Source: Trichocoleus sp. FACHB-46
GTDB taxonomy: Bacteria; Cyanobacteriota; Cyanobacteriia; FACHB-46
NCBI RefSeq assembly: GCF_014695385.1
Contig: NZ_JACJOD010000032.1
Location: forward strand, 62,001-126,000
Direction: 5' to 3'
Length of the DNA stretch: 64,000 nucleotides
The notes under the pieces are model-generated. The model saw only the letters and a program-made list of their open reading frames with translations, was not told the origin of the DNA and did no database searches. The translations under genes were made by a program, and so were the position numbers. This document shows, one piece after another, positions 1 to 64,000 of this stretch (its first letter is position 1; every line of letters starts with the position of its first letter).

Positions 1-2
1 TA

Positions 3-260
3 GCGGTGGAACGGCTCAATCAACAATATCCGGAGCTGGATCTGCAACCCTCTGAATGTCTCGCGATCGAGGATACTCCCGCAGGAATTCAGGCGGCGAA
101 GCGAGCGGGAATGTCCGTCGTAGGAGTCGCTAATACTTATCCGTTTCATATGATGCAGCGGCAAGCAAACTGGGCTGTAGACTACCTATCTGATTTAGAG
201 CTGGACCGAGTGCAAGAATTGTATGCTCAACCAAACTTGAGTCAAGCCACATCTCTCTAA
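3..260 (+). CDS. HAD-family phosphatase, C-terminal part (5' end outside window)
   Basis: The reading frame is open to the left edge and ends with TAA at 258-260, so only about 85 C-terminal residues are present. The segment has AIEDTPAGIQAAKRAGM, the conserved motif IV region of beta-phosphoglucomutase/phosphoglycolate-type HAD hydrolases: the ED pair binds Mg2+, followed by the helix that leads to a VVGV strand. Such enzymes dephosphorylate small phosphometabolites in the cytosol; the substrate cannot be told from this fragment. The GTG at position 6 lies inside the conserved fold, so it is not the start. Family call secure, substrate unknown. Confidence 0.8.
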   Translation, partial: AVERLNQQYPELDLQPSECLAIEDTPAGIQAAKRAGMSVVGVANTYPFHMMQRQANWAVDYLSDLELDRVQELYAQPNLSQATSL

Positions 261-307
261 CCCCGATTTCATCAGCAATCTCTCTAGAGCTTGTTTAAGT
301 TTCTTGT

Positions 308-313
308 TATAAT
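308..313 (+). promoter_or_regulatory. Putative -10 box of the tRNA-Ala gene
   Basis: A perfect TATAAT lies 15 bases before the first base of the mature tRNA. No convincing -35 hexamer stands 16-18 bases upstream (TTGTTT at 291-296 is too close), so only the -10 element is called. Confidence 0.4.
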
Positions 314-327
314 AGCCGAGCGCTATT

Positions 328-400
328 GGGGAATTAGCTCAGTTGGTAGAGTGCTGCGATCGCACCGCAGAGGTCAGGGGTTCGAATCCCCTATTCTCCA
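328..400 (+). tRNA. trnA-CGC: tRNA-Ala (anticodon CGC)
   Basis: A complete 73-nt cloverleaf can be folded by eye. Acceptor arm GGGGAAT pairs with ATTCTCC (one G-U); U8 A9 follow. The D arm is GCTC/GAGT with loop AGTTGGTA. The anticodon stem CTGCG/CGCAG closes loop ATCGCAC with anticodon CGC at 361-363, reading GCG codons. The T arm is AGGGG/CCCCT with loop TTCGAAT. The discriminator base is A and CCA is not encoded, so it must be added after transcription. The HIP1 octamer GCGATCGC at 356-363 covers the 3' part of the anticodon stem and the whole anticodon. Confidence 0.95.
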
Positions 401-402
401 TT

Positions 403-503
403 TGTCCTTTAAAGAATTAATGTCCAATTTCACGAGTTTTAGAGATTTCAGCTTCTAGCAGGCAATTGACCCCTTCAAAATTCCTGTTTAAAGAATTAAT
501 GTC
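403..503. repeat. Two direct copies of an IS-end-like sequence
   Basis: TTTAAAGAATTAATGTC occurs at 408-424 and again at 487-503, 62 bp apart. The first copy extends left to TGTCCTTTAAAGAATTA (403-419). That 17-mer is found exactly, inverted, at 9494-9510 beside the decayed transposase. The second copy overlaps the TGA stop (502-504) of the neighbouring kinase. These look like leftover insertion-sequence termini, but no complete element remains here. Confidence 0.5.
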
Positions 504-2895
504 AGTCGATAAAATTATATTGCATTATTTGTTTCTCGGTGGGCTGTCTGAGGACAGCCTGTAGCGTTTGTAGCAGTTCTTGAATGGTGTATGGCTTGGC
601 AATAAAGTTCTGGATGCCGTTTGCCCCCTGCAATTTCTCGTTCGAGACAAAACCACTGACGGCGATCGCTTTAATCTGCGGATTAATTTTTTGCAGCGTT
701 TGAATGGTGGTGGGGCCATCCATTGATGGCATCATCATATCGACTAGGGCGACAGCAATCTGGTCTTTGTGGCGAGCGCAGAGTGAAATCGCTTCAATGC
801 CATCGTGGGCTGTTAGCACATGATAGTTATAAGCTTCCAGCGCCATTTTGGTTGTTTCTAAAATCTTTGTTTCATCATCGACCACCAGAATCCATTCGGC
901 ATTGCCATTGGCTGGATTAGCAGGCTCTACTTGAATGGGAACAGATGCTTCTACTGCTGGCAAGAATACTTTGAACTCAGTTCCTTGACCCACCTTGCTA
1001 GACACATCTATGAATCCTCTATGACTTTTAACAATGCCCCTCACCGTAGAAAGCCCTAATCCTGTGCCTTTGCCCAGCTCTTTAGTAGTAAAAAAAGGTT
1101 CAAAAATTCTGTCTACAATATCCGGTGACATGCCAGTTCCGGTGTCTTTCACAATCAGTCCAATGTAGGAACCCACCGAGGCATCCAGATGCAGTCGGGC
1201 ATAGGGTTCGTCTACAAACAGGTTTTTGGCAGAAATAGTGAGTGTACCGCCGTGAGGCATGGCATCACGGGCGTTGACGACCAGGTTCATGAGCACTTGA
1301 TGCAGGTGCGTGGCATCACCAGACACCAGCCCCAGTCCCGGTTCCACGTCGATGACCAGCTCAATGGATTTAGGAAATGTCTTTTCAGCAATCTGCTTCA
1401 CTTCGTGGATCAGGTGTTTCACTTGCACAATCGCCTGTTTACCCTCGACCCCACGCGCAAATTGCAGCACTTGCTTCACCAAAGCCGCTCCCCGTCTGGT
1501 ATTGGTTTCAATAATTTCAAATAAATGCTGACTCTGCTGATCGGCATGAGGAAACTTGAACTGTAACAATTGGGCTGTGCTGAGAACGGGAGTCAGAATG
1601 TTGTTGAGATCATGAGCAATGCCACCCGCCAGAGTTCCTAAACTTTCCAGTCGTTGCGTTCGCAGAAATTGACTTTCGAGCTGTTTCTTTTCCGTGATGT
1701 TGGTATTGACGGTCAAGATCGATTGGGGTTCTCCCTGAGCATCATGCATTAAGGTCCAGCGGCTCGCCACAATGATTTCTTGACCTTGGCGATCGACTTG
1801 ATACAGTTCACCTTGCCAGGTGCCAGATGCTCTTAAGCTGCTTTGAGCACTTTCGAGTTGATCGAGCGAGTCTGAGGGATACAATAGCTGATTCGCGTCT
1901 TGGGCGATCGCCTCTTCCGCGCTCCAGCCGTAGACCTGCTCTGCGCCCTTGTTCCAATATTGAATTTTGTTATCTAAATCTCGGACGAGGATGGCATCCG
2001 TGGTGATGTTGAGCAGCGCTGCCTGTTCCCGGATTTTATCTGCTGCTTGCTTATGTTGTGTCAGGTCTAATACAAAGGTCACGATCGCCTCTTGCGATTC
2101 ATCCAGCAAAGCGCCACCGACCATCACTGGAATCCGGTAGCCATCTTTATGGAAGTACTCCTTCTCAAAGGCATTAAACGCTCCCGAACTGGCGAGTTCT
2201 GCCACTGCGACTTGGCTGAAATGGTTATATTCTGGAGGGGTGAGCACTTGCCAATTGATATTATCCGCTTCTAAGTCAGCGCGATCGTACCCTACCATTT
2301 GCAAAAAGGCAGCATTTGCGTCTGTAATACTGCCGTCTAGCTTGCTAAAAATCACGCCAATCACATTGGATTCGATCAGATATCTAAATCGAGCTTCACT
2401 GCGCTGTAAGGCTCTAAATGCTTGCTCATGTTCTACCTCCAGGTGTTGGCGTTGTTGAATCTCCTTCTCTAGTCGCTCATTTTGTGCTGTTAAGCGCTTG
2501 GTGAGGTTTTGCAGCCGCACATGAGTATTGACTCGGGCCAAAACTTCTTCATGATGCAGCGGTTTCGTGATGTAATCCACTGCACCTAGATTTAAGCCTT
2601 TAACCTTATCTACGTTATCGCTAACCGCCGTGAGAAAAATAACTGGGATCTCTTGGGTAGCGGGGTTTGCCTTCAAGCGGCGGCAGGTTTCAAAGCCATC
2701 AATTCCAGGCATGAGAACGTCGAGCAAAATCAAATCAGGAGGCGCGTACTCTGCCAGAGCGATCGCTCTTTCTCCGTCTTCAGCGATCACCACTTTGAAA
2801 CCCGCCGCCTCTAGTAAGTCGAGCAGCACATCTAAATTTGTGGGCATATCGTCCACAATTAAAATCACATCTTCTTCAGCCGTGCCTGTATTCAT
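502..2895 (-). CDS. Hybrid sensor histidine kinase, REC-PAS-PAS-HisKA-HATPase-REC
   Basis: A 797-residue cytoplasmic hybrid kinase with no membrane segment. An N-terminal receiver (about 8-125, phospho-acceptor D59 in LLDVLMPG, K111 in TKP) precedes a coiled coil (130-165). Two PAS/PAC sensor domains follow (about 168-283 and 293-405). The NtrB-like dimerisation domain has H-box GGIAHDLNN (H428), then the HATPase (N box VVNARDAM, G boxes DTGTGM and GKGTGLGLS, to about 645). A C-terminal receiver (668-790) has D719. Having receivers at both ends implies an internal phosphorelay fed by another kinase or by its own PAS input; the signal is unknown. It follows the split Ser/Thr-His kinase by 12 bp on the same strand, so the two are probably cotranscribed. 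Its 3' end runs into the repeat at 487-503. Confidence 0.9.
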   Translation of the reverse strand: MNTGTAEEDVILIVDDMPTNLDVLLDLLEAAGFKVVIAEDGERAIALAEYAPPDLILLDVLMPGIDGFETCRRLKANPATQEIPVIFLTAVSDNVDKVKGLNLGAVDYITKPLHHEEVLARVNTHVRLQNLTKRLTAQNERLEKEIQQRQHLEVEHEQAFRALQRSEARFRYLIESNVIGVIFSKLDGSITDANAAFLQMVGYDRADLEADNINWQVLTPPEYNHFSQVAVAELASSGAFNAFEKEYFHKDGYRIPVMVGGALLDESQEAIVTFVLDLTQHKQAADKIREQAALLNITTDAILVRDLDNKIQYWNKGAEQVYGWSAEEAIAQDANQLLYPSDSLDQLESAQSSLRASGTWQGELYQVDRQGQEIIVASRWTLMHDAQGEPQSILTVNTNITEKKQLESQFLRTQRLESLGTLAGGIAHDLNNILTPVLSTAQLLQFKFPHADQQSQHLFEIIETNTRRGAALVKQVLQFARGVEGKQAIVQVKHLIHEVKQIAEKTFPKSIELVIDVEPGLGLVSGDATHLHQVLMNLVVNARDAMPHGGTLTISAKNLFVDEPYARLHLDASVGSYIGLIVKDTGTGMSPDIVDRIFEPFFTTKELGKGTGLGLSTVRGIVKSHRGFIDVSSKVGQGTEFKVFLPAVEASVPIQVEPANPANGNAEWILVVDDETKILETTKMALEAYNYHVLTAHDGIEAISLCARHKDQIAVALVDMMMPSMDGPTTIQTLQKINPQIKAIAVSGFVSNEKLQGANGIQNFIAKPYTIQELLQTLQAVLRQPTEKQIMQYNFID

Positions 2896-2907
2896 GAATA
2901 CCTCTTA

Positions 2908-5900
2908 TTAAAATTGGTTTAAAAATTCCAGAATTTGCCGCCCCTTAAATTCTTTAGCTAGCTGTCTCAAGTGGGTGGTAAACGGCCTCAACTGCGGGTC
3001 TGACTCTTCTAATTGGGTCGATCGTCTGGCAATGGCTCGTAAATCTCCTCGCATGACTAAATCTAGGAAAATAGCCAGTTCTTCGGCGGGCGGAGTGGGG
3101 AAGTCAGACGCAGCTAAGGAGGACATCATGAAGTTATTTTCTGGCTGATCTTGTTTCCAGGGTGCTCCAGTTTCGTTGGCATTTTCGTAAATCCATTCTA
3201 GTTTTAAGTGTTCTTGTAATTTCTGAAGTAACGCGTCTTCTCGGATGGGTTTTGGTAGAAAATCGTTGCAGCCTACCTTAAGGCTCTGTTGCTGATCGAA
3301 TTCAAAAACGCTAGCCGAAACTGCAATCACGATCGTGTCTTGGAGAACTGGCATTAATCTAAGGCGTCGGGTGGCCTCAAAACCATCCAAATTTGGCATC
3401 ACCAAGTCGATCAGGATAGCATCGGGCTGAAACGATTGCGCCTTATTCAGTCCATCTTCACCATCTACCGCATCTAACACCTCAAATCCGAGCGGCTCCA
3501 AGAGATTGACGAGGATAGCGCGATTTGTGGGCTTGTCGTCTACAACTAAAATTTTCCGCTTGTCGCCTTTGATCCCAGCGATCGCCCCCTTTGAGGTAGT
3601 TGCAGCCTCTATTGGTGCCTGAGTTTCTGGTAGTTCTAGATCAAACCAGAACGTGCTGCCTACTCCCAACGTACTCTGGACCTGAAGCGTGCCGCCCATC
3701 ATCTCTACCAGTTGACCGCTGATCGCCAGTCCTAACCCGGTTCCTTCTGTTTTGCGGCTATTTTCACCGACTTGTTGAAACGGCTGAAAAATCTCCTCCA
3801 GTTCATCTGAGGCAATGCCAATGCCAGAGTCTGCAATTTGAAAGCGAATTTTCTGCTCGTGATAACCCACCTTAAAAGCGATCGCTCCCGTTTCGGTGAA
3901 TTTAACCGCATTGCCCAGCAGATTTAGCAAGACTTGACGCAAGCGTTTGTCATCGGCTCGAATCACTTTAGGGAGCGGAGACAGAGTTTGGTAGCTTAAC
4001 GCAATCCCTTTTTGCTCTGCTTTAATTCTGCAAATCTCGGCAATGCTATGTAAAAACTCATCAAAATGAAACTCTCTCGGATACAGTTCCATCTTGCGAG
4101 CTTCAATTTTAGATAGATCCAAAACATCATTGATCAGGTTGAGTAGATGCTCTCCGCATTGATGAATGATGGCAATGCGATTCTGTTGCTGTTGGGATAA
4201 CTCTCGGTCTTTCTGGAAAATCTGGGTATATCCCAAAATGCCATTCAGCGGGGTCCGCAGTTCGTGGCTCATGTTGGCCAAAAACTCACTCTTGGCTTGG
4301 TTGGCAGACTGAGCAATTTGCTCTGCTTTCTGGCGATCGCGCGCCTCTTGGCGTAGCTGTACCGTCCGTTCTTCGACTTTTGCTTCTAGCGTTTTGCTGT
4401 AATTTTCTAACTGTTCGTGGGATCGCTTTAAGTCGGCATTCGCAAGGGCTAAATCTTGATAAAGGCGGGAATTCTCAATCGCGATCGCGGCCTGTGAAGA
4501 TAGAAGCTGTAAAACTTTAACTCGCTCGGCTGTAAAAGCACCTGTGGTTAAATTGTTTTCTAGGTAAAGAATGCCGATCAGCTTACCTTGATGCACGATG
4601 GGCGCACCCAAAACAGATTTCGGTTGGTGATCGAGAATGTAGCAATCGGTGGTAAAAATCCCCTCACGAGTTGCATCATTGAGAACCACACTCTCCTGAG
4701 TTTGCCGCACATAATTGATGATAGACAGTGGTATCTGCTGGCTGGTCTCTACCGCGATCGATTGCTGAACAATTAATCCATTTTGATTCGCCTGCCCGGT
4801 GGCTTCAATAAAGAGTTGTGCATCCTTCTCTAAAATGAGTATCCCTGTTTCTGCACCCGCATTTTCCAGCAGAATTTGCATCAATGTTGTCAGCAGGTTA
4901 CTGAAAACGATCTCACCCGAAAGCGCTTGTGCAGCTTTCATGACCGTGGCTAAATCCAGGTTGTGATCCGTTCCAAGATGATTGGTTGTCCTTTGAGGGC
5001 TGGTTGTGTTTGTGCCACTTTTAGCGGCAGCTTTAGTAAAAAACTGAGGATATTTTTCTTCTAAATGCTTCACTTTAGCTTGAGCGCCCCAGATTTGATA
5101 GGCGTAGTGCGCTTTTTGAAAGTAGAGTTGGGCGATCGCGTCTCTACCCCAGGCTAAATAGAACTTAGCAGCTAGTTCACCAGCTAGAGCTTCTTCATTG
5201 ATGTACTCATTTTCTTTGGCCGCAGCAATGGCTTTGTCATATAGTTCCATTGCTTCTACGTTCTTGCCTAAAACGCGATGCCGTTCTGCCTCTACTAAAT
5301 AGTATTTGTGCAGATGATTCATGGGGGCATGATGTGCCCAGTTCTGCAGTTTTTCTTGATTGGTTTGGACGCGCTCAAGTATATCTTGTTGCTCAACCTG
5401 TGAAGCTTCAGAATAGCTAGCTAGTCGTACTAAGGAATCATAAAAATAGAAGATTACAACCGTGAGTTGTCCTGTAGATGCTCCGAAAGAACTCTCTATA
5501 TGAGGGATATGTTCCAGGGCTTCTCGGTAATTTTCAAATCCATAACAAAGCACAAGTTTGTGCAAATATAAGTAGTGGAGTGCCAGTTGGTTATTGGTTT
5601 GCTGATGTAGTGGCAGCATTTTCGCTTCGTCGTAAGCTTTCCCCTTTAACTGGCATAAATTTTGGCTGTTTCCCATCAGGTTTAAGACGGCTTGCCAACA
5701 AATCTTTGTATTATTCAGCGCTGTTTCTTGGCTGATGCTACGAAGCGCATCTGTGTAGGTAACTATTTCTCGTTCGAGCTGTACGAGTGGCTGACCCACA
5801 AAAAACGAGTAATGGCTCCACACCATAACGGCATAGCCAGCATATTCTAAATCTCCAGTTTCCAGCCCACTAGAGAAGGTTGACAGAAATGGTTCTAACG

Positions 5901-7416
5901 TAGTTCGGACATGGTCTTTCCAGTGTTGAACGCCAGCATAGACCAAATGGCAAGTCTTGGCTGCGATTTCTTTGGCATTCAACTTTGACACGAGCCGTAA
6001 CGCTAATTGACCGAACTCATAGCCCCGCTCAATCTCTCCTACCGCTCCACAAAGCAGCAGACTGTAGACAGCATAGGCAAAGGGGGATACAGCAGCGTTG
6101 CCGTATTGCACAGATAAATTGACCTGTTTGCATACGGTCAGAGGCAGCAGTGAGGGCATGCCAGAATAGCAAGCAGAAAAGATACTGGACAAAATCCTGA
6201 TCGCAGCGAGTTGATGAGGATCGCTCATTGCAGGGAGATCAATTAATGCCTCAGTTGGCGTTCCGCTCAAAATTGCGGCAGTTTCTCCTAGAGCCTGCCC
6301 AATATCCGCTGGATTTGGTACGTCAGGAAACTCTATCCCCAACTGCTTTAAGACTCGCAATCCTGTGTTCAGTGCTGCTAGTAGCTGTTGCTGCCCCATA
6401 TCAGCTTGAATCTGGACTTCGTACACTTTGACGCTGTCCAACAACGTTTTGGCGCGGTTTTGCACGATCGCAGCCAATCTCTGCATTTTTTCAAAGTCAC
6501 CGCCCAAAAATGCCGCCTCTGCTGCTTCGGTATGCAGGGATAATGTGAGGTCGTATTGGTGGCTCCAGCTATCTTCGGCTAACAACTTCAGCCCAAATTG
6601 CAAATACGCGATCGCCGCTGCATAGGCCGTTGCTGCTTTAGCTTTTTGGCCAGCAATTAAATTAAGTTTGGCAATCTCAATCTGTTCCGCTTTATCTGTA
6701 ACTAGCTCAATGCCTAAATTGAGGTGATCAACAATTTCAAATATCTTTTCTGATAATGTTTCTGGTGATATGTTTTGCCAAAGTAAATGACCAATTTGCC
6801 AGTGAGTCGCTTGCTTAGAACTATCCTCAATCAAGGCATAGGCTGCCTGTTGCACTCGGTCATGGAGAAACCTGTATTCTAAGCTGACTAGATGTGTATC
6901 TGTCAGATCTGGGGCAGGGGTTAACTCAGAGGCAGGTAATACTAATCCTTCTGCGATCGCTGATTCTAGATCTTGATAGGTTTCAGCTGGCGATCGCTTA
7001 TAGATAATTGATAGCGTTTGCAAGTCAAACTTGTTGCCCACGCATGCGGCTAACTGCAACACTTGTTGAGTTGATTCAGGGAGTTTTCGCAGCTTCTGAA
7101 TCATCAATTCAACGACGTTATCGGTAATGTCAAGCGCCTCAATTTGGGTAATATCCCACTGCCAGCCAGCTTTTCCCTGATTCGAGAGCGGATTGAAAGT
7201 TAGCAGGTTTTCCTGATATAGCGTTTTGAGAAATTGATTCACAAAGAAGGGATTGCCCGATGTTTTGCGAATCACTAATTCAGCTAAAGGTAGAACAGAC
7301 ATGATATCACTATGAAGCGTATCCGCAATCAGATGACAAATATCCGCAAGAGCCAAAGGAGCTAGAGTAATCTCATGAATGACAACGGCTTTAGCGCTTA
7401 GTGTCTCCAGCGTCAT
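2908..7416 (-). CDS. 3' part of a split Ser/Thr-His kinase: AAA remainder, TPR-like region, GAF, HisKA, HATPase, REC
   Basis: This 1502-residue frame lies in the same reading frame as the Ser/Thr kinase upstream, separated only by TAA and AGG codons. Together they make about 2014 codons, the usual size of cyanobacterial HstK-type kinases. It begins in mid-domain with the end of the AAA/NACHT-like ATPase ([11 protein letters not shown] near residue 55). A long helical TPR-like region (about 200-790), a GAF domain (about 825-965) and a coiled coil follow. HisKA has [12 protein letters not shown] (H1051). Then come the HATPase, a receiver with D1337 (ILIDLVMP) and a helical tail. ATG 7414-7416 is preceded only by TAAAGG, with no proper Shine-Dalgarno spacing, so independent translation is doubtful. 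The gene is probably a broken or switchable form of one protein; see 7412-7430. Confidence 0.85.
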
Positions 7417-7430
7417 CCTTTAATGATGAC
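7412..7430. other. Short inverted repeat with inverted loop that creates a stop codon
   Basis: On the plus strand GTCATC (7412-7417) and GATGAC (7425-7430) flank the 7-nt loop CTTTAAT. On the coding (minus) strand the loop reads ATTAAAG and supplies the TAA at 7422-7420. If the loop is flipped, the coding strand becomes AGT CAT CCT TTA ATG ATG ACG CTG, giving SHPLMMTL. That matches the HPLM-x-TLE reading expected at this point of the family. The length is unchanged. Confidence 0.75.
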
Positions 7431-8952
7431 TAGGGCTTACTTCGTTATCTCGATAAGCGCCAATTAAAAACAAATAACCTGTTTCTGCATCCGTCAAGAT
7501 CACATCTAGCAGCTTCAGCGTAGCAGCATCAGCCCATTGCAGATCATCAAGAAACAGGACTAAAGGATGCTCTGGTGAACAAAACACCCGAATAAAGTTT
7601 TGGAAAACCAAATTAAATCGGTTTTGGGCTTCTGTAGGTGCTAACTCCGGAGCAGGAGATTGTTCGCCAATAATCCGTTCCACGTCTGGAACCACATCAA
7701 TCATGACTGAAGCGTTGTTGCCCAAAGCAGCTAAAAGTTTAGTCTTCCATTGTGCTAGTTGGGTTTCGCTTCCCGTCAGCAGTTGTTTTACCAGTGACTG
7801 AAAGGCGCTGATGAGGGCAGAGTAAGGAACATTGCGCTGGAACTGGTCAAATTTGCCAGAGATGAAATATCCTCTCGCGCTAACGATCGGTTTGTGAACT
7901 TCATTGACCAACGACGATTTACCAATGCCAGAGTAGCCCGTAACTAACAAAGCTTCTGTTTTGCCAGCATTGACGTGATTGTCCTGCGGATACGCTATGC
8001 GAGCGAACGTACTCATCAATAAACTAACTTCGCGATCGCGCCCATACAGCTTCTCTGGGATCAAAAACTGGCTAAATAAATCGAACTCTCCCACCTGGAA
8101 AAGAGAAATTTTGCCAGTTTGTAGCATCTCTTGACACAGCTCCAAGTCGGCTTTCAGCCCCAGCGTACTTTGATAACGCTCCTCTGCCGTCTTAGCCAGC
8201 AACTTCATGACAATGTTAGACAGTGCCTCTGGGACTTCTGAATTGACCAGATGAGGTGGAACGGGGGTTTTGGCAATGTGACTGTGAATGATTTCTAGCG
8301 CGTCGGTTCCTAGAAATGGCAACTGCCCAGTCAGCATCTCGTAAAAAGTAATACCTAGAGAGTAAAAGTCAGTGCGGTAGTCGATCGAGCGGTTCATTCT
8401 CCCAGTCTGTTCGGGAGACATATAGGAAAGCGTGCCTTCCAAACCATTAATGCTGCTAATCGTTGAATTTTCTCTAGATAGACGGGTAGCAATCCCAAAA
8501 TCAATCAGCCTGACTTCACCCGTTGCTGGGTTCACTAGAATGTTGTAAGGCTTAATATCTTTGTGAACAATATTTTGCTGATGCAACTGCGCCAAAATTG
8601 CAGCTAAATGAATTGCAGTTTGTAAAAAATTCTTTAACTCAAAAGGTCGAGTGGCGATCGCTTTTGCTAATGATTCTCCGTCAAAATCAGACAGAATTAG
8701 AGCGAGGCCATTGCCGTAGTTTTCTAATGCTAAAGGCTTAACAATTTCTTCAATTTCTAAGTCTTGTAGAATTTGATATTCATGCTTCAACTGATTCAGC
8801 TGATTCACCGTTGGATATTCGGCTTTCAGGGTTTTGATAATGACCGTTGATCCCAGATCACTTTGAGATACCCTTTTAGCTCGATAAACGCAGGTTATAG
8901 CCCCTTCATAGAGAACTTCGAGCAAGTTGTAGCCAGCGATCGTAGAACTCAT
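7420..8952 (-). CDS. 5' part of a split Ser/Thr-His kinase: protein kinase domain plus start of AAA ATPase
   Basis: Residues 7-270 form a Hanks-type kinase. The glycine loop is degenerate (LYEGAITCVY); K40 is in IIK; the catalytic loop is HKDIKPYNIL (D132, N137); DFG has D151; SPEQ is the APE equivalent. A linker leads to an AAA/STAND ATPase with Walker A GYSGIGKSS (339-347), Walker B LFLDDLQWAD (about 470) and sensor GAYRDNEV. The frame then stops at TAA (7420-7422), inside the ATPase domain. The rest of the protein continues in frame from 7416. Such fusions are predicted to link Ser/Thr phosphorylation to two-component output in cyanobacteria. On its own this half could still be an active kinase. 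Start: ATG 8950-8952, 6 residues before the kinase fold. Confidence 0.85.
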   Translation of the reverse strand: MSSTIAGYNLLEVLYEGAITCVYRAKRVSQSDLGSTVIIKTLKAEYPTVNQLNQLKHEYQILQDLEIEEIVKPLALENYGNGLALILSDFDGESLAKAIATRPFELKNFLQTAIHLAAILAQLHQQNIVHKDIKPYNILVNPATGEVRLIDFGIATRLSRENSTISSINGLEGTLSYMSPEQTGRMNRSIDYRTDFYSLGITFYEMLTGQLPFLGTDALEIIHSHIAKTPVPPHLVNSEVPEALSNIVMKLLAKTAEERYQSTLGLKADLELCQEMLQTGKISLFQVGEFDLFSQFLIPEKLYGRDREVSLLMSTFARIAYPQDNHVNAGKTEALLVTGYSGIGKSSLVNEVHKPIVSARGYFISGKFDQFQRNVPYSALISAFQSLVKQLLTGSETQLAQWKTKLLAALGNNASVMIDVVPDVERIIGEQSPAPELAPTEAQNRFNLVFQNFIRVFCSPEHPLVLFLDDLQWADAATLKLLDVILTDAETGYLFLIGAYRDNEVSPSHH

Positions 8953-9138
8953 TTTCTTTTTTGTGGTAATACGGATAGGTGGTCAATGCTCGACTGTTAT
9001 CTAGGCTAATTCTTGAAAGAGTTATTGGATGAGCGATTGGACACGACAAAGTTAGCAGCATCGCGATCACGTCTATCTCTAGAATAGATGACAGGATTTA
9101 AAGACTATTGTCGAAGCGGCACTGCGGTGCTGTTGTGA
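8953..9138. other. Intergenic stretch between the kinase block and the transposase remnant
   Basis: No gene, RNA or clear promoter was recognised. A left terminal inverted repeat matching the end at 9494-9510 was looked for and not found, which suggests the element has lost its left end. Confidence 0.4.
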
Positions 9139-9465
9139 GTATTAGAGCTCTACGAAAGGATTACCAAAGTTCTAGCAGAAAAAAGGTACCAGGGTGGTTT
9201 AGCAACTCTGGTCAAGCAAGCATTTGGGGAGCATTAAATGGAACTAGAAATTAGCCAACATGCTGAGGAGACGGAAGGCTTTCAAGTGGAACCCAAACGA
9301 TGGGTGGTTGAGCGCACTTGGACATGGTTAGAGAACGCTCGTATTCTGGCTCGTGACTACGAACGCTTACCAGCGAATCACGAAGGCATGATTCATGTGT
9401 TCATCCGGCTGATGCTACGACGACTAACGAAGAATTGGCGGAGATGGGAATCAAGCATTGCTTGA
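9139..9465 (+). pseudogene. Decayed IS5-family transposase, C-terminal remnant
   Basis: From 9139 the frame reads VLELYERITKVLAEKRYQGG and on to KQAFGEH. A TAA at 9235-9237 interrupts it, and it continues from ATG 9238 with MELEISQ to VEPKRWVVERTWTWLENAR. The RWVVERT..WL..(Y/A)R..(D)YE segment is the hallmark of the C-terminal DDE domain (catalytic Glu region) of IS5-type transposases. A TGA at 9136-9138 and missing N-terminal DD residues show that only the last third survives. The frame after the stop codes 75 residues and could not be an active transposase. Confidence 0.75.
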
Positions 9466-9493
9466 CGCTCTTTTATAAACACTTTCTGACAAA

Positions 9494-9510
9494 TAATTCT
9501 TTAAAGGACA
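9494..9510. repeat. Inverted IS-end-like 17-mer
   Basis: TAATTCTTTAAAGGACA is the exact reverse complement of 403-419. It lies 28 bp beyond the transposase remnant, where a right inverted terminal repeat would be expected. It also supplies the TAA stop (9501-9503) of the acyltransferase gene on the minus strand. Confidence 0.5.
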
Positions 9511-10730
9511 CCATCTATTTGATCTAAGTTGGCATTGGCTTGCTTGAAAGGAAGGGCTTCGTTGATGCCATCCATTTCCTGCTGCTCTAGCTCATTCACT
9601 TCCCGGATGTACGATCGCAGGATTTGGCTGAGGCGCTTGTCGTAGAAGCGGTGCAGGCTATGGTTGGGCGTGGCAGGGAAGCCTCGGCGTTTTTTGTGAC
9701 GACCACCCGCGCCAGGGTCGAAAGTTTGAATATCATTGGCGATCGCCCATTCAATGGGGCTGTAGTAGCAGGCATCGAAATGGAGACAGTCGATGTCTTG
9801 CTGACTGCCCCAGTAGCGTCCATAGAGCCGATCACCTTTAGTGAGACAGAAGGACATGCCCATCGGTTGGTGGGGGTCTTGTTCACTGTAGGCAGCGACG
9901 AAAACGACTCGGTGACGGTAGTGGGGCTGGAGTTGCTCAAAGAACCGCCGGGTTAGATATTTGCTACCCCACCAGCCGAATTTGTCGCAGGTATCGGCAT
10001 AGTAGGTATACATCAGTGGGAATAGGGAGTTGGGGATGTCATCTCCAGTAAAGGTTTTCAGCGTCAGACCTGCTTTCTCAACAGCTTTGCGTTCTCGCTT
10101 GATGTTGCGGCGCTGGTTGGCATTAAAAACATTGAGGTAGTCATCAAAGCTTTGGAAGCCAAGGTTGCTCCAGATGAAGCTATGGTGCAGCCAAGGGGTG
10201 AAGCCGTGACGTTCTAAAACAGGTCGCCATTCCGGATCGACATAGAGAAAGTGACAACCGGAGATGCGGTTGCGATCGCAGAAGTGATCGATCTCATCCA
10301 GCATCATTTCCACGATTTCGTCTTCATCCTCGCCAGGGGCAATCAGAAAGCGATAGCCTTCAGCAGGGGTGAAGGGCGACATCCCTAGGAGTTTGGGGTA
10401 GTAACTGATGCCTAAGCGCTGGGCTAAATCGGCCCACTGCTGGTCGAAGACAAACTCGCCGTAGCTGTGGCCCTTGATGTAGAGCGGAGCAGCAGCGATC
10501 AGGTGGCGATCGCGCCAAACGGTGAGGTGATTGGGCAACCATCCCGCTTTGGCGGTAGCGCTGCCCGAGGTTTCCATGTTGTTGAGCCAGTCCCACTCAA
10601 AAAATGGAGTGTTTAAGGGCATGGCTAATGCGTCCCATTCGGCTTGGGGCACTTCAGAAACTTTGTTGATCCAAGCGAGGGAATACCGGGGCTGGAGTTG
10701 TTCGACCATGATTGCTGGAGTTAGGGCCAT
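9501..10730 (-). CDS. GNAT/FemAB-like acyltransferase (COG3146, DUF482 type)
   Basis: About 409 residues. The family is recognised by the N-terminal WDAL..PLNTPFFEWDWLNNME, by the central NANQRRNIKRERK and CDKFGWWGSKYLTRRFF, and by the C-terminal FDPGAGGRHKKRRGF. This is the layout of COG3146 proteins, which have a double GNAT fold related to FemAB peptidyl transferases. They are presumed to transfer an aminoacyl or acyl group, but the substrate is unknown. Start chosen at ATG 10728-10730 with GAGAG just upstream; a TTG at 10749-10751 would add seven residues. The last residues and the stop codon lie in the IS-end-like sequence, so the native C-terminus may have been altered. The reductase gene lies 26 bp upstream on the same strand, suggesting an operon. 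Confidence 0.8.
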   Translation of the reverse strand: MALTPAIMVEQLQPRYSLAWINKVSEVPQAEWDALAMPLNTPFFEWDWLNNMETSGSATAKAGWLPNHLTVWRDRHLIAAAPLYIKGHSYGEFVFDQQWADLAQRLGISYYPKLLGMSPFTPAEGYRFLIAPGEDEDEIVEMMLDEIDHFCDRNRISGCHFLYVDPEWRPVLERHGFTPWLHHSFIWSNLGFQSFDDYLNVFNANQRRNIKRERKAVEKAGLTLKTFTGDDIPNSLFPLMYTYYADTCDKFGWWGSKYLTRRFFEQLQPHYRHRVVFVAAYSEQDPHQPMGMSFCLTKGDRLYGRYWGSQQDIDCLHFDACYYSPIEWAIANDIQTFDPGAGGRHKKRRGFPATPNHSLHRFYDKRLSQILRSYIREVNELEQQEMDGINEALPFKQANANLDQIDGVL

Positions 10731-10756
10731 CCGCTCTCTAGCGTAATTCAATCTTT

Positions 10757-11458
10757 TCAGCGTTGCAGGCGATAGTGGAGAAAAACTTCGGGGCCGTTAG
10801 CTTCCGCCGAGAGCAATTCTAAGCGGGGCGCTGATTCTGCCGAAAAACCTAAACCTTGCACTGGGCTAGGCGCGATCGCTCCACCCAGAATCAAGGGGCA
10901 AACTGTCAGCCACAGTTCATCAATCAAATCCAGAGCCATCAAGGAACCAACTAACTCGCCACCTCCCAGCACCGCTAAACGCTGAATTCCCAACGTGGCT
11001 AGTTGCTGAAAAGCCTGCTCCCAGTCCAAGGTTTGCTCAGGTGCCTCAGGTGCCTCTGCTATCAGAATGCGCTCGAATTCAGCTCTCTCCTGCCAAGCCT
11101 TTGCTCCAAGGGTAATCGTGAGCAACCAGCGGGGTACAGGTTGAGTAAAGAAGCGCAGGTTGGGGTCAAATTCACCAGAGCGAGAGCAAACTATTTGTAC
11201 AGGTTGGGCGGGTTTGCCCTGCTGCGATCGCATCTCCAACAGTTCTGGATGAGATACCCGCAGCGTCGTGCCATAAGCACGCAACGTACCCGCCCCAAAC
11301 AGTACTGCATCTGCTTGAGCCACTTGTTTTTCCAAATGAGCTTTGTCCGCAGCCGAACCAAACCGAGCGGGCGATCGCCTTACATCGGCAATTTTGCCAT
11401 CTGCGCTCATTGCCAACACAACTGTCGTATGGGGTCGAGCCAAAGCCGAGTCAACCAT
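10757..11458 (-). CDS. RibD C-terminal-domain reductase family protein
   Basis: This 233-residue protein has the dihydrofolate-reductase-like fold of the RibD reductase domain: N-terminal TVVLAMSADGKIA, DAVLFGAGTLRAYG, and C-terminal LAVLGGGELVGSLM and LILGGAIAP. The deaminase domain of bifunctional RibD is absent, so it is a stand-alone NAD(P)H-dependent reductase. It might act in riboflavin synthesis (reducing the ribosylamino-pyrimidine) or on another pyrimidine or pterin. Start ATG 11456-11458. It is divergent from the methyltransferase at 11501, with a 42-bp shared upstream region. Confidence 0.8.
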   Translation of the reverse strand: MVDSALARPHTTVVLAMSADGKIADVRRSPARFGSAADKAHLEKQVAQADAVLFGAGTLRAYGTTLRVSHPELLEMRSQQGKPAQPVQIVCSRSGEFDPNLRFFTQPVPRWLLTITLGAKAWQERAEFERILIAEAPEAPEQTLDWEQAFQQLATLGIQRLAVLGGGELVGSLMALDLIDELWLTVCPLILGGAIAPSPVQGLGFSAESAPRLELLSAEANGPEVFLHYRLQR

Positions 11459-11500
11459 AGAGTTTGTTTAAACTAGGTAAGGTTGAAGAGAATCATACTT

Positions 11501-12103
11501 ATGGTGTCAGTTCAAGAAGCAGATTATTGGCAGCAACGGTATCGCGAAGGTACAGACCGTTGGGATATTGGACAAGCTGCACCACCGTTTGCCAAGTTGC
11601 TAAACTCATCCCCTGCTCCTAAATCAGGCCGAACTGCTGTACTTGGTTGTGGACGGGGGTATGATGCGCTTTTATTTGCGGCTCATGGTTTTGAAGTGAT
11701 GGGGTTTGACTTCGCGCCAACCGCGATCGCTGCCGCCACCGCCCTAGCTCAAACTAGTCAGAACCCAGCCCAGTTCCTCCAGCGCAACATTTTTGATTTA
11801 GCCACCGAATTTCCTGGTAGTTTTGACTACGTGATTGAGCATACCTGCTTTTGCGCGATCGCCCCAGAACAGCGACCTGACTACGTGCAACTCGTCCACA
11901 CCTTGCTTAAACCTCAAGGACAACTTCTAGCACTGTTCTTCACCCACGACCGTCCGGGTGGTCCTCCCTTTGGCATCACACCCGTCCAGATTCAGCAGTA
12001 TTTTCGACCTAGTTTTCAAATTCTAGAGCTGGCCCCTGTCGCCAACTCCATCCCAGAGCGGCAAGGAGAAGAGCAGTTAGGCCGCTTCCAGCGCCAAGAT
12101 TGA
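11501..12103 (+). CDS. SAM-dependent methyltransferase, thiopurine methyltransferase (TPMT)-like
   Basis: About 200 residues of class I methyltransferase. The N-terminal YWQQRYREGTDRWDIGQAAPPF is typical of the TPMT family. Motif I VLGCGRGYDAL is followed by the acidic strand end GFDFAP and by DYVIEHTCFCAI. TPMT-like proteins methylate thiols, selenium or halides in bacteria; the physiological substrate is not evident here. Start: ATG 11501 with AAGAG about 10 bp upstream, preferred to an in-frame TTG at 11483. The gene overlaps nothing; the small DUF4346 gene follows. Confidence 0.82.
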   Translation: MVSVQEADYWQQRYREGTDRWDIGQAAPPFAKLLNSSPAPKSGRTAVLGCGRGYDALLFAAHGFEVMGFDFAPTAIAAATALAQTSQNPAQFLQRNIFDLATEFPGSFDYVIEHTCFCAIAPEQRPDYVQLVHTLLKPQGQLLALFFTHDRPGGPPFGITPVQIQQYFRPSFQILELAPVANSIPERQGEEQLGRFQRQD

Positions 12104-12213
12104 AAGATAGACCCAGCATTTACAACTCAACTCGCAGGAGAGCTGCTCTCTTCGTAGAATGTAGTCAAGGTCACAATCAACGTGCAGAGAAATTGTCCAG
12201 AGATCGCATTCCC

Positions 12214-12597
12214 ATGAATCCCATTGTTGAAGCAGTTACCGTCCTCGATAACAAATTATCCAACCGCTATATCGACCTCGATCCTGGCGGCTACTTCATC
12301 ATCTACATCGATCGCGAAGCCAACCAGATTTGCGCCAAGCACTACACCAACACCATCAACGATCGCGGGCTAGCCGTTGACCCAGAAACAGGCGAAGTCA
12401 TCCCAGTCCGGGGAAAAGTAGAACGCACTCACACCAAAATCTACAGTGCCAGAAGTGCCAAAGAACTCTGCATCCAACTCTTTGAGTCCAAAGAACCCAG
12501 CCTCGTCACCAAGCTCGATCACGCCGCCTACCTAGGCCGAGAATTCGTCCGAGCTGAAACCGCCATGCTCTCCGGAGAGGAATATGTGCAGGACTGA
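12214..12597 (+). CDS. DUF4346 domain protein (cyanobacterial conserved hypothetical)
   Basis: A 127-residue protein recognised from YIDLDPGGYFIIYIDRE, AKHYTN.IN..GLAVDPETG, and the C-terminal DHAAYLGREFVRAE with EEYVQD. It is almost entirely one domain. The family is common in cyanobacteria; some homologues are fused to or near tetrahydromethanopterin-methyltransferase-like proteins, but no reaction is proven. Start placed at ATG 12214. The frame is open back to 12100 with no codon as good and no conserved residues. Confidence 0.82.
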   Translation: MNPIVEAVTVLDNKLSNRYIDLDPGGYFIIYIDREANQICAKHYTNTINDRGLAVDPETGEVIPVRGKVERTHTKIYSARSAKELCIQLFESKEPSLVTKLDHAAYLGREFVRAETAMLSGEEYVQD

Positions 12598-12600
12598 AGA

Positions 12601-12625
12601 AGGATGAGGGATGAGGGATGAAGGG
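12601..12625. repeat. Heptanucleotide repeat (STRR-like)
   Basis: GGATGAG is repeated two to three times in tandem (12602-12622, last unit GGATGAA). Short tandemly repeated heptamers of this kind are common in cyanobacterial intergenic DNA. Confidence 0.55.
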
Positions 12626-12728
12626 AGTGAAAGGTGAGGAGTTAGAAGCCAAGAGCTAAGAACCAGAGATTAAGAAGTAGCAACCCAAGAACTCGAAACG
12701 CTAACAGCTAGGCTCGTTTGGAGGGGGT

Positions 12729-12778
12729 CTGGGGGACGCAACCGTCCCTCAGCGGGGTTTGGGGGCGAGTGCCCCCAA
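12729..12778. repeat. Two GC-rich hairpins in tandem between convergent genes
   Basis: Hairpin 1: CTGGGGGACG (12729-12738) pairs with CGTCCCTCAG (12743-12752), one G-T pair. Hairpin 2: TTGGGGGC (12759-12766) pairs perfectly with GCCCCCAA (12771-12778) around a GAGT loop. They lie just past the stop of psb32 and downstream of the DUF4346 gene. No U-run follows on either strand, so they may be a dispersed palindromic repeat rather than a classic terminator. Confidence 0.6.
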
Positions 12779-12787
12779 GGCTTGGTT

Positions 12788-13519
12788 CTATGCCCGAGAC
12801 TGTAAAAACAAGTAGAAATAGTAAGTCGCCATTGGAATCACAGTGGCAGCAACCAACAAACCAACCACCCAAACCAAAGAATTGCCTCGCTCCTGCTCGG
12901 TTTTCTCCGCCGTGGCGAATGTTCCTTCCACCCGTACATTGTCCACAACTTGAGGTGGACCCGGATCAGGCCGACCCGAAAGCACCGCTACCAAGCGATC
13001 GCTCACATCCAAAAACGCCTGGTTATAGTTGTCACCCTGCACCAACGGCACCAGCAATGTTTCCTGGGCCATACTAGTCGCGATCGCATCCGACATCACC
13101 GCTTTTACCTGGTCACCCGTGCGGATTGCCGCCTGATTCGTCACTTTATCTAGCACCAAAAGCGTTTGATTGGCTTGGGCTTCAGGGGTAGGAAACCACT
13201 TCTCAAACAGCTTATTCGTAAACCCTTCTGGACTTTCATCGTAATCAAGGCGACGGATCACGACCAAATGAACTTCGTTCCCAGTTTGCTGCGATAAATC
13301 TTCTAATTCCTTAGTAATTTTGCCTTCGTTGAGGCGACTGATGACATCAGCTTGGTCCAAAAGCTGCGTTTGTGGCGGCGAGCTAGGCATCTCATAAATT
13401 CCAGTGGCGCTAGCAGGTGAGGCCACCAACTGCACAGCCAACATAACTACCGCTAGGCATAGGACCAGGCGTTGAAGCAAACCACTCCAACAGCGAATGT
13501 TAATGAGGAAGTGTCTCAT
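12788..13519 (-). CDS. psb32: Psb32/TLP18.3-type TPM-domain protein
   Basis: About 243 residues. A signal peptide with a hydrophobic core and ASA processing site ends near residue 40. A TPM (phosphatase-like) domain spans about 55-180 (LLDQADVISRLNEGKI, NEVHLVVIRRLDY, QTLLVLD, RTGDQVKAVM). A C-terminal transmembrane segment (about 220-240) follows. This is the arrangement of cyanobacterial Psb32 and plant TLP18.3, which sit on the lumenal face of the thylakoid and assist photosystem II repair. Start: ATG 13517-13519, preferred to GTG two codons upstream. The gene has its own promoter region (13526-13984). Confidence 0.85.
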   Translation of the reverse strand: MRHFLINIRCWSGLLQRLVLCLAVVMLAVQLVASPASATGIYEMPSSPPQTQLLDQADVISRLNEGKITKELEDLSQQTGNEVHLVVIRRLDYDESPEGFTNKLFEKWFPTPEAQANQTLLVLDKVTNQAAIRTGDQVKAVMSDAIATSMAQETLLVPLVQGDNYNQAFLDVSDRLVAVLSGRPDPGPPQVVDNVRVEGTFATAEKTEQERGNSLVWVVGLLVAATVIPMATYYFYLFLQSRA

Positions 13520-13525
13520 ACGCAC

Positions 13526-13984
13526 GTATCTCTAAACCAATGTTTTCACGATACACCGCTTAGACAAATTATGAACAATTGTTACAGAGATTAAAGAATG
13601 CAGACGGAACTCATGAGCAAGTGAGCTAAAAAGTTAGCGATTTGGAGGAGCAAGAGCGATCGCAACTTTTTAATCAAAATTCCTGAAAGTTCTTGATTAA
13701 AAAATTTATTAAGAACTGCTACTACATTTATTCTGTGAGCTTTTCATGCTTGGCTACTATAACCTTGAATGAGCTAGATTTACGCCAAATTCTATGTCTA
13801 AAGGGCTAGATTATGGCTCTCCGTCATTAGAAGGAAAAATTTTCTCTTTTAATTCTTAATTATCAATCCTTAGTCGGAGGAAGCGGTACATCTGTTTTTT
13901 TAGGCTAGAGACAACAAGTGAATCACTTGTAATGATTTTGGGTTTCAACAAAGTTTAATAGTCGCTGAAGCAAGGAGTCTTTCT
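13526..13984. other. 459-bp intergenic region between divergent genes
   Basis: AT-rich, no ORF above about 30 codons that looks coding. It must hold the promoters of psb32 (leftward) and of the KGG stress gene (rightward). An AT-rich imperfect palindrome, TTCTTGATTAAAAAATTTATTAAGAA, lies near 13690-13716 (only its half-sites TTCTTGATTAAA and TTTATTAAGAA pair). No specific operator is assigned. Confidence 0.35.
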
Positions 13985-14227
13985 ATGGCAAATAAAAAGA
14001 AGGAAGAGAAAGGGAAACAGGGTTTTGCCTCCATGGACGAAAGCAAGCAACGTGAGATTGCTAGCATGGGTGGCAAGGCTGCACATGAGAAAGGCACTGC
14101 TCATGAGTTTAGCCCTGAAGAAGCTAGAGAAGCTGGGCGCAAAGGTGGCGAAACAGTCAGCCAAGACCGCGATCACATGGCAGAAATTGGGCGTGAAGGC
14201 GGTCGGAACAGCCATAAAAACCGTTAG
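13985..14227 (+). CDS. KGG-repeat stress protein (YciG-like)
   Basis: This 80-residue, highly charged protein is rich in G, K and E, with two or three KGG-type units: REIASMGGKAAHEKG, EEAREAGRKGG and HMAEIGREGGRNSH. The motif family includes YciG and plant group-1 LEA-like stress proteins, hydrophilic and presumed disordered, linked to dehydration or general stress. It is monocistronic: a long 5' region precedes it and a strong hairpin terminator stands 26 bp after the stop. AAGGAGTC just before the start is a good ribosome-binding site. Confidence 0.85.
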   Translation: MANKKKEEKGKQGFASMDESKQREIASMGGKAAHEKGTAHEFSPEEAREAGRKGGETVSQDRDHMAEIGREGGRNSHKNR

Positions 14228-14253
14228 GCTTGAAGCATGCATCTGTTGAAGTT

Positions 14254-14297
14254 CTAACTATAAAAGCCCTAGAAATTACTGGGGCTTTTATAGTTAG
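14254..14297 (+). terminator. Rho-independent-type terminator after the KGG gene
   Basis: CTAACTATAAAAGCCC (14254-14269) pairs perfectly with GGGCTTTTATAGTTAG (14282-14297), a 16-bp stem with a 12-nt loop. The AT-rich lower stem supplies the U tract on either strand. Confidence 0.75.
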
Positions 14298-14590
14298 AGA
14301 ATTCTAATTTATTAGTTATGGTTCATCGCAGTCTAATTTTGCTGGCGATCGCTTTCCATCTCTGCTCCCTGCCTGCAAATATTTCTATAACGAATGGCTG
14401 CTATTTTTAGTAGAACAAACTATTCATTGGGCCTAGATTTGGCATAGAAATTGGGTGCTTTTTTGTTCGGTCAGGCGCGATCGCTTCAATGCTCCCGACT
14501 CACCCAGTTGGGTCATTTACTTGGAGGATTTCTGTCATCGACTTAAAGGAGTATCTTTAAGATATGAAATTGAGCTGAGGGGCTACTGCA

Positions 14591-14737
14591 ATGGCAGAAA
14601 AACTCTTGCTAGCAGCGGTCATTACTGGTTTGCTGAGTCTAGGTCTAAGAGCAGGGGAGCTGGAAACTACACCTCCAGCATCCTCTTTCTTAAGCTTTCG
14701 AGTTACCTCAGGTTTAAGCTTACCTCTCTATCCTTAG
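14591..14737 (+). CDS. Possible 48-aa membrane or secreted peptide
   Basis: ATG 14591 opens a 48-codon frame with N-terminus MAEKLLLAAVITGLLSLG, a single hydrophobic helix or signal-anchor, followed by a polar tail rich in S, T and P. GAGG lies about 10 bp upstream. No family is recognised. It stands alone between the KGG terminator and the response regulator. Chance cannot be excluded. Confidence 0.3.
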   Translation: MAEKLLLAAVITGLLSLGLRAGELETTPPASSFLSFRVTSGLSLPLYP

Positions 14738-14925
14738 CGAGCTGAGTAGCTGGAATGAAGGGCCAAGCGAGGTTAGCTGAGGGCGATTGCTACAGATCTG
14801 GTGTCGGCCTGAAATGGTTTTGGTTTGAGGTGTTTAGTAGTTGGGATCACCTTAAGACGGAGGTAAGTTAATCCTTCAATCACTAATATGAAGGGCCATA
14901 ACACCTCCACCTAAAAAATAGTTTT

Positions 14926-15339
14926 ATGTCTCCTGCTCAAGCTCACTCCCCAGCCAAACGCATTTTAATTGTTGATGACATGCCCGATAATTTGTCTCTT
15001 TTAGAAGCAATTTTGATTGAAGAAGGATTTGAGGTTGATAGTGCCAGAAATGGTAAATCTGCTCTAGCTCTTTTAGAAGCGTCACCCCCTGCCTTAGCCC
15101 TGATCGATGCCATGATGCCTGGTATGGATGGTTATGAACTAACCCGGCGCATCCGGCAAAATAAAAGCTTACCGTTCATCCCAGTGATTTTGATTACCGC
15201 GTCTGAGAGTGCCAGTGCTCCGGCAGGATTAGACTTAGGAGCCAACGACTTCATCCGCAAACCAATTGACTATGACGAGTTAATGGCTAGAATTAATGCA
15301 TTTTTACGTTTGAAAGACACAATGAGTCCCTCGCAGTAG
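14926..15339 (+). CDS. Single-domain response regulator (CheY-like)
   Basis: A 137-residue receiver domain with no output domain. The acidic pocket is VDD (about 18-20), the phospho-acceptor Asp lies in LIDAMMPGMDGYE (about 65), and the conserved Lys is in RKPIDYDEL. Such proteins relay phosphate or act by protein contact. It faces the RsbR-N-domain histidine kinase at 15420-16607 (convergent, 80 bp apart), a plausible but unproven partner. Confidence 0.85.
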   Translation: MSPAQAHSPAKRILIVDDMPDNLSLLEAILIEEGFEVDSARNGKSALALLEASPPALALIDAMMPGMDGYELTRRIRQNKSLPFIPVILITASESASAPAGLDLGANDFIRKPIDYDELMARINAFLRLKDTMSPSQ

Positions 15340-15363
15340 CTACTTGTGATGGTTTAGTAGAGG

Positions 15364-15395
15364 ATTGCTTTTTTGCGCTCCATGGAAAAAGCAAT
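15364..15395. terminator. Bidirectional terminator between convergent genes
   Basis: ATTGCTTTTT (15364-15373) pairs with AAAAAGCAAT (15386-15395) around a 12-nt loop. It lies between the stops of the response regulator and the histidine kinase and works as an intrinsic-type terminator for both strands. Confidence 0.6.
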
Positions 15396-15419
15396 TCTTA
15401 AATATAGACCTTATGCTCC

Positions 15420-16607
15420 CTAAGCTTGAATTTTTAGAGGCCAAGTCACTGTAAAGGTAGAGCCTACTCCCAGCTGAGATTTCAGCTCAATTTTTCCTTG
15501 CATGAGATTGACGAGTTGGGAGACGATCGCTAAGCCTAATCCAGTACTATCTGGCACATGCACCTCGTTGTTCTCAGCGCGGTAAAAGGGATCAAAAACC
15601 AATGACTGCTCTTCTGGGGCAATCCCAATTCCGGTGTCTTTAACTGCCAACAACCATTGGCGATCGCCTAAAGTCTCACAGGAGAGCCAAATCGTGCCTG
15701 ATTTGGTGTAGCGAATTGCATTACTCAGGAGATTGGTAACAATTTGCTGTAAGCGTAGAGAATCTGTATACACCGTTGCAGGGGCACGATCGCAATCAAC
15801 CACAAGCTCTAGAGCTTTGGTATCTGCCAAAGGCTTGAGCATCTCTACCACATCCTTAATCACAGAACGTACTTCAGTGGGTTCTGGATGCAGGTCCATT
15901 TTGCCTGCCTCATAGCGGGAAATCTCGAGGGCATCATTGATCAGTCGTAGTAGCTGTCTACCATTACGAACGACAGTCTCAATATGCTCTACATGGGGCG
16001 TGGTGTCCCGTGTCTCTGGCACCTTGCGAGACGCTCGCAACATCAACTCTGAGTAGCCAATAATGGAATTGAGGGGGTTTTTTAGCTCGTGAGCTAGTTG
16101 GGATAGATTGTCTTGATTCGCTTTCACTAAGCGAGTGAGTTCCTGGTTTGTGAGTTCTGCTTGGCTTTGGAGTTGGTGCAACTCACACAAGCGCTCTTCC
16201 ACATAACTGTTGAAGCACTGGGTAATCGCTTCGTCAATCATGGTGTCAATTAAGCTATATGCCCGTATTACGTCCGATACCGTTCCTTTGAGAAAATCGG
16301 TTTCCAGAGTAGCAAAGATGACCCGACGTAGAAGGTGATACTCACGAGCAATTTCATTAGGTGCAAAACCTTGAGCCGCCCGTAAGACCCCATGCTCTAA
16401 ACTTCTCTCAACAATGGATTGAATATCATTATCTTGAGTCTGGGAGAGAATGCTAACCATGCCTACAAGCACATCAGGAAGATGATCCCGAATTGCCGAT
16501 CGCGGTAGATCGTCAACCGCCGGAATCTGTAAATCCTGGCGAACTGTCTCAATCCAGGTTTGTACAATGATGTCTCGTTTTGCAGCTAGCGCTTGACTAA
16601 AATCCAT
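15420..16607 (-). CDS. Sensor histidine kinase with RsbR N-terminal-like sensor domain
   Basis: 395 residues, soluble. Residues 1-140 are all-helical and resemble the RsbRD_N domain (globin-related) found in stressosome RsbR proteins: WIETVRQDL, GFAPNEIAREYHLLRR. A coiled coil (140-168) leads to HisKA with QLAHELKNPLNSIIGYSEL (H173). The HATPase has NLLSNAIRYT, DTGIGIAPEE and STGLGLAIV. It lacks a receiver, so it must signal to a separate regulator, possibly the convergent single-domain protein at 14926. Using an RsbR-type sensor in a histidine kinase links it conceptually to the stressosome operon at 53-60 kb. Confidence 0.85.
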   Translation of the reverse strand: MDFSQALAAKRDIIVQTWIETVRQDLQIPAVDDLPRSAIRDHLPDVLVGMVSILSQTQDNDIQSIVERSLEHGVLRAAQGFAPNEIAREYHLLRRVIFATLETDFLKGTVSDVIRAYSLIDTMIDEAITQCFNSYVEERLCELHQLQSQAELTNQELTRLVKANQDNLSQLAHELKNPLNSIIGYSELMLRASRKVPETRDTTPHVEHIETVVRNGRQLLRLINDALEISRYEAGKMDLHPEPTEVRSVIKDVVEMLKPLADTKALELVVDCDRAPATVYTDSLRLQQIVTNLLSNAIRYTKSGTIWLSCETLGDRQWLLAVKDTGIGIAPEEQSLVFDPFYRAENNEVHVPDSTGLGLAIVSQLVNLMQGKIELKSQLGVGSTFTVTWPLKIQA

Positions 16608-16743
16608 CGTGCCTCAGGTTCAAAGGATGGAGCAGGCTCTAGCATCATTCTAATTGAGCAGCTACTTGATTAATCACGCGATCGCCCTCTTAGAATAAGG
16701 CGAACTCCCCTTGTGCCTGCACTGATTCAGCAAGTAACCCAGT

Positions 16744-17421
16744 ATGACCCTAATTCTCACCAATGATGATGGTATTGATGCCCCTGGAATTCGAGCTTTG
16801 CAAAAGGCCGTGAATGGAACAGGTGTGCTGGTCGCTCCCAAACTAGAATGGTCTGGTTGTGGGCATCGGGTCACAACTACCATTCCCATTCATATTGAGC
16901 AGCGATCGCCCGCCGAGTATGCGATCGGAGGCACTCCTGCCGATTGTGTCCGTGTCGCGATCAGCCATCTCTTTCCCAAAGTCCAATTTGTCCTGTCTGG
17001 GATCAACGCTGGAGGCAACTTGGGCGCAGATGTATATATTTCTGGAACGGTCGCAGCAGTGCGGGAAGCAGCATTGCATGGGATTCCAGGCGTGGCTATA
17101 TCTCACTATCGCAAAGGACGACGTAATGTAGATTGGGATACAGCCGCGCGTTGGACTGCTCAGGTTTTAACCCAGCTGCACGATCGCCCCCTAGAGCTCG
17201 GCAGCTTTTGGAATGTCAATCTCCCTCATTTAGAACCCGGTGATCCTGATCCAGAAGTGGTGTTTTGCAACTCCTGCAAGCAGCCACTACCGATTGATTA
17301 TGCTGTTGAGGGAGACTCCCTAATTTACAAAGGAGAATACTCCAAGCGCGATCGCACTCTAGGTAGTGATGTCGATGTCTGTTTCTCTGGCAAAATTGCC
17401 GTGACGCAGCTCCATCTATGA
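16744..17421 (+). CDS. surE: 5'/3'-nucleotidase SurE
   Basis: This 225-residue protein has the full SurE signature: MTLILTNDDGIDAPGI with metal-binding D8 D9, VAPKLEWSGCGH, GTPADCV, and LSGINAGGNLGADVYISGTVAAVREAA. It is a divalent-metal-dependent phosphatase of nucleoside monophosphates. The length matches short cyanobacterial SurE forms. It is transcribed alone, divergently from the kinase at 15420-16607. Confidence 0.93.
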   Translation: MTLILTNDDGIDAPGIRALQKAVNGTGVLVAPKLEWSGCGHRVTTTIPIHIEQRSPAEYAIGGTPADCVRVAISHLFPKVQFVLSGINAGGNLGADVYISGTVAAVREAALHGIPGVAISHYRKGRRNVDWDTAARWTAQVLTQLHDRPLELGSFWNVNLPHLEPGDPDPEVVFCNSCKQPLPIDYAVEGDSLIYKGEYSKRDRTLGSDVDVCFSGKIAVTQLHL

Positions 17422-17566
17422 CCTATTCCTTCCTTAAGGTAGATTAACCTTGGTGATCAGGCTTTTTGGGTGACAAAATTTGCGCTCATTGACGGAGTTT
17501 TGAATGCCTCATCAAAGGTAACGTAGGGAGAATGATAGCCCAAAGTTTTGCAGAGGAGAAATTCCA

Positions 17567-17719
17567 ATGACTAACTTAGAGCAAAGCGTCTTTGATGTAG
17601 TCCGGCGGCGTCCTGTTTGGAGTGTCGTAATGATTGCCTACCAGCTCAATTACCCCCAACAAGATGTCAAAGCTGCCCTCGATCGCCTGGTTGAAACAGG
17701 CAGACTTCAAAACGCATAG
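17567..17719 (+). CDS. 50-aa conserved-looking small protein, winged-helix-like
   Basis: ATG 17567 is preceded by GAGGAGAA at ideal distance, and the frame ends at TAG 17717-17719. The sequence begins MTNLEQSVFDVVRRR and ends LDRLVETGRLQNA. Its helix-turn-helix-strand rhythm (AYQLNYPQQDVKAALDRLVETGRL) resembles a minimal winged-helix. A strong hairpin terminator follows 12 bp after the stop. Good RBS plus own terminator support a real gene. Function unknown. Confidence 0.65.
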   Translation: MTNLEQSVFDVVRRRPVWSVVMIAYQLNYPQQDVKAALDRLVETGRLQNA

Positions 17720-17731
17720 AGCAGGCTATAA

Positions 17732-17782
17732 ATTCAGGCTAAGGGCGATCGCTTTTCCACAGTGATCGCCCTTAGCCTGAAT
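17732..17782 (+). terminator. Long hairpin terminator
   Basis: ATTCAGGCTAAGGGCGATC (17732-17750) pairs perfectly with GATCGCCCTTAGCCTGAAT (17764-17782), a 19-bp stem with a 13-nt loop. A HIP1 octamer (17745-17752) lies within the left arm. Confidence 0.7.
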
Positions 17783-17815
17783 CCTCACTATTATTTACTA
17801 ACTGTTGATTTTTGG

Positions 17816-17858
17816 CTCCTAGCTTCTGACCCCTAACTTCTGACTCCTAACTTTTACC
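17816..17858. repeat. STRR-like tandem repeat, 14-bp period
   Basis: Units of the form CCCTAACTTCTGA(C) recur about three times (CTCCTAGCTTCTGA, CCCTAACTTCTGA, CTCCTAACTTTTA). This matches the short tandem heptamer repeats of filamentous cyanobacteria. Confidence 0.5.
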
Positions 17859-17911
17859 TCTTCCCTCCCAGGTCCTAAGATAATAAAGCTGGGTTGTGAG
17901 GAGGTCTGGGT

Positions 17912-18844
17912 ATGCGAATTCTGATTATGGGTGGCACCCGATTTGTTGGGGTTTACCTGACCCAAATTTTGGTTGAGCAAGGGCATGAAGTAGTTTTGTT
18001 TAATCGGGGAAATAAACCTGCTCCGGTGGCGGGTGTGCAGCAGATTCAGGGCGATCGCACAGACTCTGCTCAACTCAAAGACAAATTAGCCGCAGAGACG
18101 TTTGATGCCATCTTTGACAACAACGGTCGGGAGTTGAGCGACACTCAACCGCTAGCAGATCTGTTCCGAGACAAAGTACAACATTTCGTCTACATAAGTT
18201 CTGCGGGAGTGTATTTGAAATCGGATCAGATGCCGCATATGGAAGGAGATGTGGTAGACGCCAAAAGTCGGCATCGTGGAAAGCACGAAACAGAAGCTTA
18301 TATAGCAGAGCAGGGATTGCCCTTTACTGCAATTCGTCCTACCTATATCTACGGCCCGCAAAACTACAACGACTTAGAAGCTTGGTTTTTTGATCGTATT
18401 GTTCGCGATCGCCCGATTCCAATTCCGGGTCATGGTCTGCACCTGACGCAATTGGGGCATGTGCAAGACTTAGCTCAAGCAATGGCAAATGTGTTGGGTA
18501 ATCCGACAGCGATCGGGCAAATCTACAATATTTCCAGCGATCGCTATGTTACATTTGATGGCTTAGCTCGCGCTTGTGCCGTGGCTGCAGGAAAATCTGC
18601 GGATGCAGTTGAGATTGTGCATTACGACCCCAAACAATTTGATTTCGGTAAGCGCAAAGCCTTTCCCCTGCGGACCCAACACTTCTTTGCCTCGGTGCAG
18701 AAGGCGATCGCTGAACTCAACTGGCACCCTAAGTTCGAGCTTGTTTCTGGGCTGAAAGACTCGTTTCACCAAGATTATCTCGTTTCCGGTCGGGACACAG
18801 CGGCAGTAGATTTTTCAGTGGATGACGAGATTTTGGGCGCATGA
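17912..18844 (+). CDS. NAD-dependent epimerase/dehydratase-like protein, CSP41b type
   Basis: 310 residues of the atypical extended SDR fold. The N-terminal nucleotide motif is ILIMGGTRFVGVYL. VYISSAGVY is followed not by the usual YxxxK but by a long SDQMPHMEGD segment, as in CSP41 proteins. AIRPTYIYGPQNY, then GQIYNISSD and FDFGKRKAFPLR, are diagnostic of the CSP41 branch. Plant CSP41b binds RNA and helps chloroplast transcription and ribosome function; in cyanobacteria the role is less clear. Its stop overlaps the start of the next gene (ATGA), so the two are translationally coupled. Confidence 0.82.
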   Translation: MRILIMGGTRFVGVYLTQILVEQGHEVVLFNRGNKPAPVAGVQQIQGDRTDSAQLKDKLAAETFDAIFDNNGRELSDTQPLADLFRDKVQHFVYISSAGVYLKSDQMPHMEGDVVDAKSRHRGKHETEAYIAEQGLPFTAIRPTYIYGPQNYNDLEAWFFDRIVRDRPIPIPGHGLHLTQLGHVQDLAQAMANVLGNPTAIGQIYNISSDRYVTFDGLARACAVAAGKSADAVEIVHYDPKQFDFGKRKAFPLRTQHFFASVQKAIAELNWHPKFELVSGLKDSFHQDYLVSGRDTAAVDFSVDDEILGA

Positions 18845-20571
18845 AACGTTTACACTACTTGGCTTTGGTCGGGGCGATCGCTTTGGGCACAGCGTTACGC
18901 TTCTGGAACTTGGATGCCAAACCTCTCTGGCTGGATGAAGTGATTACGGCAATTTTTAGCTTTGGTCGCAGCTACTACGATGTGCCGCTAAATATGCTGT
19001 TTTCCCATACGGTGCTGGATCAGGTCTTCACGCTCAAATCGGGTGTTAGTTGTCCGCAAATCGCCCAAACTGTTAGCACTGAGTCTGTGCATCCGCCGCT
19101 GTTCTTCTGCTTGCTGCATGGCTGGTTGCAGTGGATCAACCCATTTGCCCAGTCTTGGGTGTGGAAGCTGCGATCGCTCCCGGCGTTGTTTGGAGTTGCA
19201 GCGATCGTGGCTATTTATGGACTAAATCGTGTTGCCTTTTCTCGCAAGGCAGGCTTGATGGCAGCAGCTTTGATGGGGGTGTCTCCTTTTGCGGTGTATC
19301 TCTCGCAGGAGGCCCGTCACTATACCTTGCCAATGTTGCTGATTACGCTGGCATTGTTGGGTTTAGTCCAAATGCAGCAAGACTTGTGGCAATCTCGACG
19401 GCTCAGACCGCTGCCTTGGCTCGGTTGGATGTTGGTCAATGGCATTGGCTTCTATATCCACTACTTTTTCTTGTTGGCGTTTGTCGGGCAAGTCGTTACC
19501 TTAGTGGGGATTGCAGTTTGGCAACGTTCCAGAATCTCCCGCTATCACTGGGGGGCGATCGCCCTAGCTATTTCTGGCGTGGCTTTGAGCTATCTCCCTT
19601 GGTTGCCCACATTACTCAGCCACACAGGCCGCCCAGAAATCGATTGGCTATCTCCCTTTCAATCCAGTTGGCTCGACAAGCTAGCACCGCTCTATCAACT
19701 ACCTGCGGCTTGGCTGATCATGGTGATCTCCTTCCCTGTGGAGAATCAGCCACTCTGGATCGCTATTCCAGCGGCTTTGTTGATGTTGGTGTTTGCAATT
19801 TGGCTTATGCGCCACGTCATCCGAGGCTTGAAGCAGCTTTGGGTACAGCCAGAGACTCATTTAGCAACTATCACTTTGACCAGCTTTATTCTGTGTGTGC
19901 TGTTGGAATTTTTGGGGATTGTCTATGTGTTAGGCAAAGACATTACGGTAGTGCCGCGCTATAACTTTGTCTACTATCCAGCGGTCTGTGCTTTATTAGG
20001 AGCAAGCCTAACCCAGCTATCTCAAAACAGCTCTCTGCCTCCTAGAATGTCCTGGCCTCACTACTGGAGTGCTTACCGAGTCCAGATCAGCGTCTTAGTG
20101 GTTGGTCTCCTTAGCTGTATCTTTTTAGGACTGGGTTTCATCTTTCAGAAACCTTACCAGCCGCAACAGGTAGCTCAGAATTTAATGTTGGAACCCACTA
20201 AACCTCTGATGGTGGTGACAGGTTATGACACACTCTTGGAAGTTGCTCTAGGGTTAAGCTTCGACTTGGAAGTGCATCGGCAATCGCTCACTTCTCCAGA
20301 ACTAAATCAAAACATCTCCTTTGGTTTCTTGAGTCGCCAACCCACCTACAGCCAACTTTGGCAGAATTTAGCCAACGTGCAACCGCCTGTCTCCACTCCA
20401 CCTAATTTGTGGATTGTTGGCAGTGGTTTGAGGCAAAGAGAATTTCCAGAGCAGCTCAGCTTACCGAGCCAAGCTAAGTCGGGAGGGGAGACGGTGGCTT
20501 GCGATCGCGATGAAGAAAACTACCATCGTATTGGTGTGCCTTACCAACTCTATCGTTGCGCTGCCAGATAA
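18841..20571 (+). CDS. GT-C glycosyltransferase family 39-like membrane protein
   Basis: 576 residues with about 10-12 hydrophobic segments. The N-terminal LRFWNLDAKPLWLDEV carries the DE motif of ArnT/PMT-type GT-C enzymes in the first periplasmic loop; HPPLFF and SQEARHYTL follow. The soluble C-terminal part (about 430-576) faces the periplasm. GT39-like enzymes transfer sugars from polyprenyl carriers; acceptor and donor are unknown. The gene overlaps the epimerase-like gene by 4 bp and is followed at 15 bp by a small membrane protein, so the three form an operon. Confidence 0.8.
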   Translation: MKRLHYLALVGAIALGTALRFWNLDAKPLWLDEVITAIFSFGRSYYDVPLNMLFSHTVLDQVFTLKSGVSCPQIAQTVSTESVHPPLFFCLLHGWLQWINPFAQSWVWKLRSLPALFGVAAIVAIYGLNRVAFSRKAGLMAAALMGVSPFAVYLSQEARHYTLPMLLITLALLGLVQMQQDLWQSRRLRPLPWLGWMLVNGIGFYIHYFFLLAFVGQVVTLVGIAVWQRSRISRYHWGAIALAISGVALSYLPWLPTLLSHTGRPEIDWLSPFQSSWLDKLAPLYQLPAAWLIMVISFPVENQPLWIAIPAALLMLVFAIWLMRHVIRGLKQLWVQPETHLATITLTSFILCVLLEFLGIVYVLGKDITVVPRYNFVYYPAVCALLGASLTQLSQNSSLPPRMSWPHYWSAYRVQISVLVVGLLSCIFLGLGFIFQKPYQPQQVAQNLMLEPTKPLMVVTGYDTLLEVALGLSFDLEVHRQSLTSPELNQNISFGFLSRQPTYSQLWQNLANVQPPVSTPPNLWIVGSGLRQREFPEQLSLPSQAKSGGETVACDRDEENYHRIGVPYQLYRCAAR

Positions 20572-20586
20572 CGTGCTACTTAGCCT

Positions 20587-20910
20587 ATGAATCTAGTCAT
20601 CAGGATTTTGTTTTGGTTGCTGGCTTTAGTCGGCAGTCTACTGATTCTTTCCCTCATTCTTCTAGGGATGGCACCGGGAGTCAAACCGCTGGGCTTCACT
20701 GGCTTTTTGCTTTATGGTCCTGGTCCCGGACTTCTATGGCTACTAGGGTTGTTGCTCCTGGCTGCAATCCTACAGATTTGTAGCTTAGCCCTAAGGCTTG
20801 GACGGCAACGTGCTCCAAGCCAGTTATGCAACCGTCTTTCCTGGGTTAGTCTGATCTCTCTCTTGATACTTGAGGCAGTGATGATTGCCGATTTTCAGGA
20901 ATTATTCTGA
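20587..20910 (+). CDS. Small membrane protein, three hydrophobic segments
   Basis: 107 residues, strongly hydrophobic, with segments at about 5-30, 42-68 and 82-102 separated by short basic loops. No family is recognised. It lies 15 bp after the glycosyltransferase gene, so it is probably cotranscribed and may assist it; this is inference from position only. Confidence 0.6.
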   Translation: MNLVIRILFWLLALVGSLLILSLILLGMAPGVKPLGFTGFLLYGPGPGLLWLLGLLLLAAILQICSLALRLGRQRAPSQLCNRLSWVSLISLLILEAVMIADFQELF

Positions 20911-20960
20911 ATGTTAGTTTAAGAACTACCTCTATCTAAGCTGTTGCCCAACCTGAACTT

Positions 20961-22460
20961 ATGTCTGACACCCCTAATTCCCCCGTCGCTCGCAAATCCA
21001 GTATCACCGAGCATGCCCTGACGCTGAGCGATCGCCGGATTCGCTATACCGCCTCAGCGGAGTGGCAAACGCTGTTTGACCAAGAAAAGCCTGTGGCAGA
21101 AATGTTCCACGTTGCCTATCTAGCTGAAACAGATGAAGCAACGACTCGCCCTCTGACTTTTGTGTTTAATGGTGGACCTGGGGCTGCTTCTGCCTATCTC
21201 CACATGGGTGCGCTAGGGCCAAAACGGATCTATTTTGATGCCAATGGTGGCTTGCCGAAACCTCCGGTGCGATTGGTCGACAACCTCGAAAGTTGGCTCA
21301 GTTTTACAGATTTGGTGTTTATTGATCCGATCGGAACGGGATTTAGCCGTAGTTTGCCAGCTGACAAAGACAAGCAGGACAAATCGAGTGAGACACCTAG
21401 CAGCACGGAAGCAGAGAAACCCAAGGAAGTAGAGTTTTGGGAGGTGGAGCGGGATTTAAAGGCGTTGGGAGAGTTTATCCAAAGATTTCTCTCACGCCAC
21501 AAACGCTGGTTATCTCCTATCTTTATTGCAGGGGAAAGTTATGGTGGCTTTCGGGTTGCTAAGTTGGCTCGCAAACTGCAACAGGAGTTTGGCATTGGTC
21601 TTTCCGGAGCGATTTTAATCTCTCCCGCCTTAGAATTCAGCTTGCTGGGTGGAAATGATTACAACCTCACTTCTTGGGCCACATTGCTACCCTCCTTGGC
21701 CGCGGCAGCAGCTCATCATGGACGCGCTCAGTGGGCTGGGGAACCCGGAGATCTATCTGCCCATATGGTCGCAGCCGAACTCTTTGCCCGTAGGACGCTG
21801 ATTCCACTACTGGCGATGGGAGATGCGCTAACTTCTGAGGAACGCCAATCAGCCTATCAACAGATCGCAAATTTGATTGGGTTGCCGCTGTCTTTGGTGG
21901 AGAGACAGGCTGGGCGGGTTGATATTGAAGTTTTTTCGAGAGAACTGTTGCGCGATCGCCAGCGGATTGTAGGGTTGTATGATGCCTCAATCACCGCGAT
22001 CGATCCCTTCCCCGATCGCACCGTTTATCAAGGGATTGACCCGACGCTAGATGGACTCGATCGCCTGTTTACAGGAGCAATCAACAGCCACTTGCGCGAT
22101 ACCTTGGGTCTGGAAACAGATTTGACCTACCACCTCCTGAATCTGGAAACCTTTAAGGCTTGGCAGTTTGATCTCAAAGGAGAACTGAAACAAGGATTTA
22201 TTGGTGCAGTGGATGATTTGCGTATAGGAATGACACTGAATCCTTATATGCAGGTGTATATCACCCACGGGTTTTTTGATCTGGTGACTCCCTACTTTGC
22301 GTCCAATCACCTAGCGGATCTCATGAAGCTCGACCCTGAGATCCGCCCCAACTTGACGCTAAAACATTTCCAAGGTGGACATATGTTTTATAGTTGGGAT
22401 GACTCGCGCCTGCAATGGTTTACAGAGATGCAGACCTTCTACCGAAACGCGATCGCCTGA
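20961..22460 (+). CDS. Serine carboxypeptidase-like protein, peptidase family S10
   Basis: 499 residues with the alpha/beta-hydrolase landmarks of S10: FVFNGGPGAASA (oxyanion), FIDPIGTGFSR, nucleophile S193 in GESYGG, acid region HGFFDLVTPY and catalytic His in FQGGHMFY near residue 478. No signal peptide is seen, unlike the vacuolar and secreted members. Residues 130-160 form a charged low-complexity insert. S10 enzymes remove C-terminal residues at acid pH; bacterial forms are little studied and the substrate is unknown. Confidence 0.85.
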   Translation: MSDTPNSPVARKSSITEHALTLSDRRIRYTASAEWQTLFDQEKPVAEMFHVAYLAETDEATTRPLTFVFNGGPGAASAYLHMGALGPKRIYFDANGGLPKPPVRLVDNLESWLSFTDLVFIDPIGTGFSRSLPADKDKQDKSSETPSSTEAEKPKEVEFWEVERDLKALGEFIQRFLSRHKRWLSPIFIAGESYGGFRVAKLARKLQQEFGIGLSGAILISPALEFSLLGGNDYNLTSWATLLPSLAAAAAHHGRAQWAGEPGDLSAHMVAAELFARRTLIPLLAMGDALTSEERQSAYQQIANLIGLPLSLVERQAGRVDIEVFSRELLRDRQRIVGLYDASITAIDPFPDRTVYQGIDPTLDGLDRLFTGAINSHLRDTLGLETDLTYHLLNLETFKAWQFDLKGELKQGFIGAVDDLRIGMTLNPYMQVYITHGFFDLVTPYFASNHLADLMKLDPEIRPNLTLKHFQGGHMFYSWDDSRLQWFTEMQTFYRNAIA

Positions 22461-22470
22461 GAAAAACTTA

Positions 22471-22962
22471 TTATCGACGGGCTTCTGCGGTCGTGACAAA
22501 TTGCTGGGCAGCCTGTTCGATGCCTGCTGGGCTAAAGACATCCATATACTTTTGGGCCATCGCAGGTGTGAAGAATTCCAGCATCAAGCGGTTTTCTACC
22601 CAAAACTCAACTACGTCAAATAAGCCATCTCGGTTGGCTGGAAGCACCCGCCAGCCTTCCCGCTCACCAATGCGTTCGATCTCTTCTAAGCTGAGGGATA
22701 CAGAAAAAGCAGCATGGACAGGCGTGTATTGAGAAGACTGCTGTTCGTTGAGTTGGAAGCCTGCCTGCCCTTCCCAAGCATCGGGAATTAGTTCACTGCC
22801 CAAAGGATACAGCTCAATTCCAGTCCCGAATTCATCAGCGGCGAAAACAATGTAGCTGCCAGGGTTAGGAGGGAATGGCATCATCCGACCCTGGAGAACT
22901 TCTGCTAAGACGCTGGCAACGTGCTGAGGGTTTTTAACGGAAACAGAAAGATGATGTAGCAT
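22471..22962 (-). CDS. VOC (glyoxalase/bleomycin-resistance fold) superfamily protein
   Basis: 163 residues beginning MLHHLSVSVKNPQHVASVL, the typical first beta-alpha unit of a VOC module. IVFAADEFGTGIELYP ends with the metal-position Glu. A second half, HAAFSVSLSLEEIERI through FVEFWVENRLMLEFF, carries the other Glu. The C-terminal 35 residues are helical. The fold supports lyases, dioxygenases and isomerases, so no reaction is assigned. Convergent with the S10 gene, 10 bp apart. Confidence 0.72.
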   Translation of the reverse strand: MLHHLSVSVKNPQHVASVLAEVLQGRMMPFPPNPGSYIVFAADEFGTGIELYPLGSELIPDAWEGQAGFQLNEQQSSQYTPVHAAFSVSLSLEEIERIGEREGWRVLPANRDGLFDVVEFWVENRLMLEFFTPAMAQKYMDVFSPAGIEQAAQQFVTTAEARR

Positions 22963-23085
22963 AAGTGCCTCCTAAGGATGAATATTCGCTGAGTTAGGTT
23001 GAATGATTAATTGATGCATCTAGAATAGGCAAGATTGTTAGGTGGCGTCACGACCCAAATAGATCATCCAACCGGGTGAGATTTA

Positions 23086-23202
23086 ATGGTGAGCGAATTC
23101 AAAACTGAGCGATATTCGTTCCTAGTGAAGCTGACACCCAAAGCCAAACAGATTAAAATTCAGCAGCATGAAGCGTTGCTAGCTGCCCCGCGATCGCCAT
23201 AG
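23086..23202 (+). CDS. Possible 38-aa basic leader peptide before the AAA gene
   Basis: ATG 23086 begins a 38-codon frame: MVSEFKTERYSFLVKLTPKA and a tail rich in K and Q. It ends 11 bp before the GTG start of the AAA protein. The ribosome-binding site is weak (GGGTGAG). It could be a small protein or a translated leader; no homologue is known to me. Confidence 0.3.
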   Translation: MVSEFKTERYSFLVKLTPKAKQIKIQQHEALLAAPRSP

Positions 23203-23213
23203 AGGAGCCTTTT

Positions 23214-24737
23214 GTGGATTTCAAACACTTTGTGAATTTCCGACTGCTGCGAAAAGAGGCTAATCTGCTCTATAAGTCTCTCTCGCCACTGCTAAGCGTA
23301 GATGCTAGATTTGCGGATGCAATCTTGATCGATTTAGCCAAAATTGTGCAGCTCTGTGGCCGTAGCACTGGGAAGTTAAGCTCTGCTGAACTAATGGCCT
23401 ATCTAGTGGTTTATGCTCTGGTTAAGCAAGATGCAGAGAAACTCAATGCTGCTGTTAATCTTTGGGAAGCTTCCTCGGAAGTGCAGTTGCAGTATCAAAA
23501 AATCACGTTGCAGCTTCTTTTAGATTTCACCAAAGACCAAAAACCTGAGCAGTTGATATTACCCTCAATTTTGAATCAACTGGATGAGGAAAAGGGCACC
23601 AATTATCTAGGAGATGTGATCAATGCCATCTACAAGTTTGCCCAAGTCATCATCAAAGCAGACGACACGGTGGATTTACAAGATTTGGAATCTTTGTCTC
23701 TGATTTGGCAACTGCTGCATTCCTATCAGAAACTAGAGAGTTATCAAGCAGGATTACAAGCTGTCTCTCAGATTGCTCCCACCACACCAAGTCCCACATC
23801 AAATCCTGGTACAAACTCTGGAGTAGCGCCACAAGCTGCTGCAACTCCCGCCCCAGAGCAGCCAGAAGAGATTTTAGAGCAAGCACTAGCTGAACTCAAT
23901 GATTTGACTGGGATGGAAAATATTAAAGAAGAAGTGAAAACCCTGACCAACTTTCTCAAAATTCAGAAAGTCCGAGCTGAGCGGGGTTTAGCTCAAACTT
24001 CAGTGTCACTCCATGCCGTGTTTTGTGGGCCACCGGGAACGGGCAAAACTACCGTGGCGCGATTGATGGGGCGGATTTATCACGGTCTAGGATTTCTGAA
24101 AAAAGGACATTTGATAGAAACCGATCGCACAGGTTTAGTTGCGGGTTATGTCGGTCAAACGGCTCAGAAAGTAGATGAATTAATTAACTCGGCGTTAGAT
24201 GGCGTTCTATTTATTGATGAAGCTTATGCCCTAGTGCCTAAAGAAGCAGGACGTGACTTTGGTCAGGAAGCGATCGATATTTTACTGAAACGCATGGAAG
24301 ACTACCGCGATCGCCTAGTGATTATTGTGGCAGGCTACACCGATGAGATGACCACTTTTATTGAATCCAATCCTGGCTTGAAATCTCGTTTCAATCGCTA
24401 TTTTTATTTCAACCACTACAAACCGGAGGAACTGCTTGCCATCTTTGAAAAGATGTGTGGCAAAAGTCATTTTCACTTGACTCCTTCCACGCAAGATAAA
24501 CTACAAACGATGTTTGCAGAGCTTTATGCGAACCGAAACTCAACGTTTGGCAATGCTAGAGTCGCGCGTAATCTGTTTGAGAAGAGCATCGAGCAACAAG
24601 CGAATCGATTGGCTGTGCTGACATCCCTAAATGATGAGGTTCTCACAACATTACTTCCCGAGGATATCCCTATTGAGACGGTCAAAGTCCATGCTGGCAA
24701 GGTTGACTGGCAAAACCTCACTGTACCCTCTCGCTGA
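23214..24737 (+). CDS. CbxX/CfxQ-type AAA ATPase with an N-terminal helical domain
   Basis: 507 residues. Residues 1-180 are helical and not recognised. A Pro/Thr/Ala linker (185-220) leads to the AAA module (225-480): Walker [22 protein letters not shown] pore-loop region, Walker B VLFIDEAYAL, sensor 1 VIIVAGYTDEM, arginine finger in NPGLKSRFNRY. The module matches the CbbX/CfxQ family, hexameric remodelers that include red-type Rubisco activases; similar ATPases also occur in many unrelated roles. Start: GTG 23214 with AGAGGAG 8 bp upstream. No Rubisco gene is nearby, so a Rubisco role is not supported. Confidence 0.85.
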   Translation: MDFKHFVNFRLLRKEANLLYKSLSPLLSVDARFADAILIDLAKIVQLCGRSTGKLSSAELMAYLVVYALVKQDAEKLNAAVNLWEASSEVQLQYQKITLQLLLDFTKDQKPEQLILPSILNQLDEEKGTNYLGDVINAIYKFAQVIIKADDTVDLQDLESLSLIWQLLHSYQKLESYQAGLQAVSQIAPTTPSPTSNPGTNSGVAPQAAATPAPEQPEEILEQALAELNDLTGMENIKEEVKTLTNFLKIQKVRAERGLAQTSVSLHAVFCGPPGTGKTTVARLMGRIYHGLGFLKKGHLIETDRTGLVAGYVGQTAQKVDELINSALDGVLFIDEAYALVPKEAGRDFGQEAIDILLKRMEDYRDRLVIIVAGYTDEMTTFIESNPGLKSRFNRYFYFNHYKPEELLAIFEKMCGKSHFHLTPSTQDKLQTMFAELYANRNSTFGNARVARNLFEKSIEQQANRLAVLTSLNDEVLTTLLPEDIPIETVKVHAGKVDWQNLTVPSR

Positions 24738-24786
24738 GTGGGACTTTGGATTATATGTTCTTTGCTACAACAATCCTTTTTAATAC

Positions 24787-24845
24787 TTGAACAGGTTGTC
24801 GGGGTTTATCCTGTCTGAAAAGGCAACCCCGTACCCCCTGTTCAA
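24787..24845. terminator. Nested hairpin between convergent genes
   Basis: TTGAACAGG (24787-24795) pairs with CCTGTTCAA (24837-24845). Inside, GGGGTT (24801-24806) pairs with AACCCC (24825-24830). It lies between the convergent AAA and ureohydrolase genes and may terminate both; no long U tract is present. Confidence 0.45.
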
Positions 24846-24911
24846 AATAGGTGGCAAAATCAAAGCTTGCCTTAGTATGCTCAATCGGTTAATTTTCTTG
24901 ACCAACTAGCA

Positions 24912-25982
24912 TTAAGCCCACACTGAGGTAGCTAAAGCAGATCGTGATAAGGCCATCAAGTTACAAAGCTTATAAACAGCTCTAGCGCCAACATTGCCAT
25001 CCCATTCGTCATCCCCCACTTCACACACATCAAAACCAATAATTTTCCGACCGCTATTGACCACTTCACGGAACAAGCAAAATGCCTGTTCCAATTCCAG
25101 ACCACCGGGCACTGGAGTTCCGGTATGAGGACAAAGTTTGGGGTCTAAGCCATCAGCATCAAAGCTAATGTAAACATGTTGGGGCAGCTCGGCCACCATT
25201 TGCTTGCAGAGTTCTAGCCAAGGCACGCCTGCATAAAGCTTTTGCTTCAGTAGAGGGTCGTAGTAGGTGGAGACTCGCCCGCCTGACTGCTGAATTAAAC
25301 TAACTTCATCATGGCAGAAGTCACGAATCCCTACTTGAACCAGCTTTGAGACTTGAGGCACTTTTAGGGCATTAAACATAATGGAGGCATGGGAGTACTG
25401 AAACCCTTCATAGGCTTGGCGCAAATCAGCATGAGCATCAATGTGGAGGATGCCAAACTCTGAATAACGCTCAGCCAAGGCCTGAATGCAGCCCAAGGGA
25501 ACGCTGTGATCGCCGCCAATCACTGCGACCTGCTTTCCTTGCGCCATTGCTGCTTTAGCTTGCTCAAAGAGCCATTGGTTTACCGCTTCACATTCCTGAT
25601 TCACGGTTTGCAGTAGGTCTGCCAAGTCTGGATCAGCTTCAATCTGCCTTCCTTGTTCCATGTGGGCAATGATGCGAGTGGCATCCTGCCGTAGACTCTC
25701 ATTTTTCTGCTGAATATGTTCTGGAATTGGAGCCATAAAGATGCCCTGCTGCCAACCCTCTGGATGATCGAAATCGTAGATATCTAGTTGGCGAGAAGCT
25801 TCTAGGACGCGCTGAGGGCCTGCGGCTGTACCCGCACCATACGAGACCGTCACTTCCCAGGGCACACCGAATACGATGGTTTGGGCAGATTCGTAGTTGA
25901 AAGGGAGACCCAACAAGTTACCGTTGTCGAGGCCAATATCATTGGGATTAAAGTTCTGTAAGATGTCTTCTCTGGTAGGCAT
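24912..25982 (-). CDS. Arginase/agmatinase-family ureohydrolase
   Basis: 356 residues with all metal-site motifs: GGDHS (H159), IDAHAD (D182, H184, D186) and SFDADGLDP (D275, D277). The bimetallic centre hydrolyses a guanidino group to urea. The protein is longer than ordinary SpeB (about 300), with an N-terminal extension (1-35) and a 95-140 helical insert. Cyanobacterial members have been assigned to agmatine, arginine or free guanidine hydrolysis, and sequence alone does not decide here. Start ATG 25980-25982. No riboswitch was recognised upstream. Confidence 0.85.
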   Translation of the reverse strand: MPTREDILQNFNPNDIGLDNGNLLGLPFNYESAQTIVFGVPWEVTVSYGAGTAAGPQRVLEASRQLDIYDFDHPEGWQQGIFMAPIPEHIQQKNESLRQDATRIIAHMEQGRQIEADPDLADLLQTVNQECEAVNQWLFEQAKAAMAQGKQVAVIGGDHSVPLGCIQALAERYSEFGILHIDAHADLRQAYEGFQYSHASIMFNALKVPQVSKLVQVGIRDFCHDEVSLIQQSGGRVSTYYDPLLKQKLYAGVPWLELCKQMVAELPQHVYISFDADGLDPKLCPHTGTPVPGGLELEQAFCLFREVVNSGRKIIGFDVCEVGDDEWDGNVGARAVYKLCNLMALSRSALATSVWA

Positions 25983-26165
25983 AAGGAAGTTCCTGGAGCA
26001 ACGTGGGTTAGTAACTTGAGTGATAGGACAGAGACGAGAATCGCTTCACTAAACTGAATGCTCTCCCAGTTTATATTTCCTTTAAGTTGAGAAACAGGGT
26101 GGATTAGCGTAGAAGGGATGGGAATCCCGTACCTGCTGAGCAAAACGCATGAAAGCGATCGCTGG

Positions 26166-26276
26166 CTACCGAGGACTAAGCACACGCCAGACGATGAAGA
26201 GAGTAAAAGCTAAGTAACCTAGTACTGTCGCCCAATCTTGCCAGTGATTGGCAGATAGCAAAAATTGGTCGTTCAT
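26166..26276 (-). CDS. 36-aa single-span membrane peptide
   Basis: ATG 26274-26276 follows TAGGAG with 8-nt spacing. The frame begins MNDQFLLSANHWQDWATVLG and continues as a hydrophobic helix ending VWRVLSPR before TAG (26166-26168). One transmembrane segment with an acidic/polar N-terminus and basic C-terminus is typical of cyanobacterial small membrane proteins. It lies 40 bp downstream of the secreted-protein gene on the same strand. Confidence 0.55.
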   Translation of the reverse strand: MNDQFLLSANHWQDWATVLGYLAFTLFIVWRVLSPR

Positions 26277-26316
26277 TGATTGTGCTCCTACACGCCTCAT
26301 GTCGCTAATTCCATTC

Positions 26317-26616
26317 TCATCGTTGCATGAGATTACAGATTACTTCTCCTACCCCTTCCGGCTCAAATGGCACTACTTTTCCATCTTGACGAACTCGCAG
26401 GCGATCGCGGCAGTTATATACTTCAGTGGGTCTAGCCACTCCATCAACACTCACAGCAGCTCTGTATTCCCAGTAATTCTTGGCGCTGCGTTTGATGCTA
26501 AGGATACAGATGGTGCGATCGCTAAGCAAACGACAAAACGATTTTGCCTCTACTGGTGAAACAGGGAAGAGTGACAACACGAGTAGCAACAGAAAAGTAA
26601 TGAAAAAGGACTTCAT
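26317..26616 (-). CDS. Small secreted protein of unknown function
   Basis: 99 residues from ATG 26614-26616, which overlaps the TGA of the upstream gene as ATGA, so translation is coupled. The signal peptide MKSFFITFLLLLVLSLFPVS with VEA cleavage is clear. The mature part is about 75 residues with four Cys (SFCRLL, TICIL, YNCRD, VICNL), possibly two disulphides, and a YWEYRAAVSVDGV beta-rich core. No known domain is recognised. Confidence 0.65.
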   Translation of the reverse strand: MKSFFITFLLLLVLSLFPVSPVEAKSFCRLLSDRTICILSIKRSAKNYWEYRAAVSVDGVARPTEVYNCRDRLRVRQDGKVVPFEPEGVGEVICNLMQR

Positions 26617-27254
26617 GCTTGTCGTCCCCACAGAGCCAGTCCCCCACCTCGACCTCTGGCTGCAATGATATCTTCTTGCACTAAGAAGTAGTTGAAAAAA
26701 GCTTGCTTCTCCACCCCCACACTCGCCGAATAAAACTTAGCTTCACTGGTTTCTCCACCGCGGACTGTACCCTGATATAGGGAGAATTCAGACAGTTGCA
26801 AAGTGATTCTTGTGAAGTCAAACGCCAAGATGTTGTTTTTGCTCAACAGCTTAGTTGGGCCTGACAGTGCCATTTGAAGCTGACCCAGTTGAACTCGGTT
26901 GGTGACGTTACCTGTCTCAAAAGATGCACTGTAGGACGCGTTATCTGTCGCAGTTGAAGGAGATGCAGCTAAAGGGGATGCGGCATAAGCTAGAGAGATC
27001 GTGATCAAAGATGGTACGTAGCGACCTGCTCCTAGCACGACTCCAGCCCGCTGCCGAGTTTTGCGAGTACCTGTGATGAAGCAAAGCCGCCAGTCACCCG
27101 TAATATCGTTCAAGGAGTAACGAATTTTTTGCTGCTTGTTCGCTTTTTCTACAGCTAACAGTGCCTGAACCACCTGCTCAGGAGTGGGACGCTGACGAGA
27201 GCGCTCAAGCACTGCCAAGGCAGCTTGCTGAAGAATGGTCGAGTTGCTGTTCAA
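26613..27254 (-). CDS. PAP/fibrillin-like protein
   Basis: 213 residues. LNDITGDWRLCFITGTRK, a beta-rich middle and the C-terminal LVQEDIIAARGRGGGLALW resemble the plastid-lipid-associated (PAP/fibrillin) family. These are lipocalin-like lipid-binding proteins of thylakoids and plastoglobules, kept in cyanobacteria. The start appears to be TTG (27252-27254), as no in-frame ATG or GTG lies nearby upstream; this is uncertain. Coupled by a 4-bp overlap to the small secreted protein gene. Confidence 0.55.
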   Translation of the reverse strand: MNSNSTILQQAALAVLERSRQRPTPEQVVQALLAVEKANKQQKIRYSLNDITGDWRLCFITGTRKTRQRAGVVLGAGRYVPSLITISLAYAASPLAASPSTATDNASYSASFETGNVTNRVQLGQLQMALSGPTKLLSKNNILAFDFTRITLQLSEFSLYQGTVRGGETSEAKFYSASVGVEKQAFFNYFLVQEDIIAARGRGGGLALWGRQA

Positions 27255-27456
27255 GCGGCTTTTGGTTTCACATACACCAATGACTATCTTACGACAAACC
27301 TGCTGCTGGCAGAGAACCCTGAAGTTGATGGTTCTAGGTTGAGACTGCGATCGCCTCTGTCCGCTGTTCAGTCTATGAACCTACACATGCAAGTGAGAGA
27401 AAACTTCTCAAGACAGCCATAGTAGAAATTAATCCACCCCTTTATGTGACTTTTCT

Positions 27457-28479
27457 ATGACCGTCGAGTCATTAGTACCTAAATTAACTTTTACAGAACT
27501 GACGGTAGAGAGTCCGTTGAGCGATCGCGACCGTCCTAAAATTGCTCTCGATCTGCTGCGATCGCTGCATGTTCTAGAAACAACACACCATAGCCGTTTA
27601 TGGGTCTTTATGGGCCTCTATAGCTTTGCTGCGGCTGCGGCTTGGGTTTTGGCGACTCACTGGGGTAGCTTTTGGTGCCTCTGGGCCTGTGTGCCACTCT
27701 ATATTTTGGCTGCTGCTGCTCTGCATGGCATCAGTTTGTTTACTCATGAAGGAGTGCATAGTGTCCTGTCTCCTCATCCCCATTGGAATCGTGGGCTAAG
27801 TATGGTTTGTGCGATGCCAGTCTTGCAGAATTATGCCGCTTATAAGATATTGCATCTCAAACATCACAAGCATCTGGGTGATCAGGGTGATCCTGACCAC
27901 TATAAAAACTATACCCATTGGAGTTGGTTAGTCTTCTTGATGCACTGGGGACGTTTATTAGTGGGTTATTCCGTTTATATTGTCGCAATTCCTCTGTTGG
28001 GGTTTTGGCAGGGAAATCGTCGCGATCGCCTGTGGATTGGGTTAGAAGTTCTATTGCTCGGACTGCTGATTGCAGGTGTGGTACTTTCTCCTATCCCGCG
28101 ATCGCTCCTGGTACATGGCTGGCTCATACCCATGTTATTGATCAATGGGATGGTCAATATTCGAGGCATGAGCCAACACACCTTACTAGAACATGAAACT
28201 GACTTAATCCGAGGCACGAGAACGCTTCTAACCAATCCTGTCACTCGCTTCTTTATGTGCAATGAAAACTATCACCTGGAACATCATCTGTATCCCGCTG
28301 TCCCTTGGTATCATCTTCCTCAACTCCACCAAGAGCTGCACGCAGAACTAGAATCTCGCGATGCACCTTATCTCCCTTCATACTTTGCTTTTGTTCGCGA
28401 GTTTGTGGTTGCTAGTATTCGTCGGACTTCTGTGGGTAGCGTCGCGCTGGTAACGCAAGGAGAAAAGCAGTCATGCTAG
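27457..28479 (+). CDS. Membrane-bound fatty-acid-desaturase-fold protein
   Basis: 340 residues with paired transmembrane helices and the histidine boxes of the desaturase/hydroxylase superfamily: HEGVHS (H97, H101), HLKHHKHLG (H133, H136, H137, H139), SQHTLLEH (H241, H246) and NYHLEHH (H273, H276, H277). The diiron centre inserts a double bond or hydroxyl into a lipid-like substrate. It is not a close match by eye to DesA-D or CrtR boxes, so the substrate is open. First gene of a four-gene run. Its stop overlaps the next start by 7 bp. Confidence 0.85.
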   Translation: MTVESLVPKLTFTELTVESPLSDRDRPKIALDLLRSLHVLETTHHSRLWVFMGLYSFAAAAAWVLATHWGSFWCLWACVPLYILAAAALHGISLFTHEGVHSVLSPHPHWNRGLSMVCAMPVLQNYAAYKILHLKHHKHLGDQGDPDHYKNYTHWSWLVFLMHWGRLLVGYSVYIVAIPLLGFWQGNRRDRLWIGLEVLLLGLLIAGVVLSPIPRSLLVHGWLIPMLLINGMVNIRGMSQHTLLEHETDLIRGTRTLLTNPVTRFFMCNENYHLEHHLYPAVPWYHLPQLHQELHAELESRDAPYLPSYFAFVREFVVASIRRTSVGSVALVTQGEKQSC

Positions 28480-29222
28480 AGCTACCGACCAAACTGTCAA
28501 CGCTGTCTTCCCTAATACCATCTGCACCCATATTGGTTTGCGAAGATCTGATCCAGTTCACCACGTTAGATGCTGCTGTTGCCCAGGTTGCAGCCGCATA
28601 TGATTTCCAACGTCATCCCTATTTCTGCTGGATGGTAGCCCCCGCGACTAGTCGAGAGGCTTTCTGCAACAGCCAATTGCCGTTCCGATTTGCTGTAGAG
28701 TCCTTCTCTCAGGCGCTAGCAGCCGTCCTGGCTAGGATTCCCAGTTTAGAAATGCGATTGGCGATCGCAGAGAATGTAGCTGAAGAACATGGGCATGGCG
28801 ATCGCTGGCGGTCTCACAAATACACATTCCAGCAGTATCTCCAGGCATTGGGGGCTACCAGCACTGGATTGACAAAGCCCTGCCCTACCTCTGTTTTAGC
28901 TTTCAATCAGGCTATCCTGAACTACTGTCTTACCCAACCTGCGGAGGTAGGAGCAGCGATGCTAGGGATGATCGAATATCTGTATGTGGGCATTAGTGCC
29001 GCGATCGCTCGAACCCTGACCCAGCGAGCATGGGTTGCGCCAGGTAGCCAATCGCACTATGCCGTACATGAAAAGCTAGATACTGAACATGCTCATGACT
29101 TATTGCAATTAGCGAGCCCTGGTTGGCAAGACGCTCGATCTCGTCTGTCTCTAGCTCAAGCCTTGCTATTAGGGGCACATTATTTTTGGAGCCTATATGC
29201 CGATTTGCTGCCCTCCCTCTGA
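28473..29222 (+). CDS. Haem-oxygenase-like diiron oxygenase (iron-containing redox enzyme family)
   Basis: 249 residues, all-helical TenA/HO-like fold. Candidate diiron ligands: an acidic helix at FRFAVESF (E76), the AENVAEEHGHGD segment (100-110), E168 in GMIEYLY, and H199-x3-D203-x2-H206 in YAVHEKLDTEHAHDL. The HxxxDxxH spacing is characteristic of HO-like diiron oxidases and oxygenases (the family of UndA, BesC and CADD), which desaturate, cleave or hydroxylate amino acids and fatty acids. The start overlaps the desaturase stop by 7 bp and the stop overlaps the DUF3419 start by 26 bp. This argues for a shared pathway. Confidence 0.78.
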   Translation: MLELPTKLSTLSSLIPSAPILVCEDLIQFTTLDAAVAQVAAAYDFQRHPYFCWMVAPATSREAFCNSQLPFRFAVESFSQALAAVLARIPSLEMRLAIAENVAEEHGHGDRWRSHKYTFQQYLQALGATSTGLTKPCPTSVLAFNQAILNYCLTQPAEVGAAMLGMIEYLYVGISAAIARTLTQRAWVAPGSQSHYAVHEKLDTEHAHDLLQLASPGWQDARSRLSLAQALLLGAHYFWSLYADLLPSL

Positions 29223-30321
29223 AATTGCTTTCTCCCAAGTCCGAGAAGATCCTTTGACTGAATGGCAACTGGTGGAGCGATTGGCGAAACAGCAGGAACG
29301 GCCATTACGGATCTTGTTGGTTGCTTCTGGAGGCTGTACAGCGCTGAGTTTGTTAGCCCATCCCGCGATCGCGCAGATTGATGCGGTCGATCTTAACCCT
29401 GCTCAACTGCATTTAGTTACACTCAAACTGACAGCTTTATTACATCTCTCTCTACCAGAGCAATTACAGTTGTTAGGAGCAGCATCCGATTCTCTTGAGT
29501 TTTTTGATGCCGCAGGGATATCTGAACTAGAGGCAGCAGCAAGCGATCGCCTCCAACTATACCAACGCTTACAGACTCACCTCCCTGAAGCAACACGTCT
29601 CTTTTGGGATGCTCGTCCGGACCAGATCGCTTTTGGAGTGAATCGAATTGGCAAGTTTGAGCAACTTTTTAGGGAGCTAGCAACTCGCTTTGCTGAACTG
29701 GGAATAGACCCACTTCATAACCCCCAAGCGGCAATGGCTCATCCCCACTGGTCAGCTGTGTTTGCAGCTGTATTCGAGCGAGACAAACTAATGCAGACTT
29801 TTGGCCCCGCAGCGGTGAGCTATTCTATGGATCGGAGTTTTAGCGAGCACTTTGCGAATGTGTTTGCTCAAGCTTTGCAACGATTTGCCCCTAATCAGAA
29901 CTACTTCTTGACGCAGGTATGGCGCGATCGCTATGCGCTTGGCTCCGACGGTGTGCCGCCTTATCTCCAAGCTGCGGTGCAAGAATCAATTCGTCAGTTA
30001 GGCACTTCACGGTTGGCACTGCATCTGGGGCCTTTTACAGAAGTCTTATTAAGGCTGATTCAGCAAGATGCTTACGATTTGATTCAATTCTCCAATATTT
30101 CTGATTGGATGCCGATTCCTAATCTACACAAAATGCTATCTACAGCAGCGACAAATTTGCGACCAGGAGGGATATTGCTGGGCAGGCGTCTGAACGGTGA
30201 TCATGATTTGGCGGCAATGATGGCTGAGCATGTTGCAGTTGATCGGCAGCTCAGCGCTGAATTACTGGCTAGCGATCGCTCCTATTTTTACCGAGAGGTG
30301 GTTGCAGGAGTGCGACTATGA
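29197..30321 (+). CDS. DUF3419 (BtaA-like) SAM-dependent aminocarboxypropyl-transferase-fold protein
   Basis: 374 residues. The SAM-binding part has RILLVASGGCTALSLL (39-53) and IDAVDLNPAQ (61-70). FWDARPDQIAFGVNRIGKFEQLFR, the YFLTQVW region, and the C-terminal FSNISDWMP with LRPGGILLGRRLNGD follow the DUF3419 pattern. The best-known member, BtaA, moves the 3-amino-3-carboxypropyl group of SAM onto diacylglycerol in betaine-lipid synthesis. The matching N-methyltransferase BtaB is absent here, so another acceptor or later step is likely. GGAG stands 6 bp before ATG 29197. Coupled at both ends (26-bp and 4-bp overlaps). Confidence 0.78.
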   Translation: MPICCPPSEIAFSQVREDPLTEWQLVERLAKQQERPLRILLVASGGCTALSLLAHPAIAQIDAVDLNPAQLHLVTLKLTALLHLSLPEQLQLLGAASDSLEFFDAAGISELEAAASDRLQLYQRLQTHLPEATRLFWDARPDQIAFGVNRIGKFEQLFRELATRFAELGIDPLHNPQAAMAHPHWSAVFAAVFERDKLMQTFGPAAVSYSMDRSFSEHFANVFAQALQRFAPNQNYFLTQVWRDRYALGSDGVPPYLQAAVQESIRQLGTSRLALHLGPFTEVLLRLIQQDAYDLIQFSNISDWMPIPNLHKMLSTAATNLRPGGILLGRRLNGDHDLAAMMAEHVAVDRQLSAELLASDRSYFYREVVAGVRL

Positions 30322-31118
30322 AATTTCATCGCCTGAGCTTAGAGGAGCGTCCACTGTGGCAATCTGGTATTGCTGCTATTGAGCAGATAGCTAGCTACCC
30401 TTTGGGAAATGACTTTTTTCAACTGGACCACGGATCGGATTACTTCGCCTTTTTTGACCGCTTAGGATCTGTCAATTACTATGTGGCGCTGGATGGCGAT
30501 CGCGTAGCGGCTGTGGGGGCAGGAGTTTTACGACAGGTAAAAACTCGGCGGGCAGAAGCTTTGCAGCCAGCTTGGTATCTGTGTGATTTGAAGGTTCATC
30601 CCCTTTACCAGAGACAGCAGCTCTCGATGCGGATTCTTAGCCATGCGATCGCGGATGGGTTGCCAACTTGTGTTACAGGATACACCATCTCCATGAATAC
30701 CGAAGATGGCAGTGCCAGTCGCTGGGTTCGCGTTCTAGAGCGATTTGATCAAATTGCTTTTTGTCGGGCAACGACACTTGGTATCTATAGCTGTGATGCC
30801 ATGACTATGCAGAAGCTAGAGCCGATACTAAATAAGCATCGTGGACCTATTACTTATCTCTCCCTCCAAGGAGTTAAAGATCTCCGCTTGCAGAGCACAG
30901 GCCAAATATTGCCTCTACTCCATGTGCAGTGGGGAGAAGGCAAAGTAGGGGCGATCGCAGTTCCCCAACCTGGATACACTCATATGTTTTGTGCTCCTAC
31001 AGAGGATGCTCTAGCCACAGAACTGTCAAGGCTCGAAGTATATCCTAGTGCAACCGCTAGTGTTGTGAGTCATGGGATGCAAAGCGACTGGCGATTTATT
31101 TTAACTAGTGATATTTAA
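30318..31118 (+). CDS. GNAT-family acyltransferase
   Basis: 266 residues. The first half has the GNAT core: a beta-strand NYYVALDGDRVAAVGAG, the motif-A strand WYLCDLKVHPLYQRQQLSMRIL (acyl-CoA pyrophosphate loop in the degenerate form QRQQLS) and a following helix. The second half is not recognised. GNATs acylate an amine, so in this operon it could act on an amino group introduced by the DUF3419 protein. That is inference from gene order. ATG overlaps the previous stop by 4 bp. Confidence 0.7.
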   Translation: MKFHRLSLEERPLWQSGIAAIEQIASYPLGNDFFQLDHGSDYFAFFDRLGSVNYYVALDGDRVAAVGAGVLRQVKTRRAEALQPAWYLCDLKVHPLYQRQQLSMRILSHAIADGLPTCVTGYTISMNTEDGSASRWVRVLERFDQIAFCRATTLGIYSCDAMTMQKLEPILNKHRGPITYLSLQGVKDLRLQSTGQILPLLHVQWGEGKVGAIAVPQPGYTHMFCAPTEDALATELSRLEVYPSATASVVSHGMQSDWRFILTSDI

Positions 31119-31140
31119 TTCGATTCAAGCCTCTGGAAGG

Positions 31141-31260
31141 ATGCTGCTAGAACATTTCACGCTTAATGTAGGACCGGAACTCAGCAATAAACTCGGTAAT
31201 GCATTCGTTAATAGAACGACCGCTCTACCGCTGGAATTTATTGTTGATACCCCTGGCTGA
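31141..31260 (+). CDS. Doubtful 39-aa frame
   Basis: ATG 31141 to TGA 31258-31260 encodes 39 residues beginning MLLEHFTLNVGPELSNKLG. GGAAGG abuts the ATG, too close for normal initiation. It fills the gap between the GNAT and lycopene cyclase genes. The opposite strand also has a protein-like but interrupted frame here, so this may be decayed coding DNA. Confidence 0.15.
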   Translation: MLLEHFTLNVGPELSNKLGNAFVNRTTALPLEFIVDTPG

Positions 31261-31305
31261 AAATTATTATGAGCTTGACTAATCCTTAAAAATAACTTCA
31301 TAAAA

Positions 31306-32052
31306 ATGACTTACTCACTGTTTCACCTGATTTTTATCTTGCCGCCCATTTTGTTGCTCGCCTTGCAGCAACCGCAACCCCTAGCAGGCGTGGGAGGTCG
31401 TAAAGCTGCGCTCTCTCTGCTCTTGATTGCTGCTGTAGCGTTTATCTACACGACACCTTGGGACAATTATCTAATTTGGCGCGATGTGTGGCACTATGGC
31501 CGCGATCGCGTAATGGGTACCGTTGGTTATGTCCCCATCGAAGAGTATTTATTTTTTGTGCTACAGCCGATTCTGACCGGGTTATGGCTATATCGGTTGT
31601 TAGCTCATACCGAGGAACCCAGCGAACTCAAATCTTCTCCCGCAGCCAATATAGGAGGAGCGATTATCTGGGCAGGTTTAGGTCTCGCGGGTGGTTGGTT
31701 ACTACAACGCGATTTTGGCGTTTATCTGGGGCTGATTTTGGTGTGGGCTAGCCCGATCCTAGCCTTGCAATGGTTGGTGGGCGGAGCACAGCTTTGGGTT
31801 CGCAAACGTCTTTGGCTCACCGCCACTTTAGTCCCCACTTTGTACCTCTGGATAGCCGATCGCATTGCCATTGGCCAAGGCATTTGGAGCATATCAGAGG
31901 TGTATACCACTAGGTTGCATTTATTTGGGCTACCTATTGAGGAAGCGACATTTTTCCTGGTAACAAATTTTTTAGTAGTACAAGGGTTATTGTTGCTCTT
32001 AGTGTTTAGTAAAGCCGACAAGCCCTTCCTCCAGACTGAGAGCGAGTTTTGA
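31306..32052 (+). CDS. Lycopene cyclase, fused CrtYc-CrtYd type
   Basis: 248 residues with about seven transmembrane helices and an internal duplication. Each half carries the CarR/CrtYcd signature: TPWDNYLIWRDVWHYG with VGYVPIEEYLFFVLQ in the first, and IADRIAIGQGIW with LFGLPIEEATFFLVTN in the second. The paired P-I-E-E motifs hold the catalytic Glu residues. Such proteins cyclise lycopene ends to beta rings and are usual in actinobacteria, Bacteroidetes, haloarchaea and fungi. Cyanobacteria mostly use CrtL or CruA instead. The gene lies 187 bp after the GNAT gene on the same strand. Confidence 0.85.
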   Translation: MTYSLFHLIFILPPILLLALQQPQPLAGVGGRKAALSLLLIAAVAFIYTTPWDNYLIWRDVWHYGRDRVMGTVGYVPIEEYLFFVLQPILTGLWLYRLLAHTEEPSELKSSPAANIGGAIIWAGLGLAGGWLLQRDFGVYLGLILVWASPILALQWLVGGAQLWVRKRLWLTATLVPTLYLWIADRIAIGQGIWSISEVYTTRLHLFGLPIEEATFFLVTNFLVVQGLLLLLVFSKADKPFLQTESEF

Positions 32053-32174
32053 GTTTCTAGACCGCTTCTACCTTGAAACTTATTTCGTTGTACGGAGAGA
32101 GATTAACAAATATTATGCTAACTTGATTCAATAGTTAAGTCACCTTAACTAGCAGTGTTTACAACGTATTGACT

Positions 32175-32465
32175 ATGTCTTGGTTGTTCTTAGCTCCTTT
32201 GGGAATTGCAATTACTGCATTTTTCATCTACGAACGATCCTGCGATGAGATCGCTATTTTATCAGCGGTTGCAGCCATTACAGGCGTCCTTTTTGGTCTT
32301 ATTCTGGCACCCTGGCAATTGCAGTTGGTGGCTTTGCTCCTGGGTCTCATGTTGAGCCAAAAATTCATTAAAGCAGAGCGCTATCAGTCCAACTCTCGCT
32401 CTGAGGCCGATCCCATGATGACCATGATGTACAACGGTTTAGATCGCCAAAGGCCTTTCAAGTAA
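32175..32465 (+). CDS. Small membrane protein, two or three hydrophobic segments
   Basis: 96 residues from ATG 32175 (an in-frame TTG lies two codons upstream). Hydrophobic stretches at about 3-18, 25-45 and 47-64 are followed by a polar tail. No family recognised, although cyanobacteria have many such proteins. Its last 8 bp overlap the stop end of the convergent rarA gene. Confidence 0.6.
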   Translation: MSWLFLAPLGIAITAFFIYERSCDEIAILSAVAAITGVLFGLILAPWQLQLVALLLGLMLSQKFIKAERYQSNSRSEADPMMTMMYNGLDRQRPFK

Positions 32466-34653
32466 GCGATTTCTCTGCCTGCACAAACGCAATTGTGCTT
32501 ACCCAGGATATAGTTTTCTCTTGTAAGTAGCGCTGAAACAGCTTGCCGACCCAATTTATCTCTAATTCTGACAGGTAATGGCTGAGGTGATTGGCATAGG
32601 TAGGCGGATGAGCTGCGATCGCAAACCATCGCTCGATTAAAGTGGCAGAGATATACATTTCCGCGATCGTTTGAATTGTCTCGATTTGAGCTCTACATCC
32701 TGCTTGCTCAAAGTCAAGCTTCAGGTCTGTGTGGTCCCAACTCATCTTAGGATCGCTTGTGTCTGCGTAGATGGCTTCTTCAGCAGTCACTAATCGTTGA
32801 TACAGATCAGGCTCAACGTGAGCCGGGTCTAGCAATCGATACAATCGTTGGCTATGGCGTGGCATTGTTTCCGCTAGTGTGATTTTGCCTCCAGATTGTA
32901 AGAGAGATACGCAGATGCGAATTAGGCCAGGTCTATTTACTGCTACCATTAAGACGTTGCGGCCCACAATATGATCGAACCTAATCTCGGGTGCCTGAGC
33001 CGTTAATAAAGCGGGTAGTTGTTGCACAGGGCCTTGCAGAATTGTCGGTCGTAGCAACTCTGGCAAAGCTTCTGCTTGAGCTTGTAAGCGTTCTACGTCT
33101 GTTGAGGTTGGCACCTGTACGTAGACACCACCTTCTGGGACTCGGCGCAGTGCTTCCCAAGTGAGTAAACCGTTGCCACCATTGAGTTCTAGGATTGTGT
33201 GGTGCCGCTGGGGTTGAGCCATTTCAAACAGGCGATCGCGGACCTGTGCTAAGCGTTCTCCAGTTTGAGATAGCGTGCGTTGTAGCCAACGTTCTTGAGC
33301 TTTATTAGTGGGGCTGTAGGTGAGAATTTCTGGAGCCGTTACATCTAAGCCTTCGGCGATCGCAGCCAGTTGGGCTTCCCGACGACGCTCGACTTGGGTA
33401 CGAATGCCTGCTTCAAATCCTTGCTCCGAAGGTTGGTAGAATACTTGGCCTTGCAGCGCCGTTGGTAGATATTGCTGTGCCACCCAATGATCGCGGTAGG
33501 CATGAGGATAAAGGTAGTTAGCTCCATGTCCAAAGCTGTGTTTATCTCGATTGGCATCCTTGAGATGGGAGGGCACATCCGCTTCGCGTTCTCGCTCCAC
33601 GGCAGCTAAGGCATCAAAAAAGCCCATCACACTGTTAGATTTTGGGGCGGTTGCCAAATACAGAGCCGCCTGAGCTAACGGGTAGCGACCTTCGGGCATG
33701 CCCACGCGATCGAATGTGGCGGCACAGGCATTGACTCTGGCGACAGCCTCCGGATCTGCGAGTCCCACATCTTCACTCGCTAAAATCAACATGCGGCGAA
33801 AGATAAATCGCGGATCCTCCCCGGCGTAGACCATGCGAGCCAGCCAATACAAGGCTGCATCTGGATCACTGCCCCGCAGACTTTTGATGAAGGCGCTGAT
33901 GATATCAAAGTGGGCGTCTCCCTCTTTGTCATACAAAACCGCTCGCTGCTGAATCGACTCTTCGGCAACTGCGAGATCAATGTGAATTGTGCCCGTAGGA
34001 GTAGGAGTTGTGGTTTCAACCGCAAGTTCCAACGCATTGAGGAGACTGCGAGCATCTCCGTTCGCCACATTAACGAGATGATCTAGCGCTTCTGGATCAA
34101 GCTGAATCGCGCGATCGCCATAGCCTCGTTCGGCATCCGTCAGCGCTTGGTACACAACTCCAACTAAATCAGCCGCGGTGAGCGACTTGAGCTGAAAAAT
34201 TCGAGAACGGCTAACGAGGGCTTTGTTGACTTCAAAGTAAGGATTTTCGGTCGTGGCTCCAATCAGAATCACGGTGCCATTCTCTACCCAAGGCAACAGT
34301 GCATCTTGTTGCGACTTATTGAAGCGATGCACTTCATCCACAAACAAAATGGTTCGTTGATTGTGGCGATCGCGCCGTTCTTGAGCCGTTTCCACCGCTG
34401 CGCGGATTTCTTTCACCCCTGCCAACACCGCATTAATCGAAATGAAGTGCCCCTGAGTGCTGTTGGCGATCACCCGTGCCAGCGTCGTTTTGCCTGTACC
34501 TGGTGGCCCCGCAAAAATCACAGACGCGAGCTGGTCAGCTTGAATGGCACGGCGCAGCAGTCGTCCGGGGCCAACAATATGCTCCTGCCCGACAAATTCA
34601 TCTAAAGTGCGGGGGCGCAGGCGATCGGCAAGAGGGGCAGCTATCGGGTTCAA
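32458..34653 (-). CDS. rarA: RarA (MgsA/WRNIP1) AAA ATPase fused to a methyltransferase-like domain
   Basis: 731 residues. The N-terminal 420 are Rar[20 protein letters not shown], Walker [12 protein letters not shown] (49-59), Walker [14 protein letters not shown], sensor [12 protein letters not shown], and the C-terminal [10 protein letters not shown] and [10 protein letters not shown]. It acts at stalled replication forks. The C-terminal 300 residues hold a SAM-methyltransferase-like fold ([19 protein letters not shown], then [11 protein letters not shown]). This fusion is characteristic of cyanobacteria and its second activity is unknown. The start seems to be TTG (34651-34653), since no nearby ATG precedes the conserved LRPRTLDEF. 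Confidence 0.88.
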
Positions 34654-34756
34654 GGCAAGTCTGGGTGGGGAGGAATTAGGGTCTCAAGCTAGGATAGCTC
34701 GCAGAACTGCCAAAATTACTAGTGGTCTTCTAAGACAACCCTAAGGAGAGAACAGC

Positions 34757-35185
34757 GTGAGCAACCTAGAGAAAAAGCGGTTGGATGTAGCCCTGGCGAT
34801 CGCGGGTTACGCCGTGGGCAGCGGTGCAGCAGTGGCGGTGCCGACTTTCGGCGGAGAACTGCCAAAACAAGTGCTGCTCAGTACTTCCGACGTGCTGATG
34901 TACACCAGAATTTGGAAGATTTACTTTGAAGAGGATTTGTCCCACAGCAATTTGATGGAAATGCTGACCCAGGTGGGACTAGTGACCGTGGCTGCAACTG
35001 GCGTTGCGTACATTGTGGCGAAAGGTAGCACCGCAATTTTGAAAGAATTTATCAATTGGCTCGGCCCTCTAGGTTGGGGAGCGACTGCCGCGATCGCTGG
35101 ATCTCTAGCCGCTCTATCCGGTGCAGCCTGGGCACTTTACTGCGACTACCTGTATGCGGAACGCAACCCCCAGCCTTCGATCTAA
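34757..35185 (+). CDS. Hypothetical membrane-associated protein
   Basis: 142 residues. A charged N-terminus (MSNLEKKRLD) leads to hydrophobic segments at about 10-30, 72-92 and 102-127, the last Gly/Ala-rich. AAGGAGAGAACAGC precedes the start, a good RBS. No family can be named. It is convergent with the GH43 gene, whose stop is only 5 bp away. Confidence 0.6.
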   Translation: MSNLEKKRLDVALAIAGYAVGSGAAVAVPTFGGELPKQVLLSTSDVLMYTRIWKIYFEEDLSHSNLMEMLTQVGLVTVAATGVAYIVAKGSTAILKEFINWLGPLGWGATAAIAGSLAALSGAAWALYCDYLYAERNPQPSI

Positions 35186-35190
35186 CTGAG

Positions 35191-36237
35191 CTACTTGGAG
35201 CTAATAGCAATACTTTGTGGTGTCCAAGTCGGGCCAGGACAGCGTGGCCCCTCGGTTGTCCAATTGATAGGGTCAATGCACATACGGCGGGCTTGCATGC
35301 CTGTATCCCAAGCGTGGTAAACGATGTAATCAGTTTCGCTATCTGGACCGACCGTGATTGAGTTATGACCCGGACCGAGAACGTAACCGGGATGCGATCG
35401 CAAAACTCTTGGGCCTGCTTCATTGCCTACATCTGAGTATGGCCCCATCACGTGATCCGCCACGCCATAATCCACCCCGTAGCTATCCGTTTCCCAGCGC
35501 CCGCCACTGTAGAAGCAATAGTAGCGATCGCCATACTTCCGGACACAAGGGCCTTCTAGAGTATGCCAATCGTAGATGCCGCCATACATGGGGCGATCGG
35601 TGAGAAATCTTTGCCAATCGGATCTGGCCCGCAAGACGACTTTGCCTTCACCTGCTAGTTTGGTCATGCTTTCCAAGCGATCGACCATTAGGGCAGTGCC
35701 AGCACGAGTAGTTTCGTTAGTGTCTAAAAAGTCTTGGGCATAGAATAAGTACCATTGACCATCGTCATCACGGAAGGCGTGGGGGTCGATCGCGAACGGG
35801 CAGGACTGCGGATCTAACAACGGTTCGCCCACATCTTGATATGCGCCTAGCGGATCTTGGCTGGTAGCAACTCGTAACTGGTGGTTTTTATCTTCATGCC
35901 CCGCCGAGTAATAGAGATAGAAGGTGCCGTCGCAGTAAGCGACCTCCGGTGCCCAGAAGTTATTTCCCAAACTGGGGTCAGGCCGTACCAAGGCATTTTG
36001 CACAAATTCCCAATTGATCAGGTTGTCAGAGCGCAATAGCGGAAAAACTCGTCTCTGCCCAGCTTCCTCTACTTCTCCGGCGGCTTCTGCTGGCCCTGTG
36101 CCGATCGCGTAGTAAATACCTTGATGCTGCCAAACAAATGGATCGGCAAAATAATGAGGATAAATGGGGTTAGTGTAAGTTGTGTTTTCTGCGTTTGCTT
36201 GGGGGCCTAATCCAGATCTCGCTTCAGATTGAGTCAT
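35191..36237 (-). CDS. Glycoside hydrolase family 43 protein
   Basis: 348 residues, five-bladed beta-propeller. Catalytic triad as seen: base D32 in FADPFVW, modulator D151 in AIDPHAFRDDDG, acid E228 in HTLEGPCVRKY. GH43 members release arabinose or xylose from plant or algal polysaccharide, or hydrolyse arabinan. No signal peptide is visible, so it acts on imported or internal oligosaccharide. Start: the second of two adjacent ATGs (36235-36237), which has AAGGAG at 5-nt spacing; an upstream ATG at 36252 would contain the RBS. Downstream of the PhyH gene but separated from it by a terminator. Confidence 0.85.
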   Translation of the reverse strand: MTQSEARSGLGPQANAENTTYTNPIYPHYFADPFVWQHQGIYYAIGTGPAEAAGEVEEAGQRRVFPLLRSDNLINWEFVQNALVRPDPSLGNNFWAPEVAYCDGTFYLYYSAGHEDKNHQLRVATSQDPLGAYQDVGEPLLDPQSCPFAIDPHAFRDDDGQWYLFYAQDFLDTNETTRAGTALMVDRLESMTKLAGEGKVVLRARSDWQRFLTDRPMYGGIYDWHTLEGPCVRKYGDRYYCFYSGGRWETDSYGVDYGVADHVMGPYSDVGNEAGPRVLRSHPGYVLGPGHNSITVGPDSETDYIVYHAWDTGMQARRMCIDPINWTTEGPRCPGPTWTPQSIAISSK

Positions 36238-36286
36238 CATCACTCCTTGCACTGCAATCCATCCTCATCACCAGGAAATGAAGCAG

Positions 36287-36344
36287 CAAAAAAATAGAGG
36301 ATGGAACTTTGATCGTTAGCGATCGGCGTTCAATCATCCTCTAT
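36287..36344 (-). terminator. Rho-independent terminator of the PhyH gene
   Basis: On the minus strand ATAGAGGAT (36344-36336) pairs with ATCCTCTAT (36302-36294) and is followed by a run of T (36294-36287). The loop has a smaller GATCG/CGATC stem. It stands 27 bp past the PhyH stop. Confidence 0.75.
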
Positions 36345-36370
36345 CTGGAGTAAGCTTCTGGGATTAAGGT

Positions 36371-37186
36371 TTAGTACTTAAAATTGATGTAAGTTTCGGT
36401 CTTATTCTCTGGTAGCTGCTCTACCACATTGCAGCGCAACATTTCCTGGAGGTGCTGCGGTAGGCTCTCGTAATAATCTTTCTGAACCGTCAAATCCATT
36501 ACAGGGGTATGCAACCAGTGCATCACATAACCCATCACTACCATTGGTCGGGGTTGAGCAGTGATGTTGGGTGAACCCCGGTGGATTGCCAAAGGCGATC
36601 GGATAATCACATCACCCAGTTGCATGGGGAAAGACTCAACGGGAATCTCACCTGCTCTAATCTTCACCAATGCTTCTTCACGGGGCATGACGTGGGTGCC
36701 ACGAGCCATTTGGAAGGGGCCGTTGTCTTCCGTCACTTCGACTAGGGGAAAGTTAACCGCTAGAGCATAGAGTGGCGTGACAATCTGATCAGTAAAGAGA
36801 GGACGGAAATCCCGGTGCAGTTCTTGGTATTCAGAGTCTTGGAAGGGCGTATCGGCTCCTAGTTGCACCAAGCGGTATTCCTGAAAAAAGACCCGATCGA
36901 GCACACCCAAAATCGTGGGGTTGGCAAATACTTTCGTATTTGCGAAGGGTTGCACCCAAGGCAGAGTCAAATAATAACGGTTTTTCTCACGAGGGGCTAA
37001 CCCACCGGGCCGCTGCTGACGCTCTCGAAAGAGTGCATCAAATGCTGCTGCCCACTCTTGGACCAACTCGCGATCGAAGAGTTCGGGAATGACACAAATT
37101 CCATCTCGATTAAGCACTTCGGCAAATCGATCTAAATCCCCTGCTGTGAATTTGCTAACACCAGTGGTATTGAGACTTTGAACCAT
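36371..37186 (-). CDS. Phytanoyl-CoA dioxygenase (PhyH) family protein
   Basis: 271 residues of Fe(II)/2-oxoglutarate oxygenase. Iron ligands H124 and D126 (ELHRDF) and H202 (IHRGSPN) are visible, with R213 as the 2-oxoglutarate-binding residue. The N-terminal RDGICVIPELFD strand is typical. PhyH members hydroxylate diverse small molecules; substrate unknown. It has its own terminator and about 195 bp of upstream DNA before the kinase gene, so it is probably monocistronic. Confidence 0.82.
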   Translation of the reverse strand: MVQSLNTTGVSKFTAGDLDRFAEVLNRDGICVIPELFDRELVQEWAAAFDALFRERQQRPGGLAPREKNRYYLTLPWVQPFANTKVFANPTILGVLDRVFFQEYRLVQLGADTPFQDSEYQELHRDFRPLFTDQIVTPLYALAVNFPLVEVTEDNGPFQMARGTHVMPREEALVKIRAGEIPVESFPMQLGDVIIRSPLAIHRGSPNITAQPRPMVVMGYVMHWLHTPVMDLTVQKDYYESLPQHLQEMLRCNVVEQLPENKTETYINFKY

Positions 37187-37382
37187 TTTGCTGTCCTTCC
37201 TTCGGGCAGAATGTGGGAGTTGAGGGGGGCTCTCGACAGTAAGCGGGATGGGCGATCGCGTGATGTTTTTATCGAGAGTAAAATGTGTCGAGCTTTACAC
37301 TTCTATTCTGCCCTGAGGAAGAGGTAGGATAACAGCAAAATGCTAAACAAGATAATTAACAAATTGTGAAGAGTCAGCTGGA

Positions 37383-38804
37383 TTAAGTCATCCGTAACCA
37401 TTCTTTAATCACCTTCACCAGCCAGTTGCATTCGTCCCAACTAAATCCTTTAGCAAAGAAACTTTCGCTACTGTAGGTCTGGATCGTGACCACCCTTTTT
37501 TCATAAGTTTGCTTGCCCGCCCGGAAGGCTCTCAGGGTATGAAAAATATTGTGAATTTCTGCATTTGAGCCTTGAATCATTGTCAAGGAGAAGCCAAAGG
37601 GAGATTTGTAAATTGCAAATTTCTCTGGAGTAAATTGCACATAAGTTGGTAGAAAATCCCAATAGGTCGAAGCAGCAATTAGCAGCACGATTGGTAAGAA
37701 GAAAAAGAGAGTATTGCCAAACTGCCAGCTCATACTAGCCATCACAGGTGCCCATATCTGACCGAAGATCGCTAGCCCAATGGCAACCGGAATTAAGTAG
37801 AGTAAATTCCAAGGGTTCGCCCCAGGGACTTGAATCAGCAGCTCATCAGCAGTTTGGTGCAACTGAATTCTGGTGTCGAAGTGTGGGACTATTGCTCGCT
37901 CTCTTTGAAGTGCTGGCGATCGCTCACGAGATGGGTCAGGCTGTTGGGAGGAAATCGAGAGCGGTGAGGCTTTACTGGCTTCTAGCGATCGCAAAGCTCC
38001 TAGCGCTTGTCGGGCCGTTTGAAACCGTTTCGCTACGTCAGGCTGTACCAGTTTAGCCACCCACCAGACAAAGTCAGGGTCTAAGCTGACGCGATCGGCA
38101 AACTGAATTTGCAGATCTTTCTGAGGTAACTCTGCTGGGGATACCCCTGTGAGGAGGTGAATTAGGGTTGCTCCCAGCGCGTACAGGTCAGAAGCAGCAA
38201 CGGCTCGGCCCCCAAACTGCTCCATCGGGGCATACCCGTAAGTTCCCACAACTGTAAACGTGCTACCTTCAGCCGCAGCTTTATCTTGAACCGCACCAAA
38301 ATCAATTAGGTAGATGTAATTATCTTTGCCCAAAATCAAATTGCTGGGCTTGATGTCACGGTGTAATACCGGAGGGCTGAGTTCGTGAAGATAAATCAAT
38401 AAATGCAGCAGATTCGCCGCCATCTGCCGCACTTGCCGCTCGCTGAAATGTTGACCTCCAGCGATTAGTTGCTTCAAGGAAGCGCCAGAAATATGGTCTT
38501 GCACCAAGCCGAACCAAAGCAGGCGATCGTCAATGGAAAAATAATCGCGGTACTTGGGAATTTGCGAGTGCTTGAGTTGCCGCAACACCTGAGCTTCGCG
38601 CTCAAACAACTTTAGGTCATCCCACTGCACTTGGTCGCCAAATGCCAAGAGCTTGATCACTACTAGTTCTGGAGGCTGCGCTGCTAAATCTTCTGCCAGC
38701 CAAGTTTGCCGTCCAGCCGTTTGCCCCAGTTTTTGTTTCAGTCGGTAGTGCGCTTCAGTTGGCGTTCCTTGGCGAATGTGGAGAACTTGTTCAGGTTCTA
38801 GCAT
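37383..38804 (-). CDS. Ser/Thr protein kinase with C-terminal membrane anchor
   Basis: 473 residues. The kinase domain covers about 20-275: LVVIKLLAFG (Lys), HRDIKPSNLIL, LIDFGAVQ and APMEQFGGRAVAASDLYALG in the activation and F-helix region. Then a linker rich in S, R and Q and two transmembrane helices (about 330-375). A C-terminal cytoplasmic region of about 100 residues resembles the tail common in cyanobacterial Pkn proteins. The HRDIKP motif is intact, so it should be active. It has no evident partner gene. Confidence 0.88.
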   Translation of the reverse strand: MLEPEQVLHIRQGTPTEAHYRLKQKLGQTAGRQTWLAEDLAAQPPELVVIKLLAFGDQVQWDDLKLFEREAQVLRQLKHSQIPKYRDYFSIDDRLLWFGLVQDHISGASLKQLIAGGQHFSERQVRQMAANLLHLLIYLHELSPPVLHRDIKPSNLILGKDNYIYLIDFGAVQDKAAAEGSTFTVVGTYGYAPMEQFGGRAVAASDLYALGATLIHLLTGVSPAELPQKDLQIQFADRVSLDPDFVWWVAKLVQPDVAKRFQTARQALGALRSLEASKASPLSISSQQPDPSRERSPALQRERAIVPHFDTRIQLHQTADELLIQVPGANPWNLLYLIPVAIGLAIFGQIWAPVMASMSWQFGNTLFFFLPIVLLIAASTYWDFLPTYVQFTPEKFAIYKSPFGFSLTMIQGSNAEIHNIFHTLRAFRAGKQTYEKRVVTIQTYSSESFFAKGFSWDECNWLVKVIKEWLRMT

Positions 38805-39024
38805 AGAAGTTAGGTGAGCATCTCCTTGGCTGTAGTTATCCCCAAGTAGCGGGAAGAATCTCTAAAACGAGGTCTGATTCTACCGACTTTATAGATACAC
38901 AAGCTCACATTCACTTTCCTAAAAGCTAGATAGTTCTGATAACCACCCTTAGACTCAGGCTAGGGATATGGGGCAAACGTTATCCTAAATTTAGGGGCTA
39001 GATGCAGCAATAGGGGAGGAGCGT

Positions 39025-39633
39025 GTGGATCAGCTCTTGAATTTCAACACTTTAATCGAGATCTTATTAGGCGTGAGTTTGAGTGCGGCTTCTGGCTTCC
39101 GAGTCTTTGTGCCCCTCCTGACGCTCAGTGCTGCGGCTGTGCTGGGTCATGCCAACCTACCCACTGACTTTGACTGGATTGAAAGTCCCCAGGCTTTAGC
39201 TGTGTTTGCGATCGCCTCAACTCTAGAAGTGGGTGGCTACTACATCCCCTGGTTTGACCATCTTTTAGATGTAGTGGCAACCCCAGCGGCAATCTTGGCA
39301 GGTACAATCGTCACAGCTTCACTGGCTCCAGATCTAAACCCAGTAGCGCAATGGACCTTAGCGCTGGTAGCGGGAGGAGGAGCGGCAGGCATCACCAAAA
39401 GCCTGACGAATCTGTTACGAGCTACCTCAACTGCAACTTCTGGTGGTTTAGCGAATCCAATCGTAGCGACAGTGGAATTAGTAATAGCGATCGCGCTCTC
39501 GATCTTAGCGATCACTTTGCCAGTTGTTGCCATTATTGTGGTGATCACATTTCTGGGATTGGCGATCGCGAAACTGTGGCGATTTTTCTCTCGTTTCAGA
39601 ACGCCGCAAAGCACCCCAGAAAATTTGTCTTAA
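39025..39633 (+). CDS. DUF4126 membrane protein
   Basis: 202 residues, about five hydrophobic segments: SLSAASGFRVFVPLL, TLEVGGYYIPWFDHLLD, the Ala-rich middle and a VVAIIVVITFLGL helix before a basic tail. This pattern is DUF4126. Function unknown; presumed inner membrane. Start: GTG 39025 with GGGGAGGAG close upstream. The MtfA-like gene begins 42 bp downstream, suggesting cotranscription. Confidence 0.78.
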   Translation: MDQLLNFNTLIEILLGVSLSAASGFRVFVPLLTLSAAAVLGHANLPTDFDWIESPQALAVFAIASTLEVGGYYIPWFDHLLDVVATPAAILAGTIVTASLAPDLNPVAQWTLALVAGGGAAGITKSLTNLLRATSTATSGGLANPIVATVELVIAIALSILAITLPVVAIIVVITFLGLAIAKLWRFFSRFRTPQSTPENLS

Positions 39634-39675
39634 CTTGGAGGACTTTCGCAGCAGAGAAAGCGATCGCGACAGTAC

Positions 39676-40500
39676 ATGGTTGCAGCAGTTATTCTTCTTC
39701 TGGCGATCGGCCTCGTTGTGGTTGGGATTTTTGCCAGTCCGCTCTTAGTCAAGCAACGACGCGATCGCCTCAAGCAACGCCCATTTCCGCCGCTTTGGGA
39801 TGCCGTAGTAGAGAATTATCTCCCTATTTATCCTCGTCTTTTTGCAAGTGAAAGGAGACGGTTACAGGGACATATCCAAGTCTTTCTGAAAGAGAAGCAG
39901 TTTATTGGCTGTGGGGGGTTGCAAGTCACAGAGGAGATGAAGGTGGCGATCGCAGCAATGGCCTGTTTGCTGTTGTTGAATGAGCGAGGGACCTATTTTC
40001 TCAAGTTGCGATCGATTCTGGTGTATCCCGGCACTTACTTTGTGAATGAAACTGCGATCGAGGGTAACTATGTGGTGGAGGAAAGACGAGCCGCGCGGCT
40101 AGGGGAGTCGTGGAGCCGTGACCAAGTGGTGTTGTCTTGGGAGCAGGTGCAGCGGGACGCGAGTAATTGGCGAGACGGACATAATGTAGTGCTGCATGAG
40201 TTTGCTCACCAGCTAGATCAAGAGGATGGCAACGCCGAGGGAGTACCGTTTTTGCCCAAAAATCTAGATTATGCAGTCTGGGCAAAGGTGATGACGCAGG
40301 AGTATCAACAACTCTGCCAGAATGTGCAACGAGGAGCCAAAACGGTGATGGATAGCTATGGCACTCTGAATGCCGCTGAGTTTTTTGCCGTAGCAACTGA
40401 AACCTTTTTTGAAAAACCCCAGCAATTGTTGAAAAAGCATCCTACCCTTTACGAGCAGTTACAACACTACTATCAACTCGATCCGGTGAAATGGGTTTAA
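39676..40500 (+). CDS. MtfA-like zinc metallopeptidase, membrane-anchored
   Basis: 274 residues. An N-terminal hydrophobic helix (3-24) precedes the soluble domain. The zinc motif is HEFAHQLDQEDG (H174, E175, H178); AAEFFAVATETFFE supplies the third ligand near residue 235, and LHEFAHQ, LSWEQV and YPGTYF are conserved in the MtfA (DUF980) family. E. coli MtfA is a protease that binds the repressor Mlc; the cyanobacterial role is unknown. The membrane anchor is not present in E. coli MtfA. Confidence 0.83.
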   Translation: MVAAVILLLAIGLVVVGIFASPLLVKQRRDRLKQRPFPPLWDAVVENYLPIYPRLFASERRRLQGHIQVFLKEKQFIGCGGLQVTEEMKVAIAAMACLLLLNERGTYFLKLRSILVYPGTYFVNETAIEGNYVVEERRAARLGESWSRDQVVLSWEQVQRDASNWRDGHNVVLHEFAHQLDQEDGNAEGVPFLPKNLDYAVWAKVMTQEYQQLCQNVQRGAKTVMDSYGTLNAAEFFAVATETFFEKPQQLLKKHPTLYEQLQHYYQLDPVKWV

Positions 40501-40577
40501 TTATGGCATCGCTGAAAGGGTTTAGACTGAGGCTAGTGATCGACAATGCCACATCAGGGAGTACGCAAGACAGGGGT

Positions 40578-40928
40578 ATGAACCAGCATCCCTTCGACCC
40601 GTCCGATTCTCATCTCAATGGCAATAATGGCTCAGGCCAGAAAATGCCACCACCAACACCTATTCCGCCTACTCCTCCATTAGTAGAACCAGAAACTCTC
40701 CCATTAGTAGAACCAGAAGCGGAACAGGCGAAGCAAGAACGGCTCCGCGCTACTCAACAAAGTTTTAAGCGCCTTTACCTGATCTTGCTTGCCGTTGGTC
40801 TGTCCATTGGAGCGGTTCTAGCAGTTGGGGTGGCTATCCTGCTCGATCGCTTTGGGCTCTCTGATCCGCCCTCTAGGTGCAATCGCAATTCGATCGGATG
40901 CTTTCAGAACGCGCCACCTGAGACATAG
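40578..40928 (+). CDS. Hypothetical single-span membrane protein with a proline-rich tail
   Basis: 116 residues from ATG 40578 (AGGGG just upstream). The N-terminal half is Pro/Glu-rich and contains a short duplication, PLVEPE-T-LPLVEPE, encoded by direct repeats at about 40677-40720. One transmembrane helix (about 75-97, LYLILLAVGLSIGAVLAVGV) follows. The C-terminus has two Cys. The frame is open upstream to 40491, overlapping the MtfA gene, but this start is preferred. Function unknown. Confidence 0.5.
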   Translation: MNQHPFDPSDSHLNGNNGSGQKMPPPTPIPPTPPLVEPETLPLVEPEAEQAKQERLRATQQSFKRLYLILLAVGLSIGAVLAVGVAILLDRFGLSDPPSRCNRNSIGCFQNAPPET

Positions 40929-40940
40929 AGCGATCGCCCT

Positions 40941-41285
40941 CTATCTCCTCATTCCTTCATTGATCACACTTGACCTCAAAGGAGTGCCAACGGGGCTGAT
41001 CGCCTTTTTGTCTACCCTAATCTGAGTTCCATCACGATAATAGAAACTCGTAGACCCGTCACTGTGTCTAATGGTTGCGGCAGGAGAGGCCACTTGGCCC
41101 CGTGGAGAACGGATGGCACCATTAGAATAAACTCGGGCACTATTGGGGTAGTTAGGTTGACTGTCTCTGGTATTGGGAAAGTTAAAAGTTCCCAATCTAT
41201 CAATGGCAGCCTGAGCCTGAACCGCTGCAGCACTGGATAGCTCTAACCCCAAAACTACTAATACGCCAGCAATTAAACGTTGCAT
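40941..41285 (-). CDS. Small secreted protein of unknown function
   Basis: 114 residues. Signal peptide MQRLIAGVLVVLGLELSSAA with AQA cleavage. The mature 88 residues include NFPNTRDSQPNYPNSARVYSNG, a beta-hairpin TIRHSDGSTSFYYRDGTQIRV and a basic C-terminus. Exported proteins of this style are common in cyanobacteria; no domain recognised. Confidence 0.6.
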   Translation of the reverse strand: MQRLIAGVLVVLGLELSSAAAVQAQAAIDRLGTFNFPNTRDSQPNYPNSARVYSNGAIRSPRGQVASPAATIRHSDGSTSFYYRDGTQIRVDKKAISPVGTPLRSSVINEGMRR

Positions 41286-41407
41286 CAGTTGGCCTCAGGC
41301 ATCGAAAAAGTTTGAAGTTGTAGACAGGGCCGATTCATATGGTTCCCTACTTCTATTATTTCAAATCTCTTTGCGTTTGCCTGCTCCTTTGAGTAGTATC
41401 TGCGTGA

Positions 41408-42814
41408 TTACATATCTTCTAGTTCTATGCCTTTAGTTTCTTTGACTAGGAAGAGCACAAAGAAGAAAGACATGGCTGCTGCTGTAGCATAGAGAGCGTA
41501 CGCAGTCCCCAAGCCAAAGGATTCTAGCAAGGGTGGGAATGTAGTTGAAACAAGAAAGTTGGCTACCCACTGAATCGTTGCACAAGCTGCCAAGGCAACC
41601 GCACGAATCTGGTTGTTAAACATTTCGCCCAGTAGCACCCACACCACAGGCCCCCAAGAGAAGCCGAAGCAAAACACATATAGGTTAGCGGCCAATAACG
41701 CGATAATGCCCTGAGAGCCTGCCAGTACTGGATTGCCCGCTGGATCTACCGCCGCATTGCTAAAGACAGTTGCCATTGCGCCTAGCGTCAGTGTCATGCC
41801 AATGGACCCCAAAACCAATAGGGGTTTGCGGCCAAATTTATCCACAAAGGCGATCGCAACTAGAGTGGTGACGATGTTGGTGACTGAAGTGATCACGGTA
41901 ATCCAGAGCGAACTCGCCTCGTTAAACCCAACCGAGCGCCACAGGACACTGCTGTAGTAGAAGATGACATTAATCCCCACGAACTGCTGGAAAATAGACA
42001 ATCCCATCCCCAACCAAACAATCGGAATTAAACCACCTCTACGACTCAAAAGATCAGAGAATTTCGCAGTGCGATCGCGAAGCACTGTATCGCGAATTTC
42101 CTGAATTTTGGTTCTTACATCAATGGTTCTATCTACCTTGGCAAAGACAGCCGCCGCTTCGGATTCTCGCCCCTGCGCCACTAAGTAACGGGGAGACTCT
42201 GGAATTCTTAATGCCGCCACACCATACAGAATAGCGGGAGGAATTTCTGTCCAAAACATCCATCGCCAAGCAGCAATGCCAAACCAGAAAGGGGCAGTCG
42301 CAGAACCCGCAGAAACAGCAATAAAGTAGTCAGAAAGCAAAGCCAGAAAGATTCCGACCACAATTGCCAACTGCTGCAAAGAGCCCATTCTCCCTCGTAA
42401 ATGTGCCGGGGAGACTTCAGCAATATAGGCTGGGGCAATCACACTGGCAGCGCCAACAGCTACACCGCCTAAAACTCGCCAAAAAATAAAATCCCAAATG
42501 CCGAATGGTAAGCCAGAGCCGATCGCGCTAATTGTGAATAATATTGAAGCAATGATCATGACTCGGACTCGACCAAAGCGATCCGAGATTTGGCCTGCAA
42601 AGAAAGCTCCGATCGCAGAACCTAACAGTGCCAAAGAAACTGCTAAGCCGATCAACACACTATTTGCTTGAAAGTGAGCTTGCAAAGCCGCAACCGCACC
42701 ATTGATGACCGCAGTATCGAACCCGAATAAAAAGCCACCCAGCGCCGCCGCTCCACAGATCAGCAGAATATAGGAGCGATTGTTCTGAGCAGTAGGTTGT
42801 TTTGTTGAAAGCAT
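41408..42814 (-). CDS. MFS sugar-porter family transporter
   Basis: 468 residues and 12 predicted transmembrane helices. Sugar-porter signatures are clear: GGFLFGFDTAVINGA in helix 1, GQISDRFGRVRVM loop 2-3, the RVLGGVAVGAASVIAPAYIAEVSPAHLRG segment (recognisable by its key residues R, G and PAYIAE), PESPRYL, the QQFVGINVIFYYSS helix 7, and the C-terminal VKETKG. It should take up hexoses with H+ symport, as GlcP does in Synechocystis. Start: ATG 42812-42814, since the 18 residues before it (frame open to 42868) precede the conserved N-terminus. Confidence 0.87.
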   Translation of the reverse strand: MLSTKQPTAQNNRSYILLICGAAALGGFLFGFDTAVINGAVAALQAHFQANSVLIGLAVSLALLGSAIGAFFAGQISDRFGRVRVMIIASILFTISAIGSGLPFGIWDFIFWRVLGGVAVGAASVIAPAYIAEVSPAHLRGRMGSLQQLAIVVGIFLALLSDYFIAVSAGSATAPFWFGIAAWRWMFWTEIPPAILYGVAALRIPESPRYLVAQGRESEAAAVFAKVDRTIDVRTKIQEIRDTVLRDRTAKFSDLLSRRGGLIPIVWLGMGLSIFQQFVGINVIFYYSSVLWRSVGFNEASSLWITVITSVTNIVTTLVAIAFVDKFGRKPLLVLGSIGMTLTLGAMATVFSNAAVDPAGNPVLAGSQGIIALLAANLYVFCFGFSWGPVVWVLLGEMFNNQIRAVALAACATIQWVANFLVSTTFPPLLESFGLGTAYALYATAAAMSFFFVLFLVKETKGIELEDM

Positions 42815-43063
42815 GACTATACTTGTTAAATAATTTTCGTTAAGTCGGTCAGCCACAAAGTTAGCCAACAGAAAACAGGAGCCAGCCTCTGACAGGATCG
42901 TTGCGCTCTTAGCTCTAATATTCTTTGTTGGATCTTGACCTTATCCTGCTTTCTACTCGCTGCTCATCTGCCTTAGCGAACATGTTCTTTTTCGAACATC
43001 CCCCGTTGAAAGGAGATTTGCCCCTCCGAAGACGTAGTAGCAGTTGATACACATATGGTTTAG
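42815..43063. other. Intergenic region upstream of the sugar porter
   Basis: About 250 bp. It probably carries the porter promoter. CATGTTCTTTTTCGAACATC at 42979-42998 contains an imperfect ATGTTC..GAACAT palindrome (42980-42996), a possible operator. No other signal seen. Confidence 0.35.
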
Positions 43064-43394
43064 CTAGTTTACTCGAAGTTTGAAGTCGTAGAAATGATTG
43101 CCTGGGCTACCGTAGCCAAAGACATAGTAGTTGCCCATTTTTTGTAGTTCATACTGCAACGGTTGCGATCGCTCAGTTATGGAGTGGACATCTAGGCTAG
43201 GGTTGCAGCCGACATGGTGACAAATAGTAGACGCTGGAGCCATACCCGAATCATAGGTTTAGCCCGCTAAACAGCAGAACTGCAAAATATTGCCTGATTG
43301 TAAGTTAAAGTTCTTTCGGAGATCGGCGAGTGAATCTAAAGTTAAAGGCTCACTTTCCGGACTCTGACAGGCTAGGCAGGTAGTACTCTGCCAT
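43064..43394 (-). pseudogene. Decayed Cys-rich hypothetical gene
   Basis: Reading the minus strand from ATG 43392-43394, the first frame gives MAEYYLPSLSESGK and hits a stop. In the next frame reading continues as EPLTLDSLADLRKNFNLQSG and FCCLAG, hits TAA (43259-43261), and then runs on as TYDSGMAPASTICHHVGCNP, with a Tyr/Gly-rich end GNYYVFGYGSPGNHFYDFK and the final stop at 43064-43066. One frameshift and one nonsense change thus separate three protein-like pieces of a roughly 110-residue protein. From ATG 43241-43243 alone, 59 residues could still be made. Family unknown. The start is 30 bp from, and divergent to, the patatin gene. Confidence 0.5.
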
Positions 43395-43424
43395 TAGATT
43401 TTAGGATTTTTAAGGGAAATTTTT

Positions 43425-44651
43425 ATGACATTTCGGATTCTCAGCTTAGATGGAGGCGGGATTCGGGGAGTTATTGCAGCACGCATTCTGCAAGTAGTGG
43501 AGCAGCAGTTAGGCGGCCCTCTGAGCCAGCATTTTGATTTAATCGCTGGAACTTCCACAGGCTCACTCTTGGCCGCTGGTGTAACTTTAGGCTTTAGCAG
43601 TGAGAGGTTAATCAATCTTTATCAAGAGCGCGGCAAAACTATCTTTCCCTATGGGGATTGGTGGGGCTATTTGATGCCGCAGCGGTTAAAATTAATCGCG
43701 CAATATGGTTTGACCAGTTTCCCCCCTTCTCTCTCTGTGCCCAAGTTTTCTGATGCAGGCTTACTGAAAGTGCTGCAAACAGAATTAGGCGATCGCAAAT
43801 TCTGCCAAATCAGCTCTTCCCAGAAATCTAATGGCGAATCTCAAAAATTATTGGTCACGACCTACGACACAATTCGGCGCATGCCACTGGTGTTCAAGAG
43901 TTGGCGGCATGACAAGTGGTATGCCAACGTGCCCTTATGGGAGATCTGTGCTTGCTCTGCTTCCGCCCCCTCCTACTTTCCTGCCCATCGTCTCCTAGTA
44001 CGGGCAGACGGAACTGCTAAAGGTGCCACTCCTCAGACGCTTACCTTAGCAGCGACTCCCTGGCAAGATGCAGATGATTATTACAAGATGCAAATTGAAA
44101 TCTTGGCAGGGCCAGGAAAAGGGCAAAGAGCTTCAATCGAGCGCTATGCTGCTGCCACCCAGACGGCAACTATGGCGCAGCCTTGGTCTGTGGTGCCCGA
44201 TGCTACTTCTACGTACCGTCTGATCGGTGAGTTTTCTACCATTGATGGTGGAGTGGGAGCCAATAATCCGACTGCCTGTGCGATCGCGGAAGCTCTAAGA
44301 TTAGGTCATGCGCCACAAGATATTCAGGTACTCTCTATTGGCACTGGGCAGCCTGAAGGCTCAATTCCTTGGGTGGAAGCGAGACAGTGGGGGATACTGC
44401 GTTGGGCTTGGAACGCCCGCATTATTGGTGTGACGATGGATGCCCCTTCCGGCATTCATGCCTACGTCTCCCAGCAAATTACCGCTGACGACCACTACTT
44501 GAGAATTCAGCCCAAACTGAATTACTCAAAGGAAGGCATTGATAATGCTAGCCCAGAGAATTTGGCAAATCTACGACGGGACGCGGAAGCATGCCTGAGC
44601 CAAGTGCAAGGACGACTGACTCATTTCCTTAAAACCAATTGGTTATCCTAA
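43425..44651 (+). CDS. Patatin-like phospholipase with an inserted beta-rich segment
   Basis: 408 residues. Patatin core: glycine-rich oxyanion DGGGIRG (9-15), nucleophile S44 in GTSTG, and catalytic D274 in STIDGG. Between them, about residues 195-268, lies an extra segment with EILAGPGKGQRASIERY and QPWSVVPDATSTYRL, a repeat type seen in phage-tail and adhesin proteins. Patatins release fatty acids from membrane lipids. No nucleotide-cyclase or other CBASS gene is next to it, so an antiphage role is not supported by context. A small decayed gene diverges from it. Confidence 0.85.
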   Translation: MTFRILSLDGGGIRGVIAARILQVVEQQLGGPLSQHFDLIAGTSTGSLLAAGVTLGFSSERLINLYQERGKTIFPYGDWWGYLMPQRLKLIAQYGLTSFPPSLSVPKFSDAGLLKVLQTELGDRKFCQISSSQKSNGESQKLLVTTYDTIRRMPLVFKSWRHDKWYANVPLWEICACSASAPSYFPAHRLLVRADGTAKGATPQTLTLAATPWQDADDYYKMQIEILAGPGKGQRASIERYAAATQTATMAQPWSVVPDATSTYRLIGEFSTIDGGVGANNPTACAIAEALRLGHAPQDIQVLSIGTGQPEGSIPWVEARQWGILRWAWNARIIGVTMDAPSGIHAYVSQQITADDHYLRIQPKLNYSKEGIDNASPENLANLRRDAEACLSQVQGRLTHFLKTNWLS

Positions 44652-44714
44652 TCGCCTACGAACTGGGTCCTGTTTAGGGTGGGTTCCTAGAGTCTGAATG
44701 TTTATCATGGTGCT

Positions 44715-45695
44715 ATGTCTGAGCATACTTCCCGCCATCGCGATCGCGACCATCAGCAGCAGCAGGGGCATCACGGTCATCACCACTCTCATGGCCATCA
44801 TCATCGCCTGGCTAACTATAACCGCGCCTTTGTCATTGGCCTCAGCTTAAATCTGGGCTTCGTGCTAACGGAGGCTGTGTTTGGAGTTTTAGCCCATTCT
44901 GTCTCTCTACTTGCCGATGCGGGGCACAACTTAAGCGATGTGTTGGGTTTAGCTTTGGCTTGGGGAGCAAGTCTCTTAGCTCAGCGGAAACCCTCGCGAC
45001 GGTATACCTATGGTTGGCGGCGCTCTTCGGTTTTAGCGGCGTTCTTTAATGCAATTTTCTTACTCGTCGTGACAGGTGGCATTGCTTGGGAGGCGATCGC
45101 CCGCTTGGTTCGCTCAGCGCCGCTCCCGGAAGTTGCAGGCAGCACCATGATCGGGGTAGCGGCCTTAGGAATTGTGATTAATGGTGCTACAGCGGCTCTA
45201 TTTTTAGCAGGTCGTAAGCATGACCTCAATATTCGAGCAGCATTTCTACATATGGTGGCGGACGCGATCGTGTCTTTGGGTGTGGTGTTGGCGGGGTTAG
45301 CAATTCTGCTGACTCAATGGTTTTGGTTAGACCCTGCCTTTAGTTTGGTGGTCAGTGCAATCATCATTACAAGTACTTGGCAATTACTTAAGGAGGCTTT
45401 TAGCCTTAGCATGGATGCTGTACCCACCCAGATTAACGAGCAGGCGGTGTGGACTTATTTAACTGAGCGGGTAGGGGTGACTCAAGTTCATGACTTACAT
45501 ATTTGGGGCATGAGCACGACGGAGACCGCTTTAACGGCGCATTTAGTGATGCCACAAGGACATCCTGGAGATGCGTTCTTAGCTCAAATGGCTCAGGAAT
45601 TGCACGATTTTTTCGGCATTGAGCATACGACGCTGCAAATTGAGACGGTTAACTCTTGCCAAGCTTGTGCTTTGGAGCCAGAGCATAGGGTTTAA
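44715..45695 (+). CDS. Cation diffusion facilitator (CDF) zinc-type transporter
   Basis: 326 residues with six transmembrane helices and a C-terminal cytoplasmic domain. The His-rich N-terminus (8-31) would bind metal. Helix 2 HSVSLLADAGHNLSDVLGL and helix 5 HMVADAIVSLGVV carry the HxxxD pairs of the metal site typical of Zn exporters (ZitB/CzcD type). The C-terminal domain includes VHDLHIWGMSTTETALTAH. It should export Zn2+ (or Co/Cd) from the cytosol. The DUF547 gene follows at 30 bp. Confidence 0.88.
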   Translation: MSEHTSRHRDRDHQQQQGHHGHHHSHGHHHRLANYNRAFVIGLSLNLGFVLTEAVFGVLAHSVSLLADAGHNLSDVLGLALAWGASLLAQRKPSRRYTYGWRRSSVLAAFFNAIFLLVVTGGIAWEAIARLVRSAPLPEVAGSTMIGVAALGIVINGATAALFLAGRKHDLNIRAAFLHMVADAIVSLGVVLAGLAILLTQWFWLDPAFSLVVSAIIITSTWQLLKEAFSLSMDAVPTQINEQAVWTYLTERVGVTQVHDLHIWGMSTTETALTAHLVMPQGHPGDAFLAQMAQELHDFFGIEHTTLQIETVNSCQACALEPEHRV

Positions 45696-45725
45696 CCTAT
45701 AGAGGTAATAGATCTCTAGGAGATT

Positions 45726-46436
45726 ATGGTCGCGATCGCTTTTGCACCTTGGGATGCCCTACTCAAGCAATATGTGGATGATCAGGGCCGAGTAGACTAT
45801 CGCACTTGGCAGCAGGAACAGCCAGATACCCTCAATCAATGGCTCTCAACTTTTCAATCTCCTGATTTCAGTCTGGAGTTGCCACGAGACCAGCAGTTGG
45901 CATTGTGGATTAATCTCTACAATGCCTTTACGATCGCGCGAATTTTAGAGCGTTACCCGATTCCATCGATTCAACCGAAGATTTTGGGATTACCGAACTG
46001 GGCCGCTTTTCTGTGGTTTTTCTCTCGTCCCGCTCATGTGGTGGCAGGGAAGCGCTACAGCTTGGCAGATATTGAACATAAAGTTCTGCGATCGCAATTC
46101 CAGGAACCCCGGATTCATTTTGCCTTGGTTTGTGCCTCGATTGGTTGTCCCTTACTACGCAATGAAGCTTACTGGCCCGATCGCGTGGAGGAGCAATTGG
46201 AGGCGGATGTCAGCCGTTTTATCAACAACGAGGATAAGGTGCACTACGACTCGCAAACGCAAACGCTATATTGCAGTCAAATTTTCAAGTGGTATCGGCA
46301 AGACTTTCTCCAGGTGGCCCCTTCCATTCCAGACTACATCCGTCGTTATCTCCAAATAGATCGACCTCTGGATGCTGAAACTCCAATCCAATATCTGGAT
46401 TACGATTGGCAACTGAATCAGCGGATATCGGCATAA
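45726..46436 (+). CDS. DUF547 protein
   Basis: 236 residues with the DUF547 features WINLYNAFTI, ADIEHKVLR, IHFALVCASIGCPLL and IFKWYRQDF. The conserved Cys in CASIGCP suggests a papain-like fold or metal site. Function unproven; often found near transporters or in membrane contexts. TCTAGGAGATT precedes the ATG. Its last 19 bp overlap the end of the convergent glycosyltransferase gene. Confidence 0.82.
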   Translation: MVAIAFAPWDALLKQYVDDQGRVDYRTWQQEQPDTLNQWLSTFQSPDFSLELPRDQQLALWINLYNAFTIARILERYPIPSIQPKILGLPNWAAFLWFFSRPAHVVAGKRYSLADIEHKVLRSQFQEPRIHFALVCASIGCPLLRNEAYWPDRVEEQLEADVSRFINNEDKVHYDSQTQTLYCSQIFKWYRQDFLQVAPSIPDYIRRYLQIDRPLDAETPIQYLDYDWQLNQRISA

Positions 46437-47182
46437 AACTTCTTGAGATAGGTCGCTGAAACACCCAATCCCCAGAGAAAGCCAATGTAGGAATAAATGG
46501 CAGTGGCTTTCAGTGAACCCCAATGGGCTACCCGGCGATCGGAAGTTTGCACGACTCGGTTGACCATGCAGATACGTCCTTTCTGGACTAATTTGAGACA
46601 CAGATCACCGTCTTCCATGATGGGTAAAGCTGGATCAAAGCCGCCACATTCCCAAAAGTCCTGGCGACGACAAAACATAACTTGGTCGCCAAACAAAAGA
46701 CGTAATCCCTTAAAGAAGAGACGGGGGCGAAATAATAGTGGTGCGTAATAGGTTTTGAGGTAGTGATGTAAGGAGATGCCCCAGCGGGTGGTTTGCGGTC
46801 CTGCCAATAAACAAACAAATCCACCACAGGCGATTTGGGCATCTTCCAAAGTATGGCTCATGACTTTAACTAAGTCGTCTGGCACCCAAGTATCGGCATG
46901 GAGAAAGCAAAGGATATCTCCTGTAGCCGCTTCCGCGCCGAAGTTCATTTGCAGCGATCGCCCTCGTTGCTCGGTTTCTAGAAGGTGTAGTTGCGTCCCA
47001 GGAGGCATACAACCCGATACTGCGACTGCTTCAGCGATCGCAACTGTCTCATCTTCACTGCCGCCATCTACGACGATGATTTCGGCGGCAGGGGGATGCA
47101 ACAAGGCCAAGTGACGCAACGTGCGCTCTAGACTGTTGGCCTCATTCAAGGTTGGAATCACAATTGAAACACGAGTTTGCAT
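46418..47182 (-). CDS. Family 2 glycosyltransferase (TIGR04283 type)
   Basis: 254 residues, GT-A fold: VSIVIPTLNEANSLERTL at the N-terminus, VVDGGSEDETV, GRSLQMNFGA, then LCFLHADTWVP (the DxD-like AD) and MEDGDLCLKL as base region. The C-terminus has one hydrophobic helix. This matches the TIGR04283 group, whose acceptor is unknown. The AI-2E gene is 11 bp upstream on the same strand, so they probably share a transcript. Confidence 0.83.
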   Translation of the reverse strand: MQTRVSIVIPTLNEANSLERTLRHLALLHPPAAEIIVVDGGSEDETVAIAEAVAVSGCMPPGTQLHLLETEQRGRSLQMNFGAEAATGDILCFLHADTWVPDDLVKVMSHTLEDAQIACGGFVCLLAGPQTTRWGISLHHYLKTYYAPLLFRPRLFFKGLRLLFGDQVMFCRRQDFWECGGFDPALPIMEDGDLCLKLVQKGRICMVNRVVQTSDRRVAHWGSLKATAIYSYIGFLWGLGVSATYLKKFYADIR

Positions 47183-47193
47183 GCAACTGAAGT

Positions 47194-48297
47194 TTAAGAC
47201 TCCGCCGCATGATCAATCACTTCTGCTGGACCATTAACCACTTCTACAGGAGCTGAAGCCATACTAGATTTAGACTCTGCGCCCCACTGGTCAAGCACGT
47301 CCTTAACTAAAACTTCCTCTACCCAAATCTGACCCACAATGACTAAGGGAATGGCGAGGAACAAGCCGAGGAAACCAAAGAAGATGGCAAAAATTACCTG
47401 CGAGAGTAACGTCACAGCAGGCAAGATTGCCACCTGTTTGGACATGACAAATGGCACCAGTAAAAACTGCTCTAGCTGCTGAATCCCCACATAGAACGCT
47501 AATACAGCTCCTGCTTTCCAAGGAGCATCCAAAAGCGCGATCGCCATTGGGGGAATCAAGCTCAGCGTTGGGCCTACGGTAGGGATGGCTTCCAAGAGTC
47601 CGGCGATCGCGGCGTTGGCTAGCACTAGGGGCACTCGTAAAAGCCACAGACCCACAGCACTGACTAAACCAATGACCACCATATTAATCAGAATGCCGCC
47701 CATCCAATTGACTAGAGCGATTTCACACTTTGACAGAATCTCATCGGCACGTCTGCGGTAAAACGAAGGAAACAGCAGCACAAATCCATGCCGATAGGGA
47801 GCAGGATTGACCAGTAGCATAATGGTCAAAACCATTACCAGTAGCAGGTTCAACAGAATCGCCAAGAAATTTGAGAATAGTGAAAAGAAATTGTTAAAGG
47901 CCCAGCTAGCAAAAGGTTGAATTTGGCGGGTCAAGTCATTGACGCTAGGCAAGTATCTCAGCGGCTGACCAGGTAACTGGGTTCGTAAAGCTTCTACCCA
48001 GATCCGCAGGCGTTCTAGTCCTCGTGGAACTAGTTCGGTCAGTTGTTGAAACTGCTCAACGAAGGGTGGAATGGTCACCGCAGCAAAGACGATGAAGAAG
48101 ACTACGAAACAAGTGATAGCTAACAAAGCTGCAAACCCTCGCTTCGCTCCCGATCGCCGCAATCGCCTCACTAAACGGTTCAAAGCGGTCGCAAACACCA
48201 CCGCCATAAAGACCAGCAACAGCACCTGCCGGATCTGCCATAAGATGTACATCGAAACTAGCAGGGCAATTAAGCCGATCCATTGTCCCATTTTCAT
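47194..48297 (-). CDS. AI-2E/PerM family membrane protein
   Basis: 367 residues with about eight transmembrane helices, a central soluble-loop region (90-140), and the family marks VGPTLSLIPPMAIAL and QQLEQFLLVPFVMSKQVAILP near helices 5-7. PerM-family proteins are tied to export of signalling molecules or Na+/H+ exchange; the substrate in cyanobacteria is not known. First gene of a two-gene operon with the GT2 gene. Confidence 0.85.
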   Translation of the reverse strand: MKMGQWIGLIALLVSMYILWQIRQVLLLVFMAVVFATALNRLVRRLRRSGAKRGFAALLAITCFVVFFIVFAAVTIPPFVEQFQQLTELVPRGLERLRIWVEALRTQLPGQPLRYLPSVNDLTRQIQPFASWAFNNFFSLFSNFLAILLNLLLVMVLTIMLLVNPAPYRHGFVLLFPSFYRRRADEILSKCEIALVNWMGGILINMVVIGLVSAVGLWLLRVPLVLANAAIAGLLEAIPTVGPTLSLIPPMAIALLDAPWKAGAVLAFYVGIQQLEQFLLVPFVMSKQVAILPAVTLLSQVIFAIFFGFLGLFLAIPLVIVGQIWVEEVLVKDVLDQWGAESKSSMASAPVEVVNGPAEVIDHAAES

Positions 48298-48677
48298 AGC
48301 TTTGGCTGAGTCCTTTGGCTGACCGCTTTAGAGGAGGGTGAGAAGTTGAAATGTGAGAGCCTTCCTATGGTGTATTGTCGGGCTTCCTAGCCATTCCTCA
48401 TATCACTCTAAGGTTAAAATCAACTTTCAAAGATAAAAATAAGCCAGCAAAATTGGGCTAGAGCTCTCTATCTGTAGACAGATTGGCATATAGGAATTTT
48501 TGCATAGGATGCCAGCATCAGTAATAGCCAAGATAGCAGTTCAGTTTATGTCAGCCTCTGGCCTTTTAGAGGTACAAGGTTTGACAGCCTATTCAATTCT
48601 GGAGCAACCAAACCGGCAGGCTTTGAAGTTGGGACCGCTAGCTCTTCGGAGCCACAAAGGTAGCTCTCGGATGAATA
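48298..48677. other. 380-bp intergenic region
   Basis: No convincing gene. A 63-codon plus-strand frame at 48500-48691 has a biased composition, no RBS and overlaps the Roco gene end. The promoter of the AI-2E/GT2 operon must lie at the left side. Confidence 0.35.
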
Positions 48678-50510
48678 TTAGGCATCCATAAGTCCTTTTG
48701 CTCCTGCAACCACTATCTTGATTGCAGGATGATCAACAGCTTCTTCTAATGCAGTAGCCCCTGCCTCTTTGAGCGCATTCATTAATCGTTGTTTGACTGT
48801 AGGATTGCGCTTAATTTCTTCAACGGCTTTAGCACCTACAATATCTGTATTACCTGGATAGTCTTGCGAAAGTTGATCGAGAAGTTGCTTAATATCGGTA
48901 GCAGCTTGAGCTAGGTTGTTCGAATTATTAATTTGAGTGCCAATTTTATCATGCATGACCTTGTCACCTGCGATATTGTCACCAGAACCGTACTGGTTGA
49001 TGCTTGACATAGAATTCTGATTCTCCTGAGTATTTTGATTATTGATATTGACAGGCCTAGACGCCAGTAGCTTAGCAATTTCTGTTATATCGCCGCTTTC
49101 GTAGGTATAATGCCGCTTTTGCCGATCTGGTTCAGGTTCAATGCCATCGAGCAGTTGTTTAACGCTAACCTTGGCCTTCAATCCTGGAGGAATGATGAAA
49201 GGCTCTCCCATTTCCTCATGATCTAATAAGTTTTCGTAGTCCACCACGATTTCTGGGTAATCGGGCAAGGGTACTTTTTCGTCAGCGACGATGCCTCTGA
49301 TAGTTTGGTAAATGGCATCAAACTGAGAGCGGATCATGGCGAGGAGTTCTCGACGGGTAGCTTGGGGACCACTGATCCAAATAAAAATCTTTTTATCTTC
49401 ACGATCGCTTCTAATTAAGGCGCGGTTATCTCGGTGTTTCAGTACAATACCGCTCCGCCACCACGTTCTTTTATCTGCCAAGTGGTGCATACGAACAATA
49501 AAGCGAGAAATAATGCTACCGGGGAGGACATTGTAGTGGTATTGAAAAGCCAGAGCGTCATCCCATTCACCTGTAGCAGGTTCCTCTTTGGGGAGTAAAT
49601 CAGGGATGAGGAAGCGATCATTAGTGTTATTTTCGAGAGGGAAGCACAACTCAAACTTTCGCATCATATCAACAATGAATAATTGCTTGTTCCGTGGATA
49701 TTGGCTACAGTCTAATATCCGATTGAGCTGAGTATGATCTAACATGCCTCGATATTGAGTGATCAGCAGGTTGTCATTCAAAATCTTGTACACACCGTTT
49801 GTAACCCACTCTGGATTTAAGACATGAGTATCTTCTAAACGAGGGTCATCGCGAAAGTTCAAGACAATACCAAGCTGGTGTAAGAGTTCAATGAGTGTAG
49901 TTTGGCTTAGGGTATCAGTAATCTCCTCCTCTTGGCATAAGTGCTCATATGTACTGTATGGAATGTAGTCTTGCTCCATTTTTTCTAAACAGGTTTTGAT
50001 TTCAAACCAAGCTAAAGGGAGTAAATCATATACATGTTCTAGCTTATTGATTTCTCTGCTTATGATAGTTTGAAGCTGCTCTACACCATTTCCTGTCGCA
50101 CAGGAAATCTCAATAATTTCCTCGATATTGGCGTACTTATTTTGAAGCCCCCGCCGATCTAGATCTAAAGGGTGTTGATCAGTTTTGTTGCCAACGATGA
50201 TAACTGGAGAATCGTTTCCAAAGCTCTGGATCATTTTCAGCCAGTACTCCAGCTCGTTTTGCCGCTCATCTACTCGCGCATCTAGTACTAGTAGATAAAG
50301 ACTGCGTTTTGTGAGAAAAAACTGATGAGTAGCGTGCATAATCTCTTGGCCACCAAAGTCCCACACATTTAATCGAATAGGCTGATCATTGACTTGAATC
50401 TGCCAATTCTGAATATTGATACCTTCGGTCTTAGGTTTGTGTGGATCGTAGCGATTGTAAATTAGTCGATCAACCAGAGAGCTTTTGCCTACACTGCCTT
50501 GCCCAACCAA
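48678..50510 (-). CDS. Roc-COR GTPase half of a split Roco protein
   Basis: About 610 residues. Roc G-domain: P-loop GQGSVGKSS, G3 WDFGGQE, G4 NKTD, G5 SCATGNG. COR domain about 165-440 (WFEIK, FRDDPRLEDTHVLNPEWVTNGVY). The C-terminal third has GSGDNIAGDK, a motif common in cyanobacterial STAND/TIR-type proteins. The frame is open upstream to 50585 and reads YYLQLQAGQKKPLNEAKVLL, the normal Roc lead-in, right up to TAG 50586-50588; the LRR domain lies in the same frame beyond it. No ATG or GTG stands between the amber and the P-loop, so the apparent start (TTG 50508-50510) would cut into the first strand. The half may be untranslated. Confidence 0.8.
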   Translation of the reverse strand: MVGQGSVGKSSLVDRLIYNRYDPHKPKTEGINIQNWQIQVNDQPIRLNVWDFGGQEIMHATHQFFLTKRSLYLLVLDARVDERQNELEYWLKMIQSFGNDSPVIIVGNKTDQHPLDLDRRGLQNKYANIEEIIEISCATGNGVEQLQTIISREINKLEHVYDLLPLAWFEIKTCLEKMEQDYIPYSTYEHLCQEEEITDTLSQTTLIELLHQLGIVLNFRDDPRLEDTHVLNPEWVTNGVYKILNDNLLITQYRGMLDHTQLNRILDCSQYPRNKQLFIVDMMRKFELCFPLENNTNDRFLIPDLLPKEEPATGEWDDALAFQYHYNVLPGSIISRFIVRMHHLADKRTWWRSGIVLKHRDNRALIRSDREDKKIFIWISGPQATRRELLAMIRSQFDAIYQTIRGIVADEKVPLPDYPEIVVDYENLLDHEEMGEPFIIPPGLKAKVSVKQLLDGIEPEPDRQKRHYTYESGDITEIAKLLASRPVNINNQNTQENQNSMSSINQYGSGDNIAGDKVMHDKIGTQINNSNNLAQAATDIKQLLDQLSQDYPGNTDIVGAKAVEEIKRNPTVKQRLMNALKEAGATALEEAVDHPAIKIVVAGAKGLMDA

Positions 50511-50585
50511 CAGTACTTTCGCCTCATTGAGCGGTTTTTTCTGCCCTGCTTGGAGTTGTAGATAGTAATTGATGATAGTGAGAGG

Positions 50586-51209
50586 CTAATCTGTTGTCTT
50601 AAGAATTTCAGGGGGAATAGGCAGCTGATTTTGTCTCAGGTCGAGGCTAATCAAGTTAGGCAGCAACAAGCTTGCTTTAGGAATCTTACCTAGCCCTTCT
50701 GGTAGTGAAGTGAGTTGATTATGGCTAGCATCAAGTACTTTGAGTTCTAAAAAATGAATAACTCCTTCTGGAAGTGCCGTCAATCGGTTGTGACTGAGAT
50801 TAAACAGCCTTAAGTTAGAGAGTTGATTAATAGATTCTGGTAATGTAACCAGTTGATTATTATTTAGATAAAGACCTGTTATAAGGGATAGCTTTTGAAG
50901 TGACTCTGGCAATTTTGTTAATTTGTTATAGCTCAGATCAAGCACTTTTAGATTAAAGAGTTGTGTAATTACTTCTGGCAACGTCACCAGTTGGTTATTG
51001 TCGAGGCAAAGTTCAGTTAGACTAGATAACTGAGAAATTGATTCAGGTAGGTCTGTTAAACGGTTACGACTGAGATCGAGCCTTTTTAGATAAGGAAGCT
51101 GAACAAAGCTATTAGGTATAGACGTTAAGCCTCTCCGAGAGAGATCTAACTTTGTTATCCTGTGTATAGCAGCTTGTTCAATAACTTGCGATAATTCTTC
51201 TTCCGTCAT
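50586..51209 (-). CDS. Leucine-rich-repeat half of a split Roco protein
   Basis: 207 residues from ATG 51207-51209, with about seven LRR units of 23 residues (LxxLxLSxNxLTxLPE type, starting KLDLSRRGLTSIPNSF). The frame ends at TAG 50586-50588 exactly where Roco proteins join LRR to the GTPase (usual linker I-x-NYY-x-Q). Roco proteins are dimeric GTPases of the LRRK2 class, cytosolic in cyanobacteria. An AAG or CAG to TAG change would explain the split. The LRR part could still fold alone. Confidence 0.8.
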   Translation of the reverse strand: MTEEELSQVIEQAAIHRITKLDLSRRGLTSIPNSFVQLPYLKRLDLSRNRLTDLPESISQLSSLTELCLDNNQLVTLPEVITQLFNLKVLDLSYNKLTKLPESLQKLSLITGLYLNNNQLVTLPESINQLSNLRLFNLSHNRLTALPEGVIHFLELKVLDASHNQLTSLPEGLGKIPKASLLLPNLISLDLRQNQLPIPPEILKTTD

Positions 51210-51405
51210 CAATCATTAATAATTCTTCAAGTTGGACGATCGCGCCGTTCATAATGACAGCGTAACTTATATAGCAAGTATGTTAGTTAAGCAATAAGCG
51301 AGCTTATGAAATTTTAATCTCATTGAATCCTCATAAATCTATCTCTTGGCTTTAGCACTTTTTGGGAGAAGTGATAGGCTTAAAAATAAAGTTAAGAGAG
51401 CCTTC

Positions 51406-52623
51406 GTGACAGAAGTAATTGCTGCCAAATTTAATATAACCACTAAAAATATTGTTACTTATTCATTAGTCTTAGTTGAAACGATTCTGGCTTTCGCGGC
51501 TGGCTTTGGGTTTATTGCTTTAGGCATTGGTGGTGGAGCTTGGATTTTAGGCGGAATTGCCGCTGGAGCCCTAGCTTTTTATATTTACCGGGCAAAATTC
51601 AGCGATCGCATAGAGCCTAACCGTAACTTAAGAAAGCTGGGCCAAATGATTGTCGGCTTGACGGTGGGTTTTTCGATTCAGCCGCATAACCTAGAAGCCA
51701 TTACAGCTCAGCTACCAGTTTTTGTCTTTCTTGCTTTATTTTTGTTAGCTAGCGGAGGCTTAATTGCTTATATCTATTCTCGGTTACAAAAAACAGATTT
51801 ACTCACTGCCACCCTAGCCACTGTACCTGGCAACATTGGGATTATGGCGAGCCTAGCAGCAGACTATGGCAAAAGCACTGCCCTTGTTTCTTTAGTACAG
51901 CTCATTCGTTTCACCACTTTAATTTCAACGATTCCGCTTATTGCTAACGTTTCCCATCCCTATGACATTCATACAGCGATCGCGACTCTCACTCAAGACC
52001 TATTTAAGCTGAATTTAACTTACTTACTTCTCCTAGTTTTGGTGCTCAATTTAACAGCTTTGGTTGTTTCTGCGGCAGGTAAACTAAAGATTCCTGTAGC
52101 TGCTTTTTTGGGTTCAATTGTGGTGGGTGTAGCTCTAAATTTCTCGTTTACTGCTCTGCCACTAACTGCCCAAATGGACTTCAGCTTTTCACCTTTATTT
52201 AAGGTGATCGGTCAAATCCTTTTAGGGATCACAATTGGGGAATATTGGGGACTTAATCCCAAATTTAGCCGTGCTACGATTGCCTATGCTTTAGTGCCTG
52301 TGACATTGACCTTCTTCGCAGGCTTGCTCTCAGCAGGAATTGCCATGTTGCTGACGCCTTGGGATTGGCTCACTTGCCTGTTGGTGACGGCTCCGGGAGG
52401 CTCTCCAGAAATGATTTGGATTGCTCTGGTCTTACATCACGATGTTGAGATTGTCACAGCGGGTCATTTAGTTAGATTGATCGCCATTAACTTCTCCCTG
52501 CCCGCTTTAGTTTCCCTAGCGTGCTACCTAGAAGAGCGCTTGAGCAACGGTAACGGTGTTAACAACCCAGCCCCAGTTTTAGAATCTATTCCAGCCGCTA
52601 ATCCACCCTCCAAACAACGCTAA
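51406..52623 (+). CDS. AbrB-family membrane protein (PF05145, ammonia-monooxygenase-like)
   Basis: About 405 residues with 10-12 hydrophobic helices in two repeats: GQMIVGLTVGFSIQP ... ATVPGNIGIMASLAADYG in the first, and GQILLGITIGEYWGLN ... VTAPGGSPEMIWIALVLHHD in the second. This inverted-repeat pattern is the PF05145 family, called AbrB or putative ammonia monooxygenase without enzymatic proof. Start: GTG 51406 with AAGAGAG at good spacing. The frame is open to a TTG at 51346. Confidence 0.8.
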   Translation: MTEVIAAKFNITTKNIVTYSLVLVETILAFAAGFGFIALGIGGGAWILGGIAAGALAFYIYRAKFSDRIEPNRNLRKLGQMIVGLTVGFSIQPHNLEAITAQLPVFVFLALFLLASGGLIAYIYSRLQKTDLLTATLATVPGNIGIMASLAADYGKSTALVSLVQLIRFTTLISTIPLIANVSHPYDIHTAIATLTQDLFKLNLTYLLLLVLVLNLTALVVSAAGKLKIPVAAFLGSIVVGVALNFSFTALPLTAQMDFSFSPLFKVIGQILLGITIGEYWGLNPKFSRATIAYALVPVTLTFFAGLLSAGIAMLLTPWDWLTCLLVTAPGGSPEMIWIALVLHHDVEIVTAGHLVRLIAINFSLPALVSLACYLEERLSNGNGVNNPAPVLESIPAANPPSKQR

Positions 52624-53085
52624 AGCTCATTCCTGCGTAGCCAATACTTCATGGAAACCATTCAGCCCGCCACAATATCGCTCGGATAGTGAACCCCTGA
52701 GTAAAACTGTGTCCAAGCGATCGCTACGCCAAATAAGTGGCGATCGCAAAAATTTACAGTAGAGGCGGCTTAATTCTACTTAAAGGTATAGTTTCTGCCT
52801 AATTACCAAACAGACAAATCGTCTATAGGGAATAGCTTAAGATTTCTAGCACCGAGGGTCACTCTGAGCGGAACCTAGCTCCTCTATAATGAGTGAGGCT
52901 TGATGTTGCATCAAGCTACCTTAGTTCCCCTAACGAAGGCCACTTCTTCAAGGACTAAACGATAGGACTCAAAATTTTAGTCAAATTTTAGTTCAGGCCT
53001 ATTCGTTATTCTTCAGTCGCTGCTTCAAGGAGCTAGGTTAAAACCTGGAATGGAGTTGTCACTGGAGATGGGGTGGTAAAGAGGA
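52624..53085. other. 462-bp region upstream of the stressosome operon
   Basis: No gene found. It holds two GCGATCGC motifs (52719-52726 and 52740-52747) that could pair as an inverted repeat, and AT-rich sequence including TATAAT at 52885-52890, a possible -10 box. The operon promoter should lie in this region. Confidence 0.35.
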
Positions 53086-53931
53086 ATGGGTAGCAAAATT
53101 CATGACATTCTCGACCAGCATGGGGCTGAGCTACTAACAGAGTGGCTGCAAGTCATCACGGCCAGCCATCGGCGGGGGCTGCTTAAGGAAGGAGAGCTGC
53201 GCGAGGAATGCCGAGAGTTTATTCATTTGTTTCGTGAAGCCGTACGCCAAAATAGCTTGAGCGACGTTTATTCAGCGCCTTGGAATGAGGTTCGGGGGCT
53301 GTTGAGTAACATTTCTCGGATGCGTTCCCAAAAAGGCTTTACTCCCTCAGAAACTGCTAGCTTTGTCTTCTCCTTTAAGCAGCCATTGTTTGCTCGTCTG
53401 CGCCAGGAACTAGCCCAGGACGGAGAAGAGTTGTTGGAGAATGTCTGGACCGCTACTTCTCTACTCGATAAGTTGGGGCTGTTTACGACAGAGGTGTACC
53501 AGAAGAACCGAGAAGAGGTAATTCTGCGACAACAGGAAGAGCTGCTAGAGCTATCAACTCCGGTCGTCAAGCTCTGGGAGGGCGTTTTAGCTTTGCCCAT
53601 TATTGGGACGTTGGATAGCGCTCGGACGCAAGTGGTGATGGAGTCGCTGCTGCAAAAGATTGTCGAGACAGGATCGGATTTTGCCATCATCGATATTACT
53701 GGTGTGCCTACCGTAGATACGCTCACAGCTCAGCACTTACTCAAAACGATTACAGCAGCTCGCCTCATGGGAGCAGAATGCATCATTAGTGGCATTCGGC
53801 CCCAGATTGCTCAAACTATTGTCTATTTAGGAGTTGACCTGGCAGGCGTGACGACCAAATCTAGTTTGGCCGACGCTTTTAAGCTAGCGCTTGAGCGCAC
53901 AGGCAGGAAGATTATTCGCACTCAAGGTTAG
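53086..53931 (+). CDS. rsbR: RsbR-like stressosome sensor/scaffold protein
   Basis: 281 residues. The N-terminal helical domain (1-150) resembles RsbRD_N. The C-terminal STAS domain (about 165-275) includes WEGVLALPIIGTLDS and IIDITGVPTVDTLTAQHLLKT, with the conserved phosphorylatable Thr residues of RsbR. RsbR and RsbS form the stressosome shell and hold RsbT until stress. First gene of the operon. GAGGA stands immediately before ATG 53086. Confidence 0.88.
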   Translation: MGSKIHDILDQHGAELLTEWLQVITASHRRGLLKEGELREECREFIHLFREAVRQNSLSDVYSAPWNEVRGLLSNISRMRSQKGFTPSETASFVFSFKQPLFARLRQELAQDGEELLENVWTATSLLDKLGLFTTEVYQKNREEVILRQQEELLELSTPVVKLWEGVLALPIIGTLDSARTQVVMESLLQKIVETGSDFAIIDITGVPTVDTLTAQHLLKTITAARLMGAECIISGIRPQIAQTIVYLGVDLAGVTTKSSLADAFKLALERTGRKIIRTQG

Positions 53932-53944
53932 GGAGGGAGGTGCT

Positions 53945-54367
53945 ATGGAACGCATTCCAATTCTCCAAATGGGCGATCTTCTGTTGGTGACGATTCAAGT
54001 TGATATGCACGATCGCCTAGCTATGACTTTGCAGGACGATCTGACCACGCGCATTAGTCAAGTTGATGCTCGCGGCGTCCTGATTGACATTTCTGCCCTA
54101 GAAATTGTGGATTCGTTTATTGGCAGAGTCTTGGGCAATATCGCCAAAATGGCCCAAGTTTTAGATGCAGAAACCGTGGTCGTGGGGATGCAGCCAGCGG
54201 TTGCGATTACTTTAGTCGAGTTGGGCTTGTCATTGACTGGCATTCGCACTGCTTTGAATGTCGAAAAAGGCATGGCTCTCTTGCGATCGGCTGTGCATCG
54301 AGACTTGAATGAAGACGAGAGCCCCGTCTTGCCAGAGGAGCCTACAGGCATCTATGGAGAAATGTGA
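53945..54367 (+). CDS. rsbS: RsbS-like STAS protein
   Basis: 140 residues from ATG 53945 (GGGAGGGAGG lies 5-8 bp upstream; the frame is open further left but overlaps rsbR). It is a single STAS domain: IPILQMGDLLLVTIQVDMHD, then VLIDISALEIVDSFIGRVL with the phosphorylatable Ser of RsbS, and VVGMQPAVAITLVELGL. It should sequester RsbT and release it when phosphorylated. 13 bp after rsbR. Confidence 0.88.
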   Translation: MERIPILQMGDLLLVTIQVDMHDRLAMTLQDDLTTRISQVDARGVLIDISALEIVDSFIGRVLGNIAKMAQVLDAETVVVGMQPAVAITLVELGLSLTGIRTALNVEKGMALLRSAVHRDLNEDESPVLPEEPTGIYGEM

Positions 54368-54371
54368 AATC

Positions 54372-54752
54372 ATGAGTATCCAATCCTCGGCTGATGTAGT
54401 GCTAGTGCGGCAAGCAGTGCGTCAGGTGGCCATTGAGATCGGGCTCAGCTTGGTGGACCAAACCAAAATTGTGACCGCAGCCAGCGAATTGGCTCGGAAC
54501 ACGTTGGACTATGGTGGGGGCGGCACTGCGACTCTAGAAACTGTGCAAGTCGGTGCCCGACGAGGGGTGCGCTTAACCTTTGCAGACCAAGGGCCTGGTA
54601 TTCCTGATCTTGACCTTGCCCTGAAAGACGGCTACACCACAGGAGGAGGATTGGGCATGGGTTTGAGCGGAACTAAGCGCCTGGTGAATGAGTTTGAGCT
54701 TGTTTCTCAGGTTGGTCAAGGAACCACGGTGACGGTAACAAAATGGAAATAA
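54372..54752 (+). CDS. rsbT: RsbT-like serine kinase (HATPase/GHKL)
   Basis: 126 residues from ATG 54372. GHKL fold: TAASELARNTLDYGGGG (N box with E and N), FADQGPGIPDLDLALKDG (G1), TGGGLGMGLSGTKRLVNEF (G2). RsbT phosphorylates RsbR and RsbS and then activates a downstream partner. It is 4 bp after rsbS, so translation is coupled. Confidence 0.88.
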   Translation: MSIQSSADVVLVRQAVRQVAIEIGLSLVDQTKIVTAASELARNTLDYGGGGTATLETVQVGARRGVRLTFADQGPGIPDLDLALKDGYTTGGGLGMGLSGTKRLVNEFELVSQVGQGTTVTVTKWK

Positions 54753-54759
54753 AACGAGT

Positions 54760-55779
54760 ATGACCCACCCCATTGTTCTCTCGATGGTAGAGCCGAGTCA
54801 GGTTGGAGAAGCACGACGCAGAGCCGCATCTCTAGCAACGCAGCTCGGCTTTAGTGAGGTAGAGCAAGGCAAGGTGGGAATTGTCGTGACTGAAATAGCC
54901 AACAATCTGATTAAACATGCTCAAGAGGGGGCTTTGCTGCTGCGATCGCTAGAGAGACAAGGTGTGGCAGGGCTAGAAATTCTTTCTCTTGATCGGGGAC
55001 CAGGAATGCGGGATGTGAGCGAGTGCCTCAGAGACGGCTTCTCCACGGGTGGCACTTCTGGAACTGGGTTAGGCGCAATCCAACGTCTCTCCGATCAGTT
55101 TGAGATCTATTCCGCTTCCCCAGAAGGAACCGCGATTTTCTGCCGACTGTGGGCGGGTTCTGCCTGCCCAGTCTATGCAGCGGGTGAGTTAGAGATTGGG
55201 GTAGTTTGTTTGCCTATGCAGGGTGAAGAGGTGTCAGGAGATGCCTATTGCAGCCAATTTGTCGGCGATCGCCATCTCTTACTGATTGCCGATGGGTTAG
55301 GACATGGACCGATGGCAGCCCAAGCCTCATTGGAAGCAGTAAAGGTGTTTCAAGAGGCAGGCGATCGCACTCCATCCGAGCTGATGGCGGATATGCATGC
55401 AGCTTTGCGGAGCACGCGGGGCGCAGCAGTGGCGATCGCAGAAGTGAACTTGCAGGAACAGAGGGTGCAGTACGTTGGAGTTGGCAATATCGTGGGTAGC
55501 CTTTTGGCGACTGACCAGCCGATTGAGCGCACTACCAATATGGTGTCTCACAACGGCACTGTGGGCTGCGAAATGCGAAAAAATCAGACCTTTACCTACT
55601 CGTGGAAGCCGAAAGGGATACTGATTATGCATTCCGATGGTTTGGGAACAAAATGGCGCTTAGATCGCTATCCTGGCTTGGTCAACCAGCATCCCAGCCT
55701 GATTGCCGGAATTCTCTATCGAGACTTTAATCGAGGACGAGACGATGTGACCGTGCTGGTTGCGCGTGAGGTGAACTGA
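54760..55779 (+). CDS. GHKL ATPase fused to PP2C (SpoIIE/RsbX-type) phosphatase
   Basis: 339 residues. N-terminal GHKL domain (about 10-135: VVTEIANNLIKHA, LSLDRGPGM, GGTSGTGLGAI). C-terminal PP2C/SpoIIE domain (about 145-338: SGDAYC, LLIADGLGHGPMAA, IMHSDGLG and RDDVTVLVAR with metal-binding Asp residues). It joins a second RsbT-like ATPase to an RsbX-like feedback phosphatase that should reset RsbR/RsbS. The gene is 7 bp after rsbT. Confidence 0.85.
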   Translation: MTHPIVLSMVEPSQVGEARRRAASLATQLGFSEVEQGKVGIVVTEIANNLIKHAQEGALLLRSLERQGVAGLEILSLDRGPGMRDVSECLRDGFSTGGTSGTGLGAIQRLSDQFEIYSASPEGTAIFCRLWAGSACPVYAAGELEIGVVCLPMQGEEVSGDAYCSQFVGDRHLLLIADGLGHGPMAAQASLEAVKVFQEAGDRTPSELMADMHAALRSTRGAAVAIAEVNLQEQRVQYVGVGNIVGSLLATDQPIERTTNMVSHNGTVGCEMRKNQTFTYSWKPKGILIMHSDGLGTKWRLDRYPGLVNQHPSLIAGILYRDFNRGRDDVTVLVAREVN

Positions 55780-55780
55780 G

Positions 55781-57949
55781 ATGAGTACAGTGCTGTTAAC
55801 CCTCGAAATTCGCTATGAACAAGATGTGGTCCTAACCCGCCAACGAGTTCGACAAATTGCAGCGCTCATTGGGTTTGACGCACAAGACCAAACTCGAATT
55901 GCTACTGCTGTCTCAGAAATGGCTCGCAATGCCTTTCAGTATACGGGAGGTGGCAGAGTTGAGTTTCGCCTGGAAGGTCAGTCGCCCCAGAGTTTCTTAA
56001 TCATCATCCGCGACCAAGGACAAGGTATCCCTCAGCTTGAGGACGTTTTGCAAGGACGCTATCAGTCTGAAACGGGAGCAGGGCGGGGCATTGTCGGGGC
56101 ACGGCAACTGATGGATCAGTTTCAAATTGAGTCTTTGCCAGGACGAGGCACGACCGTAGTTCTAGCTAAGCAGCTTCCGAGGCAAGTCGCCGCTCTCAAC
56201 AGCCAGCAGATCACGAACATTGTTAATGAGTTGGTTCAGCGATCGCCGCAAAACCCTTATGAAGAGGTGCAGCAGCAAAACCAAGAACTCCTCCAAGCCT
56301 TAGCAGAACTCCGCAAACGAGAAGAGCAGTTAACGCAACTGAACCGAGAGCTAGAGGATACCAATCGGGGAGTCGTGGCTTTGTATACCGAGCTAGATGA
56401 GAAGGCAGACTCTCTGAAGCGAGCCAATGAGCTGAAGACCCGCTTTCTCTCGAATATGAGTCATGAGTTCCGGACTCCCTTAAACTCAATTATGTCTTTG
56501 ACGCGATTGCTGATGGATCGAACAGATGGCGATCTAACGTCGGAGCAAGAGAAACAAGTCACTTTTATCCGTAAATCAGCAGCGGGACTCTCGGATCTGG
56601 TTAATGACCTTCTGGATTTAGCCAAGGTAGAAGCGGGAAAGACGGCTGTTCACCTCTCTACGTTTGAAGTTGATGAACTATTTGCGACGCTGCGGGGGAT
56701 GCTGCGACCGCTTTTAGAACATAACTCTTCTGTTTCCCTGATTTTTGAAGAACCGATAGATATTCCTGCCATCCATAGCGATGAAGGCAAAGTGGCGCAG
56801 ATTCTCAGAAATTTCATCTCGAATGCTCTGAAGTATACCGAGCAGGGGGAAGTGCGAGTGTCTGCGGTGAGGGCTGGCGATCGCGTGGTGCTCTCGGTCG
56901 CTGATACAGGGATTGGCATTAGTCCACAGGATCTAGAACGGATTTTTGAGGACTTTATTCAAATCGAGTCGCACCTACAAAAGCGGGTGAAGGGCACTGG
57001 ATTAGGCTTACCACTCTCGCGCAAATTAGCAGAACTTCTGGGGGGTGATGTCGCGGTAACAAGCACTCCAGGAATTGGTTCTACCTTTTCAGCCACCATT
57101 CCTCTAGTCTATCCTCATCTGCCTGAAGGGGTGCCGATCGCCCAACCTGATTGGCAGTTTGACCCGCAGCGATCGCCCGTGCTAGTGGTGGAAGATCATG
57201 CTGAAACCCTTTTTACCTACGAGAAATATCTCGAAGGTTCAACGTACCAGTTAATTCCAGCGCGTACACTAGAACATGCCAGCCAGGCCTTAGCCCAAGT
57301 GCAACCCGTAGCCATTGTTTTGGATATTCTCTTGGAAGGAGAAAACACTTGGTCCCTTTTGACGCAGCTAAAGCAAGATCCCGCGACCCGATCTATTCCA
57401 GTTTTGGTAATGAGTGTGGTAGATAATGAGAAACAAACTAGGAATCTGGGCGCGGACGCATTTCTGGTTAAGCCTGTAGATAGGCTGTCATTGCTCAAGC
57501 AACTAAATATGTTAATTAATCAAAACCAACAACAAAAACTGTTGCTGATCGATGATGACCTGGTGGCTCGTTATCTGTTGAAACAACAGTTGTCTCAACT
57601 GCTGCCTCACATACCCCTGTCGATTCTAGAAGCCAGCAATGGATACGAAGGAATTCGCTTAGCGCAATCAGAACAGCCTCAGGCGATAGTCTTAGATTTA
57701 GTCATGCCAGAGATGAGTGGCATTGAAGTGCTGGACCAACTGAAGCAGCAGCCTGCCACGAGTAGTATTCCGGTGATTATCAACACATCGCAGCTCTTAG
57801 AGGCAGAAGAGAGCCAGATTTTAGCTGAGCGGACGGTGGCTATTCTCTCCAAAGAAAATTCCTCAGCCGAGGTTGCGATCGCCAAGCTCCAAGAAGCGCT
57901 GATCAAAGCGGGATTAGTGCTGGAGGCGGGGGAAATTGAGCATGGCTGA
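55781..57949 (+). CDS. Hybrid histidine kinase with N-terminal RsbT-like GHKL domain and two receivers
   Basis: 722 residues. Residues 5-130 are a third RsbT-like GHKL module (TAVSEMARNAFQYTGGG, DQGQGIPQ, ETGAGRGIVGA). A coiled coil (150-215) leads to HisKA with NMSHEFRTPLNSIM (H228). HATPase (330-445). First receiver with D515 (VLDILLEGEN); second receiver with D639 (VLDLVMPEM). It is 1 bp after the phosphatase gene, so translation is coupled. Its input from the stressosome may come through the N-terminal GHKL domain. Confidence 0.87.
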   Translation: MSTVLLTLEIRYEQDVVLTRQRVRQIAALIGFDAQDQTRIATAVSEMARNAFQYTGGGRVEFRLEGQSPQSFLIIIRDQGQGIPQLEDVLQGRYQSETGAGRGIVGARQLMDQFQIESLPGRGTTVVLAKQLPRQVAALNSQQITNIVNELVQRSPQNPYEEVQQQNQELLQALAELRKREEQLTQLNRELEDTNRGVVALYTELDEKADSLKRANELKTRFLSNMSHEFRTPLNSIMSLTRLLMDRTDGDLTSEQEKQVTFIRKSAAGLSDLVNDLLDLAKVEAGKTAVHLSTFEVDELFATLRGMLRPLLEHNSSVSLIFEEPIDIPAIHSDEGKVAQILRNFISNALKYTEQGEVRVSAVRAGDRVVLSVADTGIGISPQDLERIFEDFIQIESHLQKRVKGTGLGLPLSRKLAELLGGDVAVTSTPGIGSTFSATIPLVYPHLPEGVPIAQPDWQFDPQRSPVLVVEDHAETLFTYEKYLEGSTYQLIPARTLEHASQALAQVQPVAIVLDILLEGENTWSLLTQLKQDPATRSIPVLVMSVVDNEKQTRNLGADAFLVKPVDRLSLLKQLNMLINQNQQQKLLLIDDDLVARYLLKQQLSQLLPHIPLSILEASNGYEGIRLAQSEQPQAIVLDLVMPEMSGIEVLDQLKQQPATSSIPVIINTSQLLEAEESQILAERTVAILSKENSSAEVAIAKLQEALIKAGLVLEAGEIEHG

Positions 57950-59909
57950 GGAGTCATTGATCAAGATTTTGCATGTAGATGACAATGAATCTAATCGGTA
58001 TATTGTCTCTCGGATTCTGCGGAATGCTGGATTTATCGCCCTAGAAGCCGACACAGGTCAGGCAGGATTGCAAGTCGTTACAGAGCAATCTCCCGACTTG
58101 GTAATTCTGGATGTGAAGCTTCCTGATCTCAATGGCTTTGAAGTCTGCCACCAGATTAAAACGAACGCCAAAACAGCTTTTATTCCTGTTTTACACCTAT
58201 CTGCTAGCTTTATCGAGAGCCGAGATAAAGCCCAAGGCTTAGACAGTGGTGCGGATGCTTACTTGGCCCAGCCTGTAGAACCTATTGAGCTACTTGCCAC
58301 CATTCGCTCGCTGTTACGCATCCGGCGGGCAGAAGATGCGGCTCTAGCTTTGGCCAAGGAATGGCAAATCACCTTTGACTCGATCAGTGATGGCGTTGGC
58401 CTACTCGATCGAGAGGGAAATTTTCTCCGTTGTAATCGGGCACTGTCTCAACTTTTAGGCAGACCCGTAGAAGACATCATTGGATACTCTCAACAAACCC
58501 TAATTGAAAAGTTTTTAGGCTACACAGACATCACTCCTTTTGCTCGGGTCCAAGTGACTCAACAGCGAGAAATTCAAGAAGTTCAGTTTGATTCTCGATG
58601 GTTTTTAATTACAGTCGATCCAGTATTTAACTCTGAGGATATCTTTACAGGCGCAGTTTATCTCCTGACGGATATTACAGAGCGTCAACGAGCCGAAGCG
58701 GAACGAATTCAACTACTCAATCGAGAACAGAAAGCACGGACCGAAGCAGAGGCAGCCAACCGAGTAAAAGATGAGTTCTTGGCAACGCTCTCTCATGAAT
58801 TGCGATCGCCCCTGAATGCGATGTTGGGCTGGACCCGTTTGCTGAATACGCGCAAGTTCGATGAAGCGACTACAGCACGAGCAATGGAGACCATTGAACG
58901 GAATGCCCGCTCCCAAGCTCAGCTCGTAGAAGATTTGCTGGATGTCTCCCGGATTATTCAGGGCAAGCTGCGGTTAAATGTCCGTCCCATTGAGCTGAAG
59001 GCAATCATTGAAACTGCCCTGGAAACGGCGGGGCCAGCCGCGGAAGCAAAGGAAATCCGTTTGCAATCTGTCCTCGACCCAGGGAGTGGGTGCGTCGCAG
59101 GAGATTCAGATCGTCTACAACAAATTATTTGGAATTTATTATCTAATGCCATCAAGTTCACACCCAAGGGTGGTCGGGTGCAAATCCGCTTAGAGCGAGT
59201 ACATTCTCATGTTGAGATTGCTGTCAGCGATACAGGCCAAGGAATTAGCTCAGATTTCGTTCCTTATGTGTTCGATCGCTTCCGCCAAGCGGACAGTTCT
59301 ATCACCCGTTCCTATAGTGGCTTAGGCTTGGGGTTGGCGATCGTCCGTCATCTAGTTGAGCTGCACGGCGGTACAGTAGAGGCTTATAGTTCTGGTCCGG
59401 GAGAAGGCTCAACTTTTACAGTCAAGTTGCCCCTGATTCCGGTGCGGATTGAGGAAAGTAATACAGAACGCATTCATCCCACTGTTGCCCAAGCAGTTCC
59501 TTTTAATAATCCTCCTTCTCTAAAAGGCGTCAGGGTCTTGATTGTAGATGATGAAGTAGATGCACGAAACTACCTCTTAGCAGTGCTAGAGCAATGTGAA
59601 GCTGAAACCTTAGCAGCAACATCTGCTCAAGAAGCCGTAGAACTCCTTTTAGCTCAAAAACCTGATGTGCTGGTTAGTGACATTGGGATGCCGGAAGAAG
59701 ATGGATACAGCTTAATCCACCGGATTAGGGCTTTACCAGTAGAGCAAGGAGGTTCAATTCCTGCTGTAGCCTTGACCGCTTATGCCCGCACTGAAGACCG
59801 CACCCGAGTCATTGCGGCTGGATTTCAAATTCATATCCCTAAACCAGTCGAGCCAGCAGAACTAGCCACTGTTATTGCTAGCCTCGCGGCAAGAAATCGA
59901 AAACTTTAA
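57942..59909 (+). CDS. Hybrid histidine kinase REC-PAS-HisKA-HATPase-REC
   Basis: 655 residues. N-terminal receiver (8-125; LVILDVKLPD), PAS (about 145-245), coiled coil, HisKA LATLSHELRSPLNAML (H285), HATPase (400-510: NLLSNAIKFT, DTGQGIS, LGLGLAIV), C-terminal receiver (525-650; VLVSDIGMPEEDG). Start: ATG 57942 inside the end of the previous gene (8-bp overlap); a TTG at 57936 is the alternative. Last gene of the stressosome operon. It is probably phosphorylated by, or exchanges phosphate with, the kinase before it. Confidence 0.88.
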   Translation: MAEESLIKILHVDDNESNRYIVSRILRNAGFIALEADTGQAGLQVVTEQSPDLVILDVKLPDLNGFEVCHQIKTNAKTAFIPVLHLSASFIESRDKAQGLDSGADAYLAQPVEPIELLATIRSLLRIRRAEDAALALAKEWQITFDSISDGVGLLDREGNFLRCNRALSQLLGRPVEDIIGYSQQTLIEKFLGYTDITPFARVQVTQQREIQEVQFDSRWFLITVDPVFNSEDIFTGAVYLLTDITERQRAEAERIQLLNREQKARTEAEAANRVKDEFLATLSHELRSPLNAMLGWTRLLNTRKFDEATTARAMETIERNARSQAQLVEDLLDVSRIIQGKLRLNVRPIELKAIIETALETAGPAAEAKEIRLQSVLDPGSGCVAGDSDRLQQIIWNLLSNAIKFTPKGGRVQIRLERVHSHVEIAVSDTGQGISSDFVPYVFDRFRQADSSITRSYSGLGLGLAIVRHLVELHGGTVEAYSSGPGEGSTFTVKLPLIPVRIEESNTERIHPTVAQAVPFNNPPSLKGVRVLIVDDEVDARNYLLAVLEQCEAETLAATSAQEAVELLLAQKPDVLVSDIGMPEEDGYSLIHRIRALPVEQGGSIPAVALTAYARTEDRTRVIAAGFQIHIPKPVEPAELATVIASLAARNRKL

Positions 59910-60022
59910 GCCAAACGCTATTCGCCCAGATGGGTGATCTATTGCTAGGTTCCCGAAAACGCAATTTTGGAGCTTGTAGATCGCAATATCAAGCCCACAC
60001 ACCTTCGAGAAGAGCGTTCATC

Positions 60023-60424
60023 ATGGCTTACACCAATGCCCAATTCCGCAGTATTTTGAACGGTTATGGTTTCGGTTCCTCTCCCGAACCCGATCCCAAC
60101 TTCCCTATCTCCAGCTACGAAGGACTACTCGTTGACAGAACTACAGTAGAAGCTATTAGAGCCTTCCAAACCTACTTTAAACTTAAGGTGGACGGCATTG
60201 CTGGCCCGCTCACGATGGCAAAAGCAGAACAAGCGATGCGGATTTTGCAAGATAATCTCAACCGTGTGATCCGAGCCAATATTCCTCAGAATCAACCGTT
60301 TTATGGTCCTAGAACCGTCGCTGCGGTTAAAGAGTTTGAGCGCCGCTATGCCTACAATGTGGATGGCGTTGCCAATCTTGTAGTTCGTCAGCGTCTCAAT
60401 GACCTAGCCCGTGCTGTTGTTTAG
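60023..60424 (+). CDS. Peptidoglycan-binding-domain protein
   Basis: 133 residues from ATG 60023 with GAGAAGAG about 10 bp upstream; the frame is open to 59930 but the added residues are not conserved-looking. Two PG_binding_1-like repeats: TVEAIRAFQTYFKLKVDGIAGPLT and TVAAVKEFERRYAYNVDGVANLVV. No signal peptide is seen. It may bind murein stems or act as an inner scaffold; it is not a hydrolase. Transcribed downstream of the stressosome operon, perhaps with its own promoter. Confidence 0.75.
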   Translation: MAYTNAQFRSILNGYGFGSSPEPDPNFPISSYEGLLVDRTTVEAIRAFQTYFKLKVDGIAGPLTMAKAEQAMRILQDNLNRVIRANIPQNQPFYGPRTVAAVKEFERRYAYNVDGVANLVVRQRLNDLARAVV

Positions 60425-60497
60425 TTTTTCTCCCTTAAGAGCTGGATTGCTATAGATGAAATTTCTACAGGGGAGATCGCCATTCTCCCCTACACAT

Positions 60498-62741
60498 TTA
60501 TATCCGCTCGATCCCCTGAAGCCTGAGAGGGAGAGTGATCAAAAACTCAGCACCTTGCCCTAGAGCAGAGATACATTCAAGCTGACCCAAATGTTTCTCA
60601 ACGACCACCTGGTAGCTGATGGATAAACCTAACCCTGTACCTTTGCCAATCGGTTTGGTGGTGAAGAAGGGCTCAAATAAGCGCTGTCTGATAGGTTCTG
60701 GGATGCCAGGCCCGTTATCTGCAATCCTAATCTGCACTTGCTGAGCATCAAGCTTACGAGTCTGAATCGTAATGGTACTGGGATTTTGTTTGATTTCTTG
60801 AAGCGATCGCTGGCTATCTCGTTCATTGAGCGCATCGATCGCATTCGAGAGCACATTCATAAAGACTTGATTTAGCTGTCCGGCGTAACATTCCAATAGA
60901 GGAAGATTGCCGTAGTTTTTGATGATCTCAATGCCGCGATGGTTAGGCGTATCCTTAATACGGTTATGGAGAATCATCAAGGTGCTATCAATGCCTTCAT
61001 GGAGATTCACTGACTTAACCTCGGCTTCATCCATGCGGGAGAAGTTACGCAGCGCTAGCACAATCTTTTGAATGCGGTCTGCTCCTACTTTCATAGATGA
61101 CAGTAGGTTGGGCAAATCTCCTGAGAGGAACTCTATATCAATGTCGGCCATCTCCTGCTGAATCTCTGGATGAGGCTGAGGGTAATGTCGTTGATAGAGA
61201 GCTAACAGATGCAGCAAGTCCTGCATGTACCCATCGGCATGAGAGAGGTTGCCATAAATGAAGTTTACGGGGTTATTAATCTCATGCGCCACACCCGCCA
61301 CGAGTTGTCCCAGACTAGACATTTTCTCGGTCTGGACTAATTGTGCTTGGGTTTGCTGGAGTGCGCGGAGTGTCTGCTCTAGCTGTTTGGTCTGCGCTTG
61401 GGCGGTCGCCGCAGCCGCACGGCTTTGTTCGTACAGTTTGGCTTGATCGATGGCGATCGCCAAATTGTCGCCCACTGCTTGCAGTAAGGCTACCTCTGAA
61501 TCATCCCAAGTTCGGTTCGCTTGAGTCATGGCGCAACAGATAACACCAATCTCACCAGATTGAGTATGAACAGGGAGCGTCAGCGTGGAAGTGTAGCCTA
61601 AAAAGGTAAAGAATTCCCGAGTAGTTGGGTCAGGCTCCCTTTGCACATCGTCAATGCGAACACCCTCTCGTCTTAAAGATTTCTCAGCTAAGGGCAGAAT
61701 GTCTGCATCGACGTTTTTAAATCCTAATAAGCTGTCGAGGGCAGGATCTTTCGCTTCTTGAGTGATCTCCCAATAAGGAGGCGTAGTATCTTGACAGTAG
61801 CGGACAAACAAACAGCGATCGAGCTGCAACAAAGATTGAATTTCCCCAACCGCTGTTTCTAGGGTTTGATTGAGATTGAGGGAACTCCGAATTTGATTTG
61901 TGAGCTGATTAAGCAGTTGTTCGCGCTGGGCTTTTTCTCTCAGCTTGGCCTCTGATTGCCTCAGAGCTGATTCAAATTGCTTGCGATCGCTGATATCTGT
62001 TGAAATACCGCCCGTTACAGAAACTTCGCCCTTAGCGTTAAAAATAGGGAACTTGACAGAGAGATAAGTATGTAAACCGTCAGCCTGGGGTGCCAACTCC
62101 TCTACCGTGATTGCTTTGCCAGAGGTCAATAGGATTTGGTCGTTTCTCCAGTGCTCATCAGCGACATGTTGGGGAAAGAGATCATGACTGCTCTTGCCGC
62201 AAATCTGTTCGGCACTCATCCCTGTCAAAATTTCAAACTGGCGGTTCACACGGGTTAGCCGACCTTGGGTATCCCTGAGGTAAATAATGGCAGGACAGTT
62301 GTCAATAATGGCCTGTAACTCTGCTTCATTTTCGCGCAGGGCTGCCTCGGCTTGCTTGCGTTGGGTAATGTCTTCAGCCAGTAGCATGACGCCCACGATG
62401 GCACCCGATCGATCTTGCCAAGAGCAAATTTTCCATTGTCGCCAAGCGATCGCCCGATCTGATCGTTGAAACTGTTCTTCGACACAAAGTTCTGTGGCTT
62501 CAGCCAAACACTGTTGGTGAGCAGCACTCAAGGGATGACAGTGCTGAGGAAAAAATTCGTAATGCGATCGCCCTGTGATATCTAGCTGATCTAACCCCAA
62601 GTCACTCAACCACCGCTGACTGGTGATGAGATAGTTCATGTCGCGATCGAGCAGGGCGGCAGCAAAGGGGAGATTCTCAACAAATAGATAGCAGAGTTCC
62701 TCACGCTGTAAGTGACTGGAGGCAGAGAGGTTCTGAGGCAT
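60498..62741 (-). CDS. Multi-sensor histidine kinase PAS-PAS-GAF-HisKA-HATPase
   Basis: About 747 residues. PAS 1 (20-130) and PAS 2 (145-260) are each followed by a PAC (ITQRKQ, ISDRKQ). GAF (about 280-450: CLFVRYCQDTTPP, TLPVHTQSGEIGVICC). A coiled coil rich in Q precedes HisKA with VAGVAHEINNPVNFIYG (H486). HATPase (620-740: NVLSNAIDAL, DNGPGIP, GKGTGLGLS). No receiver and no transmembrane helix. Start: ATG 62739-62741; an in-frame TTG lies 3 codons upstream. The target regulator is not encoded nearby. Confidence 0.88.
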   Translation of the reverse strand: MPQNLSASSHLQREELCYLFVENLPFAAALLDRDMNYLITSQRWLSDLGLDQLDITGRSHYEFFPQHCHPLSAAHQQCLAEATELCVEEQFQRSDRAIAWRQWKICSWQDRSGAIVGVMLLAEDITQRKQAEAALRENEAELQAIIDNCPAIIYLRDTQGRLTRVNRQFEILTGMSAEQICGKSSHDLFPQHVADEHWRNDQILLTSGKAITVEELAPQADGLHTYLSVKFPIFNAKGEVSVTGGISTDISDRKQFESALRQSEAKLREKAQREQLLNQLTNQIRSSLNLNQTLETAVGEIQSLLQLDRCLFVRYCQDTTPPYWEITQEAKDPALDSLLGFKNVDADILPLAEKSLRREGVRIDDVQREPDPTTREFFTFLGYTSTLTLPVHTQSGEIGVICCAMTQANRTWDDSEVALLQAVGDNLAIAIDQAKLYEQSRAAAATAQAQTKQLEQTLRALQQTQAQLVQTEKMSSLGQLVAGVAHEINNPVNFIYGNLSHADGYMQDLLHLLALYQRHYPQPHPEIQQEMADIDIEFLSGDLPNLLSSMKVGADRIQKIVLALRNFSRMDEAEVKSVNLHEGIDSTLMILHNRIKDTPNHRGIEIIKNYGNLPLLECYAGQLNQVFMNVLSNAIDALNERDSQRSLQEIKQNPSTITIQTRKLDAQQVQIRIADNGPGIPEPIRQRLFEPFFTTKPIGKGTGLGLSISYQVVVEKHLGQLECISALGQGAEFLITLPLRLQGIERI

Positions 62742-62750
62742 GCTAGACAA

Positions 62751-63204
62751 TTTCTTCTTGCGCTAGGTTAATCACAACTGTTGTAGCTACAGCATCTCTA
62801 TCTATCCGTAGTCAGCCTGACCATAGATGGACAGACAGTTGATCAGTATCACGGCTGGGGAAGGGTAAACATCCGTGGAATCTATGATGATTTGAGCAAG
62901 AATTAATTCGCAATTATTTCGGCACTATAAATTTTTACGGTTACCTAGCCCTGGCAGGGCTTAGCCGCCACGCAGGTTCATCAATTCTGCCTAGAGTCCT
63001 GTTGAAGCCGAGCGATCTAGAGTGTGATGAGCTTTCAAGATCGCTTTCCACCTGTAGAGAAAAATTGGAGTAGATTGGCCAGATTCGGGAAAACTGTAAT
63101 TCAGTGGTTTTGGCTAAGCTCTTATGTCTCGTCTCAGCGATCGCGCCTTTCATATCCTGCAAACCGAAATCTAGAATTGCGCTAGCAATGATGCTGCGGG
63201 CCAA
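62751..63204. other. 454-bp intergenic region
   Basis: No supported gene. It must contain promoters for the leftward kinase and the rightward conserved gene. Low-confidence antisense frames here have no coding features. Confidence 0.35.
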
Positions 63205-64000
63205 GTGCAGAAAGAAATTGTGCTACGACGGCTAGAGAGACTGCGATCGCAGATGGGTGTACCTGTGGCTGAAGCGGAATTACGCCAGGTGATTAGTGAT
63301 ATTTTTCCAGAGTTTAGTCATAAGGCGATCAAGCAAGCGTTAAGGGCAAATCGTCCTCCTGGAATTTGGAGTAAGGTCAAGCTCGTGACTGTGACCACTG
63401 TCGGTGTAGTCGGTGGGATTTATGTCCTCAACTTGCCGTTTCCCATGATTCGGATTCCGGTGGCTAAAGTTGCACCGTTTCTCCTGTTCCCCAGCTACCT
63501 CAGCATGGACCACAACTACCGACAAGCAATTTCCTTAGTAGAGCAGTCAGATCAACTGGTCAATCGCGCCACCAGTGCTGCCGATATTGGCTTGGGAGCC
63601 GAAAAGGTCAAGTTAGCCCAAACGCATTTGGATGCCTTACCTGTGTGGTTTTTAGGCTATAGTCCCCGAACCTATTGCGGATTTTTTCAGTGCGGTTGGC
63701 GCTTCACGTTAGATGAGTTTAAAACAGCCCGCAAAAGTATCGGGCGTATGGAAGCGAAAGTCTTTCAGGAGCAGAATGCCCAAACACAACTAGAAACGAG
63801 TGACAAAGCACTGAATACTGCCAAGCGAGAATATCAACAAGCCAAAGCTTCCGCCGCCAAAGCAGATGCGATCGCTGACTGGCAAACGGCGCTCGATCAG
63901 CTGCAACAAGTCCCTTCTGCTACCTTGGCGGGTCGGATGGCTCAAATTAAATTGGTGGCCAGTCAACGGGATTTTGAGCAAGTTACAGGTTTTGCTGCTG
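63205..64000 (+). CDS. Conserved cyanobacterial membrane/coiled-coil protein, 5' part
   Basis: The frame is open from a stop near 63171 to the window end, so at least 265 residues are coded. Start uncertain: GTG 63205 or GTG 63220 (AGAAAG just upstream). A basic, Leu-rich N-terminus is followed by two hydrophobic segments (KLVTVTTVGVVGGIYVLNL and the VAKVAPFLLFP region), then a soluble region with GYSPRTYCGFFQCGWRFT and a Glu/Gln/Ala-rich coiled coil. It resembles a conserved cyanobacterial protein of unknown function; no reaction is inferred. Confidence 0.7.
   Translation, partial: MQKEIVLRRLERLRSQMGVPVAEAELRQVISDIFPEFSHKAIKQALRANRPPGIWSKVKLVTVTTVGVVGGIYVLNLPFPMIRIPVAKVAPFLLFPSYLSMDHNYRQAISLVEQSDQLVNRATSAADIGLGAEKVKLAQTHLDALPVWFLGYSPRTYCGFFQCGWRFTLDEFKTARKSIGRMEAKVFQEQNAQTQLETSDKALNTAKREYQQAKASAAKADAIADWQTALDQLQQVPSATLAGRMAQIKLVASQRDFEQVTGFAA

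What the first reader, a model, noticed from the sequence alone, without database searches (positions are those of the whole stretch)
27457..31118. Four-gene overlapped operon: desaturase, HO-like diiron oxygenase, DUF3419 aminocarboxypropyl transferase, GNAT
Seen: overlaps of 7, 26 and 4 bp, histidine boxes in gene 1, HxxxDxxH diiron motif in gene 2, SAM-type GGCTAL and DLNP motifs in gene 3, a GNAT core in gene 4. Known: HO-like diiron enzymes act on amino acids and fatty acids, and DUF3419/BtaA transfers the aminocarboxypropyl group of SAM. Inferred: a pathway that makes an unusual amino-lipid or modified homoserine-type metabolite, not ordinary betaine lipid, since BtaB is missing. I know no described pathway with this set.
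Basis: partly seen in the sequence, partly recalled or inferred. Interest (0 to 1): 0.78.

Follow-up and report, generated by a model that had tools for sequence, protein, structure and literature searches.

The report
Undescribed four-gene cyanobacterial amino-lipid-type operon
Four overlapping genes that are inherited, and lost, as one block in scattered cyanobacteria (three of them also sit together on a Mycobacterium plasmid) look like a complete small pathway that attaches a piece of S-adenosylmethionine to an unknown molecule, oxidises it and acylates it; the product is unknown and I found no description of the pathway.

Summary
In detail: desaturase (27457-28479), HO-like diiron oxygenase (HDO, 28473-29222), DUF3419/BtaA-like protein (29197-30321) and a divergent GNAT (30318-31118), overlapping by 7, 26 and 4 bp. 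It is a real unit. The block is intact in 15 further cyanobacterial genomes with different flanks; in a 367-genome sample the same four genomes hold all four genes; the HDO/DUF3419 overlap persists in all 12 loci measured; two congeneric genomes lost the operon in one deletion that left a broken GNAT 3' end. DUF3419-HDO-GNAT recurs, followed by an MmpL transporter, on a Mycobacterium riyadhense plasmid. The DUF3419 model has a SAM-methyltransferase fold (pLDDT 91.6). The HDO has all six metal ligands but lacks the Tyr and Lys of p-aminobenzoate synthases. No BtaB is adjacent. Most likely: DUF3419 transfers the aminocarboxypropyl group of SAM to a hydroxyl, HDO oxidises the homoserine-ether head, GNAT acylates its nitrogen, the desaturase tailors the product. 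That chemistry is inferred; an amino lipid is favoured over a small vinylglycine-type antimetabolite mainly by context. No such pathway was found in the searched library (open-access papers only). New variant of a known kind; interest 0.6.

The parts
27457..28479 (+). Membrane desaturase/hydroxylase (340 aa), FA_desaturase superfamily; own clade, best curated model GntB-like but far below its cut-off
28473..29222 (+). Heme-oxygenase-like diiron oxidase/oxygenase (249 aa); ligands E104/E105, H115, E168, H199, D203, H206; lacks CADD Tyr27 and Lys152 equivalents
29197..30321 (+). DUF3419/BtaA-like SAM-dependent aminocarboxypropyltransferase candidate (374 aa)
30318..31118 (+). Divergent GNAT-fold N-acyl/acetyltransferase candidate (266 aa) with an N-terminal signature (YPLGxD..F...HGxDY..FF) shared with the Mycobacterium homologue
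29197..29222 (+). 26-bp overlap of HDO and DUF3419 genes; an overlap of 11-26 bp is present in 12 of 12 loci measured
27344..30914 (.). Segment missing in two genomes of the same genus (one deletion, same breakpoints), leaving a broken remnant of GNAT codons 200-266

Best explanation
A self-contained biosynthetic operon. Inferred reaction scheme: the DUF3419 enzyme displaces methylthioadenosine from SAM and transfers the 3-amino-3-carboxypropyl group to a hydroxyl of an acceptor, most likely a lipid, giving a homoserine ether. The HDO then oxidises that amino-acid head; N-oxygenation of the alpha-amine is my first guess, because a GNAT accompanies the HDO in both phyla. The GNAT acylates the (hydroxyl)amine. 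The membrane desaturase hydroxylates or desaturates the hydrophobic or head part; it is absent from the Mycobacterium version, where an MmpL transporter stands next to the genes. Shown: the unit, the folds, the metal ligands, co-inheritance. Inferred: substrates, order, product.
For: All four genes co-occur in the same 4 of 367 cyanobacterial genomes; the block is intact in 15 genomes besides the window, with unrelated flanks. Lost as one block within the genus. Distances of the four proteins correlate at r 0.91-0.96. Triplet DUF3419-HDO-GNAT plus MmpL in M. riyadhense. DUF3419 aligns with a canonical BtaA over its whole length (E 1.1e-28, 29% identity) with the SAM motif kept, and its model is a SAM-methyltransferase fold. 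Full six-residue metal-ligand set in the HDO; known HDOs act mostly on amino or fatty acids (PMC13108848). GNAT fold with Z up to 14.1. Other DUF3419 genes sit in lipid-type contexts, and the nearest desaturase kin sit beside a GH3 enzyme whose only curated hit is OlsH.
Against: No substrate, lipid or product data. The operon's DUF3419 clade is separated from the BtaA reference, so the acceptor need not be diacylglycerol. GNAT Pfam scores are below cut-off and the model is only moderate (pLDDT 74.8). The OlsH match is far below its cut-off (51.6 of 620 bits). Nothing in the sequence proves N-oxygenation; the solved HDOs nearest by sequence are p-aminobenzoate synthases and BesC. No exporter in the cyanobacterial versions. 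Only one non-cyanobacterial example of the triplet was found.
Confidence: 0.45

Rival explanations
1. Soluble antimetabolite of the oxyvinylglycine type (as rhizobitoxine): DUF3419 makes a small homoserine ether, the desaturase introduces the 3,4 double bond, HDO modifies the side chain, GNAT is a self-protection or finishing acetyltransferase.
For: The desaturase's best curated model is GntB, a free-arginine hydroxylase, not a lipid desaturase. The top structural match of the GNAT is the tabtoxin resistance acetyltransferase (Z 14.1, 2.9 A over 148 residues), though tied with many GNATs. From memory: rhizobitoxine's last step uses a desaturase-like enzyme, RtxC.
Against: The score for GntB is 60.8 of 380 bits needed, and unrelated cyanobacterial desaturases hit the same model. 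The nearest relatives of the desaturase lie beside GH3 genes in what look like lipid or amide clusters. RtxC itself was not available for comparison. The Mycobacterium triplet lacks the desaturase but has MmpL.
Confidence: 0.2
2. A special case of the best explanation: the genes make hydroxamate- or metal-binding amino lipids (a lipid metallophore). HDO N-hydroxylates the alpha-amine and GNAT acylates it to a hydroxamate.
For: HDO and GNAT accompany each other in both phyla, directly adjacent in Mycobacterium and separated only by DUF3419 in cyanobacteria. HDO N-oxygenases are established (PMC13108848). MmpL neighbour in Mycobacterium.
Against: No Fur-type site found upstream in any copy. The fourth carboxylate ligand typical of SznF could not be established: E76 is conserved in the cyanobacterial proteins but is Thr in the Mycobacterium and Streptomyces ones.
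Confidence: 0.15
3. Ordinary betaine-lipid synthesis: DUF3419 is BtaA, the methyltransferase (BtaB) is encoded elsewhere, and the neighbours are accessory.
For: DUF3419 is homologous to BtaA over its whole length.
Against: No BtaB beside any copy. In the window's own genome the best hit to Sinorhizobium BtaB is 36% over only 144 residues, one of 13 generic methyltransferase hits. Separate clade from BtaA. No conserved Pho-box upstream of 17 copies. Three co-inherited oxidation and acylation genes remain unexplained.
Confidence: 0.1
4. The HDO is a self-sacrificing p-aminobenzoate synthase (CADD/PabS type) and the operon belongs to folate metabolism.
For: CADD and PabS are the nearest solved structures by sequence.
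Against: Tyr27 aligns with Phe51 (a variable position) and Lys152 with Ile178; no lysine is nearly invariant in the HDO alignment. TIGR04305 scores 20.8 of 200 bits.
Confidence: 0.03
5. Carotenoid tailoring: the desaturase is a carotenoid hydroxylase or ketolase working with the lycopene-cyclase-like gene downstream (31306-32052).
For: TIGR03462 lycopene cyclase domain gene 187 bp downstream; weak CrtR and CrtW hits for the desaturase.
Against: The cyclase gene is not next to the operon in any other cyanobacterium examined, while it stays in place in congeners that lost the operon. CrtR score 39 of 475.
Confidence: 0.03

Closest known systems
BtaA/BtaB betaine lipid (DGTS) pathway; Sinorhizobium reference L031
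   Same: DUF3419 enzyme with the SAM motif, 27.5-29% identity over the whole length
   Different: No BtaB; separate DUF3419 clade; co-inherited HDO, GNAT and desaturase
HDO superfamily (CADD/PabS, BesC, UndA, SznF, MboA, PolF)
   Same: Iron-containing redox enzyme family with a complete 3H/3C ligand set
   Different: No CADD self-sacrifice residues; no partner genes of any described HDO pathway found here
Mycobacterium riyadhense plasmid cluster DUF3419-HDO-GNAT-MmpL (L027), itself undescribed as far as I found
   Same: Homologues of three of the four genes adjacent on one strand; same GNAT N-terminal signature
   Different: DUF3419 first in order; no desaturase; MmpL transporter; only 27-33% identity
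GntB (guanitoxin L-arginine gamma-hydroxylase) and related membrane desaturase-like hydroxylases
   Same: Desaturase superfamily, histidine boxes, best curated model
   Different: Score far below the curated cut-off; different neighbours
GH3-dependent lyso-ornithine-lipid synthesis (OlsH, PMC12493201)
   Same: A GH3 enzyme whose only curated hit is OlsH sits beside the nearest relatives of the desaturase (G108; a GH3-like gene also in G233)
   Different: No GH3 in the window operon; match far below cut-off; these neighbours are not part of the operon

Membership tests
DUF3419 (PF11899) / BtaA-like | Pfam score above the curated cut-off | tested here: met
   116 bits against 28.2
DUF3419 (PF11899) / BtaA-like | SAM-dependent methyltransferase-type fold with glycine-rich motif | tested here: met
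   Model pLDDT 91.6; best Z 13.5, 2.6 A over 157 residues; S44, G46, D65, N67 invariant
DUF3419 (PF11899) / BtaA-like | Transfers the aminocarboxypropyl group of SAM | not testable with these tools
   Needs an enzyme assay
Betaine lipid (BtaA+BtaB) pathway | N-methyltransferase BtaB fused or adjacent | tested here: not met
   No such gene beside any copy; only generic methyltransferase hits in the genome
HDO superfamily | PF14518 above cut-off | tested here: met
   63.1 bits against 28.9
HDO superfamily | Three-His/three-carboxylate metal ligand set | tested here: met
   E104/E105, H115, E168, H199, D203, H206 align with CADD E81, H88, E142, H174, D178, H181 and are invariant in 21 proteins
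HDO superfamily | Binds a dimetal cofactor and activates O2 | not testable with these tools
   Needs purified protein
HDO of 3H/4C (SznF) type | Extra Glu ligand from an auxiliary helix | tested here: inconclusive
   E76 conserved only in cyanobacterial copies; no SznF alignment obtained
CADD/PabS p-aminobenzoate synthase | Self-sacrificed Tyr27 and amine-donor Lys152 | tested here: not met
   Phe51 and Ile178 at these positions
GntB arginine hydroxylase (NF041365) | Curated equivalog cut-off | tested here: not met
   60.8 of 380 bits
FA_desaturase superfamily (PF00487) | Pfam cut-off and three histidine boxes | tested here: met
   134 bits against 29.7; boxes invariant in 17 proteins
GNAT superfamily | Pfam acetyltransferase cut-off | tested here: not met
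   Best 17.8 of 25 bits; the Mycobacterium homologue reaches 21.5 of 20.7 for Acetyltransf_1
GNAT superfamily | GNAT fold | tested here: met
   312 PDB chains at E <= 0.001; Z up to 14.1; model pLDDT 74.8
Rhizobitoxine-type oxyvinylglycine pathway | RtxC-like desaturase and RtxA homologue | not tested
   No reference sequence was at hand

The most novel reading that the evidence does not exclude
A new class of N-oxygenated, N-acylated homoserine-ether lipids (possibly hydroxamate metallophore lipids), made by a minimal DUF3419-HDO-GNAT core that occurs in cyanobacteria and mycobacteria, with an optional desaturase.
Probability: 0.15. Interest if true: 0.8.

Novelty: new variant of a known kind. 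Interest (0 to 1): 0.6.

Why it matters
If the scheme holds, it extends BtaA-type aminocarboxypropyl transfer beyond betaine lipids and gives a compact, four-gene (perhaps three-gene) system in which an HDO acts on a SAM-derived amino-acid head. Such a small, sharply bounded operon, present in some and cleanly absent from other members of one genus, makes product discovery by comparing strains directly feasible. The same core on a mycobacterial plasmid next to an MmpL transporter raises the question of an unrecognised mycobacterial lipid.

Tried and rejected
Regulatory sites: no Pho-box, NtcA or Fur-type site shared upstream of 17 copies; promoter and terminator scans no better than shuffled sequence. 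Viral contigs: no HDO relative. Plasmids: only Mycobacterium carries the triplet; six Streptomyces plasmids carry a related HDO, and the two annotated ones opened show no DUF3419 or matching GNAT beside it. The small unassigned protein beside the GH3-cluster desaturase in G108 is not detectably related to the operon's GNAT. No solved structure matches the DUF3419, GNAT or desaturase sequences in a meaningful way. L009 has DUF3419 and GNAT only, with unrelated sequence in place of the other two; L004, L012, L017 and L019 are cut by contig ends; G108 has a lone HDO. Literature: no paper in the open-access library joins DUF3419 with HDO-type enzymes; subscription papers are not covered. The rhizobitoxine comparison could not be run for want of a reference sequence.
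Full report
WHAT IS THERE. The window carries four genes on the + strand: desaturase 27457-28479 (340 aa), HDO 28473-29222 (249 aa), DUF3419 29197-30321 (374 aa), GNAT 30318-31118 (266 aa), with overlaps of 7, 26 and 4 bp. Pfam confirms the first three above cut-off; the GNAT is below every GNAT cut-off by sequence, but its model (pLDDT 74.8) matches GNAT structures, best Z 14.1 with 2.9 A over 148 residues, tied with many others.

IT IS A UNIT. A pattern scan of one genome per species, followed by tblastn, found the block in many cyanobacteria. With the window and the whole-genome searches, 16 genomes hold all four genes in the same order and strand; the incomplete ones are cut by contig ends, except L009, where unrelated sequence replaces desaturase and HDO, and G108, which keeps a lone HDO. 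No flanking gene is shared beyond close relatives. In a sample of 367 cyanobacterial-phylum genomes, the operon-type DUF3419 (over 55% identity), desaturase (over 60%) and GNAT (any match) occur in the same four genomes, from four families, and the operon-type HDO in those four plus G108. The HDO/DUF3419 overlap of 11-26 bp is present in all 12 loci measured. Pairwise distances of the four proteins correlate at r 0.91-0.96, though shared ancestry alone contributes to that. dN/dS is 0.11-0.25 in two close pairs.

LOSS AS A BLOCK. Two genomes of the same genus lack the operon. In both, sequence homologous to window position about 27343 continues at 30915, leaving the last part of the GNAT gene (codons 200-266) with stops and a shifted frame; the lycopene-cyclase-like gene downstream remains. 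The shared breakpoints suggest one ancestral deletion. So the operon was there before and went as a whole, rather than having been inserted only in this strain.

OUTSIDE CYANOBACTERIA. A Mycobacterium riyadhense plasmid has DUF3419-HDO-GNAT followed by an MmpL-family transporter (27, 32 and 33% identity to the window proteins; MmpL). The GNATs share a distinctive N-terminal signature (hhalign E 3.5e-12). The desaturase is absent there, so I regard it as accessory. This is a single example; other phyla could be reached only through plasmid records.

THE ENZYMES. DUF3419: model pLDDT 91.6, SAM-dependent methyltransferase fold (Z 13.5), full-length homology to a canonical Sinorhizobium BtaA, but a separate clade (several long branches). 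HDO: E104/E105, H115, E168, H199, D203 and H206 correspond to the six CADD ligands and are invariant; the CADD residues Tyr27 and Lys152, named in PMC11965152, are Phe51 and Ile178, so it is not a p-aminobenzoate synthase of that type. According to a review (PMC13108848) characterised HDOs act mainly on fatty or amino acids, by N-oxygenation, C-C cleavage, desaturation or rearrangement. Desaturase: its closest relatives outside the operon (38 and 34% identity) lie in G108 and G233 beside a GH3-type enzyme; the only curated hit of the G108 GH3 is the lyso-ornithine-lipid synthetase OlsH, far below cut-off (OlsH: PMC12493201).

HOW IT PROBABLY WORKS. Inference: SAM gives its aminocarboxypropyl group to a hydroxyl acceptor (DUF3419), the amino-acid head is oxidised (HDO) and its nitrogen acylated (GNAT), and the desaturase tailors the product. 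A lipid acceptor is favoured by BtaA homology, by the lipid-type neighbours of other DUF3419 genes (lipid kinase, AMP ligase, UbiA), by MmpL in Mycobacterium and by the membrane desaturase. None of these proves it. The main rival is a small vinylglycine-type antimetabolite.

AGAINST ORDINARY BETAINE LIPID. No BtaB is adjacent in any copy, the genome's best BtaB hit is a partial 36% match among 13 generic methyltransferase hits, and no Pho-box is shared upstream.

NOVELTY. Each enzyme family is known; the combination is not described in the open-access library searched, which does not cover subscription journals. I therefore call it a new variant of a known kind (a biosynthetic operon), not a categorically new system.

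Noticed in passing
L073 (Roseinatronobacter plasmid), L058, L060, L064, L066, L067: A different recurring DUF3419 neighbourhood: UbiA prenyltransferase, PEP/pyruvate-binding protein, DUF3419, a ~450 aa membrane protein, a GNAT-like protein and an AMP ligase, in various subsets; function unknown to me.
   Followed up: partly
L128 256-9390 and L129 5240-15999: Cyanobacterial clusters with a GH3-type enzyme, a relative of the window's desaturase, a ~250 aa unassigned protein, a large RnfD/UnbV-like protein and (in L129) a Rieske protein.
   Followed up: partly
31306-32052: Two-repeat lycopene-cyclase-domain protein (TIGR03462, 145.8 bits) right after the operon; it persists in congeners that lost the operon.
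   Followed up: no
G000:C6:38937-39434: A second PF14518 (iron-containing redox enzyme) gene in the same genome.
   Followed up: no
L009 7000-8000: In a Pseudanabaena MAG the desaturase and HDO genes are replaced by unrelated sequence while DUF3419 (5' end lost) and GNAT remain; decay or an assembly joint.
   Followed up: partly
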